Source: an uncultured Opitutia bacterium
GTDB taxonomy: Bacteria > Verrucomicrobiota > Verrucomicrobiia > Opitutales > Coraliomargaritaceae
NCBI GenBank assembly: GCA_937136395.1
Contig: CAKZOI010000083.1
Location: forward strand, 1-64,000
Length of the DNA: 64,000 nucleotides
Direction of reading: 5' to 3'
Position 1 is the stretch's first letter; each line of letters begins with the position of its first letter. The notes under the pieces are model-generated. The model searched no databases, had not been told where the DNA came from, and was given only the letters and a program-made list of their open reading frames with translations. Both the position numbers and the translations under genes were made by a program. Below are positions 1 through 64,000 of this stretch, piece after piece.

Positions 1-160
1 AGCTTCCCGCCAAGGCGGGCGCTCTCGCAAGCACCTAACTCACCTTAGCTGCTCTCTTGCAGTTCAGAATTGAATCCACCGCTCAAATAATAAAAATATT
101 GACGCTCTAATCAACTTGATGAGCAAAAATCAACGACTTATAAACACGGAGTGTATGATC

Positions 161-186
161 TTGACTGAGTCAATATAATATATACT
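161..186 (+). promoter_or_regulatory. possible promoter of the PEP-CTERM gene
   Basis: A TTGACT hexamer (161-166) is followed by the AT-rich run caatataatatatact, which holds both TATAAT (174-179) and TATACT (181-186). Spacing to TATACT is about 14 bp, shorter than ideal, so this is only a weak candidate. Confidence 0.25.
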
Positions 187-197
187 AAACTCTTTTC

Positions 198-1220
198 ATG
201 TATCGTTGGCGTATTTTACTGGTTTTCCAATTATTAGGCACTACAGCACATGCAGTTATTGCTCTCAATATAATTGGTGGGTCTACTGCCAATTGGACCG
301 CCATCGACTATCCTGCAGTACGTTCGGATTATCTTGATGATCAACAAACTGGGCACATTCCTTCCGATCTTGTTGGAGATATTGATGGTAACCAAGTCGC
401 CTTCTACAAAACGTATGATGACGGAGGTGGTACAGCTACACTAAATGACGATTGGATTGGTTTTAGGGCGCGATTGGCTGCTCCTGACGGGCAGAGCGGA
501 ACTCCCACTTGGGATTCTAACTTACTTGTTGGGATTGATGTTGGGAGTGATCGAGATATGGACATTTTCCTGGTTACGACACAAAAAAGTGGCGGTTATA
601 TTCGTTACTATTCTGTAGATAATCCCAATGTTGTAGGACAAAATATTTCACCCGCGACTACTAGCGTGAGTGTATTGAATCCGACGGGCTCTGCTGCTGA
701 TGTGGCCGATGGCGGTGGCTTTACCTGGGAGCGGTCGCCTAGCTCGTCATATTTTGATTATTCTGCTGTTGATAGCATTACGGATCATTATATCGCTGAT
801 GGTGGTGTGAATGCCACAGACAATTTAGACGGCCTTTCACGAAGTAACAAAGATGACACGGACTTCTTCCTCAGCTTTCAAGTGGATATGCTGACTTTGA
901 TCGAAGCTGTTCGCTTAAGCACAGGTGATATTCTTGATGGCAGCACATCACTTAGTTTTGTCTTAGGAACATCCATTCAAGACAATGCGTTCAATCAGGA
1001 TATGAATGGCCAAAACGGTAATAGTGATCCCAATGACCCTTATTCCGGAGATCCATACTCCCAAAATCTTAAAGATTTTACGTGGGATGAACTTGGGGCT
1101 GCGACAGAATCATTTACGGCGTCGGGCGTCGAACCTGTGCCAGAACCAGCGCACTACGGGATTGCCTTAGGCCTTTGTGCTCTTGCTTATCTCGCAAAGC
1201 GCAGCCGAGATGTAGAGTGA
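198..1220 (+). CDS. PEP-CTERM sorting-domain surface protein, function unknown
   Basis: The 340-residue protein starts with a hydrophobic signal peptide (about residues 1-20, ending near AHA-VIA). It ends with a PEP-CTERM anchor: a VPEPA motif, one hydrophobic segment (GIALGLCALAYLA) and a basic tail (KRSRD). In this class the tail is recognised by an exosortase and the protein is delivered to the cell surface or exopolysaccharide matrix. The region between is rich in Asp, Gly, Ser and Thr, looks like a beta-rich extracellular domain, and matches no family I recognise. It also contains repeated Asn/Asp-Pro stretches near residues 270-290. No exosortase gene is in the window. The ATG at 198 is the only start that gives a complete signal peptide; no Shine-Dalgarno is visible and the upstream DNA is very AT-rich. 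Confidence 0.85.
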   Translation: MYRWRILLVFQLLGTTAHAVIALNIIGGSTANWTAIDYPAVRSDYLDDQQTGHIPSDLVGDIDGNQVAFYKTYDDGGGTATLNDDWIGFRARLAAPDGQSGTPTWDSNLLVGIDVGSDRDMDIFLVTTQKSGGYIRYYSVDNPNVVGQNISPATTSVSVLNPTGSAADVADGGGFTWERSPSSSYFDYSAVDSITDHYIADGGVNATDNLDGLSRSNKDDTDFFLSFQVDMLTLIEAVRLSTGDILDGSTSLSFVLGTSIQDNAFNQDMNGQNGNSDPNDPYSGDPYSQNLKDFTWDELGAATESFTASGVEPVPEPAHYGIALGLCALAYLAKRSRDVE

Positions 1221-1258
1221 GGCTTGCCTATGAAATTTGTAGTATCAGAAACTTATTT

Positions 1259-1444
1259 CTAATCCGCTGCCGTCAAGATCTTCTTACGCTCACGCAGATT
1301 GCTGGCCTGACCGAAATCGCTGTGCCAGAAACGCCAAGGCAATAGAGCAGTGGCGATAAAGATGATTTGACTCAGCCAAAAGGCCACCAGCCAGTAGAAG
1401 CCGCTGTCAGTGAAGCCTAATGCGACGGTGAATTCTGTTTGCGG
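1259..1444 (-). pseudogene. C-terminal remnant of an integral membrane protein
   Basis: The minus strand reads open for 61 codons between an upstream in-frame TAG (1445-1447) and a terminal TAG (1259-1261). The translation includes a convincing transmembrane segment ([20 protein letters not shown]) followed by a charged tail (LRERKKILTAAD), the usual look of the last helix and cytoplasmic tail of a transporter or acyltransferase. There is no start codon and no upstream coding continuation, so I read it as the surviving 3' end of a deleted gene. The parent family cannot be named from this piece. Confidence 0.5.
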
Positions 1445-1494
1445 CTATTGTGCCACAAGATGCTCACTAAAGGTGTATTTGAAAGACGGCAGCA

Positions 1495-1510
1495 CGGACT
1501 TCCGCGTCCG
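1495..1510. repeat. small GC-rich hairpin in intergenic DNA
   Basis: cggac and gtccg (1495-1499, 1506-1510) form a hairpin within a wider agca...tgct frame. It resembles, but is not identical to, the REP-like hairpins near 9.94 and 10.08 kb. Nothing else was recognised in the gap from 1445 to 1575. Confidence 0.35.
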
Positions 1511-1575
1511 CAGCAGTGCTTAGATGTATCCATTGGGGCAGAAGTTGGAACGTAAGCTCAATGCTCTAAAACTAA

Positions 1576-1607
1576 AAAAGCCCTTCCGGTCATCCGGAAG
1601 GGCTTTT
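1576..1607 (-). terminator. intrinsic terminator of ppdK
   Basis: A 14-bp perfect stem (aaaagcccttccgg / ccggaagggctttt) with a TCAT loop. It lies 24 bp past the ppdK stop codon and has a U-run on the minus strand. Confidence 0.85.
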
Positions 1608-1630
1608 GGTTTAGATTAATCTAGTTCAGA

Positions 1631-4396
<2,766 letters not shown>

Positions 4397-4591
4397 AAGA
4401 TGCGATCTATTTTTGTGGATCGAGTTGAGGTGTTCAGGAAAATCGGATGATTTGCCCTTTTTCTGAAAAGCGTGTAGGAAAGCTATTTAGTTCTGTCTGT
4501 CAATGGATTAGCTCCCATCTAGTGCTTCCTCTAAAATTTTAAGTATTGCGGTTGTCGAATCCTTGAATTGATGGGTAGGTGTAATTGAAAC

Positions 4592-5605
4592 ATGAGTGAT
4601 AAGCCTGAAAGTGACGAAAATCTCCCGAACTCTGATGAAGAGCCTTTAGTTGAAGGTGATTTGGGGCGTCGCGACCAAGGAGATCATAGTAACGATGATT
4701 CAAGAAAACAGAACCATGGCGCTGATGCCGAGCAGGATCCGTCAGCAGCTGACTCGGATGAAGACATTTTTAGCGACAGCTATCATGATGATTATGTCGA
4801 TGATTACGAAGCGGAGCTCGAAGCTGAAGCGGCTGCTCGGCGCGAAGCGGGCATGTCCTTCCTCGAGCATTTGGAGGAATTTCGCTGGACGGTGGGGCGT
4901 AGTGTGTTGGCGTTTTTCATCGGTTTAATCGTTGTTGCGTTTTTTATTCAAGACATCGCAGGGTGGTTGAAATATCCGATTTTGACGGCTTACGGTTCCG
5001 TTGAGTTGGTGGATAAGAATTTGATTACGTATCGTCCGATGGGTGTGATCTCGGTCTTTTTCCAAATCGCATTGCTCGGTGGCTTTACACTTTCTATGCC
5101 TTTCGTGCTCTACTTTTTAGCGGCCTTCGTTGCGCCTGGTTTGACGGAGAAAGAGCGTAAAGTTTTAAGACCGGCATGTTTCGCGGCTTTTGTATTGTTC
5201 CTGACGGGGGTGGCGTTCGCTTTCTTTATCATTCTCCCGCTGACTTTGGCGTTTAGCGTGCGATTGAATCAGTATTTTGGTTTCGACCTATTGTGGGCGG
5301 CGTCCGACTACTACAGTATGGTTGTGTGGTTCTCCTTGGCGACCGGAGCTTTCTTTCAATTTCCGCTTTTGATTGTGATATTAGTCTATTTGCAGGTGCT
5401 GCCGGTCTCTAAATTAAAGGCCATCCGCAAGGGAGTCTTTGTGGGGCTCATGATCTTTTCTGCCTTAATGTCGCCTGGAGGTGATTTCATATCCTTGCCG
5501 CTGACGACAGGCTTTATGTATGGACTCTATGAGCTAGCTATTTGGGTGGGGCTTCGAATTGAAAAGAAGAAGCGCGAAGCTGTATTAGCTGAAGTGGACG
5601 ACTAA
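4592..5605 (+). CDS. tatC: Sec-independent protein translocase TatC
   Basis: TatC is the membrane receptor that binds twin-arginine signal peptides for export of folded proteins. After about 87 residues, the sequence [17 protein letters not shown] opens a standard TatC core with roughly six membrane spans. The family motif is visible as [12 protein letters not shown], followed by the [19 protein letters not shown] helix and the [12 protein letters not shown] loop. The extension before the core is unusual: it is very acidic and polar (many Asp, Glu, Ser), has no hydrophobic segment, and makes the protein about 80 residues longer than a typical TatC. The in-membrane position that is usually Glu in FxxFE-P is Gln here. 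No tatA or tatB is in the window. The gene stands upstream of a broken histidine kinase. Confidence 0.95.
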
Positions 5606-5684
5606 ATGGCGTAGTTTGATTGCGGAATTGACCGTAATTTTTAAATTGCGCAGTGAATTCTTTTTGTGGCATTCTTCGCGAAAT

Positions 5685-6868
5685 ATGTCGATCCCCTCAC
5701 AGCATATACCTGAAGATGAACGCCTTATGGCGGTCAGGCGTTTGGATGTATTAGAGACGAGTCCTGCGCATGCTTATGATGAAGTCGTTCAACTCGCCGC
5801 TCGAATTTGTGAGGTGCTAGTTGCCTTGATCGTATTGGTTTACGAATCTAAGCAGTTTATCAAAGCGAAGGTAGGCTTTGATTTGGATGAAACGCCACGT
5901 GAAGGTTGGAGATTCAGGACGCATCTGCAGATGAACGTTTTGCGGCGCATCCGATGGTGGTGCAGGATCTGAAGATTCGTTTTTATGCGGGAGCTCCATT
6001 GATCACCAAGGCTGGACATGCGCTCGGCACCTTATGTGTGATCGATCATCGGCCTCGGCAGCTGCCTGAGCTGCAGAAAATTACTTTAGAGTCATTGGCA
6101 AAGCAACTCACCGCCAAGATGGAATTGCGCTTAGCCAATCAGGAGCTTAAGCAGGAATATCTCGACTTGGAGACTCAGCATGATCGCTTGAAGCAGCATT
6201 TTCAAATGGTGGCTCATTATCTACGCTCACCCTTTAATGGGCTTATGGGATCACCGAATTACTATCGAATAATTATCACATGTATTCCAGTGATGAGGTG
6301 CTACAAATCTTGAAGACACTCAACCGAGCGACCAGTGAAACGTATATCATGCTGGAAAATCTGCTAGAATGGTCGAACCTAGAGGTGGGCGCACTTGATT
6401 TTGAGTTGAAGCCAATTAATGTTTCCGAATTGATCGAAGACGCCACGACAGTGCTGGCGACCATGATTGAAAGGAAAGGAATCGACTTGCAGGTCACTGT
6501 GCCAGATGGCGTGACAATTTGCGCTGATGAATTGATGCTTGGTTCTGTGTTGCGTAATTTAACCAGCAACGCGATCAAGTTTACTCATGATGGAGGCCAA
6601 GTATGTTTGCGGGTGCAGTCGGATGAAGCGGGGGCTTGTTTTTGAAATTATCGATAGCGGCATCGGTATGGCGCCAGATCAGGTAGAGGCCGTTTGTGCG
6701 GCTCGGTCAGTAAAGAGTGTCGTCGGCACAGACGGTGAGCGCGGAAGTGGTGTTGGATTCATGCTAATCCATCAATTCTTAGCGAAGCATGGCTCAAAAC
6801 TTGAGTTGAGCTCAGTTGTCGGTAGCGGAACGACAGCTTGTCTTACTTTGCCCTTTACCAACTGCTAA
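5685..6868 (+). pseudogene. broken GAF-domain sensor histidine kinase
   Basis: Pieces of one histidine kinase lie in three frames. The first (from ATG 5685) gives IPEDERLMAVRRLDVLETSP and the first half of a GAF domain up to KVGFDLDETPRE. The second (from about 5906) resumes at QDASADERFAAHP and continues through FYAGAPLITKAGHALGTLCV to the H-box VAHYLRSPFNGLMG. The third gives ITELLSNNYHMYSSDEVL through the N-box NLTSNAIKFTHDGG, and the last returns to the second frame with FEIIDSGIGMAPDQ and the G-box region to the stop at 6868. Break 1 (about 5900) also removes some 15-20 GAF residues. Breaks 2 (about 6248, a GGG run) and 3 (about 6631, a G5 run) are each one-base indels. The H-box has HYLRSP where HDLRSP is usual. 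The gene is probably dead, although sequencing error at the two G-runs cannot be excluded. Confidence 0.8.
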
Positions 6869-6869
6869 T

Positions 6870-7961
6870 CTACTTAGCTCCAGCTGAGTGCCAGATTTGC
6901 TCGATTAGCTCGCACTCGATCGCGTCGCTGGTTATTGCTTGCCCGATTTTGGACATTGTGACGAAACGTAGGCGACCGCTGCGGTTTTTCTTGTCGCGTT
7001 GCATTGCGGCCATGAGGTCGACAACTTGAAGCGCCTCTTCCATGCGAGTCGGCAATTGAAACTGCTTAATAATTCGCCGCACGCGCTCGATATCTTCGGC
7101 CGGGATTTGGTTTAAATGAACAGAAAGTTGAGTCGCCAATTCGAGGCCGATGGCAACAGCTTCCCCGTGAAGGTATGCGCCGTAGCCAGCTACATTCTCA
7201 ATGGCATGTGCGAAAGTATGACCGAGATTAAGGAGCGCGCGTCCACCTGTCGCGGCGGTTTCTTTTTCATCATCGGCGACGACTTGTGCTTTGATTTCGC
7301 AACAACGTCGGATGACTCCAGGTAATTCTTCGGATGAGGCGTCTAGGCCATCAAGTGCTTCTAATTGAGTGAACAGGTCGATGTCGGCAAGCATACCATA
7401 TTTGATGACTTCTGCCATGCCTGCGGCAAACTCACGGGGTGGCAGGGTTTGCAGTAAGGCGGCATCGATGTAAACCGCTTTAGGCTGCCAGAAGGCCCCG
7501 ACAAGATTTTTACCTTCAGGTAGATTGATGCCAGTTTTGCCTCCAACAGAGCTATCCACCATTGAAAGCAATGTGGTTGGAATCTGATAGAAATCAATGC
7601 CACGCAGGTAGCTCGCGGCCACATAGCCAGCTAGGTCGCCGATCACGCCTCCGCCAAAGGCGAATAATGCGCAATCGCGGTTCGCTGCTTGGCTGGCAAG
7701 GAAGCTGAGGGATTCGCTAAAACGTTCAACCGATTTAGTCTGCTCGCCATGCGGCAAAGACAAGATCTCTCCATCGTTGAACCCTGCTTGCGCTAAGTAG
7801 CTAGGGTGTGCATTGAGCACGCGAGCATCGCTGATGACGCGGACACTGCGACCAGCCGCTCGAAGCTTCGCGACATCTGCTCGAAGTGCGGCGGCGCTAT
7901 CACTGAAGTGAATGGGGTAGGAGCGCTCTGCGAGCTGAACAGTAAGTGATGCGGTGGACAT
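6870..7961 (-). CDS. aroB: 3-dehydroquinate synthase
   Basis: AroB converts DAHP to 3-dehydroquinate, the second step of the shikimate pathway, using NAD and a divalent metal. The 363-residue length is typical. Recognisable motifs include the glycine-rich NAD segment GGGVIGDLAGYVAASYLRG, the phosphate/metal region PTTLLSMVDSSVGGKTGINL, KNLVGAFWQP, and the metal ligands in LNLGHTFAHAIE and YLHGEAVAIG. It is the last gene of a minus-strand set ribH-nusB-ftsY-aroB. A short gap filled with a tandem-repeat-like sequence separates it from ftsY. Its stop nearly abuts the end of the convergent broken kinase, and no terminator is seen between them. Confidence 0.96.
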   Translation of the reverse strand: MSTASLTVQLAERSYPIHFSDSAAALRADVAKLRAAGRSVRVISDARVLNAHPSYLAQAGFNDGEILSLPHGEQTKSVERFSESLSFLASQAANRDCALFAFGGGVIGDLAGYVAASYLRGIDFYQIPTTLLSMVDSSVGGKTGINLPEGKNLVGAFWQPKAVYIDAALLQTLPPREFAAGMAEVIKYGMLADIDLFTQLEALDGLDASSEELPGVIRRCCEIKAQVVADDEKETAATGGRALLNLGHTFAHAIENVAGYGAYLHGEAVAIGLELATQLSVHLNQIPAEDIERVRRIIKQFQLPTRMEEALQVVDLMAAMQRDKKNRSGRLRFVTMSKIGQAITSDAIECELIEQIWHSAGAK

Positions 7962-7972
7962 ATGATATAAAA

Positions 7973-8005
7973 TGCTGAAAAACTGAGATGCTGAAAAGCT
8001 GAAAG
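7973..8005. repeat. short imperfect tandem repeat (gctgaaaa words)
   Basis: The motif tgctgaaaaactgagatgc is followed by tgaaaagctgaaag, that is 3-4 imperfect copies of an 8-10 bp gctgaaaa/actgaga unit. It sits between the ftsY stop and the aroB start. A closely related array follows infA at 19892-19922. Confidence 0.6.
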
Positions 8006-8012
8006 AAATCGA

Positions 8013-8939
8013 TTATGAATCGCCCTCAATTCCAAAAATCGCGTTAGCGTAGTTCCTTGCAGAAAATGGCTGAAGGTCGTCAGGTTGCTCGCCTAGGCCT
8101 ACGAAATAGATCGGTAGCTTGAGCTCTCGGTAAATGCCCACGAGGGCACCGCCGCGGCTGGTCCCGTCGAGCTTGGTGATGATGAGGCCTGTCAGCGGAA
8201 AGCTCTTGTGGAAAGCACGGGCCTGCTCGATTGAGTTCGAGCCTAGGCTGCCATCGACGACGAGCCAGCTGTGGTGTGGGGCTGTCTCGTCTTGTTTGTG
8301 GATCACACGGAGCATCTTTTCGAGTTCCTTCATGAGGTTGCTCTTCGTGTGTAAGCGGCCCGCGGTGTCGAGTATCACTAGATCGCGTTGACGGCTCTTG
8401 GCGGCAGCCAGCGCATCGAATGCAACAGCTGCGGAATCGGCACCATGCTGACTTGCCACAATATCAATATCTAGGCGTTCTGCCCATGACTTGATTTGCT
8501 CATTGGCGGCAGCGCGGAAGGTGTCGCATGCTCCGAGGAGCACTTTGTATCCTTCATTCTGATACAAGTAACTCAGTTTTGCTGAAGTGGTTGTCTTGCC
8601 GGCTCCATTGACGCCGATAAGGCTGATGACTTCTGGATAGGTTTTGCCAATTTCGACACGGCCTTCGGCGCCCTCAAGCACACGTGTTAAAACCGTTGCT
8701 CCAATCTTCGCCGCATCTTCCCCACGCATCGACTTATCGGTTTTGTAGGCGGCTTTAATTTCTCCGATGATATCTTCGACAGTCTCATGGCCGAAGTCAG
8801 CCGTGTAGAGCGCTTCTTCCAGTTCTTCTAGTGCGTCTTCATCGAGCTTGGCACCTGAGAAAATACCCCCGAAGGCTTTTTGAAAGGTCGGAGTCTGGCG
8901 CTTGAGTCCGTCTTTGAATTTTTTAAAGAGTCCGCGCAT
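8013..8939 (-). CDS. ftsY: signal recognition particle receptor FtsY
   Basis: FtsY is the membrane-associated SRP-receptor GTPase that docks ribosome-SRP complexes at the Sec translocon. The 308-residue protein is an NG-domain form without the long acidic A domain found in E. coli. A helical N domain (residues 1-95) precedes the G domain, with the P-loop GVNGAGKTTTSAKLSYL (about residue 105), DTFRAAANEQIKSWAERL, the G3 motif ILDTAGRLHTKSNLM, G4 TKLDGTSRGGALVGI and the closing GLGEQPDDLQPFSA. The G2/insertion strand reads LVVDGSLGSNSIEQA where most family members have LVxDATxGQN. It is preceded 12 bp upstream by nusB. Confidence 0.96.
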   Translation of the reverse strand: MRGLFKKFKDGLKRQTPTFQKAFGGIFSGAKLDEDALEELEEALYTADFGHETVEDIIGEIKAAYKTDKSMRGEDAAKIGATVLTRVLEGAEGRVEIGKTYPEVISLIGVNGAGKTTTSAKLSYLYQNEGYKVLLGACDTFRAAANEQIKSWAERLDIDIVASQHGADSAAVAFDALAAAKSRQRDLVILDTAGRLHTKSNLMKELEKMLRVIHKQDETAPHHSWLVVDGSLGSNSIEQARAFHKSFPLTGLIITKLDGTSRGGALVGIYRELKLPIYFVGLGEQPDDLQPFSARNYANAIFGIEGDS

Positions 8940-8951
8940 GGTTCAATGTCC

Positions 8952-9413
8952 TTAGTCTTCGGCGGTTCGCAACGGACGGTCGATCTTGTTCTTCATTTGA
9001 TCGAGGATGCCGTTGATGAAACGCTTGGAATCAGGGTTTGAATAGATCTTTCCGAGTTCGATCGCCTCATTGATACTGACAATTGGCGGGATGTCTTTGC
9101 GCTGAAGTAGCTCGTATATCGCTAGGCGCAGCACGGAGAGGTCCACCTTCGCGATACGCTCAAAAGTCCAATTTTTTGCGTGCGCTTTAATTTCATCGTC
9201 CACTGCATCCATATGTTCGATGGCTCCATGGATGAGTTCTTCGGCAAATGCATAGTGTTCGCGAGGGTGGTCTAGCGATTCAATGAAAACACGCACGGCA
9301 TCATTGATTTGCTCTGGTTTGTTGAGCTCCCACTGGTAGAGAAATTGCACCGCTGCCATGCGGTTTTCACGGCGCTGTGATGGGCGCTTTACTGGTTTTT
9401 CGTTGTCTTCCAT
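8952..9413 (-). CDS. nusB: transcription antitermination factor NusB
   Basis: NusB binds boxA RNA with NusE (S10) during rRNA antitermination. The 153-residue all-helical protein shows the typical opening SQRRENRMAAVQFLYQWEL, the central ILRLAIYEL-like segment (here SVLRLAIYELLQ) and the highly conserved INEAIELGKIYSNPDSKRFINGILD end, broken as SINEAIELGKIYS and KRFINGILD. Its first codons overlap the end of ribH by 25 bp in a different frame, so the two are probably translationally coupled. The ribH-nusB pair is a widespread arrangement. Confidence 0.95.
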   Translation of the reverse strand: MEDNEKPVKRPSQRRENRMAAVQFLYQWELNKPEQINDAVRVFIESLDHPREHYAFAEELIHGAIEHMDAVDDEIKAHAKNWTFERIAKVDLSVLRLAIYELLQRKDIPPIVSINEAIELGKIYSNPDSKRFINGILDQMKNKIDRPLRTAED

Positions 9414-9868
9414 TTTTTTGTAAATTGTGCCATTTCGAGGGCAGCTAGGGCGAACTCACGTCCGCGGTTGATTTCTGTGCCAGCACGTTGCTCGGCTTGT
9501 TCGCGGGTCTCAACGATAGTGATGCCGTTGATGACAGCCACCTCAGTTTCGGCGGCGATGTTGTGTAAAGCGATGGCGCAGCTGTCTCCGATCACGTTGT
9601 GGTGATTCGTCGCGCCTGCGATCACGAGGCCAATTGCGATGATCGCATCGAACTCACCCGAGCGGGCGAGTGTAGAGACCGCAAAGGGCAGCTCGTTGGA
9701 TCCTGGGGTGCGCTCAACGACAGGTTTCGGTGCGCCAGCAGCCTCTAAGGCCTCGCAGGCATGGTGCAGCAGCGAGTCCACCAGCGACTCATTAAAGCGC
9801 GCGGCGATAATGGCAAAACGAAAACCGCTGCCATCAATTGCTTGGATACTAGGACTGTCGAGACTCAT
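9389..9868 (-). CDS. ribH: 6,7-dimethyl-8-ribityllumazine synthase
   Basis: RibH condenses 5-amino-6-ribitylamino-uracil with 3,4-dihydroxy-2-butanone-4-phosphate, the penultimate step of riboflavin synthesis. The 159-residue protein keeps ARFNESLVDSLL, the PGSNELPFAV substrate loop, and the C-terminal ETREQAEQRAG with its phosphate-binding Arg. The central motif is atypical: GLVIAGATNHHNVI replaces the usual VIRG-T-HF(D/E)YV, so the conserved Arg and the acidic residue after the His are both missing, while the first His is kept. The start at 9868 (MSLDSPSIQ) is preferred. An ATG further upstream (9904) would translate the intergenic repeat. It heads the ribH-nusB-ftsY-aroB set. Confidence 0.9.
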   Translation of the reverse strand: MSLDSPSIQAIDGSGFRFAIIAARFNESLVDSLLHHACEALEAAGAPKPVVERTPGSNELPFAVSTLARSGEFDAIIAIGLVIAGATNHHNVIGDSCAIALHNIAAETEVAVINGITIVETREQAEQRAGTEINRGREFALAALEMAQFTKKWKTTKNQ

Positions 9869-9884
9869 AGTGAGGGATGAATAA

Positions 9885-9917
9885 GAACGTCGAACGTCGA
9901 ACATTCAACGTCGAACT
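9885..9917. repeat. gaacgtcgaac short tandem repeat
   Basis: About three imperfect copies of an aacgtcgaac/aacattc unit lie directly upstream of the ribH start. Related words recur at 26131-26140 and 26237-26262. Confidence 0.65.
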
Positions 9918-9935
9918 TCTAATTCTAAGGGTCGC

Positions 9936-9955
9936 GGCGTGGGTCCCTCCGCGTC
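9936..9955. repeat. REP-like hairpin, copy 1
   Basis: ggcgtgg-gtccct-ccgcgtc forms a 7-bp stem (two G-U pairs) with the loop gtccct. It is nearly identical to the element at 10069-10088. The surrounding gap 9918-10180 holds no gene. Confidence 0.6.
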
Positions 9956-10068
9956 AGATTGAGTGAATTACCCACGAATCGCACGAATTTGCGCGAAGCT
10001 CTTCTGTGGTAACGGTTGGGTGAGGAAGGCGGGAAAGCAGAAAACTAAGATTGGAATTATTAGGTAGC

Positions 10069-10088
10069 GGCGCGGGTCCCTCCGCGCC
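10069..10088. repeat. REP-like hairpin, copy 2
   Basis: ggcgcgg-gtccct-ccgcgcc is a perfect 7-bp stem with the same loop as copy 1, about 130 bp away. The two copies differ by compensated or wobble changes, which suggests selection on or spread of the hairpin. Confidence 0.65.
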
Positions 10089-10179
10089 ATCACTGGAGTT
10101 CAGGTTTGTTTTAGGCAGAATAATTGGTAGCAGAATAATTATTTCATTAGGACGTGCCTACGCTACCTTTTCGTTTTTT

Positions 10180-11336
<1,157 letters not shown>

Positions 11337-11374
11337 CCGAAGCTCGCCATACGATGGTGCCTAGAGAGCTTTAA

Positions 11375-14300
11375 CTACTTTAATTCGCCACTGATCTCGA
11401 CCTGGCGGAATTCAGCCTTGTCGTCAAACGTGCCGAAACCGACTCGACCTGCTGGATACGTCGTGTCTGTCGCGGTCATAAATGGAGTGACCATATCGTC
11501 TACGTAGATCGCAATCGCGCCAGTCGCATCGTGACTGACTCGAAGTGTGTGCCAGTTGTTCGTGGTGAGAATCGTAGGTGGTAGGGACGGTGATTGAATC
11601 ACGCTGCGTGTGTCTCCATCGACTCGTAGGATAATGTTATGAGTCGCGTTGTCCGCGTCATTACTAATATGCGCGTAATAAAAATGGGTCTCATCAACAT
11701 AGCCGAAAATGAGGACGATGTCGCGTCCAACTACACTTGGTAATTCCAGTGAGCGCGCTTCGACCGTGAGGTCAACATTGCGCCAGTTGCCAGGTGCTAG
11801 GGTGTAGCCCTCGGGGCGTCGCACCATTCCGCTGACTTGCCCAGGTGTGTCGGTGAGCGAATAGAGATTTGTCGAGAGTGCCCATGTGGCACCGGGCGTC
11901 GCATACATGCCTTCTGGTAAAGTGGCATCGGCGAAATCAGTGGACCAGTTTGCCGGTGTGAAAGCTCGCGGTGATAGTGTTAACGCTTGGAAGAATTTCT
12001 TCGAGCTGTCCATTGAGTCTTCTACTGAGAATGTGGTGCCGCTTCCTTCGACGACATCTCCGAGTGGCGTCCATATAGCTAAGTCTTCGGACTCGAATAC
12101 TTGAAAAGAGCGATTCTCCACTGTGTCGACAGTAAGCGTCGCCTGCTGAGGGAGCACTTGGAGTGAGATTGGCGCGGCTTCAAGGGCAAGCGGATCGCTT
12201 AGGTTGACTCCTTTGAATGCGTAGATGTCGTCGATGCATAGAGAGGCATTTCCAAACTCGGAACTAGAACCCGTTGTTGCAATGCTGAGCAGGTGAGTGA
12301 TGGGTGCTTCGGCTTGACGTCTGGCGAAGATTACGTCGCTGATCGCGGTCGGTTGATCATAGACGCCCCCCTTGATATATGCCTGCCATGTTTGCCCCGC
12401 AGAGGCAAACCCCCGGTTGTCGGCGACCATCCAAACTTTATACCAAGTGTCCGTAGCCAGAGGAGCGATGGGGCTTCCGTTGTTCGCTGCATCGATAAAT
12501 CCATTGGTGCCTGCGGGACCATCATAGAGATCGAGGTCGGTGCCGCTGGTGAGGCGTATTTGCGGCTCAAAATCACCTTCTGTGTAAGTTGCCGGATCTG
12601 CTGGATCTAAGGCACTCACACCATAACTGTGCCGGAGATTTGTAGCGCTTGTCTTGAAGCGGAAGAAGGTGGTGATGGTTTCACCGACCTGCGTGGTGAA
12701 GGGAAGTTCACGCGCGGCGATAGCGTTGGTACTCGGAGAGGCGTCGACAGAGGCGGCACGTTGGAGATAGTGATTTCCATCGGCTTCAACAGCCACGATA
12801 TTGGATTGCGAGCTCGCATTGGCGAGATCCCATGCATCGAGGGGTGAAGGTTGTTCAAAATCATCTACCAGCTGCCAGTCTGACTTTGCTGGAGGAAGGA
12901 TGTTGGCATGACCGATATCTACATGCAGGTCATCAAAATAGACCGCGGAAGTGCTTGAGGCGGGCGAGGCTGGATTCAAAATCCACATGAACGTGTGCAG
13001 TGCTGCGGCGTCACCATTACGCACTGCCACGGAATTGCGCACCAGTGTTGGCGCGGTGAAGGCGCCTCCTTGAACATACAGATCCCAATTGTTGTTTATG
13101 TTATCAATCTGGCACCAAATCGAATACCATGTATTTGCTTCGATCTCAAAACCCGGAGTAAAGCTGCCGCCCTCACGCACTGAAATAAACGGGGAGGGCG
13201 AGTTGTTGCCGAAGTATGAGCGCATCTGGACTTCGAAGTCCGCAAATTGATTTGGGTTCGTCACGTCGCTCAAGCCCCAGTTATAGTTGTGTAGAATGTC
13301 GGTTAGGTAGAGTCTGAAAAATAAAGTTCCGAAAGCGTTATCTGGGATTTCTGGCACAGGGACTGTGGCAATCAGCTGGTTCGATCCAACAGCTTGAATG
13401 CGTAGCACGCGATTTGCGGCTCCTTCTTGAGGGTCATCCACGACTTGAGCGGAAGTGGCGGATATGGAGGTCGAGATATTGTTCAACTCACCGCTCTCGA
13501 AGTTGTGAACGGTTGCCCAGTCGGATGCGGTTCCAATGGGTGGTTCATTGACTCCTGAATCTGGATCGTCCAGCACTCGGTAGATTGTGCCATTTTGCTT
13601 CGACAACATGTAGAGTTCGTCTGAATGATCGACACCAAAGCGTAAATCAGCACGTGTGCCACCCACCACGGACTTGAAGGTTGTGAGCGTGCCTGCGACT
13701 TTGATGCCTACGGTTTTCGGAGGTGCAGGTGTGCCCCCAGTTACCGTGGATCCTGGCAGCTCAAGTAATGATTCATCGACAGCGTAAAGTAGTCCACTTG
13801 TGATGTCTCCGAAAACGTATTTTCCATGAAACGATGGTATGGCGGCACCTCGATAAACATACCCTCCAACGACCGCGGCACCCCCACTACCGTGGTCGTA
13901 TTGCGATACTGGGTAACTGTAAGTTGCGGGCTCTGGGGGTGAATTTACTGGCCCTGTGTCTGGGCTCGGTAAGGGATAGACGTGTGCCTTATCTGTGTAG
14001 GTAAACAGAAAGGAACCTTCCCGCACGGGCCAACCGTAGTGGTGACCTTTTTTGACGAGCTCGATCTCTTCGATCGTTTGTTCTCCGATCACACCACAGA
14101 ACATTTTCCCTGTTCCTCCTGTATCCCATGAAATACGATGTGGGTTACGGAATCCATAAGCGTAAATTTCGCGGACAACTGGAAACCCATCGCCCGGCGT
14201 TGGGTCGCTCGCGCCAATGAATGGGTTGCTATTGGTTGCTCCCGAGGGGATGTAATAGTTGCCATTTGTTGACAGCGTAAAGTCAGTTCCAGAGTGCCCA

Positions 14301-15067
14301 TTGGCGAGGAGTGGCGTGATGCGAAAAATCGTTCCCAAGGGCGAATCGATCCGGCCCATGTTCTGCGGTAGATTCAAAACCATGGAGCCGCCGTCGCCGA
14401 CGCATAGAAACAAGGAGCCATAATTTTCGTCTCCAAGAGAGGCGTTCGGATCGAAGGCGATCTCTTGCTGTCCATGAAAATGGTAGGGGTAGGCAACCCG
14501 TAAGACTTCGCGCATTGTGAAATTTCCCGAAGAGGTCGTTAGACTATTGTCCGAAGGATTTGTCATCGTCCACTCCGTGAGGATGCTGACCTGAGATGTA
14601 GTCGGGCTGACTGGACCGATAAAGTCTGGAGTGCTGGCACTAGGCGATTCGGTGTGTGTCGTGTAGAATTTTCCGTAGCCAGGAGTGCCTGAAGAAAAGA
14701 ACTCGGGGTGAAATGCGAAAGAAGAAAATCCAGAGCCAAGACCAGGTGAATCGATGAAATTCGGAAAGTGATCCGACATGTCTAAAAACTCTGTGGCTGA
14801 GTTCGCACCCGTGCTAGCGATCACCCAGAACTTACCGCGTAGATCATTGCAAAAAAGACGAACCCCATCAGGGCAAGGTTTTACATGGTTGATTCGCGCG
14901 CGCGGTGCGGTGCTTTTACTCGCAGGTATGGTGAGCCATGGCTCGATCTCGATGTTGAGCCCTAATGGGATCGGCGACGGGAGTGGATTAGTCAGCTGTG
15001 CATGGGCACTCGTGCACAATGCAAAGGTGAAGAACGCGACGCATATTGTGTGTCGCTTAATCCGCAT
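11375..15067 (-). CDS. large secreted glucose/sorbosone dehydrogenase-like protein with LamG-like modules
   Basis: The 1230-residue protein has a clear signal peptide (MRIKRHTICVAFFTFALC-TSAHA). The ATG at 15067 places it at the N-terminus and is preferred over one 21 codons upstream. Residues about 30-490 form a six-bladed propeller of the glucose/sorbosone dehydrogenase (GSDH) type, with CVGDGGSMVLNLPQNMGRID, YAYGFRNPHRISWD, GEQTIEEIELVKKGHHYGWP and YRGAAIPSFHGKYVFGDI. Family members bind PQQ and oxidise sugars; I cannot confirm activity here. Two similar beta-sandwich segments follow (about 505-715 and 725-940, both with W(Y/V)xxW and a closing FDD/IDD strand), then a short linker and a third concanavalin-like domain to the C-terminus. 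The protein lacks a PEP-CTERM anchor and is probably periplasmic or secreted for polysaccharide work. The LysR gene upstream is in the same orientation. Confidence 0.85.
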   Translation of the reverse strand: MRIKRHTICVAFFTFALCTSAHAQLTNPLPSPIPLGLNIEIEPWLTIPASKSTAPRARINHVKPCPDGVRLFCNDLRGKFWVIASTGANSATEFLDMSDHFPNFIDSPGLGSGFSSFAFHPEFFSSGTPGYGKFYTTHTESPSASTPDFIGPVSPTTSQVSILTEWTMTNPSDNSLTTSSGNFTMREVLRVAYPYHFHGQQEIAFDPNASLGDENYGSLFLCVGDGGSMVLNLPQNMGRIDSPLGTIFRITPLLANGHSGTDFTLSTNGNYYIPSGATNSNPFIGASDPTPGDGFPVVREIYAYGFRNPHRISWDTGGTGKMFCGVIGEQTIEEIELVKKGHHYGWPVREGSFLFTYTDKAHVYPLPSPDTGPVNSPPEPATYSYPVSQYDHGSGGAAVVGGYVYRGAAIPSFHGKYVFGDITSGLLYAVDESLLELPGSTVTGGTPAPPKTVGIKVAGTLTTFKSVVGGTRADLRFGVDHSDELYMLSKQNGTIYRVLDDPDSGVNEPPIGTASDWATVHNFESGELNNISTSISATSAQVVDDPQEGAANRVLRIQAVGSNQLIATVPVPEIPDNAFGTLFFRLYLTDILHNYNWGLSDVTNPNQFADFEVQMRSYFGNNSPSPFISVREGGSFTPGFEIEANTWYSIWCQIDNINNNWDLYVQGGAFTAPTLVRNSVAVRNGDAAALHTFMWILNPASPASSTSAVYFDDLHVDIGHANILPPAKSDWQLVDDFEQPSPLDAWDLANASSQSNIVAVEADGNHYLQRAASVDASPSTNAIAARELPFTTQVGETITTFFRFKTSATNLRHSYGVSALDPADPATYTEGDFEPQIRLTSGTDLDLYDGPAGTNGFIDAANNGSPIAPLATDTWYKVWMVADNRGFASAGQTWQAYIKGGVYDQPTAISDVIFARRQAEAPITHLLSIATTGSSSEFGNASLCIDDIYAFKGVNLSDPLALEAAPISLQVLPQQATLTVDTVENRSFQVFESEDLAIWTPLGDVVEGSGTTFSVEDSMDSSKKFFQALTLSPRAFTPANWSTDFADATLPEGMYATPGATWALSTNLYSLTDTPGQVSGMVRRPEGYTLAPGNWRNVDLTVEARSLELPSVVGRDIVLIFGYVDETHFYYAHISNDADNATHNIILRVDGDTRSVIQSPSLPPTILTTNNWHTLRVSHDATGAIAIYVDDMVTPFMTATDTTYPAGRVGFGTFDDKAEFRQVEISGELK

Positions 15068-15262
15068 ACTCTTGGCATGGCGCAACAAATGATGTAGCGA
15101 GAGGATGGGGGTAGGGAGGGGCATAGCCATGAGTGCAAGAATGCATTTAAGTTTAGGGGAGAGTCAACCTATGTTGAGCACTGCATTTTACAATCTCGAA
15201 AAGCCTCAGGGTCGTTCTATGGCTGTGATCAAATGTGTTTAGATACACGCCTTCAAGGATTG

Positions 15263-16189
15263 CTACTTCCGTTCTCTCATCTTCTGATTTGCCTTAGTGA
15301 GGGCTTCTTTGGCGGTGTCGATAATTTCGATGATTTGCGCGGGGAGTTTCTTTCGATGGGTAGTGATGGCATAGAAGCGCTCTTTTACACCGGGTATTTT
15401 TTCAATACGCAGCAGCTTGCGTTGTGCGAGCTCGAATTGGACACCAACTTCGGGGACAAGTGCTAGGCCAGCTCCTGAGAGGGCGAGCATTCGCAAGAGA
15501 CCGGCATCATCGACTTCAGCTTGAACAATCGGGCGGATATCAGAGCGAATCATTAAGGCATCGAAATCGATTCGCGCGGAGGTTTTGGAAGAGGGCAAAA
15601 AAATCGGGATTTCTTTGAGCCATTTCGGGAATTTGACCTTAGGTATTTTAAACGGTGGGCGTCCGACTAAATACACGGGCATCTCGCCGAGTAAGTGCGC
15701 ATCGAGGTGATCGGTATCGAGTTCGCTGAGAGGGAAGTTGGAGAGCACCAAGTCGAGCTGGTGCTTTTTGAGTTTATCCAGTAATTCGGATGATTCGTTT
15801 TCAATCACTTGGACTTTGGTCTCACCTGTCATGGCAAGCGGGCGAACAATTTCAAATTGCAGGACTTTGGAGAAGGAGGGCATGGTGCCGATGCGCACGG
15901 TTTGTGGACCGGGGCTATGATGGCTGGCAAACCAAGCACGAAGCTCGTTGCCAGTTTCGAAAATATCTTCTGCGTATTCAAGCGCGGTTTGTCCGGCTTC
16001 AGTCAATACGAGCTTACGCCCTTTGCGATCGAAGAGTTGAGTGCCAAGCGATTCCTCAAGGTCTTTAAGCTGTGAGCTCAAGGTCGATTGCGAAAGGCCC
16101 AGTGCTTCGGCAGCTTTATTGACGCCGCCTGCTCGCACGATCGTTCGAAAATAGAGCAAGTGGTGGTAGTTGAGCCAAGGTAGTTTCAT
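15263..16189 (-). CDS. LysR-family transcriptional regulator, NhaR-like
   Basis: The 308-residue protein begins with the NhaR-type signature LPWLNYHHLLYFRTIVRAGG and a winged helix (ALGLSQSTLSSQLKDLEESL, FDRKGRKLVLTEAG), followed by a two-lobe effector-binding domain (about 90-300). NhaR-like regulators answer Na+/pH or related envelope stresses in enterobacteria, but the real signal here is unknown. It lies upstream of, and parallel to, the GSDH-like gene (195 bp gap), and diverges from the candidate RNA gene at 16284. Those two are the natural targets to consider. Confidence 0.9.
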   Translation of the reverse strand: MKLPWLNYHHLLYFRTIVRAGGVNKAAEALGLSQSTLSSQLKDLEESLGTQLFDRKGRKLVLTEAGQTALEYAEDIFETGNELRAWFASHHSPGPQTVRIGTMPSFSKVLQFEIVRPLAMTGETKVQVIENESSELLDKLKKHQLDLVLSNFPLSELDTDHLDAHLLGEMPVYLVGRPPFKIPKVKFPKWLKEIPIFLPSSKTSARIDFDALMIRSDIRPIVQAEVDDAGLLRMLALSGAGLALVPEVGVQFELAQRKLLRIEKIPGVKERFYAITTHRKKLPAQIIEIIDTAKEALTKANQKMRERK

Positions 16190-16283
16190 ATATAGATTAA
16201 AGCGAATGATTACTTCTAAACTATCTATTATTCATATTTTTAGTTTTGTGGCAAACTGTGTGCATGAAAAATATTCTAACACA

Positions 16284-16506
16284 CAGTGAAGCGTTTCTCT
16301 TACAGAACAGCCCTCGGGGGAGCCGTTCTAAATGGAGACACTTCTCCAAACTTTACTCAACACGTGGCGTCGCTCAAGTGCGACCACTGCCTGCGGGTAG
16401 GCCGCGGCGAGAGCCTTCACATTAAAGGTCAGTGTTTTGTCCATCCACTGACGTATGTAAGCCAGCTTTGGTAGTTATGAGATGCCAATGCTGGCTTCTT
16501 TTTTTT
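16284..16506 (+). ncRNA. candidate structured non-coding RNA
   Basis: A gene-free gap with clear RNA-like structure. gtgaag (16286-16291) pairs with cttcac (16415-16420), and tctc (16296-16299) pairs with gaga (16409-16412). They enclose four hairpins: gaac..gttc (16305-16328), ggaga/tctcc (16334-16347), gtgg-tcgc/gcga-ccac (16364-16387) and gcct/aggc (16389-16402). A separate 7-bp hairpin gtcagtg/cactgac (16428-16452) and a strong intrinsic terminator (16459-16506) follow. A TATTCT hexamer at 16272-16277 could be its -10 box. Only the terminator and the local palindromes are seen directly; the gene call is inference. I could not match it to tmRNA, SRP RNA, RNase P RNA, 6S RNA or a cobalamin riboswitch. 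Confidence 0.5.
16459..16506 (+). terminator. intrinsic terminator of the candidate RNA
   Basis: aagccagc (16459-16466) pairs with gctggctt (16490-16497), extended inside by ttgg/ccaa after a mismatch, and followed by CTT and six T. It faces away from all annotated genes on the plus strand, which implies a plus-strand transcript upstream. Confidence 0.8.
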
Positions 16507-16524
16507 GCGTTCTCGATAAACGCT

Positions 16525-17592
16525 TTAAGACTTACTTTCTTCCGTATCTAGACCCATTGTTCTAGCGCGCTCTTGCCAGCGCTCTCTGGCGAGGACGCGC
16601 ATGTCGACGACGGCATCTGTCTCGTCGATGATTTCGATTCCGATCAGAGTTTCAACGAGATCTTCGAGAGTGACCAGGCCTTTTGCACCACCGTATTCGT
16701 CGAGTAATATGGCGATGTGCTGACGCTTTTGTAAAAAGTGATCAAAGAGCTCGGTAAGTATGATTGAGTCGCGCACGGTCATGATGTCACGGCGTATGCT
16801 TTGCAGCGAGTCCTCGCCATTACCTTTCGCGCAACTCATTAGCACATCGGCCCGTAGCACGAAGCCCGATATCTGATCTGTATCTCCTCGATACACTGGT
16901 AGACGTGAGAAAAGACGCTTGGATACTGTGTCGAGAGCTTCCTGGATGGTCATCGATTCTGGGAGCGATGCGATGACGGTGCGCGGCGTCATAATGTCTT
17001 GTGCACTCAGATTGCCGAGGCGAAATAAGTTTCTTAAAATTCGAGATTCGCTTTTAGGCATGTTGCCAGAAGACTCACCGATACGTGCCATTGAGATCAG
17101 TTCATCCCTGCTGAAGGCGTGTGCTTTTTTACCACGTGAGACCCATTGAGTGAGCTTTTCGGAGATCCAGACGATTGGGTATAGTGACCAGATTAGAAAT
17201 TGGACAAAGAGGGTCGTAGGACCGATCAGTTGTTTCCAGTAAACGGCACCCAGTGTTTTCGGGACGATCTCGGAGAGAAATAAAATCAGCAGGGTCATGA
17301 TGGCGGAAAAAAGACCGAACCATGCACTTCCAAAGACGACGGTTGCTTTGGCGCCAGATAGAATCGCTCCGACAGTATGTGCGATCGTATTTAAAGTAAG
17401 GATAGCTGCCAAAGAACGATCGACATTTTCAATTTTCAATCGGCGTAATCGCTCCGCATGCTTTGGACGTTTTGTCCGCATGCTCTCAACATATGAAGGC
17501 GTGACACTCAACAGTGCCGCTTCCGCAATCGAACAAAGAAAAGAAAAGCCAAGCGCCAAGAATATCGATCCGATCAGGATGATCACATCCAT
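16525..17592 (-). CDS. CNNM/CorC-type (DUF21 + CBS) membrane protein
   Basis: The 355-residue protein starts with a DUF21 transmembrane domain: FLALGFSFLCSIAEAALLSV, then two or three more spans ending near VQFLIWSLYPIVWI. Two CBS repeats follow in the cytoplasm (IMTPRTVIASLPESMTIQEA... and DIMTVRDSIILTEL...HIAILLDEYGGAKGLVTLEDL). Proteins of this family are linked to Mg2+/Co2+ efflux or resistance. The C-terminal CorC/HlyC transporter-associated domain is absent, so this is a short form. The ATG at 17592 (MDVIILIG) puts the first helix at the N-terminus. An ATG at 17664 would add 24 residues of no clear role. It faces the candidate RNA convergently. Confidence 0.88.
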   Translation of the reverse strand: MDVIILIGSIFLALGFSFLCSIAEAALLSVTPSYVESMRTKRPKHAERLRRLKIENVDRSLAAILTLNTIAHTVGAILSGAKATVVFGSAWFGLFSAIMTLLILFLSEIVPKTLGAVYWKQLIGPTTLFVQFLIWSLYPIVWISEKLTQWVSRGKKAHAFSRDELISMARIGESSGNMPKSESRILRNLFRLGNLSAQDIMTPRTVIASLPESMTIQEALDTVSKRLFSRLPVYRGDTDQISGFVLRADVLMSCAKGNGEDSLQSIRRDIMTVRDSIILTELFDHFLQKRQHIAILLDEYGGAKGLVTLEDLVETLIGIEIIDETDAVVDMRVLARERWQERARTMGLDTEESKS

Positions 17593-17894
17593 TTGTGTTG
17601 CTTCACGGCTAACTTCGATTGGACCTGCGGCAACGGCTATGGGCAAACATTCAATAAGGAGCATGTGCTGACTTTATCTGAGAATGAGAGAGCTGACAAG
17701 TGGGAACATTGGCTTGACTCGACTGAGTCTGTCGATGGTTAGGTCGACACTAGCAACACGATAAACTAAGCTTCTTTCGGGTAGTTGATTGAGGCTGCGG
17801 ATTTACGTGGATACTGTTCAGGCGTGAGTATTGTGATAAGGTAGGAAAGACAGTAAGAAACGTGAGCTGCTTTGTCGTTGCGGCGATTACACAA

Positions 17895-17923
17895 AAAAGC
17901 CGCCCCTCATAGGGACGGCTTTT
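17895..17923 (-). terminator. intrinsic terminator of sodA
   Basis: aaaagccg and cggctttt enclose ccct/aggg with one mismatch; a U-run follows on the minus strand. It is about 20 bp past the sodA stop. Confidence 0.8.
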
Positions 17924-17945
17924 GTTTGAAATCGTTTTTGAAAAC

Positions 17946-18572
17946 TTACGCTTTGGCAGCGTTGTAGTTTTCTTCCGCAGCGTTCCAGTCGACGACGTTC
18001 CAGAATGCTTCGATGTATTTTGGGCGAAGGTTCTGATACTTGAGGTAGTAAGCGTGCTCCCAAACATCGAGTCCGATGATAGGCTTGCCCTCAACTTCAG
18101 CCACACCAGTCATGCATGGGCAGTCTTGGTTTGGAGTGGATGTCACTGCGAGTGAACCGCAAGGCTTCACCACAAGCCATGCCCAACCAGAACCGAAGCG
18201 TGTCATGCCAGCTTTGGCAAAAGCTTCTTTAAGCGCGTCAAACCCGCCGAGCTCTGCGTCGATCGCTGCTGCAAGCTCACCTGTAGGTGCGCCGCCGCCA
18301 TTTGGGCTAAGGATCTTCCAGAAGAAGCTGTGGTTAGCGTGGCCACCACCGTTGTTGCGCACTGCGCCGCGCTTTTCAGCAGGGACGGCGTCAAGGTTGC
18401 CGATGATTTCGCATAGGCTCTTGTCTTCGAGGCCGGTGCCTTCGAGTGCTGCGTTCAAATTAGTGACGTAAGCATTGTGATGCTTGTCGTGGTGGATTTC
18501 CATTGTGCGAGCGTCGAAGTGTGGTTCGAGCGCATCGTTTGCGTATGGGAGTGCTGGTAGTTCGTGAGCCAT
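17946..18572 (-). CDS. sodA: superoxide dismutase, Mn-type
   Basis: Cytoplasmic superoxide dismutase (208 residues; no signal peptide). Metal ligands are visible as the His in [14 protein letters not shown], the His in [10 protein letters not shown], and Asp and His in [14 protein letters not shown]. The residues that separate Mn from Fe enzymes are Mn-like: Gly in the NNGGGHANH segment and Gln in TPNQDCP, rather than Gln and Ala at those places. The stretch NQDCPCMTG has two Cys where Ser-Pro-Leu is usual. It is a single gene with its own terminator. Confidence 0.95.
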
Positions 18573-18723
18573 ATGTATTATTGATTCTTTGTTTGTATGA
18601 AAAGGAGTAACGAAGATGAGACGCTAAATGAACCCTGTCAAACGAGGGTTGGGGAAATTAGCATGAATTTGATACTGTCGACCTATTTAGACACTTATGT
18701 CTATAGGAAGGGAGCTTTCTTCT

Positions 18724-19266
18724 TCAATTTATTGGAGTTTCGCCCTCATCCTTGAGCTGCTTCTTTGCTTTGTTGTCGTCGCGCTTTTTATCGAAGAAGG
18801 CTTTGAGGATCTGATGGTTCAGTTCTTCCATGACGCCGCTGACGGATTCGAACTTGTGGTTACTCTCGGGGAGGTTGCCGAGGTCGGTGGCGCCGCCGAC
18901 GCAGCCCATCTTGGGATCGGGGAGGCCGTAGTAGACTTTACCCATGCGTGCGATGACCATCGCGCCTGAACACATCGGACACGGTTCCTTGGTTACATAG
19001 AGCGCGCATTCGTTTAAGCGCCAGTCGCCGATGAAGCTGGCTGCCTGCGATATTGCCAAAATCTCAGCATGTGCGGTGGGGTCGTTGGTGGAGCGTGATT
19101 GGTTGTGGGCGGATGCGATAATGCGGCCTTGATACTCGATCACTGCGCCAATCGGCACTTCATCCTTTTTCCACGCTTCGATTGCCTCATTGTAGGCGTG
19201 CGTCATATAATAGTCGGCGTCGCGATTGAGTTCAGAAGGGAAGATTTTTTCGAATGGGCAGTTCAT
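18724..19266 (-). CDS. tadA: tRNA-specific adenosine deaminase
   Basis: TadA deaminates A34 to inosine in tRNA-Arg(ACG). The 180-residue protein has the zinc/catalytic motifs TAHAEI (His ligand and catalytic Glu) and PCPMCSGAM (two Cys ligands), plus [18 protein letters not shown] and the DPKMG loop. The C-terminus is a Lys-rich tail. The start at 19266 (MNCPFEKIF) is chosen because any longer reading runs into a heptanucleotide tandem repeat that encodes Pro-Tyr/His-Pro-Ile/Ser repeats. A guanine deaminase or related cytidine-deaminase-fold enzyme is less likely. Confidence 0.9.
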
Positions 19267-19269
19267 GGT

Positions 19270-19419
<150 letters not shown>

Positions 19420-19596
19420 CCCCATGCTTCGTCTTCCAGGCTGCGCAGGACAGGTGCGGGACGTTGGATACGTGATGCGTGATTTGAGATGGGATACGGA
19501 TAATTATACTCGGATCTCGAATCCCGCAACGCGTATCTCAGTGCATACTTGACTTTATCAGCAGAGCCTGTTGTCTCGCCGCTTTCCTAATTATCT

Positions 19597-19878
19597 ATGG
19601 CAAAAGCAGAAAGCGAAGAATACGTCGAAGTTGAAGGCAAGATCGTAGCCGTCCTACCGGGCACTATGTTTCGGGTGGAACTTGAAAACAAACACCAAGT
19701 GCTCGCGCACATCTCTGGTAAGTTACGCAAGCACTTCATTAAGATCACCACCGGTGATACCGTAAAGATGGAGATGAGTCCCTACGACCTGAACAAGGCA
19801 CGTATCGTTTACCGCCTGCGTAATGCACATGTGAATCGTGGTGCACCGAAGCGTAGTTTCGGTCCTCGCCGTCGATAG
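19597..19878 (+). CDS. infA: translation initiation factor IF-1
   Basis: IF-1 occupies the ribosomal A site region of the 30S subunit during initiation. The OB-fold core is complete: [56 protein letters not shown]. At 93 residues it is about 20 longer than the usual 72. The extra C-terminal part ([18 protein letters not shown]) is strongly basic and likely contacts rRNA. The ATG has no Shine-Dalgarno. A strong terminator follows. Confidence 0.96.
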
Positions 19879-19891
19879 TTATTGGGGAAAT

Positions 19892-19922
19892 ACTGAGAAG
19901 CTAAAAGGCTGAAAAACTGAAA
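19892..19922. repeat. short imperfect tandem repeat (gctgaaaa words), second copy
   Basis: actgagaagctaaaaggct followed by gaaaaactgaaag uses the same words as the repeat at 7973-8005. It lies between the infA stop and its terminator. Confidence 0.55.
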
Positions 19923-19923
19923 G

Positions 19924-19947
19924 ACACCGTGAGTACGGTGTTTTTTT
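19924..19947 (+). terminator. intrinsic terminator of infA
   Basis: acaccg / cggtgt stem with loop TGAGTA and a run of seven T. Confidence 0.85.
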
Positions 19948-20040
19948 ATGCCTGCATATCGGGACAAATGCTTGCTTCCAGCTCATTTTCGGGTGTCTTG
20001 GAAGACTCCACTTTAAAACATCTACCAATTAGCAACCATT

Positions 20041-21000
20041 ATGAGTAAAGCATACCCATCCATTATCGATACTGTGGGCAATACCCCACTTGTTAGAGTC
20101 AACAACACAACTGCTGGCATCGATGCCGACATCTATGTGAAATGTGAATTCTTCAACCCGCTCGCGAGCGTGAAAGACCGTATTGGTAAGGCAATGATCG
20201 AAGCCGCAGAGCGCGACGGTAAGATCGGCGAGGGAAGCATTATCATTGAGCCGACTTCAGGTAACACCGGTATCGCGTTGGCATTCGTTTGTGCGGCAAA
20301 GGGCTACAAGTTAATCCTTACTATGCCTGAAACGATGTCGATGGAGCGCCGTGTATTGCTCCGTATGTTGGGTGCTGAGATCGTTCTGACTCCCGGGCCA
20401 AAGGGTATGCCGGGCGCAATCGCACGTGCCGGTGAGCTGGTCGAGGAATACGGCGAAAAGGCATTCATGCCACAACAGTTCGAAAACCCTGCAAATCCCG
20501 AAGTGCACCGCCAAACAACTGCGGAGGAAATCTGGAAAGCCACTGATGGCAAAATCGACGCGTTCGTTGCGGGCGTTGGCACGGGCGGAACGATCACTGG
20601 TGTTTCTGAAGTGATCAAATCACGCAAAGAGCTGCTGACGGTCGCTGTCGAGCCAGAAGCGAGCCCCGTTATTTCAGGTGGTCAGCCTGGTCCGCACAAG
20701 ATTCAAGGTATCGGCGCTGGATTCATCCCCAAGAATTGCAATACCGACATTATCGACGATGTGATCAAAGTCTCTAATGAAGATGCCTTTGCCACAGCTC
20801 AAGCACTTGCTGAGAAAGACGGCATCCTTTGCGGTATTTCAACGGGTGCCAATGTTTGGGCCGCGATGCAGCTTGCAAAGCGCCCAGAAATGGCTGGCAA
20901 GACAATCGTGACGGTTGCCTGCAGCTTTGGTGAGCGTTATCTCTCCACGCCACTCGCTGAAAAGGCACGCGAAGAGATGGCCGCCGCAACTGCTGGATAA
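20041..21000 (+). CDS. cysK: cysteine synthase (O-acetylserine sulfhydrylase)
   Basis: A PLP enzyme that makes L-cysteine from O-acetyl-L-serine and sulfide in the cytoplasm. At 319 residues it is standard. The PLP lysine lies in [10 protein letters not shown] (about residue 44). The substrate loop is [13 protein letters not shown], the phosphate-binding loop is [10 protein letters not shown], and the C-terminal [12 protein letters not shown] is as in CysK. It is a single gene between two terminators with no riboswitch seen upstream. CysM or a cystathionine beta-synthase core are alternatives, but length and motifs favour CysK. Confidence 0.96.
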
Positions 21001-21020
21001 GCAAATCGTTCAATTTGCCA

Positions 21021-21052
21021 GAAGCCTCGGATCAGACTCCGAGGCTTCTTTG
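21021..21052 (+). terminator. intrinsic terminator of cysK
   Basis: A perfect 11-bp stem gaagcctcgga / tccgaggcttc with loop TCAGAC, followed by a short T-run. A second small palindrome (gcaaat...atttgc) lies just before it. Confidence 0.85.
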
Positions 21053-21085
21053 TAACCCCCCCTTTTTTTAACTGAAGTAATACTT

Positions 21086-22060
21086 ATGAAAAAAACGATT
21101 CCCTCACTCGCGCTTGGACTTGCTGCCGGCGCTTTCTTTTTCACTGGTTGCGGGCCGCAATCAGACGAAGCATCTAGCTCCGCAAGCTCGAAGCCTGCTG
21201 AAGTCACTATTCCAGATGCGCCAGATGCAGCCATGAAGACAATCTTCACCGAGCTTAGCGACGGTAATGGTGGTATCCTGTGGCAAGCGATGCCTGCGAG
21301 CTATCAAGCGGATATCAACAAGATCGTCCAGCTCGCTGGAACGAAGATTGATGCCGAGCTTTACGATCAGACATTTGCGCTCGTGGGGCGTCTCGGTCAG
21401 ATTGCAGGGAAGCAAAAAAGCTTCATTGTCAATACTGCGCTCATGGGGCAAATGGAAGCCGCTCAGAAGCAGCAGCTCGAAGATGGCATCCCGGCGATGG
21501 TTCAAGTGCTTGAAGTATTGACAACTAGCGACCTTGCTACGATCGCGAGCTTGAAGACCTTCGATGGTCAGCGCTTTTGCGATAGCACGGTGTCAGAATT
21601 GGCGAAACTTTCGATCGAGTTGTCTAAACTAGATGATTCTGAGCAGCCAACTTTGGAAGATTTGTCGGCCGCAGAGTTCTCCGTTTTGGAGCAAACCGAG
21701 AATTCAGCGACTTTAACTATGAAGGTGGCTGGCGAATCGGACTCTGCTGAGATGGTCAAAGTCGAAAACCGCTGGGTGCCTATTGAAATGGCAACGGATT
21801 GGTCAAAGAATATGAGCGAAGCCATTGCAGGCTTAGAAGCGATCTCTCCTGAAGATATCGCGGCACAGAAGCCACAGATGCTCGGTGTGTTGACCATGCT
21901 TGATGGTGTGTTGACGCAGATTGAAGCGGCAGAGACTCAAGAGCAATTTGACCAAGCGATTCAAGGCGCAATGATGCCCATCATGGGCCTCATGATGATG
22001 GGACAAGGCATGGGCGGTGCTCCTGCAATGCCAGCGGGGCCGATGCCGACGGCACCATAA
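21086..22060 (+). CDS. predicted lipoprotein, function unknown
   Basis: The 324-residue protein begins with a lipoprotein signal peptide (LALGLAAGAFFFTGC); the lipobox Cys is followed by GPQSDEASSSASS, a Ser-rich linker. The mature part is mostly helical and acidic with Leu-rich heptads, and has no catalytic motif I recognise. The last 30 residues are a Met/Gly/Pro-rich tail (MMGQGMGGAPAMPAGP). It is a single gene with its own terminator. It probably sits in the outer or inner membrane facing the periplasm. Confidence 0.85.
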   Translation: MKKTIPSLALGLAAGAFFFTGCGPQSDEASSSASSKPAEVTIPDAPDAAMKTIFTELSDGNGGILWQAMPASYQADINKIVQLAGTKIDAELYDQTFALVGRLGQIAGKQKSFIVNTALMGQMEAAQKQQLEDGIPAMVQVLEVLTTSDLATIASLKTFDGQRFCDSTVSELAKLSIELSKLDDSEQPTLEDLSAAEFSVLEQTENSATLTMKVAGESDSAEMVKVENRWVPIEMATDWSKNMSEAIAGLEAISPEDIAAQKPQMLGVLTMLDGVLTQIEAAETQEQFDQAIQGAMMPIMGLMMMGQGMGGAPAMPAGPMPTAP

Positions 22061-22083
22061 TCAGAATCGTTCAGATTTTCTCA

Positions 22084-22113
22084 AAAGGTCGCTTCCTCGG
22101 GAGCGGCCTTTTT
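22084..22113 (+). terminator. intrinsic terminator of the lipoprotein gene
   Basis: aaaggtcgct / agcggcctttt stem with inner pairing and a T-run, about 25 bp after the stop. Confidence 0.8.
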
Positions 22114-22513
22114 AGTGTCTCTTCCTGAGGCGGTGTCTCTAGGGCATTCTGTAATTAGGTTGACGTATCGTAGGTGGTAGGGAGCGTTATCCTTGGCTCC
22201 AGCCTTTTCAAAGGATATCGAACCTTAGCTTATTCCTCTGAATAAACGCAGAATGCAGTAAGGACGGTTTTAAAAAATGTAGCCACGGCACTCTGTAGCC
22301 GTTTTGAGTCTAATCGGGACATTCGGCTGATCGTTACGATCAGGTCGGCAGAGCGACGCGATTACCTGCATCTCGATTTAAGTAGGGCTCAGTTCGAAAG
22401 ATTACCAGCCTTGCCCACTCGAATTCATGGTGAATTACCGATTGCCACTGTGCACTGATGCCACTTTTATTTGATCTTTAACTACCTAATTTTCACACAC
22501 AAGAAAGAGAAGC
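22114..22513. other. 400-bp gap without a recognisable gene
   Basis: No convincing coding frame or RNA family seen. It contains a hairpin acggc/gccgt followed by TTTT (about 22285-22302) and a perfect palindromic hairpin ctgatcg-tta-cgatcag (22327-22343). It presumably includes the fabV promoter. Confidence 0.5.
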
Positions 22514-23692
22514 ATGATCGTAAAACCACGTATCCGAGGATTTGTCTGCATAACTGCTCACCCACAAGGCTGCGAAGCTAAGGTGCGCGAAGAAATTGAA
22601 ATTGCGAAAGCAGCCAAAAACCCAAATGGCCCGAAAAAGGTCTTGGTGATCGGCTCATCGACTGGCTATGGGCTTTCGACACGTGTAGCCGCGGCTTTTG
22701 GTTCCGATGCGGCGACACTGGGCGTATTTTTTGAGCGCCCTTCGATGAAGGGTAAGCCAGCCAGCGCTGGCTGGTATAATTCGGTGGCTTTTGAAAAAGC
22801 CGCGCACGAGGCAGGCCTCTATGCGAAGAGCATTAATGGCGACGCCTTTTCAAACGAAATTAAAGCTCAAGCTATCGAGACCATTAAAGCCGATCTTGGG
22901 CAAGTGGATCTCGTGGTGTATAGTTTGGCATCCCCTCGCCGCACGGATCCTGCTGATGGTGAAACCTACAAGTCCGTTCTAAAGCCGATTGGTGAAAGCT
23001 ACACAAATCGCACCCTAGACACCGATAAAGGTGAAGTTAGCGAAGTGACCATTGAGCCCGCTTCTCAAGAAGAGATCGAGCACACTGTTAAAGTCATGGG
23101 AGGGGAAGATTGGGAGCTTTGGATGAATGCCTTGGATGATGCTGGCGTGCTGGCACCAGGCGCCAAATCCGTAGCGTATTCCTATATCGGACCTGAGATT
23201 ACTTGGCCTGTGTATACCAATGGCACGATTGGTCAGGCAAAGAAAGACGTGGAACGTGCGGCTGCGGCGATCACGAAAGCTCACGATTGTGAAGCTCATG
23301 TTGCGGTCAATAAAGCCGTGGTCACTCAAGCGAGCTCTGCGATTCCCGTGGTGCCACTTTATATTTCGATCTTGTTCAAAGTGATGAAAGCGAAGGGCAA
23401 CCATGAGGACTGTATCGAGCAGATGGTGCGCTTGCTTAATGAGCGCCTCTATGGTGGCGACTTGCAGCTCGACGATCATGGTCGTATTCGAATCGATGAC
23501 TGGGAAATGGAAGCCGACATCCAGAAGGCAGTCGCAGACGTGTGGCCCGAAATTTCCAGTGAGAGCTTAAATGTGCTGTCAGATTTCTCCGGTTACCAAA
23601 ACAACTTCTTAAAGCTTTTCGGCTTCGGATTGAACGGAGTCGACTACGAAGAAGACGTCGAAGTGGATCTGCCAATGCCGAGCGCTGAATAA
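22514..23692 (+). CDS. fabV: enoyl-[acyl-carrier-protein] reductase FabV
   Basis: FabV catalyses the last, NADH-dependent step of the fatty-acid elongation cycle. Members are insensitive or weakly sensitive to triclosan. The 392-residue length fits FabV/trans-2-enoyl-CoA reductase, which is longer than FabI. Motifs are the opening IVKPRIRGFVCITAHPQGC, the cofactor loop KKVLVIGSSTGYGLSTRVA, VVYSLASPRRTDP, and the catalytic Tyr-X8-Lys in VYTNGTIGQAKKD (about residues 232-242). It is the only enoyl reductase seen in the window. An AG-rich stretch (gaaagagaag) precedes the ATG, one of few purine-rich leaders here. Confidence 0.95.
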   Translation: MIVKPRIRGFVCITAHPQGCEAKVREEIEIAKAAKNPNGPKKVLVIGSSTGYGLSTRVAAAFGSDAATLGVFFERPSMKGKPASAGWYNSVAFEKAAHEAGLYAKSINGDAFSNEIKAQAIETIKADLGQVDLVVYSLASPRRTDPADGETYKSVLKPIGESYTNRTLDTDKGEVSEVTIEPASQEEIEHTVKVMGGEDWELWMNALDDAGVLAPGAKSVAYSYIGPEITWPVYTNGTIGQAKKDVERAAAAITKAHDCEAHVAVNKAVVTQASSAIPVVPLYISILFKVMKAKGNHEDCIEQMVRLLNERLYGGDLQLDDHGRIRIDDWEMEADIQKAVADVWPEISSESLNVLSDFSGYQNNFLKLFGFGLNGVDYEEDVEVDLPMPSAE

Positions 23693-23717
23693 TTTGTATC
23701 TAAATTTTTTTCATACG

Positions 23718-23747
23718 AAAGGACGTCCTAGTTGGGCGTCCTTTTTT
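23718..23747 (+). terminator. intrinsic terminator of fabV
   Basis: aaaggacg / cgtccttt stem with partial inner pairing and six T, 25 bp after the stop. Confidence 0.85.
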
Positions 23748-23789
23748 GTGTGTAGGGGCGTGATTTGATGCAATGCCGCTTTGGTGATC

Positions 23790-23954
23790 CGCTACGTGCT
23801 ACACTGTGGGAGTCTGACAGGAGTGTCTGACTTACGATAATGTAGGTTAGGCACTCTTGCCTGACCATGCGTATGGGGTTTCGGATGGTCAGGCGGCGTT
23901 CTGGAAGCCCGAGCTCACGATTGGTGGCAACTTTGGGCGCATCAAGTTGCGCCC
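23790..23954. repeat. REP-like palindrome cluster
   Basis: The gap between fabV and ribBX is packed with palindromes: a direct repeat of gtctgac (about 23812 and 23826), a 9-bp hairpin ggttaggca/tgcctgacc (about 23847-23868) and a 7-bp hairpin gggcgca/tgcgccc (23935-23954). No gene was found. Confidence 0.5.
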
Positions 23955-23962
23955 CTACGTGT

Positions 23963-25066
23963 TTAGATCTCGATCTGTTCGACGATCTCTAAGTCGTATC
24001 CGTCGATGCCGACGACCTTGCGTTGTGTGCTGGAGAGCAGGCGGATCTTTTGCAGGCCTAGCGCGACCAGGATTTGTGCGCCGATCCCGTAGTCGCGAAA
24101 GTCCATTTTGCTGGGTGCGATTACACGCTCTTTGCCTTCGGTAACGCGAACGCCACCCTGAGGTTGCTCAATATAAAGCAGCACTCCGTGGCCTGCTTCA
24201 CTGATCTTTTCCATGGACATTTTCAGTGAGTTGTAGCCACCGCTAGAGGATGAGCGAAAGATGTCTGCAAGCAGGTTTTCACTGTGCACGCGAACCAGTG
24301 TTGGCGCTCCGCTTAGAGTGCCTTTTGTGAGTGCGAAGTGTTGACGGTCATCGAGCACGCTGCGGAAAATATGCAGGTCGAAAGTGCCAAAGTCGGACTC
24401 GAATGGACGGGTCACGACATGCTCGACTAGGCGATCACGGGTGTGTCTATATTCGATAAGGTCAGCAATGGAGATGAGCTTCAATTCGTGCTCTTTTTTA
24501 AATGCAATCAGATCGGGTAAGCGCGCAAGCGTGCCATCCTTGTTGAGGATCTCACAAATCACGCCACTTGGATTGAGCCCTGCGAGTTGTGCGAGGTCGA
24601 CAGCTGCTTCGGTGTGCCCTGCACGTTGTAATACGCCGCCGGGTTTGGCGCGGAGTGGAAAGATGTGGCCAGGTTGCACGAGTTCATCCGGATGTGCATT
24701 GGGGTTTGCGAGGATGTTTATCGTTGTCGCGCGGTCGAAAGCACTGATGCCAGTAGTGATGCCCTCAGCGGCATCGACGGAGATTGCGAAGTCGGTCTGG
24801 TGAGATTCGCGATTATCCGATGCCATGGGATTGATACCCAAGCGGCGTAGCTGATGTCCGAGCATGGGCACGCAAATTAAACCGCGGGCGTGGAGCGCCA
24901 TCTGGTTGATCGCCTCAGGGGTGGCTTTGGATGCCGCCATGACAAGGTCGCCTTCGTTCTCGCGGGCTTCGTCGTCAGTCACGATGACCATTTTGCCTTC
25001 TGCGATGTCACGGATGGCGTCTTCGATCTTGTCGAATGCGTTGGAATGTTCGTTTGCCGTAGTCAT
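23963..25066 (-). CDS. ribBX: 3,4-dihydroxy-2-butanone-4-phosphate synthase with degenerate GTP cyclohydrolase II domain (RibBX type)
   Basis: The 367-residue protein has a complete RibB half (about 1-205): the acidic motif DDEARENEGDLVMAA, FAISVDAAEGITTGISAFDRA, HIFPLRAKPGGVLQRAGHTEA and the closing EILNKDGTLARLPDL. It makes the four-carbon unit for lumazine. The RibA-like half (about 210-367) is clearly related but has lost its catalytic core: HSEN replaces HSEC and SSSSGGYNS replaces the CDC zinc ligands. The EGRGIG loop reads QPQGGVRV, and TNNP is SSTQ. Such proteins are known as RibBX, and GTP cyclohydrolase II activity is not expected. The start at 25066 (MTTANEHSN) is preferred; upstream ATGs exist at 25141 and 25171. 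No FMN riboswitch was seen. Confidence 0.9.
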   Translation of the reverse strand: MTTANEHSNAFDKIEDAIRDIAEGKMVIVTDDEARENEGDLVMAASKATPEAINQMALHARGLICVPMLGHQLRRLGINPMASDNRESHQTDFAISVDAAEGITTGISAFDRATTINILANPNAHPDELVQPGHIFPLRAKPGGVLQRAGHTEAAVDLAQLAGLNPSGVICEILNKDGTLARLPDLIAFKKEHELKLISIADLIEYRHTRDRLVEHVVTRPFESDFGTFDLHIFRSVLDDRQHFALTKGTLSGAPTLVRVHSENLLADIFRSSSSGGYNSLKMSMEKISEAGHGVLLYIEQPQGGVRVTEGKERVIAPSKMDFRDYGIGAQILVALGLQKIRLLSSTQRKVVGIDGYDLEIVEQIEI

Positions 25067-25154
25067 TTGTAAAAGCTGAGTAGTATTCGCCTCTCTGGCC
25101 GCTTCGCAACCGTTATCGAATGGAAGTTCATCATTCTGCATTGATTCCTGATGT

Positions 25155-26129
25155 ATGCGACCTAGGCTCATTCTTGTGTCTGATCCTCATATCCCGCATC
25201 GACTCGAAGGGCTTGCTCAGCGTATGGGGGAGGCGCGTTTCGCGGAGCGTTTAGAGAAGGAGAAGCAGTTAATCCAACAACTTGGGCACGGTCAGGGCCG
25301 GGGCATTTTTAGCCTCGAGAACTATATCGATTTTTACGGAGTGGTGAGATGTTGCCTGCAGCTGACAGGCTTGTGGTCGCGCGCGGTGCGCAATTATCTA
25401 GATATCCATGTTGAGGCTAACGAAGTGTTTTTGGAGCGGCTACCAGCCGCATTCGATGGATTTCGTATTTTGCACTTGTCCGACTTGCATGCGGATCTGC
25501 ATCCCCAGTTTGTTGCATCCGTGAAGCGTGCAATTAGCTCGGTGGAATATGATTTGGTTGTGGTGACTGGCGACTTTCGCACCTGCACTTTTGGCGATCA
25601 TACAGGGGCGACCGAAGCTTCCATTGAATTGCTCGGCGAGCTCTCTGCGCCGTGCTATGCGATTTTAGGCAACCATGATTTCATGATTAAGGTGCCGAGT
25701 CTAGAGGCGGCGGGGATTCGTTTTTTATTGAACGAATCGGTGGCGCTGAAGCGTGGAGATGCCGTGTTACATCTTGTGGGTATCGATGACCCTAATTTTT
25801 ATAAGACGCACGATTTCGACCACGCGTTGACTGGTGTGCCAGAGGCGGATTGCAAAATCTTGCTTTCGCATGCGCCGCAAACCTATCGAGAGGCGGCACG
25901 TCGAGGAATCGATCTGCAACTTTCAGGGCACACGCATGGAGGGCAAATTTGTCTGCCTAGTGGTATTGTTGTAGTGCATGATCGCAGTGCACCGCGGCAC
26001 CTACTTGCTGGGCCTTGGCGTGAAGGCGCGATGCAGGGGTATACGAGCCGAGGCACTGGTGGCTCTGGTCTGCCTGTGAGGTTGAATTGCCCTGCAGAAG
26101 TGACGCTGCATACGCTGCGGAGTGAGTGA
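25155..26129 (+). CDS. calcineurin-like metallophosphoesterase, YaeI-like
   Basis: The 324-residue protein carries the full dimetal phosphoesterase signature: ILHLSDLHADLH (about 107), VVVTGDF, AILGNHD (about 170), LLSHAPQ and LQLSGHTHGGQI (about 255). The subfamily is that of YaeI/YkuE-like phosphodiesterases, but the usual N-terminal transmembrane or Tat segment is not present. Residues 1-100 are instead a charged helix and linker. The substrate cannot be told. It diverges from ribBX. Confidence 0.88.
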   Translation: MRPRLILVSDPHIPHRLEGLAQRMGEARFAERLEKEKQLIQQLGHGQGRGIFSLENYIDFYGVVRCCLQLTGLWSRAVRNYLDIHVEANEVFLERLPAAFDGFRILHLSDLHADLHPQFVASVKRAISSVEYDLVVVTGDFRTCTFGDHTGATEASIELLGELSAPCYAILGNHDFMIKVPSLEAAGIRFLLNESVALKRGDAVLHLVGIDDPNFYKTHDFDHALTGVPEADCKILLSHAPQTYREAARRGIDLQLSGHTHGGQICLPSGIVVVHDRSAPRHLLAGPWREGAMQGYTSRGTGGSGLPVRLNCPAEVTLHTLRSE

Positions 26130-26130
26130 T

Positions 26131-26262
26131 GAACGTCGAATTGGGGGGTGAAGATCTCGCCGCAAGGGCAAAGATGAAGCCTTTTTGCCCATCCTATCTC
26201 ACACCCCTCAAATCATCGTCTCAACGCATTCAAAATTGGACGTTCGATGTTCAACGTTCAAC
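26131..26262. repeat. gaacgtcgaa / gttcaacgttc words around a small intergenic spacer
   Basis: gaacgtcgaattgg (26131-26144) and, in the other orientation, attggacgttcgatgttcaa followed by cgttcaact (26235-26262) bound the gap between the two convergent genes. They use the same vocabulary as the repeat upstream of ribH. Confidence 0.45.
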
Positions 26263-26272
26263 TGATCTTGAG

Positions 26273-27271
26273 CTACATATAGTAGCGTATGTAAGCTTTA
26301 TTGCGGAGGTCTTGGAGCCACTTTTCTTGTGTGTCGCGGGCTAGTTCGCCGACGAGGACGTTTTCGATAATGTCGCGCACTTGTGAGATAGGTTGGATCA
26401 TTTCCTCGCGTTTGTCTTCTGCGTAAAGGATGAAGATGGTGCCAGAAAGTTCGATGGGCTCGCTATATTCACCGTCTTGCAAGCTGAAGGCGACCTCGCT
26501 GAGTTCTTTGCGGATATCTTGGCGTTCGATCCAGCCCCAGTCACCGCCCCGGCGGCTCATTTCGTCTTGGCTGTATTTACGAGCAAGATCGCCGAAGTTG
26601 GCGCCGGCGCGGAGTTCGTTGATGACTTGTTTGGCAGTCTGGCGGAGTGGCACAAGTCCCTCGTCGGCCATGGGTGTTAGAATGATTTGGCGCAGGTGCA
26701 GGGACTCGCTTTGGTAGAACCTTAGTTTGTTTTTAATGTAGAAATCTTCGATGCGTTCTGGGCTGATTTCGGATTGAGATTTACGTGTCTGCTGGCGCAT
26801 GACATTGACGACGACACGTTTATAGATGTCTTCGCGGTAATCACGTGCAGTGATGCCGCGCTCTTTTAAATAGGCTAGGAAACGCGCTCGGTCGCCGCCG
26901 AAGTCGCGAGCTATCACTTCGTCGTATTCTTGGTCGATATAAGAGGGGGGAATTAAGAGGCCTTTCTCTTCTGCCGCTTTCACGATGATGATGCGGTCGA
27001 TCATGTTTTGCAGCACTTCTTTACTGATCTCGTCGATGCGTTGAGAGAATTCTTCCTGGTTTTTCGATTCCACACGCAGGCGAGGAATGATAGGGTTCAG
27101 CTCGGTGCGGAGTTGTTGCAGTGTAATGATCTCACCTTCGGCTATGGCTGCAATGCCGTTGCCCAAGCGCACGAGTGCGGGGTCTTGCGGTCGGTTACTC
27201 TGAGCGAAGAGCGAAGAGAATACTACAAGTAGGAAGAAGAATGAAAAAGTGAGTGTGCGTGGAAGCTTCAT
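26273..27271 (-). CDS. SurA-like periplasmic peptidyl-prolyl isomerase/chaperone
   Basis: The 332-residue protein has a signal peptide ([19 protein letters not shown]), a SurA N-terminal helical domain (about 30-175; [28 protein letters not shown]) and one parvulin (PpiC) domain (about 180-285; [36 protein letters not shown]). Proteins of this class help outer-membrane proteins fold in the periplasm. Its ATG overlaps the mfd stop codon (ATGA, 27268-27271), so it is translated from the same mRNA as mfd and rnc. SurA of E. coli has two parvulin domains; this one has a single one. Confidence 0.9.
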
Positions 27272-30200
27272 GGTCGCGCGTGGCGTGAAAGGAATTGCTT
27301 TATTTCGTCCAACCTTAGAAGTGGATCTTTCTTGGTCAAGCGGGGAAAACGTGTGCCGGTCTTTAAGAATTCTCCAGATGGTTTAGGGTGAGCGAGCCGG
27401 CAGATGAGGCGATCACCTTCACTTTCGACTCGGCGAACGCCAGCGCTTTCGGCAAGCACACGAAGTTCACTGACTGTGATCAGCGCTTGCGTGGGGCGTG
27501 GTAGTTTTCCGAACCGGTCGAGTAGCTCTTCCGCAATGGCTTGGATGGTTTCACGGTTTTCAGCCAGTGCTAAGCGTCGGTAGAGATCAATACGGAGGCG
27601 AGCTTCGGCAATATACTCTACGGAGAGCGCAGCTTCGATGACTTTTCCGGGGCGCTTATATTCCGCTTCTTTGATGGCTGCAAAACTGACGGTGCCGCTG
27701 GTGCTACGAGAGCGACTGCCGCCCTCGCCAGCTGCAATAAAGTCGAGCTTTACCTCGGCGCGAATCCGGTCGGCACCCGCTTCACCTTTGAGCCGTGCGA
27801 CGCTTTGCTTCAATAGTTGGCAATATAGTTCAAAGCCGACTCCAGCAATGTGACCACTCTGCTGTGAGCCAAGTAGATTGCCCGCACCACGGAGTTCGAG
27901 GTCGCGCATGGCGATACGGAAGCCAGCACCGAGCTGATTGTGCTGCTTGAGTGCGTTGAGGCGTTTTTGTGCTTGGTCGACGAGCGCGGCATGGCGATGC
28001 AGCAACAAGTAGGCGTAGGCTTGGCGTTTAAAACGACCTACGCGACCGCGAATTTGGTAGAGTTGCGCGAGCCCGAAACGGTCGGCACCTTCGATGATCA
28101 GGGTGTTGCAATTGGGAATATCGATGCCTGATTCAATGATCGTGGTGCAGACGAGCACGTCGTATTTGCCGGCGACGAATTTTGTCATGATCTTTTCGAG
28201 TTGTCCCTCTTCCATCTGTCCATGCCCGACAGCGACGCGTAGTTTGGGGTGCATATCGTTGATCTTGGCTGCGACGGCTTCGATTGTGGAGACACGGTTG
28301 TGCAAGTAGAAGACTTGCCCGCCACGGTCGGTTTCGGCTTGAATGGCGCTTTTGACGAGCTCGTCGGAGTAGCTCTTGACGATGGTCTCTATCGGTCGGC
28401 GATCCACGGGTGGTGTTTCGATGACGCTCATTGCGCGTGCGCCAGCCATAGCCATGTAGAGCGTGCGAGGAATGGGTGTAGCGCTTAGGGTGAGGATGTC
28501 GACATCGGCACGAAGTTGCTTGATGCGCTCTTTTTGGCGCACGCCGAAGCGTTGCTCTTCGTCCACAACCAGTAGTCCGAGGTCTTGAAAATGCACATCC
28601 TTACTGAGCAAACGATGAGTGCCGATCACGATGTCGATCTTACCAGATGCGAGATTGGCGATGATTTCCTTATTCTGTTTTGAGCTACGAAAGCGGCTGA
28701 CCATGTCGACGATGATCGGGTATTGAGCCATGCGGTCGCGGAAAGTATTATAGTGCTGCTGGCAGAGCACGGTGGTGGGGACCAAGATGGCGACTTGTTT
28801 CCCTGCAAGCACGGCCTTTAGCGCGACGCGAATCGCTACCTCGGTTTTGCCAAAGCCGACATCGCCGCAAATGAGTCGATCCATTGGCAGGGGCTTTTCC
28901 ATGTCTGCTTTGCTGTCTTCGATTGCAGTGAGTTGATCGGGTGTTTCTTTAAACGGGAAGGCTGCTTCGAAATTCTTTTGCCATGGATGATCGGGCGGGA
29001 AGCTATAGCCTGGTGCTTGATTGCGCTGCGCATGGAGGTTGAGCAATTCAGCAGCATAATCGAGTGTCGCACGCTCGGCTGATCGACGGGTCTTTTCCCA
29101 TGCGGCACCTCCGACTTTTCCGAGTTTTGCGCTGACCTTACTGAGACCGACATAGCGGGTCAGCAGGTGCGATTCGTGTAGCGGCACATGAATCGTCATT
29201 TGTTCGGCAAACTCGACTGAAATCACTTCTTTCCAGCCGCCTTGAATTTCGAGGCGAGTGAGTCCGCGAAATAGACAGACTCCATGTTGGAGATGCACCA
29301 GGGTGTCGCCATCCGCGAGCTCTGTGAAGTCGAGCAGTTGATCGACTTGTGAATGGATGGGGCGAGCGCGCTCTCGGGTGTTGCTGGTTGTGCGTTGGCG
29401 ACGACCGAAGTATTCTGTGTCGGTAATCAGGGCGATACCTGTGGCATTTTTGTCTGCCTTAAACGGTAACCAATCGCTGGCTCCGCGGACGAGAAAACCG
29501 CCAGAGATGGTGCCTTCGATGAATTGCGGCTTTAATTTTGCAGTGAGAGGATTCTCCGTGAGTAGCTCGCGTATGCGCTGCGTTTCGCTGGTTCCCGCAG
29601 TGATAAAAACGATCGAGAGTTTATCTTTCTTCGCCCAGTCGGCGATTTGGTTTTCAAACTTTGTGCGGGCGCTCTGCTCAGATTCAAAACGATCAAATCC
29701 AACCTGGGTCACGTTCGTGTGGAGTCGATAATTCTCTGTTGGTTCGATAGAGAGCCCGATTCGCTGTGCCTCTTTTAACAGCGCAGGCTCTGTATCCACT
29801 TCACAGATACCAATCCGTTGGTCATTAAAGGCCGCTCGTTTAGTAGCCACCTGGTAGAATGAGCGAGTGGTGGATGAACTCGCCTTGCTGGCTTCGAAGC
29901 GGTAAGGGTGCTCGCGCACCAGTAGAGCAGGGTCCTCAAATAGCCAGTGGATCGCGTGTTCGGGCAGATAGTCGATGAGCGCTCCTTCGCCTCGGTGTAT
30001 CGTCTCGGTGCTCGGGGCGGCGGAGATTGTGATGGTAGTGGCGCTTTGCTTCGTGCGCTGACTAGCGGGGTCGAAGCTGCGGATGCTCTCAATTTCGTCG
30101 TCAAAAAAATCGATTCGATAGGGCTCAAGCGCATCGTAGGGATAAATATCGATCAATCCTCCGCGTGTCGCTATTTGCCCAGGATGTTCGCAGAGGGCCT

Positions 30201-30669
30201 CCGAGTCGTAGTCCAGTTCTTGGATCAGCTGCTGCGTAAGTTTGGTAAAGGAATGCGTTTCGCCAACGCGCAAGCTGATTTGTTGAGCTTCAAAATACGT
30301 TCGTGCAGGGCAGGAACCGAGCAGTGCTTCGGGTGTCGCGATGATTAAACGCGAAGCGCTCGACGGCTTTAAGAGGGCATTGAGCACTGCGAGTCGATCA
30401 CAGATTCGATCCACTCGTCGTCGGGCGTCAATGTCGGGTGGTGGATCTTCTGGAAAATGTAGCACTTGGATCGGCGACTGGTTCCAGAGTTGCCCGTAGG
30501 TTTCGATCTCTGTGGCGAGCTCTTGTGCGCGGCGCGGATCGGCTACCAGTGCAATGGTAGTGGCGTTTCTACTGTGCTGCATCCATCCAGCAATGAGCGC
30601 CGCGCGAGCTTCGCTGCTGACTCCATGGTAGAGATAGTCGCCCCTTGTGGATGGAAAAGTCGTCGACAT
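27268..30669 (-). CDS. mfd: transcription-repair coupling factor Mfd
   Basis: Mfd recognises RNA polymerase stalled at DNA damage, removes it and recruits UvrA. The 1133-residue protein contains the UvrB-homology N-terminal part, an RNA-polymerase-interacting Tudor-like domain ([19 protein letters not shown], about 415-435), and a RecG-like motor with Walker [15 protein letters not shown] (about 603), DEEQRFGV (about 700), [13 protein letters not shown], and motif VI in [11 protein letters not shown]. The C-terminal D7 TRCF domain follows. It is the central gene of rnc-mfd-surA: the rnc stop lies 3 bp upstream and the surA start overlaps its stop. Confidence 0.97.
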
Positions 30670-30672
30670 GCC

Positions 30673-31350
30673 TTAGTCAAGTAACTGTTTGAGTGCTTTC
30701 TTGGCTGCATCTGATTCGGCAATTTTCTTTGATGTGCCTGAACCTTCGGCGACGACTGTGCCATCGATCGTTACAGAAGCGCGATAGCGGCGGTCGTGGT
30801 CGGGACCTTCAGCTGAGAGTTCTTGATAACTTGGGGTGGCTCCGTTGTATGTTTTTTGAGCCCATTCTTGCAGGCGTCCTTTTGGGTTTTTAGACAAATT
30901 ACTAATATCTGCGTCTGCAATTCGATCGCCGAAGAGCGTGAGGATGGTGCGGCGCGCGGCGTCCATGCCAGAGTCGAGGAAAATAGCTCCGAAAATGGCT
31001 TCGAGTGCATCTTCGAGCATCGCATGACTGGGCTCTGGATGGTGCTCTCGATGGCCTTCGCTAACTTGAAGAAAGGCGCCGAGATTAAGCTCGACTGCTT
31101 TGTTCGCTAGTGACTTACCGTTGACGATATTGGCGCGTAGGCGGTCCATCGTGCCTTCGTCGATCGAAGGGTAGGATGTATAGAGTGCTTCGGCAATGAC
31201 GAGATCGAGCACAGCGTCGCCGAGAAACTCAAGCCGCTGGTTGTCGCCTGTCTCAAGATCGCAGCTCGGGTGAGTTAAGGCGAGGGCGAGTTGCTGGGTA
31301 TCTTTAAAGGTCGTGCCGATTCGAGCCTCTAGTTTGGAAAAATCTGTCAT
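30673..31350 (-). CDS. rnc: ribonuclease III
   Basis: RNase III cuts double-stranded RNA in rRNA precursors and regulatory duplexes. The 225-residue protein has the catalytic domain with the signature QRLEFLGDAVLDLVIAEALY (about 37-56, broken as RLEFLGDAVLDL), the second acidic site LEDALEAIFGAIFLDSG, and a C-terminal dsRBD (about 155-225; GRLQEWAQKTYNG, SKKIAESDAAKKALKQLL). It is first in an operon with mfd and surA, which is an unusual partner set. It diverges from phoH with 130 bp between starts. Confidence 0.96.
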   Translation of the reverse strand: MTDFSKLEARIGTTFKDTQQLALALTHPSCDLETGDNQRLEFLGDAVLDLVIAEALYTSYPSIDEGTMDRLRANIVNGKSLANKAVELNLGAFLQVSEGHREHHPEPSHAMLEDALEAIFGAIFLDSGMDAARRTILTLFGDRIADADISNLSKNPKGRLQEWAQKTYNGATPSYQELSAEGPDHDRRYRASVTIDGTVVAEGSGTSKKIAESDAAKKALKQLLD

Positions 31351-31483
31351 ATCTTTGAGTAAAATTTGTTTATCTGTCTTTACGGCTTGCGCCAGCTGCC
31401 TCTGCTAGATTGCTTATTAATAGTCTAATAACCGCAGGCTGCAAATATCAGTTTGTATTAAAGTTGCTACCAATACCAGTCCC

Positions 31484-33031
31484 TTGCCGAAACAAAAATC
31501 GACCAAAACCAAGGATAAGATATTCGTCCTTGATACCAATGTTCTCCTCCACGACCCCCAGTGTCTGCATAAATTTGAGGAGAACACATTAGCCATCCCT
31601 GTTGAAGTTCTTGAAGAGCTCGACCGCAAAAAGTCCGCCCCTGGTGAACTTGGATTTGCGGCACGAAAGATCCATCGAGACTTGCGTGCCCTGTTTGATG
31701 ACGAGCTGGCGGTGCCGCCTGAAATGAAGGGCAAGGGCAGCTCAGCTCTGAGCCGCGATCTGGCAAATGGTGGCCGCTTGATTGTGGTGATTAACGACTA
31801 CTTTGTCAGTGGCGATCCCGCAAGCGAAGGCATGAATCGCCTGAAAGCGACTCTCGTGGATATGGAAAAGATGGATAGCCGCATTCTAGCGTCGGTCTTT
31901 TTTCTCAAGGAAGTCTGTGAAGATAGTCGAGTGATTCTTGTGACCAAGGATGCCAACATGGCATTGAAGGGAATTGCGCTTGGGCTGGAAGTTCAGGACT
32001 ACATGAACGACAAAGTCACCACGACCAAGATCGGCGGTGGCTGCAAAACGCTTACGATCGATAAAGAAGATTACCAGCGCTATATCGAAGAACATGGAGT
32101 GGACCTTTCCCCTGAGCAGACCAGCCATCTTTTTATTAATGAATACATCTATCTCAGCGACGGCGAAAACGTCGAACCTGCGCGCTATCGGGGGGACGGT
32201 CAGATCGAAGCATTGATCTTGGGTAATGAGGTGGGCATCAAGATTCCAAAAGGTATTAAAATTCATCCTCTCAACGACGAGCAGCGTATGCTCATGGATG
32301 CGATTCTCGATGAGGATATCAAACTCGTCACCTGTTGTGGCAAGGCGGGCACGGGGAAGACACTCGTGAGTATCGCGATGGCGCTTTACCAAACATTAGG
32401 GGATGATAATCTTTACGAGCGTGTCTTTATTACTCGACCACTGGTGCACATTGGCAAGGACACGGGCGCGCTGCCTGGCACCCTCGACGAAAAAATGGCT
32501 CCTTATATCGCTCCGTTTTATGATAATTTGGAAGTGCTCTTTAGCAACCGTAAGGTAGCCAAAGAGCCAGAGCCCGAAACGGGCACTCATATTGATCGTA
32601 TCACTTCCAATCGTAAACGTAAGAAAGCGATGGCGAAGCTTGCTAAGCAACCTGCTCAGAGCGATTCCGCTGACGATGAAAGCACCAAGACACGCAAGCC
32701 ATATCAGTTCCTCTTTGATTTCGGAATCGTGGAGGTCGAGGCCATGACTTTCATTCGTGGCCGTTCACTCGCCAACACGATCTTTATTATTGATGAAGCT
32801 CAGAATCTGACTCCGCACGAAGCAAAGACTGTTGTTAGCCGCATGGCGGAAGGTTCTAAGGTTATCTTACTCGGCGACCCCTACCAAGTGGATAGCATGT
32901 TTCTTGATGCGTGGTCCAACGGCTTGGTTCACACTGCGCAGCGCTTGAAAGGGACAGAAATCACCGCGCACCTAGAATTAGTGACTGGTGTGCGTTCAGA
33001 ATTAGCAGAGCTGGCAGCCGACTTATTGTAG
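31484..33031 (+). CDS. PhoH family protein: PIN domain fused to PhoH-like ATPase
   Basis: The 515-residue protein has an N-terminal PIN nuclease domain (about 12-150; [29 protein letters not shown]) followed by a PhoH ATPase domain (about 250-500) with Walker [16 protein letters not shown] and Walker [17 protein letters not shown]. The last strand is LLGDPYQVD. This PIN-PhoH (PhoH2-like) architecture is linked to RNA helicase/RNase activity. Between the ATPase motifs there is a Lys-rich, Ser/Asp-rich insert ([19 protein letters not shown]). Translation appears to begin at a TTG codon; no ATG lies in frame upstream. It may be an RNA-metabolism partner of the divergent rnc. Confidence 0.92.
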
Positions 33032-33146
33032 GGGTAGATTTTTGGGGTGTTGTTTAAATTAATCGCACCGGGTTCGTTAGATTTTACTGGAACCTGTATC
33101 CTAAAAAGTTGTCAGCTTTGCTGATCATTCACGATACATTATAACT

Positions 33147-34601
33147 ATGAAATTATTAGCTGCTACATGTTTTTCTCTGGTCCTGTTTCAAGCCTTTGCT
33201 GGAGCACAAGAGCACCCGAAGTTAGCCATTGATCTCGACGCACGCGCAATCACCGATGCCGCTCCTCAGCAAGTGGTTTCCTATGCGGATGTCCTGGAAG
33301 AGGCGACCCCTTCAGTCGTATCGGTCTATACTTCGCGCATTGTTTCGCCTGCTACGCGTCAGCAAGTGCCTGATTTTTTTCGTCAATTTGGACTGCCGGC
33401 ACCTCAGCAAAGGCAGCCAGTTCAGCCACAACCAGAGCGTCGCGAATCGCTTGGTGTTGGTTCGGGAGTAGTGATTTCAGAGGATGGCTACATTATTACC
33501 AATGCGCACGTGGTGACGAGCGGTGGCGGTCGGCAGGCCGATGAGATCTTAGTTCGTTTTAGTGATAACAGTGAGCATGTTTCTGAGTTGATCGGATTTG
33601 ATGAAAAGACCGATGTGGCAGTGCTCAAAATTGAAGTGGACGAGCCATTGTCCGCTCTCAAGATTGCGGATAGTGAGCTGCTGCGTGTGGGCGATATTGT
33701 TTTTGCTATTGGTAACCCACTCAATGTGGGATTGACCGTTACGCAAGGGATTGTCTCGGCGAAAGACCGTAATTCGCGGGGCATCTTAGGCCCTGGAGGT
33801 TACGAAGACTTTATTCAGACCGACGCGGCGATTAACATGGGAAACTCTGGCGGTGCCTTGATCGATGCGGCTGGCCGCTTGATCGGTATCAATACCGCGA
33901 TTGTGTCGAGCTCTGGCGGAAGCAATGGTATTGGTTTTGCCATCCCCACGAAGCTAGCACTCAATGTTGCTCGGAATCTCATCGAGCGCGGCGAGGTGCC
34001 GCGCGGCTTACTGGGGCTTTTTCCTGAGGATTTAGATCGCGACATGGCAGAAGCCTTCGGCCTTGAAAGCACTAAAGGAGCTCTGGTCAATCAAGTGCAA
34101 CCAGACTCGCCCGCTGAGCGCGGCGGGATACGCCATGGAGATGTGATTTTGAGTGTCGATGATATCGAAATTGAGTCAGCGCCACAGCTGCGTCTGGTCG
34201 TTTCGCAGACCCTCCCAGGCACAGAAGTGTTGATTAAGCTTGTCCGCCAAGGCGAAACCATGGAGCTCCCAGTTGTGCTTGGCAGTTTAAACGGCTCTGT
34301 CGTTTCGTTTGGTCCCGTTCAAGAAATTCTTGAAGGAGTCGTTCTTGGTGAGCTTAGCGACGAAGTGCGCACTGCGATGAAGGTGCCTGACAATGTAGAA
34401 GGTGTTCTCGTGGAGTCGGTCTCAGCCGACTCTCCCTATGCGGTCCGAAGGGAAATCGCTCAAGGAATGCTTATTTTAGAGGTCAATGGACAGAGGGTTT
34501 CTACGCCATCTGAAGTTGCGGATCAGCTTAGAAAAGGGATTAATCGCTTCTACGTGTGGTTTCAAGGATCGTCAGGCTTTGTGGTTCTACGCATTAAGTA
34601 G
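33147..34601 (+). CDS. HtrA/Deg-family periplasmic serine protease
   Basis: The 484-residue protein has a signal peptide (LAATCFSLVLFQAFAGA), a trypsin-like domain with the full triad (His in IITNAHVV about 120, Asp in KTDVAVLKI about 155, Ser in NMGNSGGALID about 233), and two PDZ domains (about 280-375 and 385-484). This is the DegP/DegQ/MucD layout, which handles misfolded envelope proteins. A Gln/Pro-rich loop (LPAPQQRQPVQPQPERRE) precedes the His strand and matches the LA-loop region. It is followed 5 bp later by a ychJ-like gene, so the two are probably co-transcribed. Confidence 0.94.
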   Translation: MKLLAATCFSLVLFQAFAGAQEHPKLAIDLDARAITDAAPQQVVSYADVLEEATPSVVSVYTSRIVSPATRQQVPDFFRQFGLPAPQQRQPVQPQPERRESLGVGSGVVISEDGYIITNAHVVTSGGGRQADEILVRFSDNSEHVSELIGFDEKTDVAVLKIEVDEPLSALKIADSELLRVGDIVFAIGNPLNVGLTVTQGIVSAKDRNSRGILGPGGYEDFIQTDAAINMGNSGGALIDAAGRLIGINTAIVSSSGGSNGIGFAIPTKLALNVARNLIERGEVPRGLLGLFPEDLDRDMAEAFGLESTKGALVNQVQPDSPAERGGIRHGDVILSVDDIEIESAPQLRLVVSQTLPGTEVLIKLVRQGETMELPVVLGSLNGSVVSFGPVQEILEGVVLGELSDEVRTAMKVPDNVEGVLVESVSADSPYAVRREIAQGMLILEVNGQRVSTPSEVADQLRKGINRFYVWFQGSSGFVVLRIK

Positions 34602-34606
34602 AGGCC

Positions 34607-35017
34607 ATGCCCACGCCTACTAATTGCCCCTGTGGCTCGGACCTTGCATACGCAGAATGTTGTCAGCCTTTTCATGACAGGCGTGAAAAGGCGCCCACAG
34701 CACAGGCCTTGATGCGTTCGCGCTATACGTCATATGTGCTCGGACTGGTTGATTACCTCGTCGAGACCACACATCCTTCCGCGCGTGCTAGAGATTTAGC
34801 TACTGCCTATCAGCAGACATTCGAGACCATTCAATGGATCGATCTCAAGATTTGCAGCACCTTTCAAGGTGGGCCTGCGGATAAAACTGGAAAGGTTGAA
34901 TTTAAGGCGAGCTACCTGCAAGGCAGCCGTCATTCTGTCCATCATGAGCATTCGCGGTTTAAGCGCTATAAAGGTGACTGGCATTATTTCGACGGTGTCG
35001 TGAGTGATCAAAAGTAA
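34607..35017 (+). CDS. YchJ-like SEC-C motif protein (UPF0225)
   Basis: The 136-residue protein opens with a SEC-C zinc motif (NCPCGSDLAYAECCQPFH) followed by the YchJ middle domain (APTAQALMRSRYTSYVLGLVDYLVETTHP) and an NTF2-like strand set ending HHEHSRFKRYKGDWHYFDG. YchJ proteins are small cytosolic zinc proteins of unknown function. It sits between the Deg protease (5 bp gap) and a GIY-YIG protein (5 bp gap), which suggests one mRNA. Confidence 0.9.
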   Translation: MPTPTNCPCGSDLAYAECCQPFHDRREKAPTAQALMRSRYTSYVLGLVDYLVETTHPSARARDLATAYQQTFETIQWIDLKICSTFQGGPADKTGKVEFKASYLQGSRHSVHHEHSRFKRYKGDWHYFDGVVSDQK

Positions 35018-35022
35018 GCTAG

Positions 35023-35280
35023 ATGTGGAGTGTTTATATACTGCGTTGCGGCGATGCTAGCCTCTATACCGGAGTCGCGGTAGATGTAGCGCGCCGTTTT
35101 GAAGAGCATCAATCACAAGGTCCCAAATCCGCCAAATACACCCGTGGGCGTGGACCCTTACAGATTGTTTATCAGCGCGAGGTCGGCACCCGTTCGGAGG
35201 CTTGCGCCGAAGAATACCGGATTAAGCAACTCTCCAAAGCGGACAAGGAAGCTCTGATTATGGAAGGGCAGTTAAAGTAG
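35023..35280 (+). CDS. GIY-YIG nuclease-superfamily protein (UPF0213/YhbQ-like)
   Basis: The 85-residue protein has the GIY-YIG fold signature: WSVYILRCGDASLYTGVAVD, with Arg in VARRFEEHQ and the late Glu/Lys region EEYRIKQLSKADKEALI. Single-domain members (YhbQ type) have been linked to DNA maintenance. It is the third gene of a tight deg-ychJ-giy cluster. The first Tyr of GIY is YIL and the second is YTG, as in this subfamily. Confidence 0.9.
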   Translation: MWSVYILRCGDASLYTGVAVDVARRFEEHQSQGPKSAKYTRGRGPLQIVYQREVGTRSEACAEEYRIKQLSKADKEALIMEGQLK

Positions 35281-35431
35281 CGGCGGACGCCCCGACCGCT
35301 ATCTGCCTGAGCGACTGAACGCAGGAACCACTAGATGAAATGTGTAGCGTGCCGCTTCAGAGGACGACTGGCATGACCTCGCGGTAACAACTAATTCGTT
35401 TGCTAAAGTTGCACGCCACTATCTATCCACA

Positions 35432-35465
35432 AAAAAGCCCGTTGGTCGAAACCAACGGGCTTTTT
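35432..35465. terminator. bidirectional intrinsic terminator
   Basis: aaaagcccgttggt / accaacgggctttt stem with loop CGAA and T-runs on both strands. It serves the convergent GIY-YIG (plus) and pal-like (minus) genes. The gap 35281-35431 before it shows no gene. Confidence 0.85.
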
Positions 35466-35489
35466 AGAAATGTATCCGACGGGTGTCGT

Positions 35490-36083
35490 TTATTGGAGGA
35501 TGATTAAATCAGCGCGACGGTCTTGGGCAGACAGGTTCTTTTCGAGGCCTGCGGTGGATTCGAGGCTGCCCTTGGAGAGTGTATGCACACGTGCGGGGCT
35601 GATGCCTAAAGTAATGATGTAGTCTTTCGCGCTATTGGCACGACGCTCACCTAGAGCAATGTTATACTCGGCAGTGCCATACCAGTCGCAGTGCCCCTCG
35701 ATCAACAACTCATCGCTAGAGTTGTCGTTTAAATGATTGGCTGCCTGCTGAAGCTTGGAGCGCTCAGAAGCAGAGATTGAAGAAGAATCAAAACCGAAAT
35801 AGACGGAAGGAAGCACCCCTTCGATCATATTTTTACCATTGTATTTACCATTTCCCATGCCCTCGCCAGAACCGCGCTCTGTCAGCACATCTCCATCGAT
35901 ACCATAGCCGCCTACTGGGCCTGCTGGGATAAGGTCTCCGTCGATGCCATTTCCAATTCTAGAGGTGTCGCCACCGATGCTTGTTCCGCGGTCCGATGGC
36001 GTTGGAGCCTGTTTACGTGTGCAAGCGGGAAGGAGGAGTGCTGCAATGAGAAGGGTAATGAAAATGCGTGCCGTCTTATACAT
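35490..36083 (-). CDS. OmpA-family peptidoglycan-associated lipoprotein (Pal-like)
   Basis: The 197-residue protein has a lipoprotein signal peptide with lipobox LLPAC (about residues 18-22), a Gly/Asp-rich linker (GGYGIDGDVLTERGSGEGMG), and a C-terminal OmpA peptidoglycan-binding domain (about 90-195; VYFGFDSSSISASE, LLIEGHCDWYGTAEYNIALG, ERRANSAKDYI). The Asp/Arg pair that binds diaminopimelate is visible as HCD and ERRA. It tethers the outer membrane to the wall. No tolB or tolR gene is adjacent, so a true Tol-Pal role is only likely. Confidence 0.9.
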   Translation of the reverse strand: MYKTARIFITLLIAALLLPACTRKQAPTPSDRGTSIGGDTSRIGNGIDGDLIPAGPVGGYGIDGDVLTERGSGEGMGNGKYNGKNMIEGVLPSVYFGFDSSSISASERSKLQQAANHLNDNSSDELLIEGHCDWYGTAEYNIALGERRANSAKDYIITLGISPARVHTLSKGSLESTAGLEKNLSAQDRRADLIILQ

Positions 36084-36160
36084 AGCGGATTAATGTGGTG
36101 GCATGATTTGTATCTCGCAAACATTTTCCTTTATTCTTGTATAGAAAAAACCTCACTAAA

Positions 36161-37015
36161 ATGCCACCGCCCCTCAGCCAATTGATAAAATCTACACCAA
36201 AGGTCTTTTTGATCGATAACGGATCGCTCCGACCGCAAGCGACTTTCGCGTTGCGTGAACTCGCTGCGCAGTTAACCGAACGTGGCCAGCAAGAAGTCGA
36301 ACCTGTCAGCCTGCTGCATTCGCATAAAATTCCAGTTGAAAAAATTGGCGGCGTGCCTGCAACGATTGTGCGTCGTCGTTTGCGCGAATGCATCGCCGCA
36401 GGTGAGCGCCATTTTATTATGCTGCCGCTTTTTCTCGGCCCGAGTTCCGCAATTCGCGATTACTTGCCCGAACTGATCGAAGAGGCGAGGGCGCAGGCGC
36501 CTGACATCCAAGTCCAAATTGCCGACCCGCTGGCGGGAGCAACCGTCGATGCGCCTGATCCACGGCTTGCCGAGATACTAGCCGATCATGTCCGCTCCAT
36601 CATTGAGGCAGAGCAATACGCTCTCCCAAAGGTCGCTCTAGTCGATCACGGCACCCCTGTTCAATCTGTCAACCGTGTGCGTAATGCGGTGGCTCAGCAA
36701 CTTGCGAGCTTGCTAGAGAAAGAGACTAGTCAAGTAGTCGCCAGTTCCATGGAGCGTCGCGACGGACCGGAATATGCGTTTAACGAGCCCTTGCTCGAGC
36801 GTCTCGACACGGTGTTTGATTCTGGAGGTGCATGCGTCGTCGCCATGTTTTTTCTACTCCCAGGTCGCCACGCTGGAGAGGGCGGCGATGTTGTCGAGAT
36901 TTGCGACGACCTCAAAGCACGTGGCGCATTTCAAAAAATATCCATCACGCCTCTGCTCGCAGAGCACCCTATGCTCTTAGACATCCTGCTCGACCGATTG
37001 GCTGCAGTCGAATGA
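36161..37015 (+). CDS. CbiX/SirB-like two-domain chelatase homologue
   Basis: The 284-residue protein has two related chelatase halves: KVFLIDNGSLRPQATFALRE (about residue 12) and VALVDHGTPVQSVNRVRNAV (about 170), each followed by a PLFLGPSSAIRDYLPEL / FFLLPGRHAGEGGDVVEIC strand-helix unit. This matches sirohydrochlorin cobalto-/ferrochelatases, which insert a metal into siroheme or cobalamin precursors. The first half has Asn where the metal-binding His of the HGS motif is expected; the second half keeps it (DHG) and also the His in GRHAGEGG. No tetrapyrrole gene lies nearby. The ATG at 36161 is preferred to a non-ATG codon at 36137. Confidence 0.8.
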   Translation: MPPPLSQLIKSTPKVFLIDNGSLRPQATFALRELAAQLTERGQQEVEPVSLLHSHKIPVEKIGGVPATIVRRRLRECIAAGERHFIMLPLFLGPSSAIRDYLPELIEEARAQAPDIQVQIADPLAGATVDAPDPRLAEILADHVRSIIEAEQYALPKVALVDHGTPVQSVNRVRNAVAQQLASLLEKETSQVVASSMERRDGPEYAFNEPLLERLDTVFDSGGACVVAMFFLLPGRHAGEGGDVVEICDDLKARGAFQKISITPLLAEHPMLLDILLDRLAAVE

Positions 37016-37294
37016 TTCAGCCGTAGCTTCCACAATTGAATTTGTAGCAAAGGGCAATGCTCAGTCATTGCCGTGGACCTAAATGTTTCAAAGTGTCGGC
37101 GCTTGCGAGGGAGCGCAACCCTCCAGCTTTTCATCGAACATTCCTCCAGTTGGTGTGATCATTTATAGATTGGAGTCCTTAGTATTTTGCTGATACGTTC
37201 CAGCCGTAAGGTAATTTCCGATCAGTGACTGCATGGCTATGCGCTACGTTCGCGCTTGTGACTTCAATCGCAGTGTATACTACTTGGCTGGATA

Positions 37295-38254
37295 ATGGCT
37301 GATCGAGTAATAGAGTTTGAAATAAGCAAAGGTGCAAAAGCGGGTCGCGCGGATAAAATCTTTGCGTCGGCATTTGAGGATGTCAGCCGTGCGCGTTTGC
37401 AGCGTGCGTTTGAGGCAGGGGCGGTGACCTTTGACGGGCAGGTGATCGATAAACGCTTTAAGGTGAATCAACCCGGGACTTTACGTGCTGTATTGGTGGA
37501 GCCGAAGGCAAGCGAAGGTCCTAAGCCAGTAGAGATACTGCTGGATGTCATCTATGAAGATGAATCGATTTTAGTGGTTAATAAGGTGGCAGGTATGATT
37601 ACTCATCCTGGAAGTGGCACGGGTGATGATACACTCGTGCATGCGCTCCTGCATCATACGAAAGGAGATTTGAGCACGGTGGGGGCTCCGGATCGGCCTG
37701 GTATCGTTCACCGCTTAGATAAGGAAACGAGTGGCTTGATCGTTGTGGCAAAGAACGACCTCGCGCACCACAAGCTGGCGGCTGCATTTAGTGAGCGGAA
37801 AACTTATAAGCGCTATACGGCATTGGTGCAGACCGCGCCGAAGTTGTCGCGAGGTTCAATTAAGGACGCAATCGGCCGACATCCTGTGATGCGGACCAAA
37901 ATGGCAGTGGTGCAATCCGGGAAAGAGGCGCACACAGACTGGCAGGTGAAGCAGCGCTTTGGCCAGCGTGCGGCGCTGGTGAGTTGTGTGATCCATACGG
38001 GGCGCACGCATCAGATACGGGTGCATATGAGTTCGATTAAGCTGCCTTTGCTGGGTGACCCCACATACGGGTTTAAGGCGAGTCGATTGAAGGCGTATAC
38101 TGTTCCGCGCGTTATGTTGCATTCTACCGAGTTGCACATTCAGCATCCTGAGCGTGATGAATGGATGGAATTTGAGGCACCTCTACCGCAGGATTTTTGT
38201 GAATTGATTCAACAGTTGGAAGCGTCGGACAAGTCGCCTGCAGAGTCTTGGTAA
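37295..38254 (+). CDS. RluA/RluD-family 23S rRNA pseudouridine synthase
   Basis: The 319-residue protein has an N-terminal S4 RNA-binding domain (about 20-80; [20 protein letters not shown]) and a catalytic domain with the family motif [15 protein letters not shown] (catalytic Asp about residue 140) and [10 protein letters not shown] near the end. Overall architecture is RluD-like (helix 69 of 23S rRNA), but the exact site cannot be read from sequence. It is a single gene. The 279-bp gap upstream (37016-37294) holds no recognisable feature. Confidence 0.94.
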
Positions 38255-38515
38255 TTGGCGTAGTCTATAGGTGGTGTCTTCGGTGGCACGGTGATGTAAC
38301 GCGATGTCGTTATTTTTACATAATTTTCAGTTCAACAGTTATCCTACAGAATTCACTATTTTTGGGTATGCGTTTTAAGCTTTGCTGCGCTTAGGCCTTT
38401 AGCGAGTTATTCACAGTGAGTTTAGCTAAAGTCGACATGGGAATTTTATGAAAAGGCGCAGGAATAAACTCTATTGCATCGTGGGTCACTTTACTTAGGA
38501 TTGGGTTTTCTACTT

Positions 38516-39781
38516 ATGAGTATTCATATCCTGACTACCGATCAAAAGATGGTCGAACAGCTTACCCAACTGTTCGCTGGAGGGGAACATGCGTTTACCT
38601 TCTATGATGACCTTGAAGTTTTGATCGCCATGCTGCTTAAGTTGAAAAAGCCCGATATGGTTTTTTTATGACTTGCTGTTAGAGGCCACTTTGTGGGCTT
38701 TTGACGCACTGTTTTATGGCACAAAGAAAACGAACCTGATCGCTTTTGAGCCGATCGAGGAAGGCGGCCAAGAAGGGGCGCATCGTTGCCCCAAGAATGC
38801 GAAACACTATTTAGTGCTTTCGGCTGACATGCGCCGGTCTAAGGTGCGTTTGCAGAAAGTGATTCATGAGGTCGCGCAGACTTCTGTGGAGAAGAAAGCA
38901 AAGCGCAAGGTTGCGAAGAAGAAGGTGGCGTCTGCCAATGTAAGTGCATCGGCGAAATCAACTATTGTCGGCGATGTGGTGGCTCCAGTGACGATTACTC
39001 GTCAACTAACTGCACGCAGTCCTGCAATGCAGGACTTTCTAGTGCGCATCAATGAAGTGGCGAGCAAGGCCTCTTTGATTCTTATTGAAGGTGAAGACGG
39101 TGCCGAGTTTGAGCTCGCAGCGCGCGAGTTGAACTTTCGAGCGAATGGAGATGTCTTTCCTTTAATGGTGCTTGACCCGATGCATTTGTGTGCGGCTCAG
39201 TTGAAGGTCTTATCTAAATCGAAAAATACGCCCATTTATTGCTACATTGGTATTTCGTATGAGCTCACATCGCATTCTGTCGAGCAGTTGGCGGAGACGA
39301 TCAAGTTGATCTTTAAAGAGCGTGTAGATTCGCCATTACGTTTATTCTTGGGCATGTTAACGGCTCTGAGGAATATGCAAGTGCAAGTGCCATGGAGTTA
39401 GTGAACCTCTTTCGTAAGGATGGCACGCCCCTTGAATTGCCAGGCATGGCAGATCGCAAGGAAGATGTGCAAGTAATCGCCCAGTCCGTTTTTGCGATGC
39501 TACGTGTGGCGCATCCATTTCTCTGCACCCGGACTCTATCAGTTAAGGCTATAGAATACCTTGAAGAGGAGCATGAGTCATTGGACTATTCTCGCCTGAT
39601 TCGTATGATTCGAAATTCGATGGCGCTCACTCAGCGCGACACTTTAACAGAGCGAGAATTGAAAAACTTTAGCGACGATAGCCCTAGCTCTCGGCACATG
39701 ATTGAGAGCTTTGCAGATGAGAAATTCTTTGCCGAGCAAAGTGGGGTAGAGGATATGTCAGACTTAGCCGAAGGCGGCTAA
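38516..39781 (+). pseudogene. NtrC-like receiver/AAA+ regulator with two frameshifts
   Basis: One protein is spread over two frames with a return to the first. Frame 1 (ATG 38516) gives SIHILTTDQKMVEQLTQL through KKPDMVF. It then stops (TGA 38669) after a T7 run; dropping one T gives DMVFYDLLLEATLWAF, restoring the phospho-Asp strand of a receiver domain. Frame 2 runs on through a Lys-rich linker (KAKRKVAKKK), RSPAMQDFLVRINEVASKAS, to LRLFLG. One missing base near 39353 then gives HVNGSEEYASASAMELVNLF and GMADRKEDVQVIAQSVF, as in NtrC-type AAA+ domains, ending at 39781. The Walker A position reads EGEDGAEFE, not GESGTGKE, so ATP binding is lost. It is a decayed or frameshift-dependent regulator. 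Confidence 0.65.
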
Positions 39782-39785
39782 ACGA

Positions 39786-39815
39786 AAAAAGGCCACCCGT
39801 TTAGGTGGCCTTTTT
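39786..39815. terminator. bidirectional intrinsic terminator
   Basis: aaaaaggccacc / ggtggccttttt, 12-bp perfect stem with loop CGTTTA. It separates the NtrC-like gene from the convergent small membrane gene. Confidence 0.85.
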
Positions 39816-39837
39816 GTGTTAAAATTGAATGAGGCGA

Positions 39838-40149
39838 TTACTTCGCCGCGCTCTTTTGTTTACGCTGGTCGACGAGAACGATCATGAACATGTGATAAGA
39901 GAACCAGAAAACAGCCGTGATCGGTATTGCTGTGAAGCATGCTTGTAGCTGGGCAATGAAAGGATCTGGAGAGAATGTGAATGGGCGCAACAAGTAAGAC
40001 ATCAGGACGAAAAAGACGAATGTCAGGATGAAGCCGAGTGAAATGTGCCCTTTAGTGAGGAGTTTCTGATATGGTGCGTTTTCCATTAGTAGGAGCAGAA
40101 AAAGCTCCTGAGAGATGGTGTCAAAGCGAAATTGCGCTTTTCGCTGCAT
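39838..40149 (-). CDS. small membrane protein, function unknown
   Basis: The 103-residue protein has two strong transmembrane segments (SLGFILTFVFFVLMSYLL and ACFTAIPITAVFWFSYHM) with a short loop between, then a basic C-terminus (VDQRKQKSAAK). I do not recognise the family. It is transcribed away from secG, sharing an intergenic region of about 110 bp, and is terminated by the hairpin at 39786. Confidence 0.7.
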   Translation of the reverse strand: MQRKAQFRFDTISQELFLLLLMENAPYQKLLTKGHISLGFILTFVFFVLMSYLLRPFTFSPDPFIAQLQACFTAIPITAVFWFSYHMFMIVLVDQRKQKSAAK

Positions 40150-40262
40150 AGTTTTTGTTCAAATTTGATGATTTAGCTAGTAAAAGGCATGAATTTCTCT
40201 CTTGAACTCCCGCCTGCACTGGGCATTTTCCTCCTTTTTCCAATTTTCACCCGCTTAATCTT

Positions 40263-40727
40263 ATGGGCACGCTTTTAATCAGTCTTTTAACCTTAGTCCT
40301 TCTACTCATTTCGGCTTTCGTCGTGTTGATCATCTTGATGCAGCGCACTAGCTCCAATGGTGGAATGGGTGCTGCACTCGGTGGTGGTGCTGCAGAATCA
40401 GCATTTGGCTCTGAAACGAATAATGTCCTGACCAAAGGCACAATTTACGGAACGATTGCATTTTTCCTCGTTTCTATGGGGCTCTATTTGCTCTACCAAT
40501 CAGAAGCTTCAAAGCAACCTGCGACAGTTGATGTTAAAGAACTTATTTCAGCAGAATCCGTTGAGCCTGCTGCAGAGACTGTGACCACTGTTGTTGATAA
40601 TGCTGAGGTCGTTGGAACAATTGAGTCGACTGTCGAGTCAGTAGAGGCTCAGGTCACAGAAATTCAGTCGGAGGTAGACGCTGCTATGGAAGCCGTCGCG
40701 ACAGAAGAAGTGCCTGAAGTTCAGTAA
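40263..40727 (+). CDS. secG: preprotein translocase subunit SecG
   Basis: SecG assists SecYE in protein translocation. The core (about 1-80) is typical: a first membrane helix ([20 protein letters not shown]), the Gly-rich loop [20 protein letters not shown] with [13 protein letters not shown], and a second helix ([20 protein letters not shown]). An unusual acidic, Val/Glu/Thr-rich tail of about 75 residues follows. Its TAA stop overlaps the ATG of the next gene (TAATG), so the two are likely translationally coupled. Confidence 0.95.
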
Positions 40728-41650
40728 TGCATTTCGATCTTATAAAGCTTTTAAAATTTAAGAAAAAGTCAGTTGTTTCGTTTTGCGCCGCGACTGGCTT
40801 TTTTTGTGCCTGCGTCTGTGCATTGAGTTACGCCCAAGAGCGGGCCGGCGGCGATGCGCCGAGTCGCTTTATGGAATCGATTGATCAAGCCGAAGGGGTC
40901 AAGCGGATGGCAGCCTTTCGCAGTCAGCGTTTAGATGGTGATTATTGTTTCCGTTTCGAACTCGAGCATCTACCGCGTCGCGGAAAAAAAATCACCTATT
41001 CAGGAACGATGTGGGGGTCTTGGAATGAAGAGGGACCTGTGACTCGAATCGAATTGAAGGCGAGCGCTCAATCGCAAGAAGTGGGTGCGGTAAATGATCT
41101 GATCGAGTTGATTATACAGAATGGCCGCGCTGCCAAAGCTTGGTCAAGGCATGGGGGGCAAGGTGCGTTTGAAATGATAGAAGGCGATGCGCTGTTTGAA
41201 CCTGTTATCCCAGGAATAACCTATTCAGCTTTTGATCTACAGATGCCATTTGTGTATTGGGATGCCTTTACGTATGAAGGGCCAGGTCGAGTGCAGAGTC
41301 GTGTTGTGCAGCAATTCTTGGTGAAGCCGCCCGCTGGAAGCGCAGCCATTACAGATGGCATACACTCGGTTCGTATCGGTCTAGATGATGCCTATGATGC
41401 TCTCTTGCGGGTTGAGATTCTTGATGCGGATGAAGTTGAGTTGTCGCGCTTTACGGTGGAAAGCTTTAAGAAAGTTCAAGGGCAATACATAGTTAAAAAA
41501 ATAACGTTAAAGGATAACGCGAGTAAAGATCGGACTCGCTTTAGAGTTAAAGAAGCGAGCGTTGGCTTGCTGCTTGATCGATCAATGTTTGATGCATGTC
41601 ATGCGACGGATCCTTTAAGGCTTTCAGCTGATTTGTTCAAAATTTTGTAA
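40727..41650 (+). CDS. outer-membrane lipoprotein-sorting (LolA-like) family protein
   Basis: The 307-residue protein has a long positively charged N-terminus and a signal peptide (VVSFCAATGFFCACVCALSYA). The mature part fits the LolA-like outer-membrane lipoprotein-sorting family: DGDYCFRFELEHLPRRGK early on, MPFVYWDAFTYEGPGRVQSR in the middle, then a beta-rich half with VRIGLDDAYDALLRVE and VESFKKVQGQYIVKKITLKD near the end. It shares a start-stop overlap with secG. Such a coupling would link Sec translocation with envelope lipid or lipoprotein handling; the substrate is not known. Confidence 0.75.
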   Translation: MHFDLIKLLKFKKKSVVSFCAATGFFCACVCALSYAQERAGGDAPSRFMESIDQAEGVKRMAAFRSQRLDGDYCFRFELEHLPRRGKKITYSGTMWGSWNEEGPVTRIELKASAQSQEVGAVNDLIELIIQNGRAAKAWSRHGGQGAFEMIEGDALFEPVIPGITYSAFDLQMPFVYWDAFTYEGPGRVQSRVVQQFLVKPPAGSAAITDGIHSVRIGLDDAYDALLRVEILDADEVELSRFTVESFKKVQGQYIVKKITLKDNASKDRTRFRVKEASVGLLLDRSMFDACHATDPLRLSADLFKIL

Positions 41651-41684
41651 GGTCTAATTGCTGATTTATAGGGGGGTAAGTTTC

Positions 41685-41727
<43 letters not shown>

Positions 41728-41754
41728 GCGTCAAATCGCATTGCGAAATACTTT

Positions 41755-42507
41755 ATGAGTAGCGAAAAAACTAGCCCCTTAACTTTCGATCTTCAGCAAG
41801 ATCTTTTAGATAAGCTGAAGCAACTGCAACGCAAGTCCGGCTTGCGTTCTATTAGTGAAGTGATTCGCTATGCTGTGAGTGTGTTTGATTCTTCGACTAT
41901 TAAGAAGGATACGTCTTCGCACCGTCAAATTTCAGTTCGATTGTCTACTGAGTTGCGCCAACGTTTACTAAAAGTGAGTAAGCAGAATAAAGTAAGTGTT
42001 GGTGAAATTCTAAGGGCAGCGTTGGATTCTCTACCGACTGAATTGTCGGATGTTCACCCCGAACTCATTATGCCTAAGAAAAAAGCAACAAAAAAGAAGG
42101 TAGCCAAGAAGGTCGCCAAAAAAGCTCCAGCCAAGAAGAAGGCTGTTAAGAAAAAAGTGGCTAAAAAAGCAGCTCCTAAAAAAGCAGTTAAGAAGGCCGT
42201 AAAGAAGAAGGCAGCGCCTAAGAAAAAAGCTGTTAAGAAAAAAGCAGTTCCTAAAAAGAAGGCAGCTCCAAAGAAAAAGGCCGTGAAGAAAAAAGCAGTG
42301 AAAAAAGCTGCTAAGAAAGCGGTTAAGAAAAAGGCAGCTCCTAAAAAGAAGGCTGTGAAAAAGAAAGCAGCTCCAAAGAAAAAGGCAGCTCCTAAAAAGA
42401 AAGCAGCAAAGAAAGCGGTTAAGAAAAAGGCAGCTCCTAAAAAGCCAGCTCCTAAAAAGAAAGCAGCTAAGAAGAAAGTTGTGAAGCGTAAGGCGAAGAA
42501 GAAGTAG
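41755..42507 (+). CDS. double ribbon-helix-helix protein with histone-H1-like Lys/Ala tail
   Basis: The 250-residue protein has two related ribbon-helix-helix (MetJ/Arc-type) units at the N-terminus: SPLTFDLQQDLLDKLKQLQ with SISEVIRYAV (about 8-42), then RQISVRLSTELRQRLLKVS with SVGEILRAALDSL (about 60-98). Residues about 105-250 are almost only Lys, Ala, Pro and Val in KKAAPKKKAVKKK-type repeats, like eukaryotic H1 tails and chlamydial Hc1/Hc2. RHH units bind DNA as dimers, so the protein can both recognise and coat DNA. Its target is unknown. The gene has its own promoter-like site and a strong terminator. Codon-level repetition in the tail also explains a Leu/Phe-rich open frame on the other strand. 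Confidence 0.85.
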   Translation: MSSEKTSPLTFDLQQDLLDKLKQLQRKSGLRSISEVIRYAVSVFDSSTIKKDTSSHRQISVRLSTELRQRLLKVSKQNKVSVGEILRAALDSLPTELSDVHPELIMPKKKATKKKVAKKVAKKAPAKKKAVKKKVAKKAAPKKAVKKAVKKKAAPKKKAVKKKAVPKKKAAPKKKAVKKKAVKKAAKKAVKKKAAPKKKAVKKKAAPKKKAAPKKKAAKKAVKKKAAPKKPAPKKKAAKKKVVKRKAKKK

Positions 42508-42568
42508 CCCCACTTTTCTGAATTCTTAGGCTAGGCTTGCTTTTGCTGATGCAGAGGTTTTGATTCTG

Positions 42569-42612
42569 CGCTCTCACGCCCGCATTCTGCGGATGCGTGA
42601 GAGCGTTTTTTT
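42569..42612 (+). terminator. strong intrinsic terminator just before aspC
   Basis: cgctctcacgc / gcgtgagagcg (11-bp perfect outer stem, 42569-42579 and 42595-42605) encloses a second small hairpin (ccgca/tgcgg), followed by seven T. The aspC ATG follows only 8 bp after the T-run, so the structure could also act as an attenuator of aspC. Confidence 0.85.
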
Positions 42613-42620
42613 ATATACAC

Positions 42621-46084
<3,464 letters not shown>

Positions 46085-46104
46085 GTTCGAGCATTTGTAA
46101 ACTA

Positions 46105-46136
46105 AAAAGCCCTCGTCATATGATGAGGGCTTTTTT
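46105..46136 (+). terminator. intrinsic terminator of icd
   Basis: aaaagccctc / gagggctttt stem extended through gtcatatgat; six T follow, 20 bp after the stop. Confidence 0.85.
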
Positions 46137-46171
46137 GCATCGGCTTATCCGCTGTGCTTAAGAGGGATGCT

Positions 46172-46816
46172 TTAGTTGCCCATTACGATGAGGCCGTTAC
46201 TAATCGTGTAGCGAGTGAGGCTGGCAACATCGTGCAGGTCGAGTTTACGCATTAGATTCGTGCGATGATTTTCGGCGGTCTTGACGCTGATGCTGAGCAT
46301 CGAAGCGATTTCACGCGTGCTGTTACTTTCGGCGATTAGTTGTAAAATTTCGCGTTCACGTTTTGTGAGTATATTGATCCCTGATTCGCTACTCCTAGGG
46401 TCCGCCATGGCGTGGCGTAAAAGTTGAGCGACGTCGGGACCGAAATAACTGCCGCTACTGGATACGATTTCAATGCCTTTTCTTAGCTCAGATAGTGGAG
46501 CTGCTTTCTCAACGAATCCATGTGCGCCTGCTTGAAGTAATTCGCGGACGAGGCTAGGTGTTTGATAACCCGAGAAAATAAGAACACGTGTGTCTGGAAT
46601 GTTTTTTGTGAAGCGGCGTAGAACTTCAGTGCCGTTCAAATTCGGGAGCATTACATCTAGAATGACGAAGTCGGGCTTTTGTTCGAGGCAAAGCTCACAA
46701 CCTTCAAGTCCATCGCCGCTCTCGATGATCACGTCAAACTCGTCTTGTGATAGAACCGCTTGGCTGACCATTTCACGAATGGCTGTTTGATCTTCGATAA
46801 TGGCAACGGTTTTCAT
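46172..46816 (-). CDS. NarL/FixJ-type response regulator
   Basis: The 214-residue protein has a receiver domain (1-120; [15 protein letters not shown], phospho-Asp in [15 protein letters not shown] about residue 52, Lys in [10 protein letters not shown]) and a LuxR-type helix-turn-helix (about 145-210; [38 protein letters not shown]). It acts in the cytoplasm as a phosphorylation-dependent transcription factor. No partner kinase is beside it, so it is an orphan. It diverges from the recombinase piece. Confidence 0.93.
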
Positions 46817-46863
46817 AATCTAAAAAAAATGGCGGAGATGGAGGAATTGCGATACGAACTCGA

Positions 46864-47271
46864 ATGACTCAATTCCTGATTGTCGGGCTGATTCATCAGG
46901 ACTGGTCAGCAGGTGCCGAGGTCGCCCATCCTTTCAAGCTAGGAAATGCTATAATCCGCGAAAAGCGAAAGCCGGTAAAATTCAAAGTTCTGCGCAACAA
47001 GCACGTCCTTGAAACAGCCTTAGATTGGGAAGCCAAGCGGGCTGCCAACCCGCATATTCCAGTGGTTTACATCGCAAAGACCGCAGGGCTGTCACCTAGT
47101 CGCGTAAACCAGATTCTGAGGTTCGCACGTCTACATCCAGAGATACAGGAAGCCATTCTAGACCTGAGTCCGAGAAAGGCAAAGAAATGCTTCCCGGAGC
47201 GGCTTTTACGGGAGTGGACACCTCTACCCCACGAGGAGCAATTGAACCAATATAGGTCATATTTCCTCTGA
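46864..47271 (+). pseudogene. C-terminal HTH piece of a large serine recombinase
   Basis: The 135-residue frame holds FKLGNAIIREKRKPVKFKVL and a helix-turn-helix segment IPVVYIAKTAGLSPSRVNQI, followed by LRFARLHPEIQEAILDL. This resembles the end of the large (planctomycete/verrucomicrobial) serine recombinases, where a Zn-ribbon/coiled-coil part is followed by an HTH of ALAxxxGxSxSxVxxILRLA type. The catalytic resolvase domain is absent. A separate piece that would precede it in an intact recombinase lies 2 kb to the right (49314-49643). It could also be a small standalone DNA-binding protein. Confidence 0.5.
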
Positions 47272-47555
47272 ATTGAACCATTCTCTATCCGATAGATCCG
47301 GAAAAACGCCTGCACGAAATGAGTCAATTGAGTCAGCGTGGGCCTGATGTTGATATTAATCTTACCTAAAATGATTCTCGGGGCACTTCGAGATTATGGT
47401 AGCTACGCTTGCCGCGGCGATCACACCAACAGACCAGTTCGTAGATATGTCAACTCCGTCAGGCACCATTTAAATGAAGATAATACATGCAGTGTGAATC
47501 GAATGTGAACAACCCAAGCTTTAATAAGTGAACTTATGTTTATTTATTAAAGCGC

Positions 47556-47870
47556 ATGACCCGCCAATACAGGCCGCGTCGTGCCCGCAGCTCGCCCCTT
47601 TGGCAGTGCCTCCACGACTCACTCGAAGCGTTCACTTCGAGTTATTACATGGATTATTCCAAACACCTCGGCCCTCTCGACTCCTCCCGTGCAACCGCAC
47701 TGCGCGATAGCCTGCACTGCGGCGACCTTGCCAGCGGTTTCCTTCGCGTCCAGTGCCCCGATTGCGACCACCACTACCTGCTGCCCTTCACTTGCAAGCG
47801 GCGCGGCTGCTGCCCGAGCTGCCACCAGCGCCGCGCGCTCGATACAGCTGCCTACATTCGCGACGAAGTT
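47556..47870 (+). mobile_element. truncated IS91-family transposase (5' part only)
   Basis: About 105 residues from ATG 47556 carry the N-terminal zinc-binding domain of IS91/IS801-like transposases: LASGFLRVQCPDCDHHYLLP, then FTCKRRGCCPSCHQRRALDT with its paired Cys. Similarity stops near AAYIRDEV (47870), just before the end of the convergent sulfatase, so the catalytic HUH/Y2 half is gone. The 284-bp gap before it (47272-47555) has no recognisable gene and may hold the element's left end. Confidence 0.8.
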
Positions 47871-47891
47871 AAAAATACGAATCAAACGGCA

Positions 47892-49250
47892 TTACTTCTG
47901 GATGCGCTCCATCATTTCATCCAACCGGGCTTTAAGTTCCACTGCCTTTTCAGGATGAGTGTTCACCAAATTGTTTTTTTCACCAATGTCCTTGGCCAAA
48001 TTGTATAATTCCGGTGCATTGCCTTCACGATATTTCCAGTCTCCCAAACGGATAGCGGGAGCGGCATCGCCTATCTTCGGAGGGCGCGCGTGATACAAGA
48101 ACCCGTCCACATACGGGGAACGTGCTCCATCCCTCCCCTGAAGAATGTTGGTGATATCATAACCGTCAAGAGCGCGATCCTGAGGTAGCGGGGCGTTTGC
48201 CTGCGCGGCAAAGGTCGGCAAAAAATCAAGCGAGCTGACCACTTCTCCGAAAACAGATGCGGCAGGAACCGTACCGGGCCGCCAGGCGATGCAGGGTACC
48301 CGCTGACCTCCATCATAGGTCGAAAACTTCCCGCCACGTAACGGCAATGCTTGGCCGCCTTTCTTCCCTTTACTGAGCCACGGACCGTTGTCCGAGGTAA
48401 AGATCACCAATGTATTTTGGTCAAGATTTTTGACTTTCAAAGCCTTCAGGATCTGGCCGACCGACCAGTCAATTTCCTCAATGGTGTCCCCGTATAACCC
48501 GCCGGCGCTTTTGCCCCTGAATTCTTCTGACGCGAAGAGCGGCACATGAGGCATCGCATACGATAAGAAGACAAAAAACGGCTCATCTTCATTATGGGCA
48601 ATGACCTTTAGGGCTTCTTCGGTGTAGCGGCGGGTCAGTGTGACCTGCCTGACCGGCCACTCAACCACTTTCGTATCCCGCATCAAGGGAACCTGATTTT
48701 TGGAGCTCTTTTTATTTGCAGATCGGAGATCCTTCATTGTTTTTCCATTTCGGAGCACCAAATCTTCGGCTACGGCCATTTCCGAATCCATATACATGTC
48801 GTTGCTGTAGGGAATCCCGAAATAGGAATCAAAGCCTTGGCTAACGGGAAGATAACGATCCTTATGCCCTAAATGCCATTTGCCGATGTAGGCGGTTCGG
48901 TAACCTGCTTCTTTCAGCACTTCGGCAATGGTTATCTCGGAGGGATCCAGCCCATCGTTTTGGTTCGGCCAGAAAACCTTCGTCATGCCGTGCCGAGCCG
49001 GGTGGCGGCCGGTCAGAATCGCCGCTCGGGACGGACTGCAGATATTGGAGCCGACATAAAAATCGCTAAAGCGCATTCCCTCGGCGGCCATTTGATCCAG
49101 ATGAGGGGTTTTGATTTTCAGTGCGCCGTAGCAACCCACATCCTGATAGCCTTGGTCATCCGTAAATAAAACGATGAAATTCGGTTTGGCGGTCGTAAAC
49201 TGCACACCTGCAAGCAGGAAAAGCCAAAATATAGTGATTCGTTTTTTCAT
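47892..49250 (-). CDS. secreted arylsulfatase (Cys-type, FGly)
   Basis: The 452-residue protein has a signal peptide (ITIFWLFLLAGVQFTTA) and a complete type I sulfatase core: metal site FIVLFTDDQGYQDVG, the formylglycine motif NICSPSRAAILTGRHPARHG (Cys about residue 71), KWHLGHKDRYLPVSQGFDSY, AMPHVPL, IFTSDNGPWLSKGKKGG and a short C-terminal domain. It hydrolyses sulfate esters, presumably from algal polysaccharides, in the periplasm. The Cys must be converted to formylglycine; no maturation enzyme is in the window. It lies between an IS91 remnant and a recombinase piece, and is the only catabolic gene in this stretch, so transfer is likely. ATG 49250 is chosen over a TTG at 49256. Confidence 0.93.
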   Translation of the reverse strand: MKKRITIFWLFLLAGVQFTTAKPNFIVLFTDDQGYQDVGCYGALKIKTPHLDQMAAEGMRFSDFYVGSNICSPSRAAILTGRHPARHGMTKVFWPNQNDGLDPSEITIAEVLKEAGYRTAYIGKWHLGHKDRYLPVSQGFDSYFGIPYSNDMYMDSEMAVAEDLVLRNGKTMKDLRSANKKSSKNQVPLMRDTKVVEWPVRQVTLTRRYTEEALKVIAHNEDEPFFVFLSYAMPHVPLFASEEFRGKSAGGLYGDTIEEIDWSVGQILKALKVKNLDQNTLVIFTSDNGPWLSKGKKGGQALPLRGGKFSTYDGGQRVPCIAWRPGTVPAASVFGEVVSSLDFLPTFAAQANAPLPQDRALDGYDITNILQGRDGARSPYVDGFLYHARPPKIGDAAPAIRLGDWKYREGNAPELYNLAKDIGEKNNLVNTHPEKAVELKARLDEMMERIQK

Positions 49251-49313
49251 AACCAAACCATTTTATGATACGTGTCCGGCTTGCTGTCAATTCGAACGGG
49301 TAATCATTTTTAA

Positions 49314-49643
49314 CCCTCACCCCCGGCGGCTAACGCCGCCGAAAAGCAAATTCCTATCAGTAGGATACAGACTGAAATCGAGCTTATTCAGAAGGCGACA
49401 ACTGACGAAACCCTTGTTGCCGAGGCACTACAGAACTTTGAAGCACTCTTTCAGGTGCTGCCTTTTGAGGATCGTCTGGCACTAATGGAGCAACTTGTGA
49501 GTGCAATTCGTGTATCGCGAATTGAGCCAGAAAAGTTCGCCTCGAAGCTACCAGAAGGGGCATTCGTGACCCAAATACGAACTTCCTGGTATCGGGTCGA
49601 ATTCGACTTTTTCATAAAGTCCTTATTCCGAACCCCTTCCTAA
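49314..49643 (+). pseudogene. internal piece of a large serine recombinase
   Basis: Open from a stop at 49311 to one at 49641-49643, with no ATG start. The translation TEIELIQKATTDETLVAEAL, NFEALFQVLPFEDRLALMEQ and LVSAIRVSRIE matches the coiled-coil plus LVxRVxV-type region that follows the zinc ribbon in large serine recombinases. The 5' catalytic domain is absent and the piece ends near the tRNA-Ser gene. It is plausibly the part that should precede the HTH piece at 46864-47271. Confidence 0.55.
49324..49341. repeat. perfect GC hairpin
   Basis: cggcggc-taac-gccgccg, a 7-bp stem with TAAC loop, between the sulfatase start and the recombinase remnant. It may be an element end or a REP-like unit. 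Confidence 0.5.
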
Positions 49644-49681
49644 AAAAACTTTCTAGTCCCACAGGTTCGTATTCGGACGTA

Positions 49682-49771
<90 letters not shown>

Positions 49772-49777
49772 TCGGTA

Positions 49778-49805
49778 ATAATGTAGATGGACTGTTTTGT
49801 GTCGA
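49778..49805 (-). promoter_or_regulatory. candidate promoter of tRNA-Ser
   Basis: On the minus strand TCGACA (49800-49805) and CATTAT (49778-49783) are 16 bp apart, just ahead of the mature tRNA 5' end. Confidence 0.35.
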
Positions 49806-49834
49806 TTGAAGGAAGAGTGCAAGTCGTTAAATGC

Positions 49835-51382
49835 CTAATAAAATAAATTTCTATCTAAGCTACGGTATTGAATCGCTTCTAGCAAGTGGGGCGTATCGAT
49901 TTGCTCAGTGCCTGCGAGGTCGGCGATGGTGCGGGCGACTTTGAGAATGCGGTCGTAGGCGCGCGCTGAGAGCGAGAGTTGCTCCATCGCTTGCTGTAAC
50001 AGGTCGCCTTGTTCCTTGTTGATGGAGCAGTATTTACGAATTTGAGTGTGTGACATTCGGGCGTTGCAGCGATTGGAGGGATTTTGTTCGGTCGCAAAGC
50101 GTTTTTTCTGTTGTTTGCGTGCCTGTTCGCAACGTGCGCGGATCGCGGCAGAGCTTTCGCCAGGTGTTGTGTTGCGCAATTCTTCGATTCGCAGTGCGGG
50201 CGCTTCGATGTGTAGGTCGATGCGATCGAGTAGTGGTCCACTGATTTTGGAGCGATAACGTTGGATTTGCGGCACACTGCACCGGCATTCGCGCGTGCTA
50301 TCACCAGTATAGCCACAGGGGCAGGGGTTCATCGCCGCGATGAGCATGACATTGCAGGGCAGGGTGATTTTGCCTGCGCTGCGTGAGATCGAGACCTGGC
50401 CGTCTTCCAATGGTTGACGCAGCACTTCGAGCGCGGAACGTTTAAACTCGGGGAGTTCGTCAAGAAAGAGCACTCCGTTGTGCGCGAGCGAGATTTCGCC
50501 AGGTCCAGGAATGCTGCCGCCGCCGAGTAGGCCAACGTCGCTGATCGTGTGGTGGGGGGATCGGAAGGGGCGTTGAAAGAAGCGATTATCCTTGGTTAGC
50601 GTGCTGCCCGCAGCAGACTGGATACTGAGTATTTCGAGGAACTCATCGATCTCTGGTTGCGGCATGATGGTGGGGATGCGCTTGGCGATCATGCTTTTTC
50701 CGGAGCCTGGTGAGCCGATCATCAGCAGATTATGGCCGCCGCTGACGGCAATTTCTACTGCGCGGCGCACGGCGTGTTGGCCTTTGACTTCTGAAAAGTC
50801 GAGGCGCTGGCTTTCTGGAGGCTTCTGGTAGAAGCAGCTTTGACCCGAAGGGAGTGGTTTGATGATCCGCTCGCCGTTGAGAAATCGGATGGTTTCGTCG
50901 AGGCTAGCGACAGGATACACGTTCACATCGCTCACGAGGGCAGCCTCATCGGCGGATTCCACTGGCACGATCAGCCCTTGTTTGCCGGATTTACGAGCGA
51001 GCATCGCCATCGCAAGAGCTCCGCGAACTGGGCGTGTTTGCCCAGATAGGCTTAATTCGCCGGCTATTAGGAAATTGTTGAGTGTGTCTTGTTCGCATTG
51101 TTTCATCGAGGCTAATATGCCGACTGCGATGGGGAGGTCGTATGCAGGCCCTTCTTTGCGTAGCCCCCCTGGTGCGAGGTTGATGGTGGTTCGTGTCGCG
51201 GGCATTCGATACCCGCTGTTACCGATGGCAGAGAACACACGGTCTTGAGATTCTTTGACAGCGGCATCGGGGAGCCCCACTAAAATAAATTTGAGTTCTC
51301 CCGCTTCGCCAGTATTCACTTCTACTTGAACGGCATGCGCGTCGACACCGACCAAGGCGGCAGATTGTGTTACAGCTAGCAT
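49835..51382 (-). CDS. comM: ComM/YifB-family Mg-chelatase-like AAA+ ATPase
   Basis: ComM is a hexameric branch-migration helicase that helps integrate DNA during natural transformation. The 515-residue protein has an N-terminal Lon-like fold (about 1-170; [32 protein letters not shown]), a AAA+ module with Walker [20 protein letters not shown] (about 222), the inserted [20 protein letters not shown] and [20 protein letters not shown] motifs, and the Cys-rich [18 protein letters not shown]. The start at 51382 (MLAVTQSAA) is preferred. It lies near the pilus ATPase cluster, consistent with a competence role, but they are on opposite strands. Confidence 0.94.
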
Positions 51383-51476
51383 TTTTTGTTGGTGTTTGCG
51401 GGGAAGCGTGAACAATTATTCACGTATGTCACTCTCTAACTTTTTTACTAAGCAGGCTCGGTTGCATGATTAAATT

Positions 51477-52055
51477 TTGAAAATTGGACTTACAGGAGGT
51501 ATCGGTTGTGGAAAGTCGACGGTGGTGAAACTGTTCGCTGATGCTGGTTGGAAGACGATCGAGTCGGATGCAGTAGTGCGTGGCATATTGTCAGATTCTG
51601 AGGTGGTGCAGGCGGCATTGCGTGCGCACTGGGGAGAGGTAGTTTTTTTGTCGACAGGAGAGGTCGACCGGAAGGCTATTGCGGCGATTGTGTTTCGGGA
51701 CGATGCTGAGTTGATCTGGTTGGAAACACTGCTTCATCCACTGGTGCGAGCTGAATGGTTAAATCAACTCGCAGCCGAACCTGATCATGATTGGTTGGTT
51801 GAGATCCCTTTGCTGTTTGAAAAAAGGCTTGAAACTGAGTTCGATTTGACTGTCTGTGTAATTAGTTCTCCTGATGTTGTTGAAGCTCGTATGGTTTGCA
51901 GAGGTTACACAGGAGCCGAAGTGGAGCAGCGCCGGTTACGGCAGATGCCGCTTCAAGAAAAAGCCCAACGTGCTGACCGTGTGATTTCTAATACCGGCAG
52001 TTTAGAATTTTTAAAACGACAAACCCATCGATTGATCGAAGAGATCCAAGCCTAG
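51477..52055 (+). CDS. coaE: dephospho-CoA kinase
   Basis: Last step of coenzyme A synthesis: phosphorylates the ribose 3'-OH of dephospho-CoA. The 192-residue protein has the P-loop GLTGGIGCGKSTVVKLF at the N-terminus, DAVVRGIL, HPLVRAEW and the lid-like RRLRQMPLQEKAQRAD. It seems to start with TTG (51477); no ATG is in frame ahead of the P-loop. It is followed 74 bp later by rho. Confidence 0.94.
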   Translation: MKIGLTGGIGCGKSTVVKLFADAGWKTIESDAVVRGILSDSEVVQAALRAHWGEVVFLSTGEVDRKAIAAIVFRDDAELIWLETLLHPLVRAEWLNQLAAEPDHDWLVEIPLLFEKRLETEFDLTVCVISSPDVVEARMVCRGYTGAEVEQRRLRQMPLQEKAQRADRVISNTGSLEFLKRQTHRLIEEIQA

Positions 52056-52129
52056 TGAGCAACTAGGAAATAGTCATATTGAATGTCGCGTCGCTCGATG
52101 CATGAGCACGCAACCAACTAATAATTTCC

Positions 52130-54019
52130 ATGAGCGAAGAAGAAAATACAATTGTTCCAGGTGAGATCACCCCAGGTGAAATGCCGACTCCGGTCAAGAA
52201 GCGTGCGACGAAGAAGTCTGCAAAGAAGGCGACGAAAAAAACCGCCAAGAAGCGTGCCACGAAAAAAACTGTAGAGGGATCGGCGCAAGCTGAGATGTTT
52301 GAGCAGCCAAGTGCGCCGAAGGCTGAAGCGCCAGAGGCATCGAAGAAATTTGTCTATTCGACAGATTCGGATGATGAGCCGTTTAAGGAAAAAGAAACCC
52401 CCGTGCCGAAGGAGACGAAACCAGCTGAAACGACTGAGGCGAATGACCAAGCACCTGCAGCAAATGCTCCTAAGGGGGGCAATGATGCACCTAGGGAAGG
52501 CAAACCTCATCAAGGCGGGCGTAAGGGAAAGCAGCATCCGAATCAACAGCAGGGCCGCAATCCTCGGAATAATAAGTTTAACAAGAACCGTAACAATAAG
52601 AAGGGTAAAGGGCGTTGGCAGAATAAGAAGAAACGCACCCAAGAGGATGAGACCCCGATTGAATTAGGTGAATTGCAGGAGTTTGAGGCTCTTGAATCCG
52701 TGGAGACTATTCACGCTCTGGCTGCAGAGTTAACGGATAATAATGGTGCCGAAGCGCTTGATTTTAATCGAATCTACGATCTCCCGCTTCCGGAATTACG
52801 AGCTGAGGTGGAGGCTTTATCTCTTGAGGTCGCGCATGCGCCGAATCGTGATCAATTAATTAATGCCCTAGTTGCACATGCCGCCAAGTCTAAGGCGCCG
52901 ATTGCCACGACTGGTATTCTTGAAACGCTAGAGGATGATCAAGGCGGTATTATCGTTTATCAGCGTGACAGTTATCGCATCAAAGCATTGAGCGCGTTCG
53001 TCCCGCAGGCTTTTATTGAGCATTATGGCTTACAGCGTGGGCATATTGTATATGCTCAGTTACATCCGCACCGTGAGAGCGAGTCCTGCCCGTTCGTGGT
53101 AAAAGTGCATGAAGTGATGGGGCAAGACCCAGAGACACTGAGTGAAATTGTGCCGTTTACGGAGCGTGTGCCTTATTATCCTTTAGATCGTATTCTAATG
53201 GAGGCGGATAGTGAGTCGAAATGGGATAACTTGTCGATGCGGGTGGTCGACTGCCTAACGCCGATTGGCTTCGGGCAGCGTGGGTTGATTGTGGCGCCGC
53301 CTCGTACTGGTAAGACTGTGCTTATGCAGGGCATGGCAAACTCGATTCAGCGCAATTATCCAGATGCTCACTTAATAATCCTACTGATTGATGAGCGTCC
53401 GGAGGAAGTGACCGATTTCCGCCGACAGGTCAGCGGAGAGGTTATCAGCTCTACTTTTGATGAGACAGCTGAGAGTCATGTGCACGCAGCCGAGATGGTT
53501 ATTGAGAAGGCGCGGCGTATGGTTGAGGTCGGCAAAGATGTCGTTATTTTGCTCGATTCGATCACCCGATTAGCACGAGCCTATAATACGACGATGCCGA
53601 GTAGCGGTAAGATTCTTTCAGGTGGGGTTGAAGCGAATGCACTACAAAAGCCTAAACGTTTCTTTGGGTCGGCGCGTAATATTGAAGATGGTGGTAGTTT
53701 AACGATCATCGCGACCGCGCTGGTTGAGACAGGAAGTAAGATGGATGAAGTCATCTTTGAGGAGTTCAAGGGCACTGGCAATATGGAGCTCCATTTGGAT
53801 CGTGGGCTTTCCGATAAGCGAATTTTCCCCGCATTGAGCATGGATAAGAGTGGCACACGTAAGGAAGAGTTGCTCTATCACCCCGATGAAATGTTGAAAA
53901 TTTATTCATTGCGTAGAGCGATGAAAGGTCTACCGTCAATTGATGCTATGGAAATGCTCATACAGCGTATAAAGAAAACCAGCACAAATGCTGAGTTTTT
54001 AATGAGCGTATCTCGTTAG
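52130..54019 (+). CDS. rho: transcription termination factor Rho
   Basis: Rho is a hexameric RNA-dependent ATPase that ends transcription. The 629-residue protein has a core of about 420 residues (from residue 205: the helical N-domain, then the OB fold with [19 protein letters not shown]) and the ATPase with P-loop [20 protein letters not shown] (about 385), [33 protein letters not shown] and the Q/R-loops. The first 200 residues are an added polar tail. It starts with Lys/Ala/Thr repeats ([19 protein letters not shown]), then Asn/Gln/Lys-rich stretches ([20 protein letters not shown]) likely to bind RNA. Such extensions are found in some other phyla too. Pilus motor genes follow. Confidence 0.96.
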
Positions 54020-54067
54020 CATATAATTCTTTTCACCCCGTTTAAATCCCCCTCAAATTTTATATCT

Positions 54068-55786
54068 GTGACTTCCGACGACGAATTTGTTCTTCAACTG
54101 TTAATTGACAGAGGAATCCTTGATTCTGAAACCATCACTGCGGCTCGCGACGCTCTTGCAGAGGGTGGCTCCGATGATAATGACGCTAATAGCACAATAA
54201 TTGCTCAGCTGATTGCTGACCATAAGCTGACCCAGATGCAGGTTGCTGAAGTGTTAGCGGCAGAGTTTAATATGGATGTCGTTGCTTTACACGATGTCCG
54301 AGCTTCGGCACAAGCCTTAGATGTCGTGAACTTTGATCTAGCCAATCGCTATAAGGTCTTCCCGTTGGAGGTTGATGACAATGAAGTTGAGCTTGCGGTT
54401 CATGATCCTCTAGACATGGATACGATCGATAGCTTGAGCCATGTTTTGAAGCGCACGATTGTAAGCCGTGTTGCGCCACTGGAGGAAATCGAAAAAGCGA
54501 TTCACCAATATTATGAAGGCGCTAAGGTCGAAAATGTCCACGAGATGTTCAGTCAAGACGATGGTGAGCCTTTGATGGACTTGCCGACTGGCGATGAGGC
54601 GGGCGTGAATGAAGAAGAAGCGCCGATCATACGGTATGTGCACATGGTGATTTCCGAAGCTCTGCGCCGTCGTGCGTCGGATATCCATATGGAGCCTTTG
54701 GAAAAGCGCTTTCGCGTGCGTTATCGTATTGATGGTGTCCTGCATGAGGTAGAAAATCCACCGAAGCGACTACAGCCATCGATTGTTTCCCGGATTAAAT
54801 TGATGTCTAATGTGAGTATCGCGGAAAAACGTGTTCCACAGGACGGACGTATTAATATCACTGTTGGTCCTAAGGTTATTGATTTGCGTGTCTCCACTTT
54901 GCCGACCGCTTTTGGTGAGAGTATTGTTATGCGTATTCTCGACAAGGAAGGTTTGAACTTGGGTTTGCCGCAGTTGGGTTTCTTTAGTGACGATCAAGCC
55001 TCATTCGAGCGTGTGATTGCGATGCCTGACGGTATTTTTCTGGTTACCGGCCCGACAGGTTCTGGTAAATCCACCACTTTGTATTCAGCGCTGAATTGCA
55101 TCAATCATCCCGACCGTAAGATCATTACCGTAGAAGACCCTGTGGAATATGAAATGGTTGGTATTAATCAAGTTCAGGTGCGACGTGAAGTCGGGATGAC
55201 TTTCTCCGCAGCGTTGCGCTCAATGCTGCGTCAAGCTCCGAACATTATCATGGTCGGGGAAATTCGAGACAAAGAAACTGCTGAGATTGCGGTTAATGCG
55301 TCGCTGACAGGGCACATGGTGTTTAGCACCTTGCACACGAATGATGCTCCCAGTGCCGTCAGCCGTTTAATTGATATTGGCATTAAGCCGTTCCTTGTGT
55401 CTGCCTCGGTGCGTGCAGTTCTCGCACAGCGTTTGGTGCGCCGCACTTGTCCGAATTGTAAGGCTCCTGATACCCCGGATGAGCGGCACTTGAATTCCTT
55501 AGGCATTCGTGCTGATCAGACACTCGACGCGACATTTATGCGCGGCAAAGGGTGTGATAAATGTAATTCTACAGGCTTCCGTGGGCGTGTCGGAATCTTT
55601 GAGATCTTTAGTGTCAACGAAGAGCTTCAGACGATGATTTATGAAGAGGCTAGCTTAGTCTCACTTCGTAATAAGGCTCGTGAAATGGGTATGCGTAGCA
55701 TGCGTGAAGATGGTATACGCAAAATTATTGCTGGCGTAACAACCGCAGAAGAAGTGCTACACGCGACTGTAGCGGATTCCGAGTAG
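54068..55786 (+). CDS. type IV pilus/T2SS assembly ATPase (PilB/GspE), copy 1
   Basis: The 572-residue cytoplasmic ATPase powers pilus or pseudopilus extension. It has the GspE N-terminal domain (about 1-150; [20 protein letters not shown]), a C-terminal secretion ATPase with Walker [18 protein letters not shown] (about 329), the Asp box [16 protein letters not shown], Walker [27 protein letters not shown], and a tetracysteine zinc motif ([11 protein letters not shown] ... [12 protein letters not shown], about 458-500). GTG seems to be the start codon (54068). First of four motor genes running pilB-pilT-pilB-pilC downstream of rho. Confidence 0.94.
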
Positions 55787-55821
55787 TTGATCGCGACTCT
55801 AATCGTTAACGAAGTATTATT

Positions 55822-56901
55822 ATGAGCTATGAAATGAATGACTTGTTGGAACTGATGGTAGATCAGGACGCCTCCGACTTGCACATTCAGGTCAAGCAAT
55901 CTCCAACCCTCCGTATTAACGGCACAATGACAGCGGTAGAAGGCCCAAAGCTGACGGCCCAAGATGCGGAAGATCTGATGAAGGCGATTACTTCTTCGTC
56001 CAGTCAAGAGCAGTTGAAGACTTCGGGTGGAGCCGATTTTGGCTTTGCTTATATGGATCGTGCTCGTTTTCGCGTAAGTGTTTTTCGTGCCAAGGGTGTG
56101 TATGGAATGGTTTTGCGCCAGATCCCGAACGAAATGTTCACTCTGACGAAGATCGGCCTACCCGATAAAATCAAAGAATTAATTACGCGGCCACGCGGTT
56201 TAATATTGGTTGCTGGGCCAACAGGTTCTGGTAAGTCGACGACGCTCGCTGCCATGGTTAATTGGATTAACGAAAATCGAGATGGTCATATTATTACCAT
56301 CGAAGATCCGATTGAGTATTATCACGAGCATAAGAATTGTTTGGTGACTCAGCGAGAAGTCGGTAACGATGTAGCATCATTTGCCTCAGCTATTCGAGGC
56401 GCTTTGCGCCAAGACCCTGATGTGATTCTTGTCGGTGAAATGCGTGATCTAGAAACGATTGAGGCGGCAGTCGGTGCTGCGGAAACGGGTCACTTGGTTT
56501 TTGCGACTCTTCATACTACAGGAGCCGCGCGCACTGTTGACCGAATTGTTGATGCCTTTCCTTCGGATATGAAGGATCAGATGCGCACACAATTGGCATC
56601 TTCGATCATTGCTGTTATTTCACAAGTCCTTTGCAAAAAGAACGGTGGCGGTCGAGTGGCCTCTTTTGAGATCATGGTGACTACGACATCGATCGCTCAA
56701 CTTATCCGCGAAAATAAAACCTACCGTATTGCTTCCGATATACAGACCGGAGCCGTGCACGGTATGATTAGCTTAGATGCGCATCTACTTAGTTTGTATA
56801 ATCGAGATATGATTAGTGCAGACGAAGCGCTTTCGAAATCTCAAACGCCGCTTACCATGAGAGAGAAACTACTCGAAAATGGTGCAAAGTTTTCTACATA
56901 A
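55822..56901 (+). CDS. pilT: type IV pilus retraction ATPase PilT
   Basis: PilT drives pilus retraction for twitching and DNA uptake. The 359-residue length and the PilT-type start ([20 protein letters not shown]) fit. Walker A is [20 protein letters not shown] (about 132), Asp box [20 protein letters not shown], Walker [18 protein letters not shown] and His box [15 protein letters not shown]. The C-terminal AIRNLIRE motif needed for retraction reads SIAQLIREN. No zinc tetracysteine is present, as expected. It lies between two PilB-like genes; the 35-50 bp gaps suggest one mRNA. Confidence 0.95.
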
Positions 56902-56950
56902 TTCTCTCCCCATACTTTAACTTCTCGATTTAGGTAAATACTCCTCCCCC

Positions 56951-58639
56951 ATGTTCGAAGATCATAACGATACCGTATACGAAATCATTAGCTCGGCAGC
57001 ATTGCTCGATAAGGCACAGCTTGATGAGTTAAATGAATCGCATTTACACACAGGAAAATCATTGGCTGATGCGGTGGTTGATTCTGGAGTTGTAGAGCGC
57101 TCCGCAATTTTATCAGCAATTGCGGAGTATTTGGGCTACGACTTCTTGGATGAAGTGCCGGCTTCAATCCCAGAAGACGTCTACTCGACGATGAAGGCGA
57201 ATGTCGCTCGCATGTATGCAGTTGTGCCTTACAAAGTCAGTGAGACATCGGTTTCCCTACTGGCTCAAGACCCATTCAATCCGAGCATCATCGATGACCT
57301 GACTTTTACACTTAATAAGGACATCACGATAGTCGTTTGTAATCCTGAGCAAGTAGATCGCTTGATTTTGTCTACATATGGTGAAGAGGACTCCTCTATT
57401 GACGATATTTTGGGGGATCTCGGTGATAGCTTTGGTGATATTGAGGAGGATTTATCTGATTCAGACCTTACGGACCTAGCGAATCAGACACCGATCATTC
57501 GTTTTGTTAATTTGGTGCTTCAGCAAGCGATTAAAGATAAGGCATCGGATATTCACTTTGAACCATTTGAAGATCAATTTCGTATCCGCTACCGTATCGA
57601 TGGTGCGCTCTACGAGATGGCGCCGCCGCCCAAGAGCTTGGCTGTGCCGGTGACATCGCGTGTGAAAGTGCTGTCGAATATGAATATCTCCGAAACGCGT
57701 ATCCCGCAAGACGGACGTATTAAGATGACGATTGCTGGTCGCCCTGTTGATTTACGTGTGTCCACTTTGCCAACTCAATTCGGTGAGTCTGTGGTGCTTC
57801 GTGTTTTGGACAAATCTGTGGTGAATCTCGACCTCGAGGCGCTCAGTCTGCCTGATGATATTTTGAACACAATTCGTGATCTGGTGGATCGCCCTAATGG
57901 TATTTTCATTGTGACTGGCCCCACTGGTTCCGGTAAAACGACGACGCTTTACAGTGCGTTACGAGAAGTAAACGATGTAGAAACTAAGATCCTGACTGCT
58001 GAAGACCCTGTGGAATATGAGATTGATGGTATCATGCAGGTTGCTGTGAATCACCAAGTCGGCTTGGACTTCTCACGAGCGCTTCGCGCCTTCCTTCGTC
58101 AAGATCCAGATAAGATCATGGTGGGTGAGATTCGTGATATTGAAACGGCGCAGATTGCGGTGCAGGCGTCGCTTACAGGTCACGTGGTTTTGAGCACTTT
58201 GCACACTAATGATGCCCCGGGCGCGGTGACACGTCTGATCGATATGGGACTCGAGCCTTTCCTTATTTCCGCCTCACTTGAAGCGATTCTTGCGCAACGT
58301 CTTGTTCGACGTATCTGCAAGTCATGCCGCACTTCCTATGAGCCTACACAAGAGATGATTGATATTCTTGAAGTCGATCCATTAGAGATCGCTGACAAGG
58401 ATTTCTATTTTGGTGATGGTTGTCCTGAATGTAGTAATACTGGTTACCGAGGTCGTATCGGCTTATTTGAGATGATTAATATTACCGATGCGATTCGTGA
58501 AATGGTTAATAACCGAGCGCCAACACTTGCTCTTAAGCAAAAAGCACTCGAGCAAGGTATGAGAAGCTTGCGTGATGATGGTTTACGAGCCATTTTTGAT
58601 GGTAACACAACAATTGAAGAAGTCCTTAAGTATACTTAA
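56951..58639 (+). CDS. type IV pilus/T2SS assembly ATPase (PilB/GspE), copy 2
   Basis: The 562-residue paralogue of the protein encoded at 54068. Its N-terminal domain (about 1-150) is diverged ([14 protein letters not shown]-like), while the ATPase is intact: Walker [21 protein letters not shown] (about 323), [52 protein letters not shown] and the tetracysteine motif ([11 protein letters not shown] ... [12 protein letters not shown], about 453-495). An acidic linker ([20 protein letters not shown]) separates the two parts. It precedes pilC by 21 bp, so it is likely the ATPase matched to that platform protein; copy 1 may serve a second system. Confidence 0.94.
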
Positions 58640-58660
58640 CCCCCCCAGTAAAAAATACCT

Positions 58661-59914
<1,254 letters not shown>

Positions 59915-59937
59915 GTTCGCTTACCAAATGAATTTTC

Positions 59938-59969
59938 AAAAACCCGCAGCAAATGCTGCGGGTTTTTTT
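59938..59969 (+). terminator. intrinsic terminator of the pilus motor operon
   Basis: aaaacccgcagca / tgctgcgggtttt perfect stem with a short AA loop and a run of seven T, 25 bp after pilC. Confidence 0.9.
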
Positions 59970-59980
59970 ATTGCTCTAAC

Positions 59981-60673
59981 CTATTCCCGAAAATGCCCGT
60001 TCTTTAGGAAGTGTAATACGTCCTGAATCGCCAATTGCTTTTTCATGATCATCGGGTGGGTGGCGTGAATCACTTTGTAATCCGTCATGCCTTCGACTTT
60101 TGCGCTTTCAGTCGAGACCTTGCCGTCGTCTTTTCCGTCAATCATCATTGAGTTGATCCAGTTGATGCTACGATCGCCTGTGATCACCCCCAATTCGAAT
60201 TCGACTGGACCTAGTTGTGCAACAAATCCATCTGAGGAGGTGCCGAGTTGATCGCCTGCAGGCCCATTGACTTTTTGTACGGCAGAGTGATCTCCTATGC
60301 GATCGATGACTTCGCTGCCTTGATTTGGGGGGCTGAGCATAACAACGCGACCAATGTTTTCAATCGGATCTGACTTCTGTATCTGACGCACTAGAATGCC
60401 GCCCATTGAGTGTGTCACGAAATGGACTTTGGTTGAAGAGCTGGTTGCTGCGATAATCTCCTTGCGCACATTGGCGGCGAGATGTTCGACTTTATGCTTA
60501 CGTGATGGGTAGTTGAGGTTGAGCGTTGTGTAGCCGTCTGCCTTTAGGGCTGCTTCCATCTTAATCATTGATTTAGACGTGCGCGCCAAACCGTGTAGAA
60601 GAACGACTGTTTCGTTGCTGTAGGCGTGCTGGGAGAGTAGTGCCATTAGGATAAGAACGAGGGTTTTTCTCAT
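59981..60673 (-). CDS. secreted alpha/beta-hydrolase (lipase-like)
   Basis: The 230-residue protein has a signal peptide (LVLILMALLSQHAYS) and an alpha/beta hydrolase fold: VVLLHGLARTSKSM at the N-terminus (oxyanion region), the nucleophile elbow FVTHSMGGILVRQI (Ser about residue 91), and a late His in VIHATHPMIM. Between them lies a short lid-like stretch. It resembles small triacylglycerol lipases/esterases in the periplasm. It ends convergently with pilC and follows a TetR gene by 6 bp, so the two share a transcript. Confidence 0.85.
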   Translation of the reverse strand: MRKTLVLILMALLSQHAYSNETVVLLHGLARTSKSMIKMEAALKADGYTTLNLNYPSRKHKVEHLAANVRKEIIAATSSSTKVHFVTHSMGGILVRQIQKSDPIENIGRVVMLSPPNQGSEVIDRIGDHSAVQKVNGPAGDQLGTSSDGFVAQLGPVEFELGVITGDRSINWINSMMIDGKDDGKVSTESAKVEGMTDYKVIHATHPMIMKKQLAIQDVLHFLKNGHFRE

Positions 60674-60679
60674 GGTTGA

Positions 60680-61255
60680 TTATAATTTAAAGTATTGATT
60701 TAGGAAGCGTTTGACGAGTTCTTCGCTGGGATCAGCTTCGCTCACGTCGAGTTTACCGCTAGACCGTAGGAGGCAGATGCCATGCAGTGTGGACCAAAGA
60801 ATTTTGGCATTTTGACGGGCAACTTTATTGTTTTTGCTGATGGGAAGTAGGACCTCTGTGACCTGGTCAAATACTAGGTGAATGGCAGTGCGGTAGTCCT
60901 CCGAGTCGTGCTGTATCGGAGTTGCAAAGAGTAATGTCCACAAGTGTGGCTCTCGTAGTTGAAATTCTAGGTAAGCTTGAGCAATCTTACTGAGTCGCTT
61001 CTTTGGTTTGGCGTGGTCTCGCAATATGCAGCGCAGTGTTTCGGCGAAGTTGATGAGGCTGGTGGTGTTGATGGCTGCCGTGAGTCCATCGATATTTTCG
61101 AAGAGATTGTAGAGGGTGCCGGGTGTATAGCCCATCAGTTTGGTGACATTTCGTGCGGATAAGGCGCTAGGCCCTTCTGCGACGACAATATCGCGTCCGC
61201 ATTGGATCGCTAATTGGGTGAGCTCTTCTCGGGTGTGGTCTTTTCTGCGTGCCAT
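60680..61255 (-). CDS. TetR-family transcriptional regulator
   Basis: The 191-residue protein has an N-terminal HTH (MARRKDHTREELTQLAIQCG, then SALSARNVTKLMGYTPGTLY-NLFENIDGL) and an all-helical ligand-binding domain. It belongs to the TetR group with a TetR_C-type C-terminal domain near WTLLFATPIQH. The ATG at 61255 is preferred over an upstream ATG that would read through the divergent promoter. It is upstream of and probably co-transcribed with the lipase-like gene. The DUF2339 gene diverges from it, and both promoters share the repeat sites at 61279-61327. Confidence 0.9.
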   Translation of the reverse strand: MARRKDHTREELTQLAIQCGRDIVVAEGPSALSARNVTKLMGYTPGTLYNLFENIDGLTAAINTTSLINFAETLRCILRDHAKPKKRLSKIAQAYLEFQLREPHLWTLLFATPIQHDSEDYRTAIHLVFDQVTEVLLPISKNNKVARQNAKILWSTLHGICLLRSSGKLDVSEADPSEELVKRFLNQYFKL

Positions 61256-61278
61256 AATGGATGAAGTTGAATGATTTA

Positions 61279-61327
61279 TTGAACACTGTAAATTATAATA
61301 TTGAACAATGTTTATTTTTATGTTCAA
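61279..61327. promoter_or_regulatory. candidate TetR operator region
   Basis: Three TTGAACA half-sites occur in the divergent promoter gap: TTGAACA at 61279-61285 and 61301-61307, and the inverse TGTTCAA at 61321-61327. They are spaced 22 and 20 bp apart (about two helical turns). TetR dimers commonly bind such sites; this link is inferred from position only. Confidence 0.45.
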
Positions 61328-61339
61328 AAGTGCTCTATT

Positions 61340-63970
61340 ATGGAGCTACTCGCAATAATTCTAATAGTCGCTTTACTTGCAGCGTTGATTTTACCATGGG
61401 TCAATTTGCTGCGTTTAGGCGGGCATCGTAATGAACTTAGTCGGCTTCAGTCAGAGCTTCAGGAGCTGAAGGCCACTATCTCGCCAGCCAAAGAGAAGTC
61501 GCCCGCAGTGGTCAGTGCCCCTGCTGCGGTGACTAAAACGGAGAAGCCAAAGCAAGATTTAGCACCGCCCCCAATACCACAGATTGCGAAACTATCGCAG
61601 CCCGTGCGCTCCGAGCCTTTTGTTGCCGCTAATGCGACAATCCGTTCAGATGAATCGACACCTGTAAAAACAGAGACGGATAGAGTCCAGACTCTAGAAG
61701 AACCTCAAGATTGGTTCAGTAAGTTCGCGGTATGGGTTGGTGGGATCGCTCTATTGATGGCGGGTTTCTATATGGTGAAATACTCGATTGAGTCTGGCTG
61801 GCTCACGCCAGGAGTTCGTGTCGGGCTGACGACTATATTTGGTGTGCTACTTTGTATTTCTGGCTTGTGGATTGGTATCAAGACGCAACTCGCCGCAAAT
61901 GAACGTATTGGACAAGCTTTGTCGGGTGCGGGCGTGGCTAGCCTCTACTTTGCATCCTATGCAGCAGTGCACTTGTATCATTTGTTAGGGAGCACGCAGG
62001 GGTTTGCTTGCATGGTCGTGGTCACACTTACGGCTGTGGCACTTTCGCTTAAAAACGGTGCTCCGATAGCATTGTTGGGCTTAATTGGCGGATTCTTGAC
62101 GCCACTGTTAATGCAGACAGATGCTGCAGATACGGTGCTGCTATTTAGCTATTTGTTTGTGCTGTTCTGCGGTGCGCAGTTCTTGTGCTTGCGACGAGGG
62201 TGGTGGGGTATGATGCTAGCTTCGTTGATTGCAGTTTACCTGTGGTCAGTTTATGTGATCGGCATGAGTTTAGGGCAACCCGTTCAGTATCTCGAAGGGG
62301 CGATGTTCTTCGTGATTGGCATTTGTGTAGTCAATGCGATTTGGACGATGACGATGTCACAGGTGGAGTTAGGCAGAGAGGATCTATGGCTGGTGTCGAT
62401 GATTCGAATACTTGCATGGGGCGGAGGGTTATTCCAGTCGTTAGCCTTGGTTTGGATCAGCGGTTTCTCTGGTGTGGATCTGGCGCTTTTTGCCTTGCTT
62501 AGTATCGGGGCTCTGAGTCTTGCCTTGATCAAGGAGGAGACATTCCAATGGGCGTCATGGTTTGCGCTGAGTGCCGTCGCCGTGGCGACGCTAGCATGCC
62601 CTGATCTGGTCGGTGTCAGGTGGTATGTCTGGCCAAGCTCAATGCTATTTCTATTCTTCTCGCTGGGGCATTGGCGTGCATTCTCGTCCACGAATGCGGT
62701 GCTTTGGAGGAGCCTGTCGCTTAGTGCTGCGTTATTCTTGGCACCTCTGCTCTATGTAAATCGTTACTGGGTTGTCGAAGCCAGTGGTATGTTTGATGGT
62801 TTCTATTTAGTGGTTTCTGTCTGCGCTTCTATTTGCCTCCTGCTCGCTGCAGAGCATTTGTTGAGGCGCAAGGAGTCACTCGATATGGTTGGTGAGTATT
62901 CTGCATTTTCGATATTTCTCCTCGTATTTGGACTATGGACCTATGTGCCATCTGAATACTTAGCCCCTGCAATCTCAGGGCTTTGGATTGTGGGTTTAGT
63001 CTATTGGAAGGTGCGTGGTCTGGGTCGTGTGCATTTGATGCAGACGGTGCTAGGCATGGCGTGGTTGGCTATGATGGCACCCCTTGCGGTTGAGGCCATT
63101 GAGTATTTCTTACGTGAGCGTTTTGTTGATTGGAGTCATCAGGATGGGCTTGCGATCTGGTCGTGGTGGCAGGGATCTGCTGCGTTAGGGATTTCTGCGT
63201 ATTGCCTACGAACTCAGTTGAGCCAGCAGCAACAGACTTTGCAGAAATGGTGCCTCGGTATTGTTGCGCTGTTTAGTGTGGTGGCGACTTATCAGATGCT
63301 GGACCAATCGTATATGCCTGAAGCATGGCTTGAGGTGACGGTCGAAGGCGGTTTGACGGCTTTGCTGGTATTGCTTGCCGTAGGGCTAAGCCATGTCGCG
63401 ACTCGTTATCGCAGAGGCATGGGGGGGAGTTATCTATTAATGGCTTTGGTAGGAATCCGTGTCGTGGTTTTACACCTCGGCGATACAGGAGCAGAGGGGG
63501 AGGGCTTTTTCCTTAATGCGCTCTTATTACAGTTTGGTATCCCTTTTCTAGGATCTTTCGGCATTGCGTGGATGTGCGGTAAAGCGGAGCAGGAGACCGC
63601 TCGGAAGACGTATCAAGTGATGGCGATGTGCCTAGGCTTTGTTTGGTGCTCGTTCTTGGTGCAGGACTACTTTGGAGCTCGCGACTTGATTCCGTCGAGC
63701 CCTACAAGTGCTCAAGTTTATGCATACTCCGCGGTGTGGTTGTTGTTAGCGGTTGCGTATCAGTCAATCGGCCTGTGGCGAAATCAGCGTGTGATTCATG
63801 GTGGTTCGCTGGTTCTGCTTTTACTCATAGTGGGTAAGGTGTTTTTGGTCGATGCATCCGAACTTGAGGGTATCTTTCGAGTTTTCTCCTTCCTCGGGCT
63901 CGGTGTGGCCTTGATCGGTATTGGTTTCTTCTACAATAAGGTGGTGTTTGCCCGACAACAGTCGGAATAA
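61340..63970 (+). CDS. DUF2339 polytopic membrane protein
   Basis: The 876-residue protein begins with a membrane helix (LLAIILIVALLAALILPW), a coiled-coil stretch (LSRLQSELQELKAT) and a Pro/Ala-rich linker. A very long membrane region follows with more than twenty hydrophobic segments, starting WFSKFAVWVGGIALLMAGFY and VRVGLTTIFGVLLCISGLWI. DUF2339 proteins are large predicted membrane proteins of unknown function. The gene is divergent from tetR and complete: the TAA lies 30 bp before the right edge of the window. The start at 61340 (MELLAII) is preferred to a TTG at 61301 that overlaps the half-sites. Confidence 0.88.
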   Translation: MELLAIILIVALLAALILPWVNLLRLGGHRNELSRLQSELQELKATISPAKEKSPAVVSAPAAVTKTEKPKQDLAPPPIPQIAKLSQPVRSEPFVAANATIRSDESTPVKTETDRVQTLEEPQDWFSKFAVWVGGIALLMAGFYMVKYSIESGWLTPGVRVGLTTIFGVLLCISGLWIGIKTQLAANERIGQALSGAGVASLYFASYAAVHLYHLLGSTQGFACMVVVTLTAVALSLKNGAPIALLGLIGGFLTPLLMQTDAADTVLLFSYLFVLFCGAQFLCLRRGWWGMMLASLIAVYLWSVYVIGMSLGQPVQYLEGAMFFVIGICVVNAIWTMTMSQVELGREDLWLVSMIRILAWGGGLFQSLALVWISGFSGVDLALFALLSIGALSLALIKEETFQWASWFALSAVAVATLACPDLVGVRWYVWPSSMLFLFFSLGHWRAFSSTNAVLWRSLSLSAALFLAPLLYVNRYWVVEASGMFDGFYLVVSVCASICLLLAAEHLLRRKESLDMVGEYSAFSIFLLVFGLWTYVPSEYLAPAISGLWIVGLVYWKVRGLGRVHLMQTVLGMAWLAMMAPLAVEAIEYFLRERFVDWSHQDGLAIWSWWQGSAALGISAYCLRTQLSQQQQTLQKWCLGIVALFSVVATYQMLDQSYMPEAWLEVTVEGGLTALLVLLAVGLSHVATRYRRGMGGSYLLMALVGIRVVVLHLGDTGAEGEGFFLNALLLQFGIPFLGSFGIAWMCGKAEQETARKTYQVMAMCLGFVWCSFLVQDYFGARDLIPSSPTSAQVYAYSAVWLLLAVAYQSIGLWRNQRVIHGGSLVLLLLIVGKVFLVDASELEGIFRVFSFLGLGVALIGIGFFYNKVVFARQQSE

Positions 63971-64000
63971 TTTTCATATTATCGATACAGGAAATGGCAT

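Follow-up and report, generated by a model that had tools for sequence, protein, structure and literature searches.

In the OxyR-OxyS system a small transcript, OxyS, which counts as a regulatory RNA, lies divergent from a LysR regulator. Small protein genes may stand under regulators of the same type: in Methylomonas sp. DH-1, the LysR-type WatR controls the watS smORFs of about 50 aa (PMC10355033). In Vibrio cholerae, the CRP-controlled dual-function RNA VcdRP combines base-pairing with the 29-aa protein VcdP (PMC8672173). The window analyzed here, a 64,000-nt stretch of DNA from an uncultured Opitutia bacterium, contains at 16284-16506 a region that an earlier note had read as a stand-alone structured RNA of about 220 nt. 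This region is most likely part of the short mRNA of an overlooked, conserved 53-aa basic protein.

The locus resembles watS in that both have unannotated intergenic genes of about 50 aa under a LysR-type regulator, a control shown for watS and proposed here; it differs in that WatS1-4 have a predicted transmembrane segment, whereas the window's protein is basic and hydrophilic (a comparison by description). VcdRP is comparable in its short transcript, its small ORF and the conservation of its 3′ part, whereas its protein has 29 rather than 53 aa, its regulator is CRP rather than a presumed LysR protein, and its base-pairing is shown rather than hypothetical. In contrast to OxyR-OxyS, the window's unit is protein-coding and the regulator beside it is not OxyR. 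The DabAB operons that these genomes carry opposite a paralogous LysR gene have the same 18-nt promoter spacer and an ATG 6–7 nt after the -10, although there a large transporter operon is the target and the LysR proteins are only about 41–43% identical. The gene icd faces a LysR ortholog (59% identity) in the genome G070; that regulator is the closest LysR outside the family and the AAACTATCTATT block is shared, whereas the target is isocitrate dehydrogenase, the leader is several dozen nt long, and no small gene is present there.

A conserved 53-codon coding sequence divergent from a LysR gene

The regulator, the intergenic region and the plus-strand unit comprise the following features (window coordinates):

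15263..16189, minus strand: gene for a 308-aa NhaR-like regulator of the LysR type, divergent from the small gene, with Pfam HTH_1 and LysR_substrate matches
16190..16227, no strand: A+T-rich candidate LysR operator with ATATA-GATTAAA-CGAA and ATCTA blocks, conserved in three genomes, binding presumed
16228..16257, plus strand: putative promoter, -35 TTATTC (16228-16233), 18-nt spacer and -10 CAAACT (16252-16257), from spacing comparison
16264..16425, plus strand: small-protein gene, ATG 16264 to TAA 16425, 53 codons, basic product (pI 12), probably leaderless, identified by translation, homologs and coding-selection tests
16412..16429, plus strand: invariant AGCCTTCACATTAAAGGT block spanning the stop codon, the longest invariant run of the transcript in three genomes
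16428..16452, plus strand: 3′-UTR hairpin GTCAGTG/CACTGAC, with two compensatory pairs in three genomes and one A-C mismatch in G010
16459..16506, plus strand: intrinsic terminator of the small-protein mRNA, with a stem of about 14–15 pairs, a T run, and three pairs with two-sided changes

The ORF list had a threshold of at least 60 aa, and the 53-codon ORF was therefore absent from it. Translation from ATG 16264 gives the protein MKNILTHSEAFLLQNSPRGSRSKWRHFSKLYSTRGVAQVRPLPAGRPRREPSH. Homologous loci were retrieved by BLASTN from two relatives, G001 from the same genus and G010 from another genus of the family, and encode a homologous protein from the aligned ATG with 62% and 54% identity, respectively, to that of the window. 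The BLASTN search, which covered 57 relatives, also returned a weak 23-nt match in G015 that looks like chance in unrelated sequence. The conserved protein core is SKWRxFSKLxxTRGVAQVRPxPA. The G010 gene (L007, about 5068-5226, minus strand) differs in length by one base shortly before the ORF ends, and its frameshifted C-terminus reads GRGESLHIKG.

Codons 1–43 of the ORF frame contain neither a stop nor an indel in the three aligned sequences. The dN/dS values, obtained by a simple counting method with synonymous sites near saturation, were 0.24–0.34 for codons 1–43 and about 0.10–0.12 for core codons 21–43. Third codon positions made up 14 of the 23 variable columns of the core (P about 0.0009), and the first 20 codons alone were diverged, with no third-position bias. 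An RNAcode-like score of substitution type, computed over changed codons, was 130 in the ORF frame; the two remaining plus-strand frames scored -62 and -76, and scores on the reverse strand ranged from -100 to 35. None of 3,000 column shuffles reached the ORF-frame score (z 4.5), and only 43 of 3,000 shuffles were stop-free. All three measures (dN/dS, third positions and coding score) indicate purifying selection at the protein level; comparative evidence thus shows that ORF 16264-16425 is coding and predicts its peptide, and it refutes the earlier statement that the terminator had no protein gene to serve. Every conservation statistic is based on three sequences because the collections searched held only three homologs.

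The three proteins are basic and hydrophilic (pI 11.4–12.0, GRAVY about -1.0). Searches of Pfam, NCBIfam, PHROGs, PADLOC and PDB sequences returned nothing significant, and AlphaFold gave no confident fold for the three sequences (mean pLDDT 60, pTM 0.16). By analogy with the LysR-controlled watS proteins (PMC10355033), the protein would most likely serve as a small modulator of, or adaptor for, some larger target that belongs to the response sensed by the LysR regulator.

A profile search of 44 family genomes found the small protein in three (E below 1e-32), with all others at chance level (matches at E 0.001 or worse were treated as chance). A close LysR ortholog (81–85% identity) occurred in the very same three of the 44 genomes. 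In 373 genomes of the order and 384 of the class, the protein profile found no further homolog, nor did pattern scans of genomic-contig and viral-contig collections. The small gene represents a new gene family of very narrow distribution, whereas the arrangement itself is of an ordinary kind.

LysR regulator, promoter and leaderless start

That both neighbors of the unit lie on the minus strand, as noted earlier, is correct, but it makes lysR divergent from the plus-strand unit, at a distance of 74 bp from the small gene. The LysR orthologs of G001 (85% identity) and G010 (81%) are likewise divergent from the small gene, and the shared intergenic region with its divergent LTTR layout is conserved in 3/3 genomes having the gene, which strengthens the link to LysR that had been proposed. 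This is the classical regulator-target layout, and the LysR protein probably controls the small gene. The best NCBIfam match of the regulator was NhaR at 129.8 bits, below the cut-off of 219, and the OxyR model gave 52 bits against a cut-off of 329.

The operator region and the G070 ortholog facing icd have the AAACTATCTATT block in common; no second copy of the conserved promoter block was found in the genomes. Hexamers resembling -35 and -10 elements lay 18 nt apart in all 11 regulator-target intergenic regions compared, the -35 register having been picked by a shared TATT motif and the -10 as the best among spacers of 16–19. The distance from the -10 to the ATG was 6 nt in all three small genes and 6–7 nt in the antiporter (dabB) genes that lie opposite the paralogous LysR. 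The -10 CAAACT matches the consensus poorly and was absent from the output of the promoter scan, and the putative promoter depends in part on weak hexamers. The small-gene mRNA is likely leaderless or nearly so, because the promoter geometry would put the transcription start at about the ATG. Of the 37 long ORFs that a rough count by first ATG gave for the window, only two had a Shine-Dalgarno-like 4-mer upstream, and since such motifs are rare in the window, their absence from the small gene is no counter-argument. Shine-Dalgarno-scarce Verrucomicrobiota have been reported (PMC10783764).

A paralogous LysR (about 40–43% identity) in the window's and other family genomes is divergent from a proton-antiporter-like membrane gene, and DabA follows this gene in the window's genome. 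At L077 (G000:C73:59500-66500), a dabB-like gene, followed by DabA, lies divergent from the gene of the paralogous NhaR-like LysR, and the LysR/dabB-like layout recurs in other family genomes. The paralog looks like a regulator of inorganic-carbon uptake whose first target gene is leaderless. Outside the family, the nearest ortholog of the LysR (59%) belongs to another family (G070) and is divergent from the isocitrate dehydrogenase gene; because it faces this TCA-enzyme gene, there is a weak lead that the small gene might be linked to central carbon metabolism. A more distant LysR relative (44%) at locus L058 appears to share the icd-facing layout of L056 (G070). Related NhaR-like LysR regulators thus face quite different targets (dabAB, icd and the small gene) with the same promoter geometry.

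3′ hairpins, the invariant block and alternative readings

The local folding described earlier for 16284-16506, including GTGAAG/CTTCAC, was borne out and is strong (MFE -85.6 kcal/mol, z -5.1; none of 200 shuffles was equally stable). The long-range GTGAAG/CTTCAC helix does pair in the window's fold, but GTGAAG has no counterpart in G001 and G010, and the predicted folds of both differ from that of the window. This helix is lost from the MFE structure once upstream bases are included and comes back if transcription starts at 16264. We regard it as a feature of the window's sequence only, because the 5′ part differs freely in the relatives. The GC-rich helices inside the coding region showed no two-sided changes in the three genomes, and the pairing preferred in the window differs from that in both relatives.

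A local hairpin followed by a plus-strand terminator, both already recognized in the earlier note, are present at 16428-16452 and 16459-16506 and covary in the three genomes. Together they have five pairs changed on both sides, a number reached in 6/500 shuffles. The T run of the terminator is weak in G010, and a simple terminator scan missed 16459-16506 because its 9-nt loop exceeds the scan's loop limit of 8. Structure and covariation delimit a structured 3′ UTR of roughly 80 nt, and both 3′ hairpins belong to the small-protein mRNA. Conservation in the relatives thus held for the two 3′ hairpins and failed for the 5′ fold. Within the family, a covariance model built on the 3′ part recovered these three genomes and no others. 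Rfam gave no match in the region up to E 10 and nothing at the gathering threshold, in line with the earlier remark that the region fits no common RNA family.

The region is in all probability a short LysR-controlled protein-coding transcription unit ending in its own hairpins. The LysR regulator, encoded 74 bp away, would bind the shared intergenic region and control the plus-strand promoter, and transcription would start at or beside ATG 16264. The leaderless or near-leaderless mRNA would be translated into the 53-aa strongly basic, non-hydrophobic protein and would end after the covarying 3′-UTR hairpin and the intrinsic terminator. The protein would then most likely act on a larger target within the LysR-sensed response, as an adaptor or modulator. 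As a small conserved regulator-target pair in Opitutales, the locus makes LysR control, leaderless translation and the function of the small protein directly testable.

The alternative that survives best, though we think it unlikely, is a dual-function RNA, in which the 3′ part of the small-protein mRNA (18-nt block, hairpin and terminator) also base-pairs, possibly after processing. It would account for the block AGCCTTCACATTAAAGGT, the longest invariant run, since a run this long arose in only 147 of 20,000 shuffles and G010 reads the block in another frame; the constraint there is for this reason probably on RNA or DNA and not on protein. The covariation of the 3′ hairpins and the precedent of VcdRP, with its 29-aa protein and base-pairing segment (PMC8672173), point the same way. 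Against this, the conservation spans three genomes only, and the block may serve local mRNA folding, termination or decay; pairing of the block with the upstream GC-rich region is possible. A search with 17 of its 18 nt found elsewhere only matches with 2–3 mismatches, and no target was established among these near-matches in the genomes. The role of the block may be to stabilize the 3′ region of the mRNA, or it may lie in base-pairing with a target. That a LysR-controlled transcript joins a leaderless microprotein mRNA to a base-pairing regulator formed by the block and 3′ hairpins, both serving the LysR-sensed response and perhaps central carbon metabolism, is a speculative extension to which we give little weight.

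We consider it very unlikely that the region is a stand-alone non-coding structured RNA with the ORF as a by-product. The strong fold in the window and in the 3′ 141–143 nt of each of the three genomes (z about -4) would fit such an RNA, but the coding signal is strong, the 5′ fold is unconserved, the full G001 transcript folds with no better than z -1.5 (G010, z -3.5), and the GC-rich coding-region helices lack compensatory change. Covariation is confined to the two 3′ hairpins. The stand-alone character claimed earlier therefore holds as far as it concerns a separate plus-strand unit with its own terminator, which is backed by conserved promoter-proximal sequence, body, 3′ hairpin and terminator; the non-coding reading does not hold, since the body is an ORF under protein-level purifying selection. 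An unannotated small-protein gene can evidently pass for a new non-coding RNA when it has a structured GC-rich coding region and its own terminator.

A LysR-divergent regulatory RNA like OxyS beside oxyR would match the divergent layout and the co-occurrence with LysR, but it is highly improbable for a coding unit whose regulator falls below the OxyR cut-off. Equally remote is a type I toxin-like or leader-peptide gene, suggested by a small ORF on a structured transcript, because the protein is hydrophilic rather than a membrane peptide, PADLOC gave no match, and in each of the three genomes the gene after the terminator is encoded on the opposite strand.

Downstream neighborhood

In the window, the small gene is followed downstream by CNNM and then by SOD; in G001 the neighbor is SOD, and in G010 it is an unrelated gene. 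Because this neighbor changes among the three genomes, CNNM lies outside the system. The earlier link to CNNM falls with its absence from this place in both relatives, and the link to cation or envelope stress is unsupported. Farther along the window, 19226-19530 is a short tandem-repeat stretch with repeated IPYP/SRIPH in several frames, which sits in the N-terminal extension of a tRNA-adenosine-deaminase-like gene.
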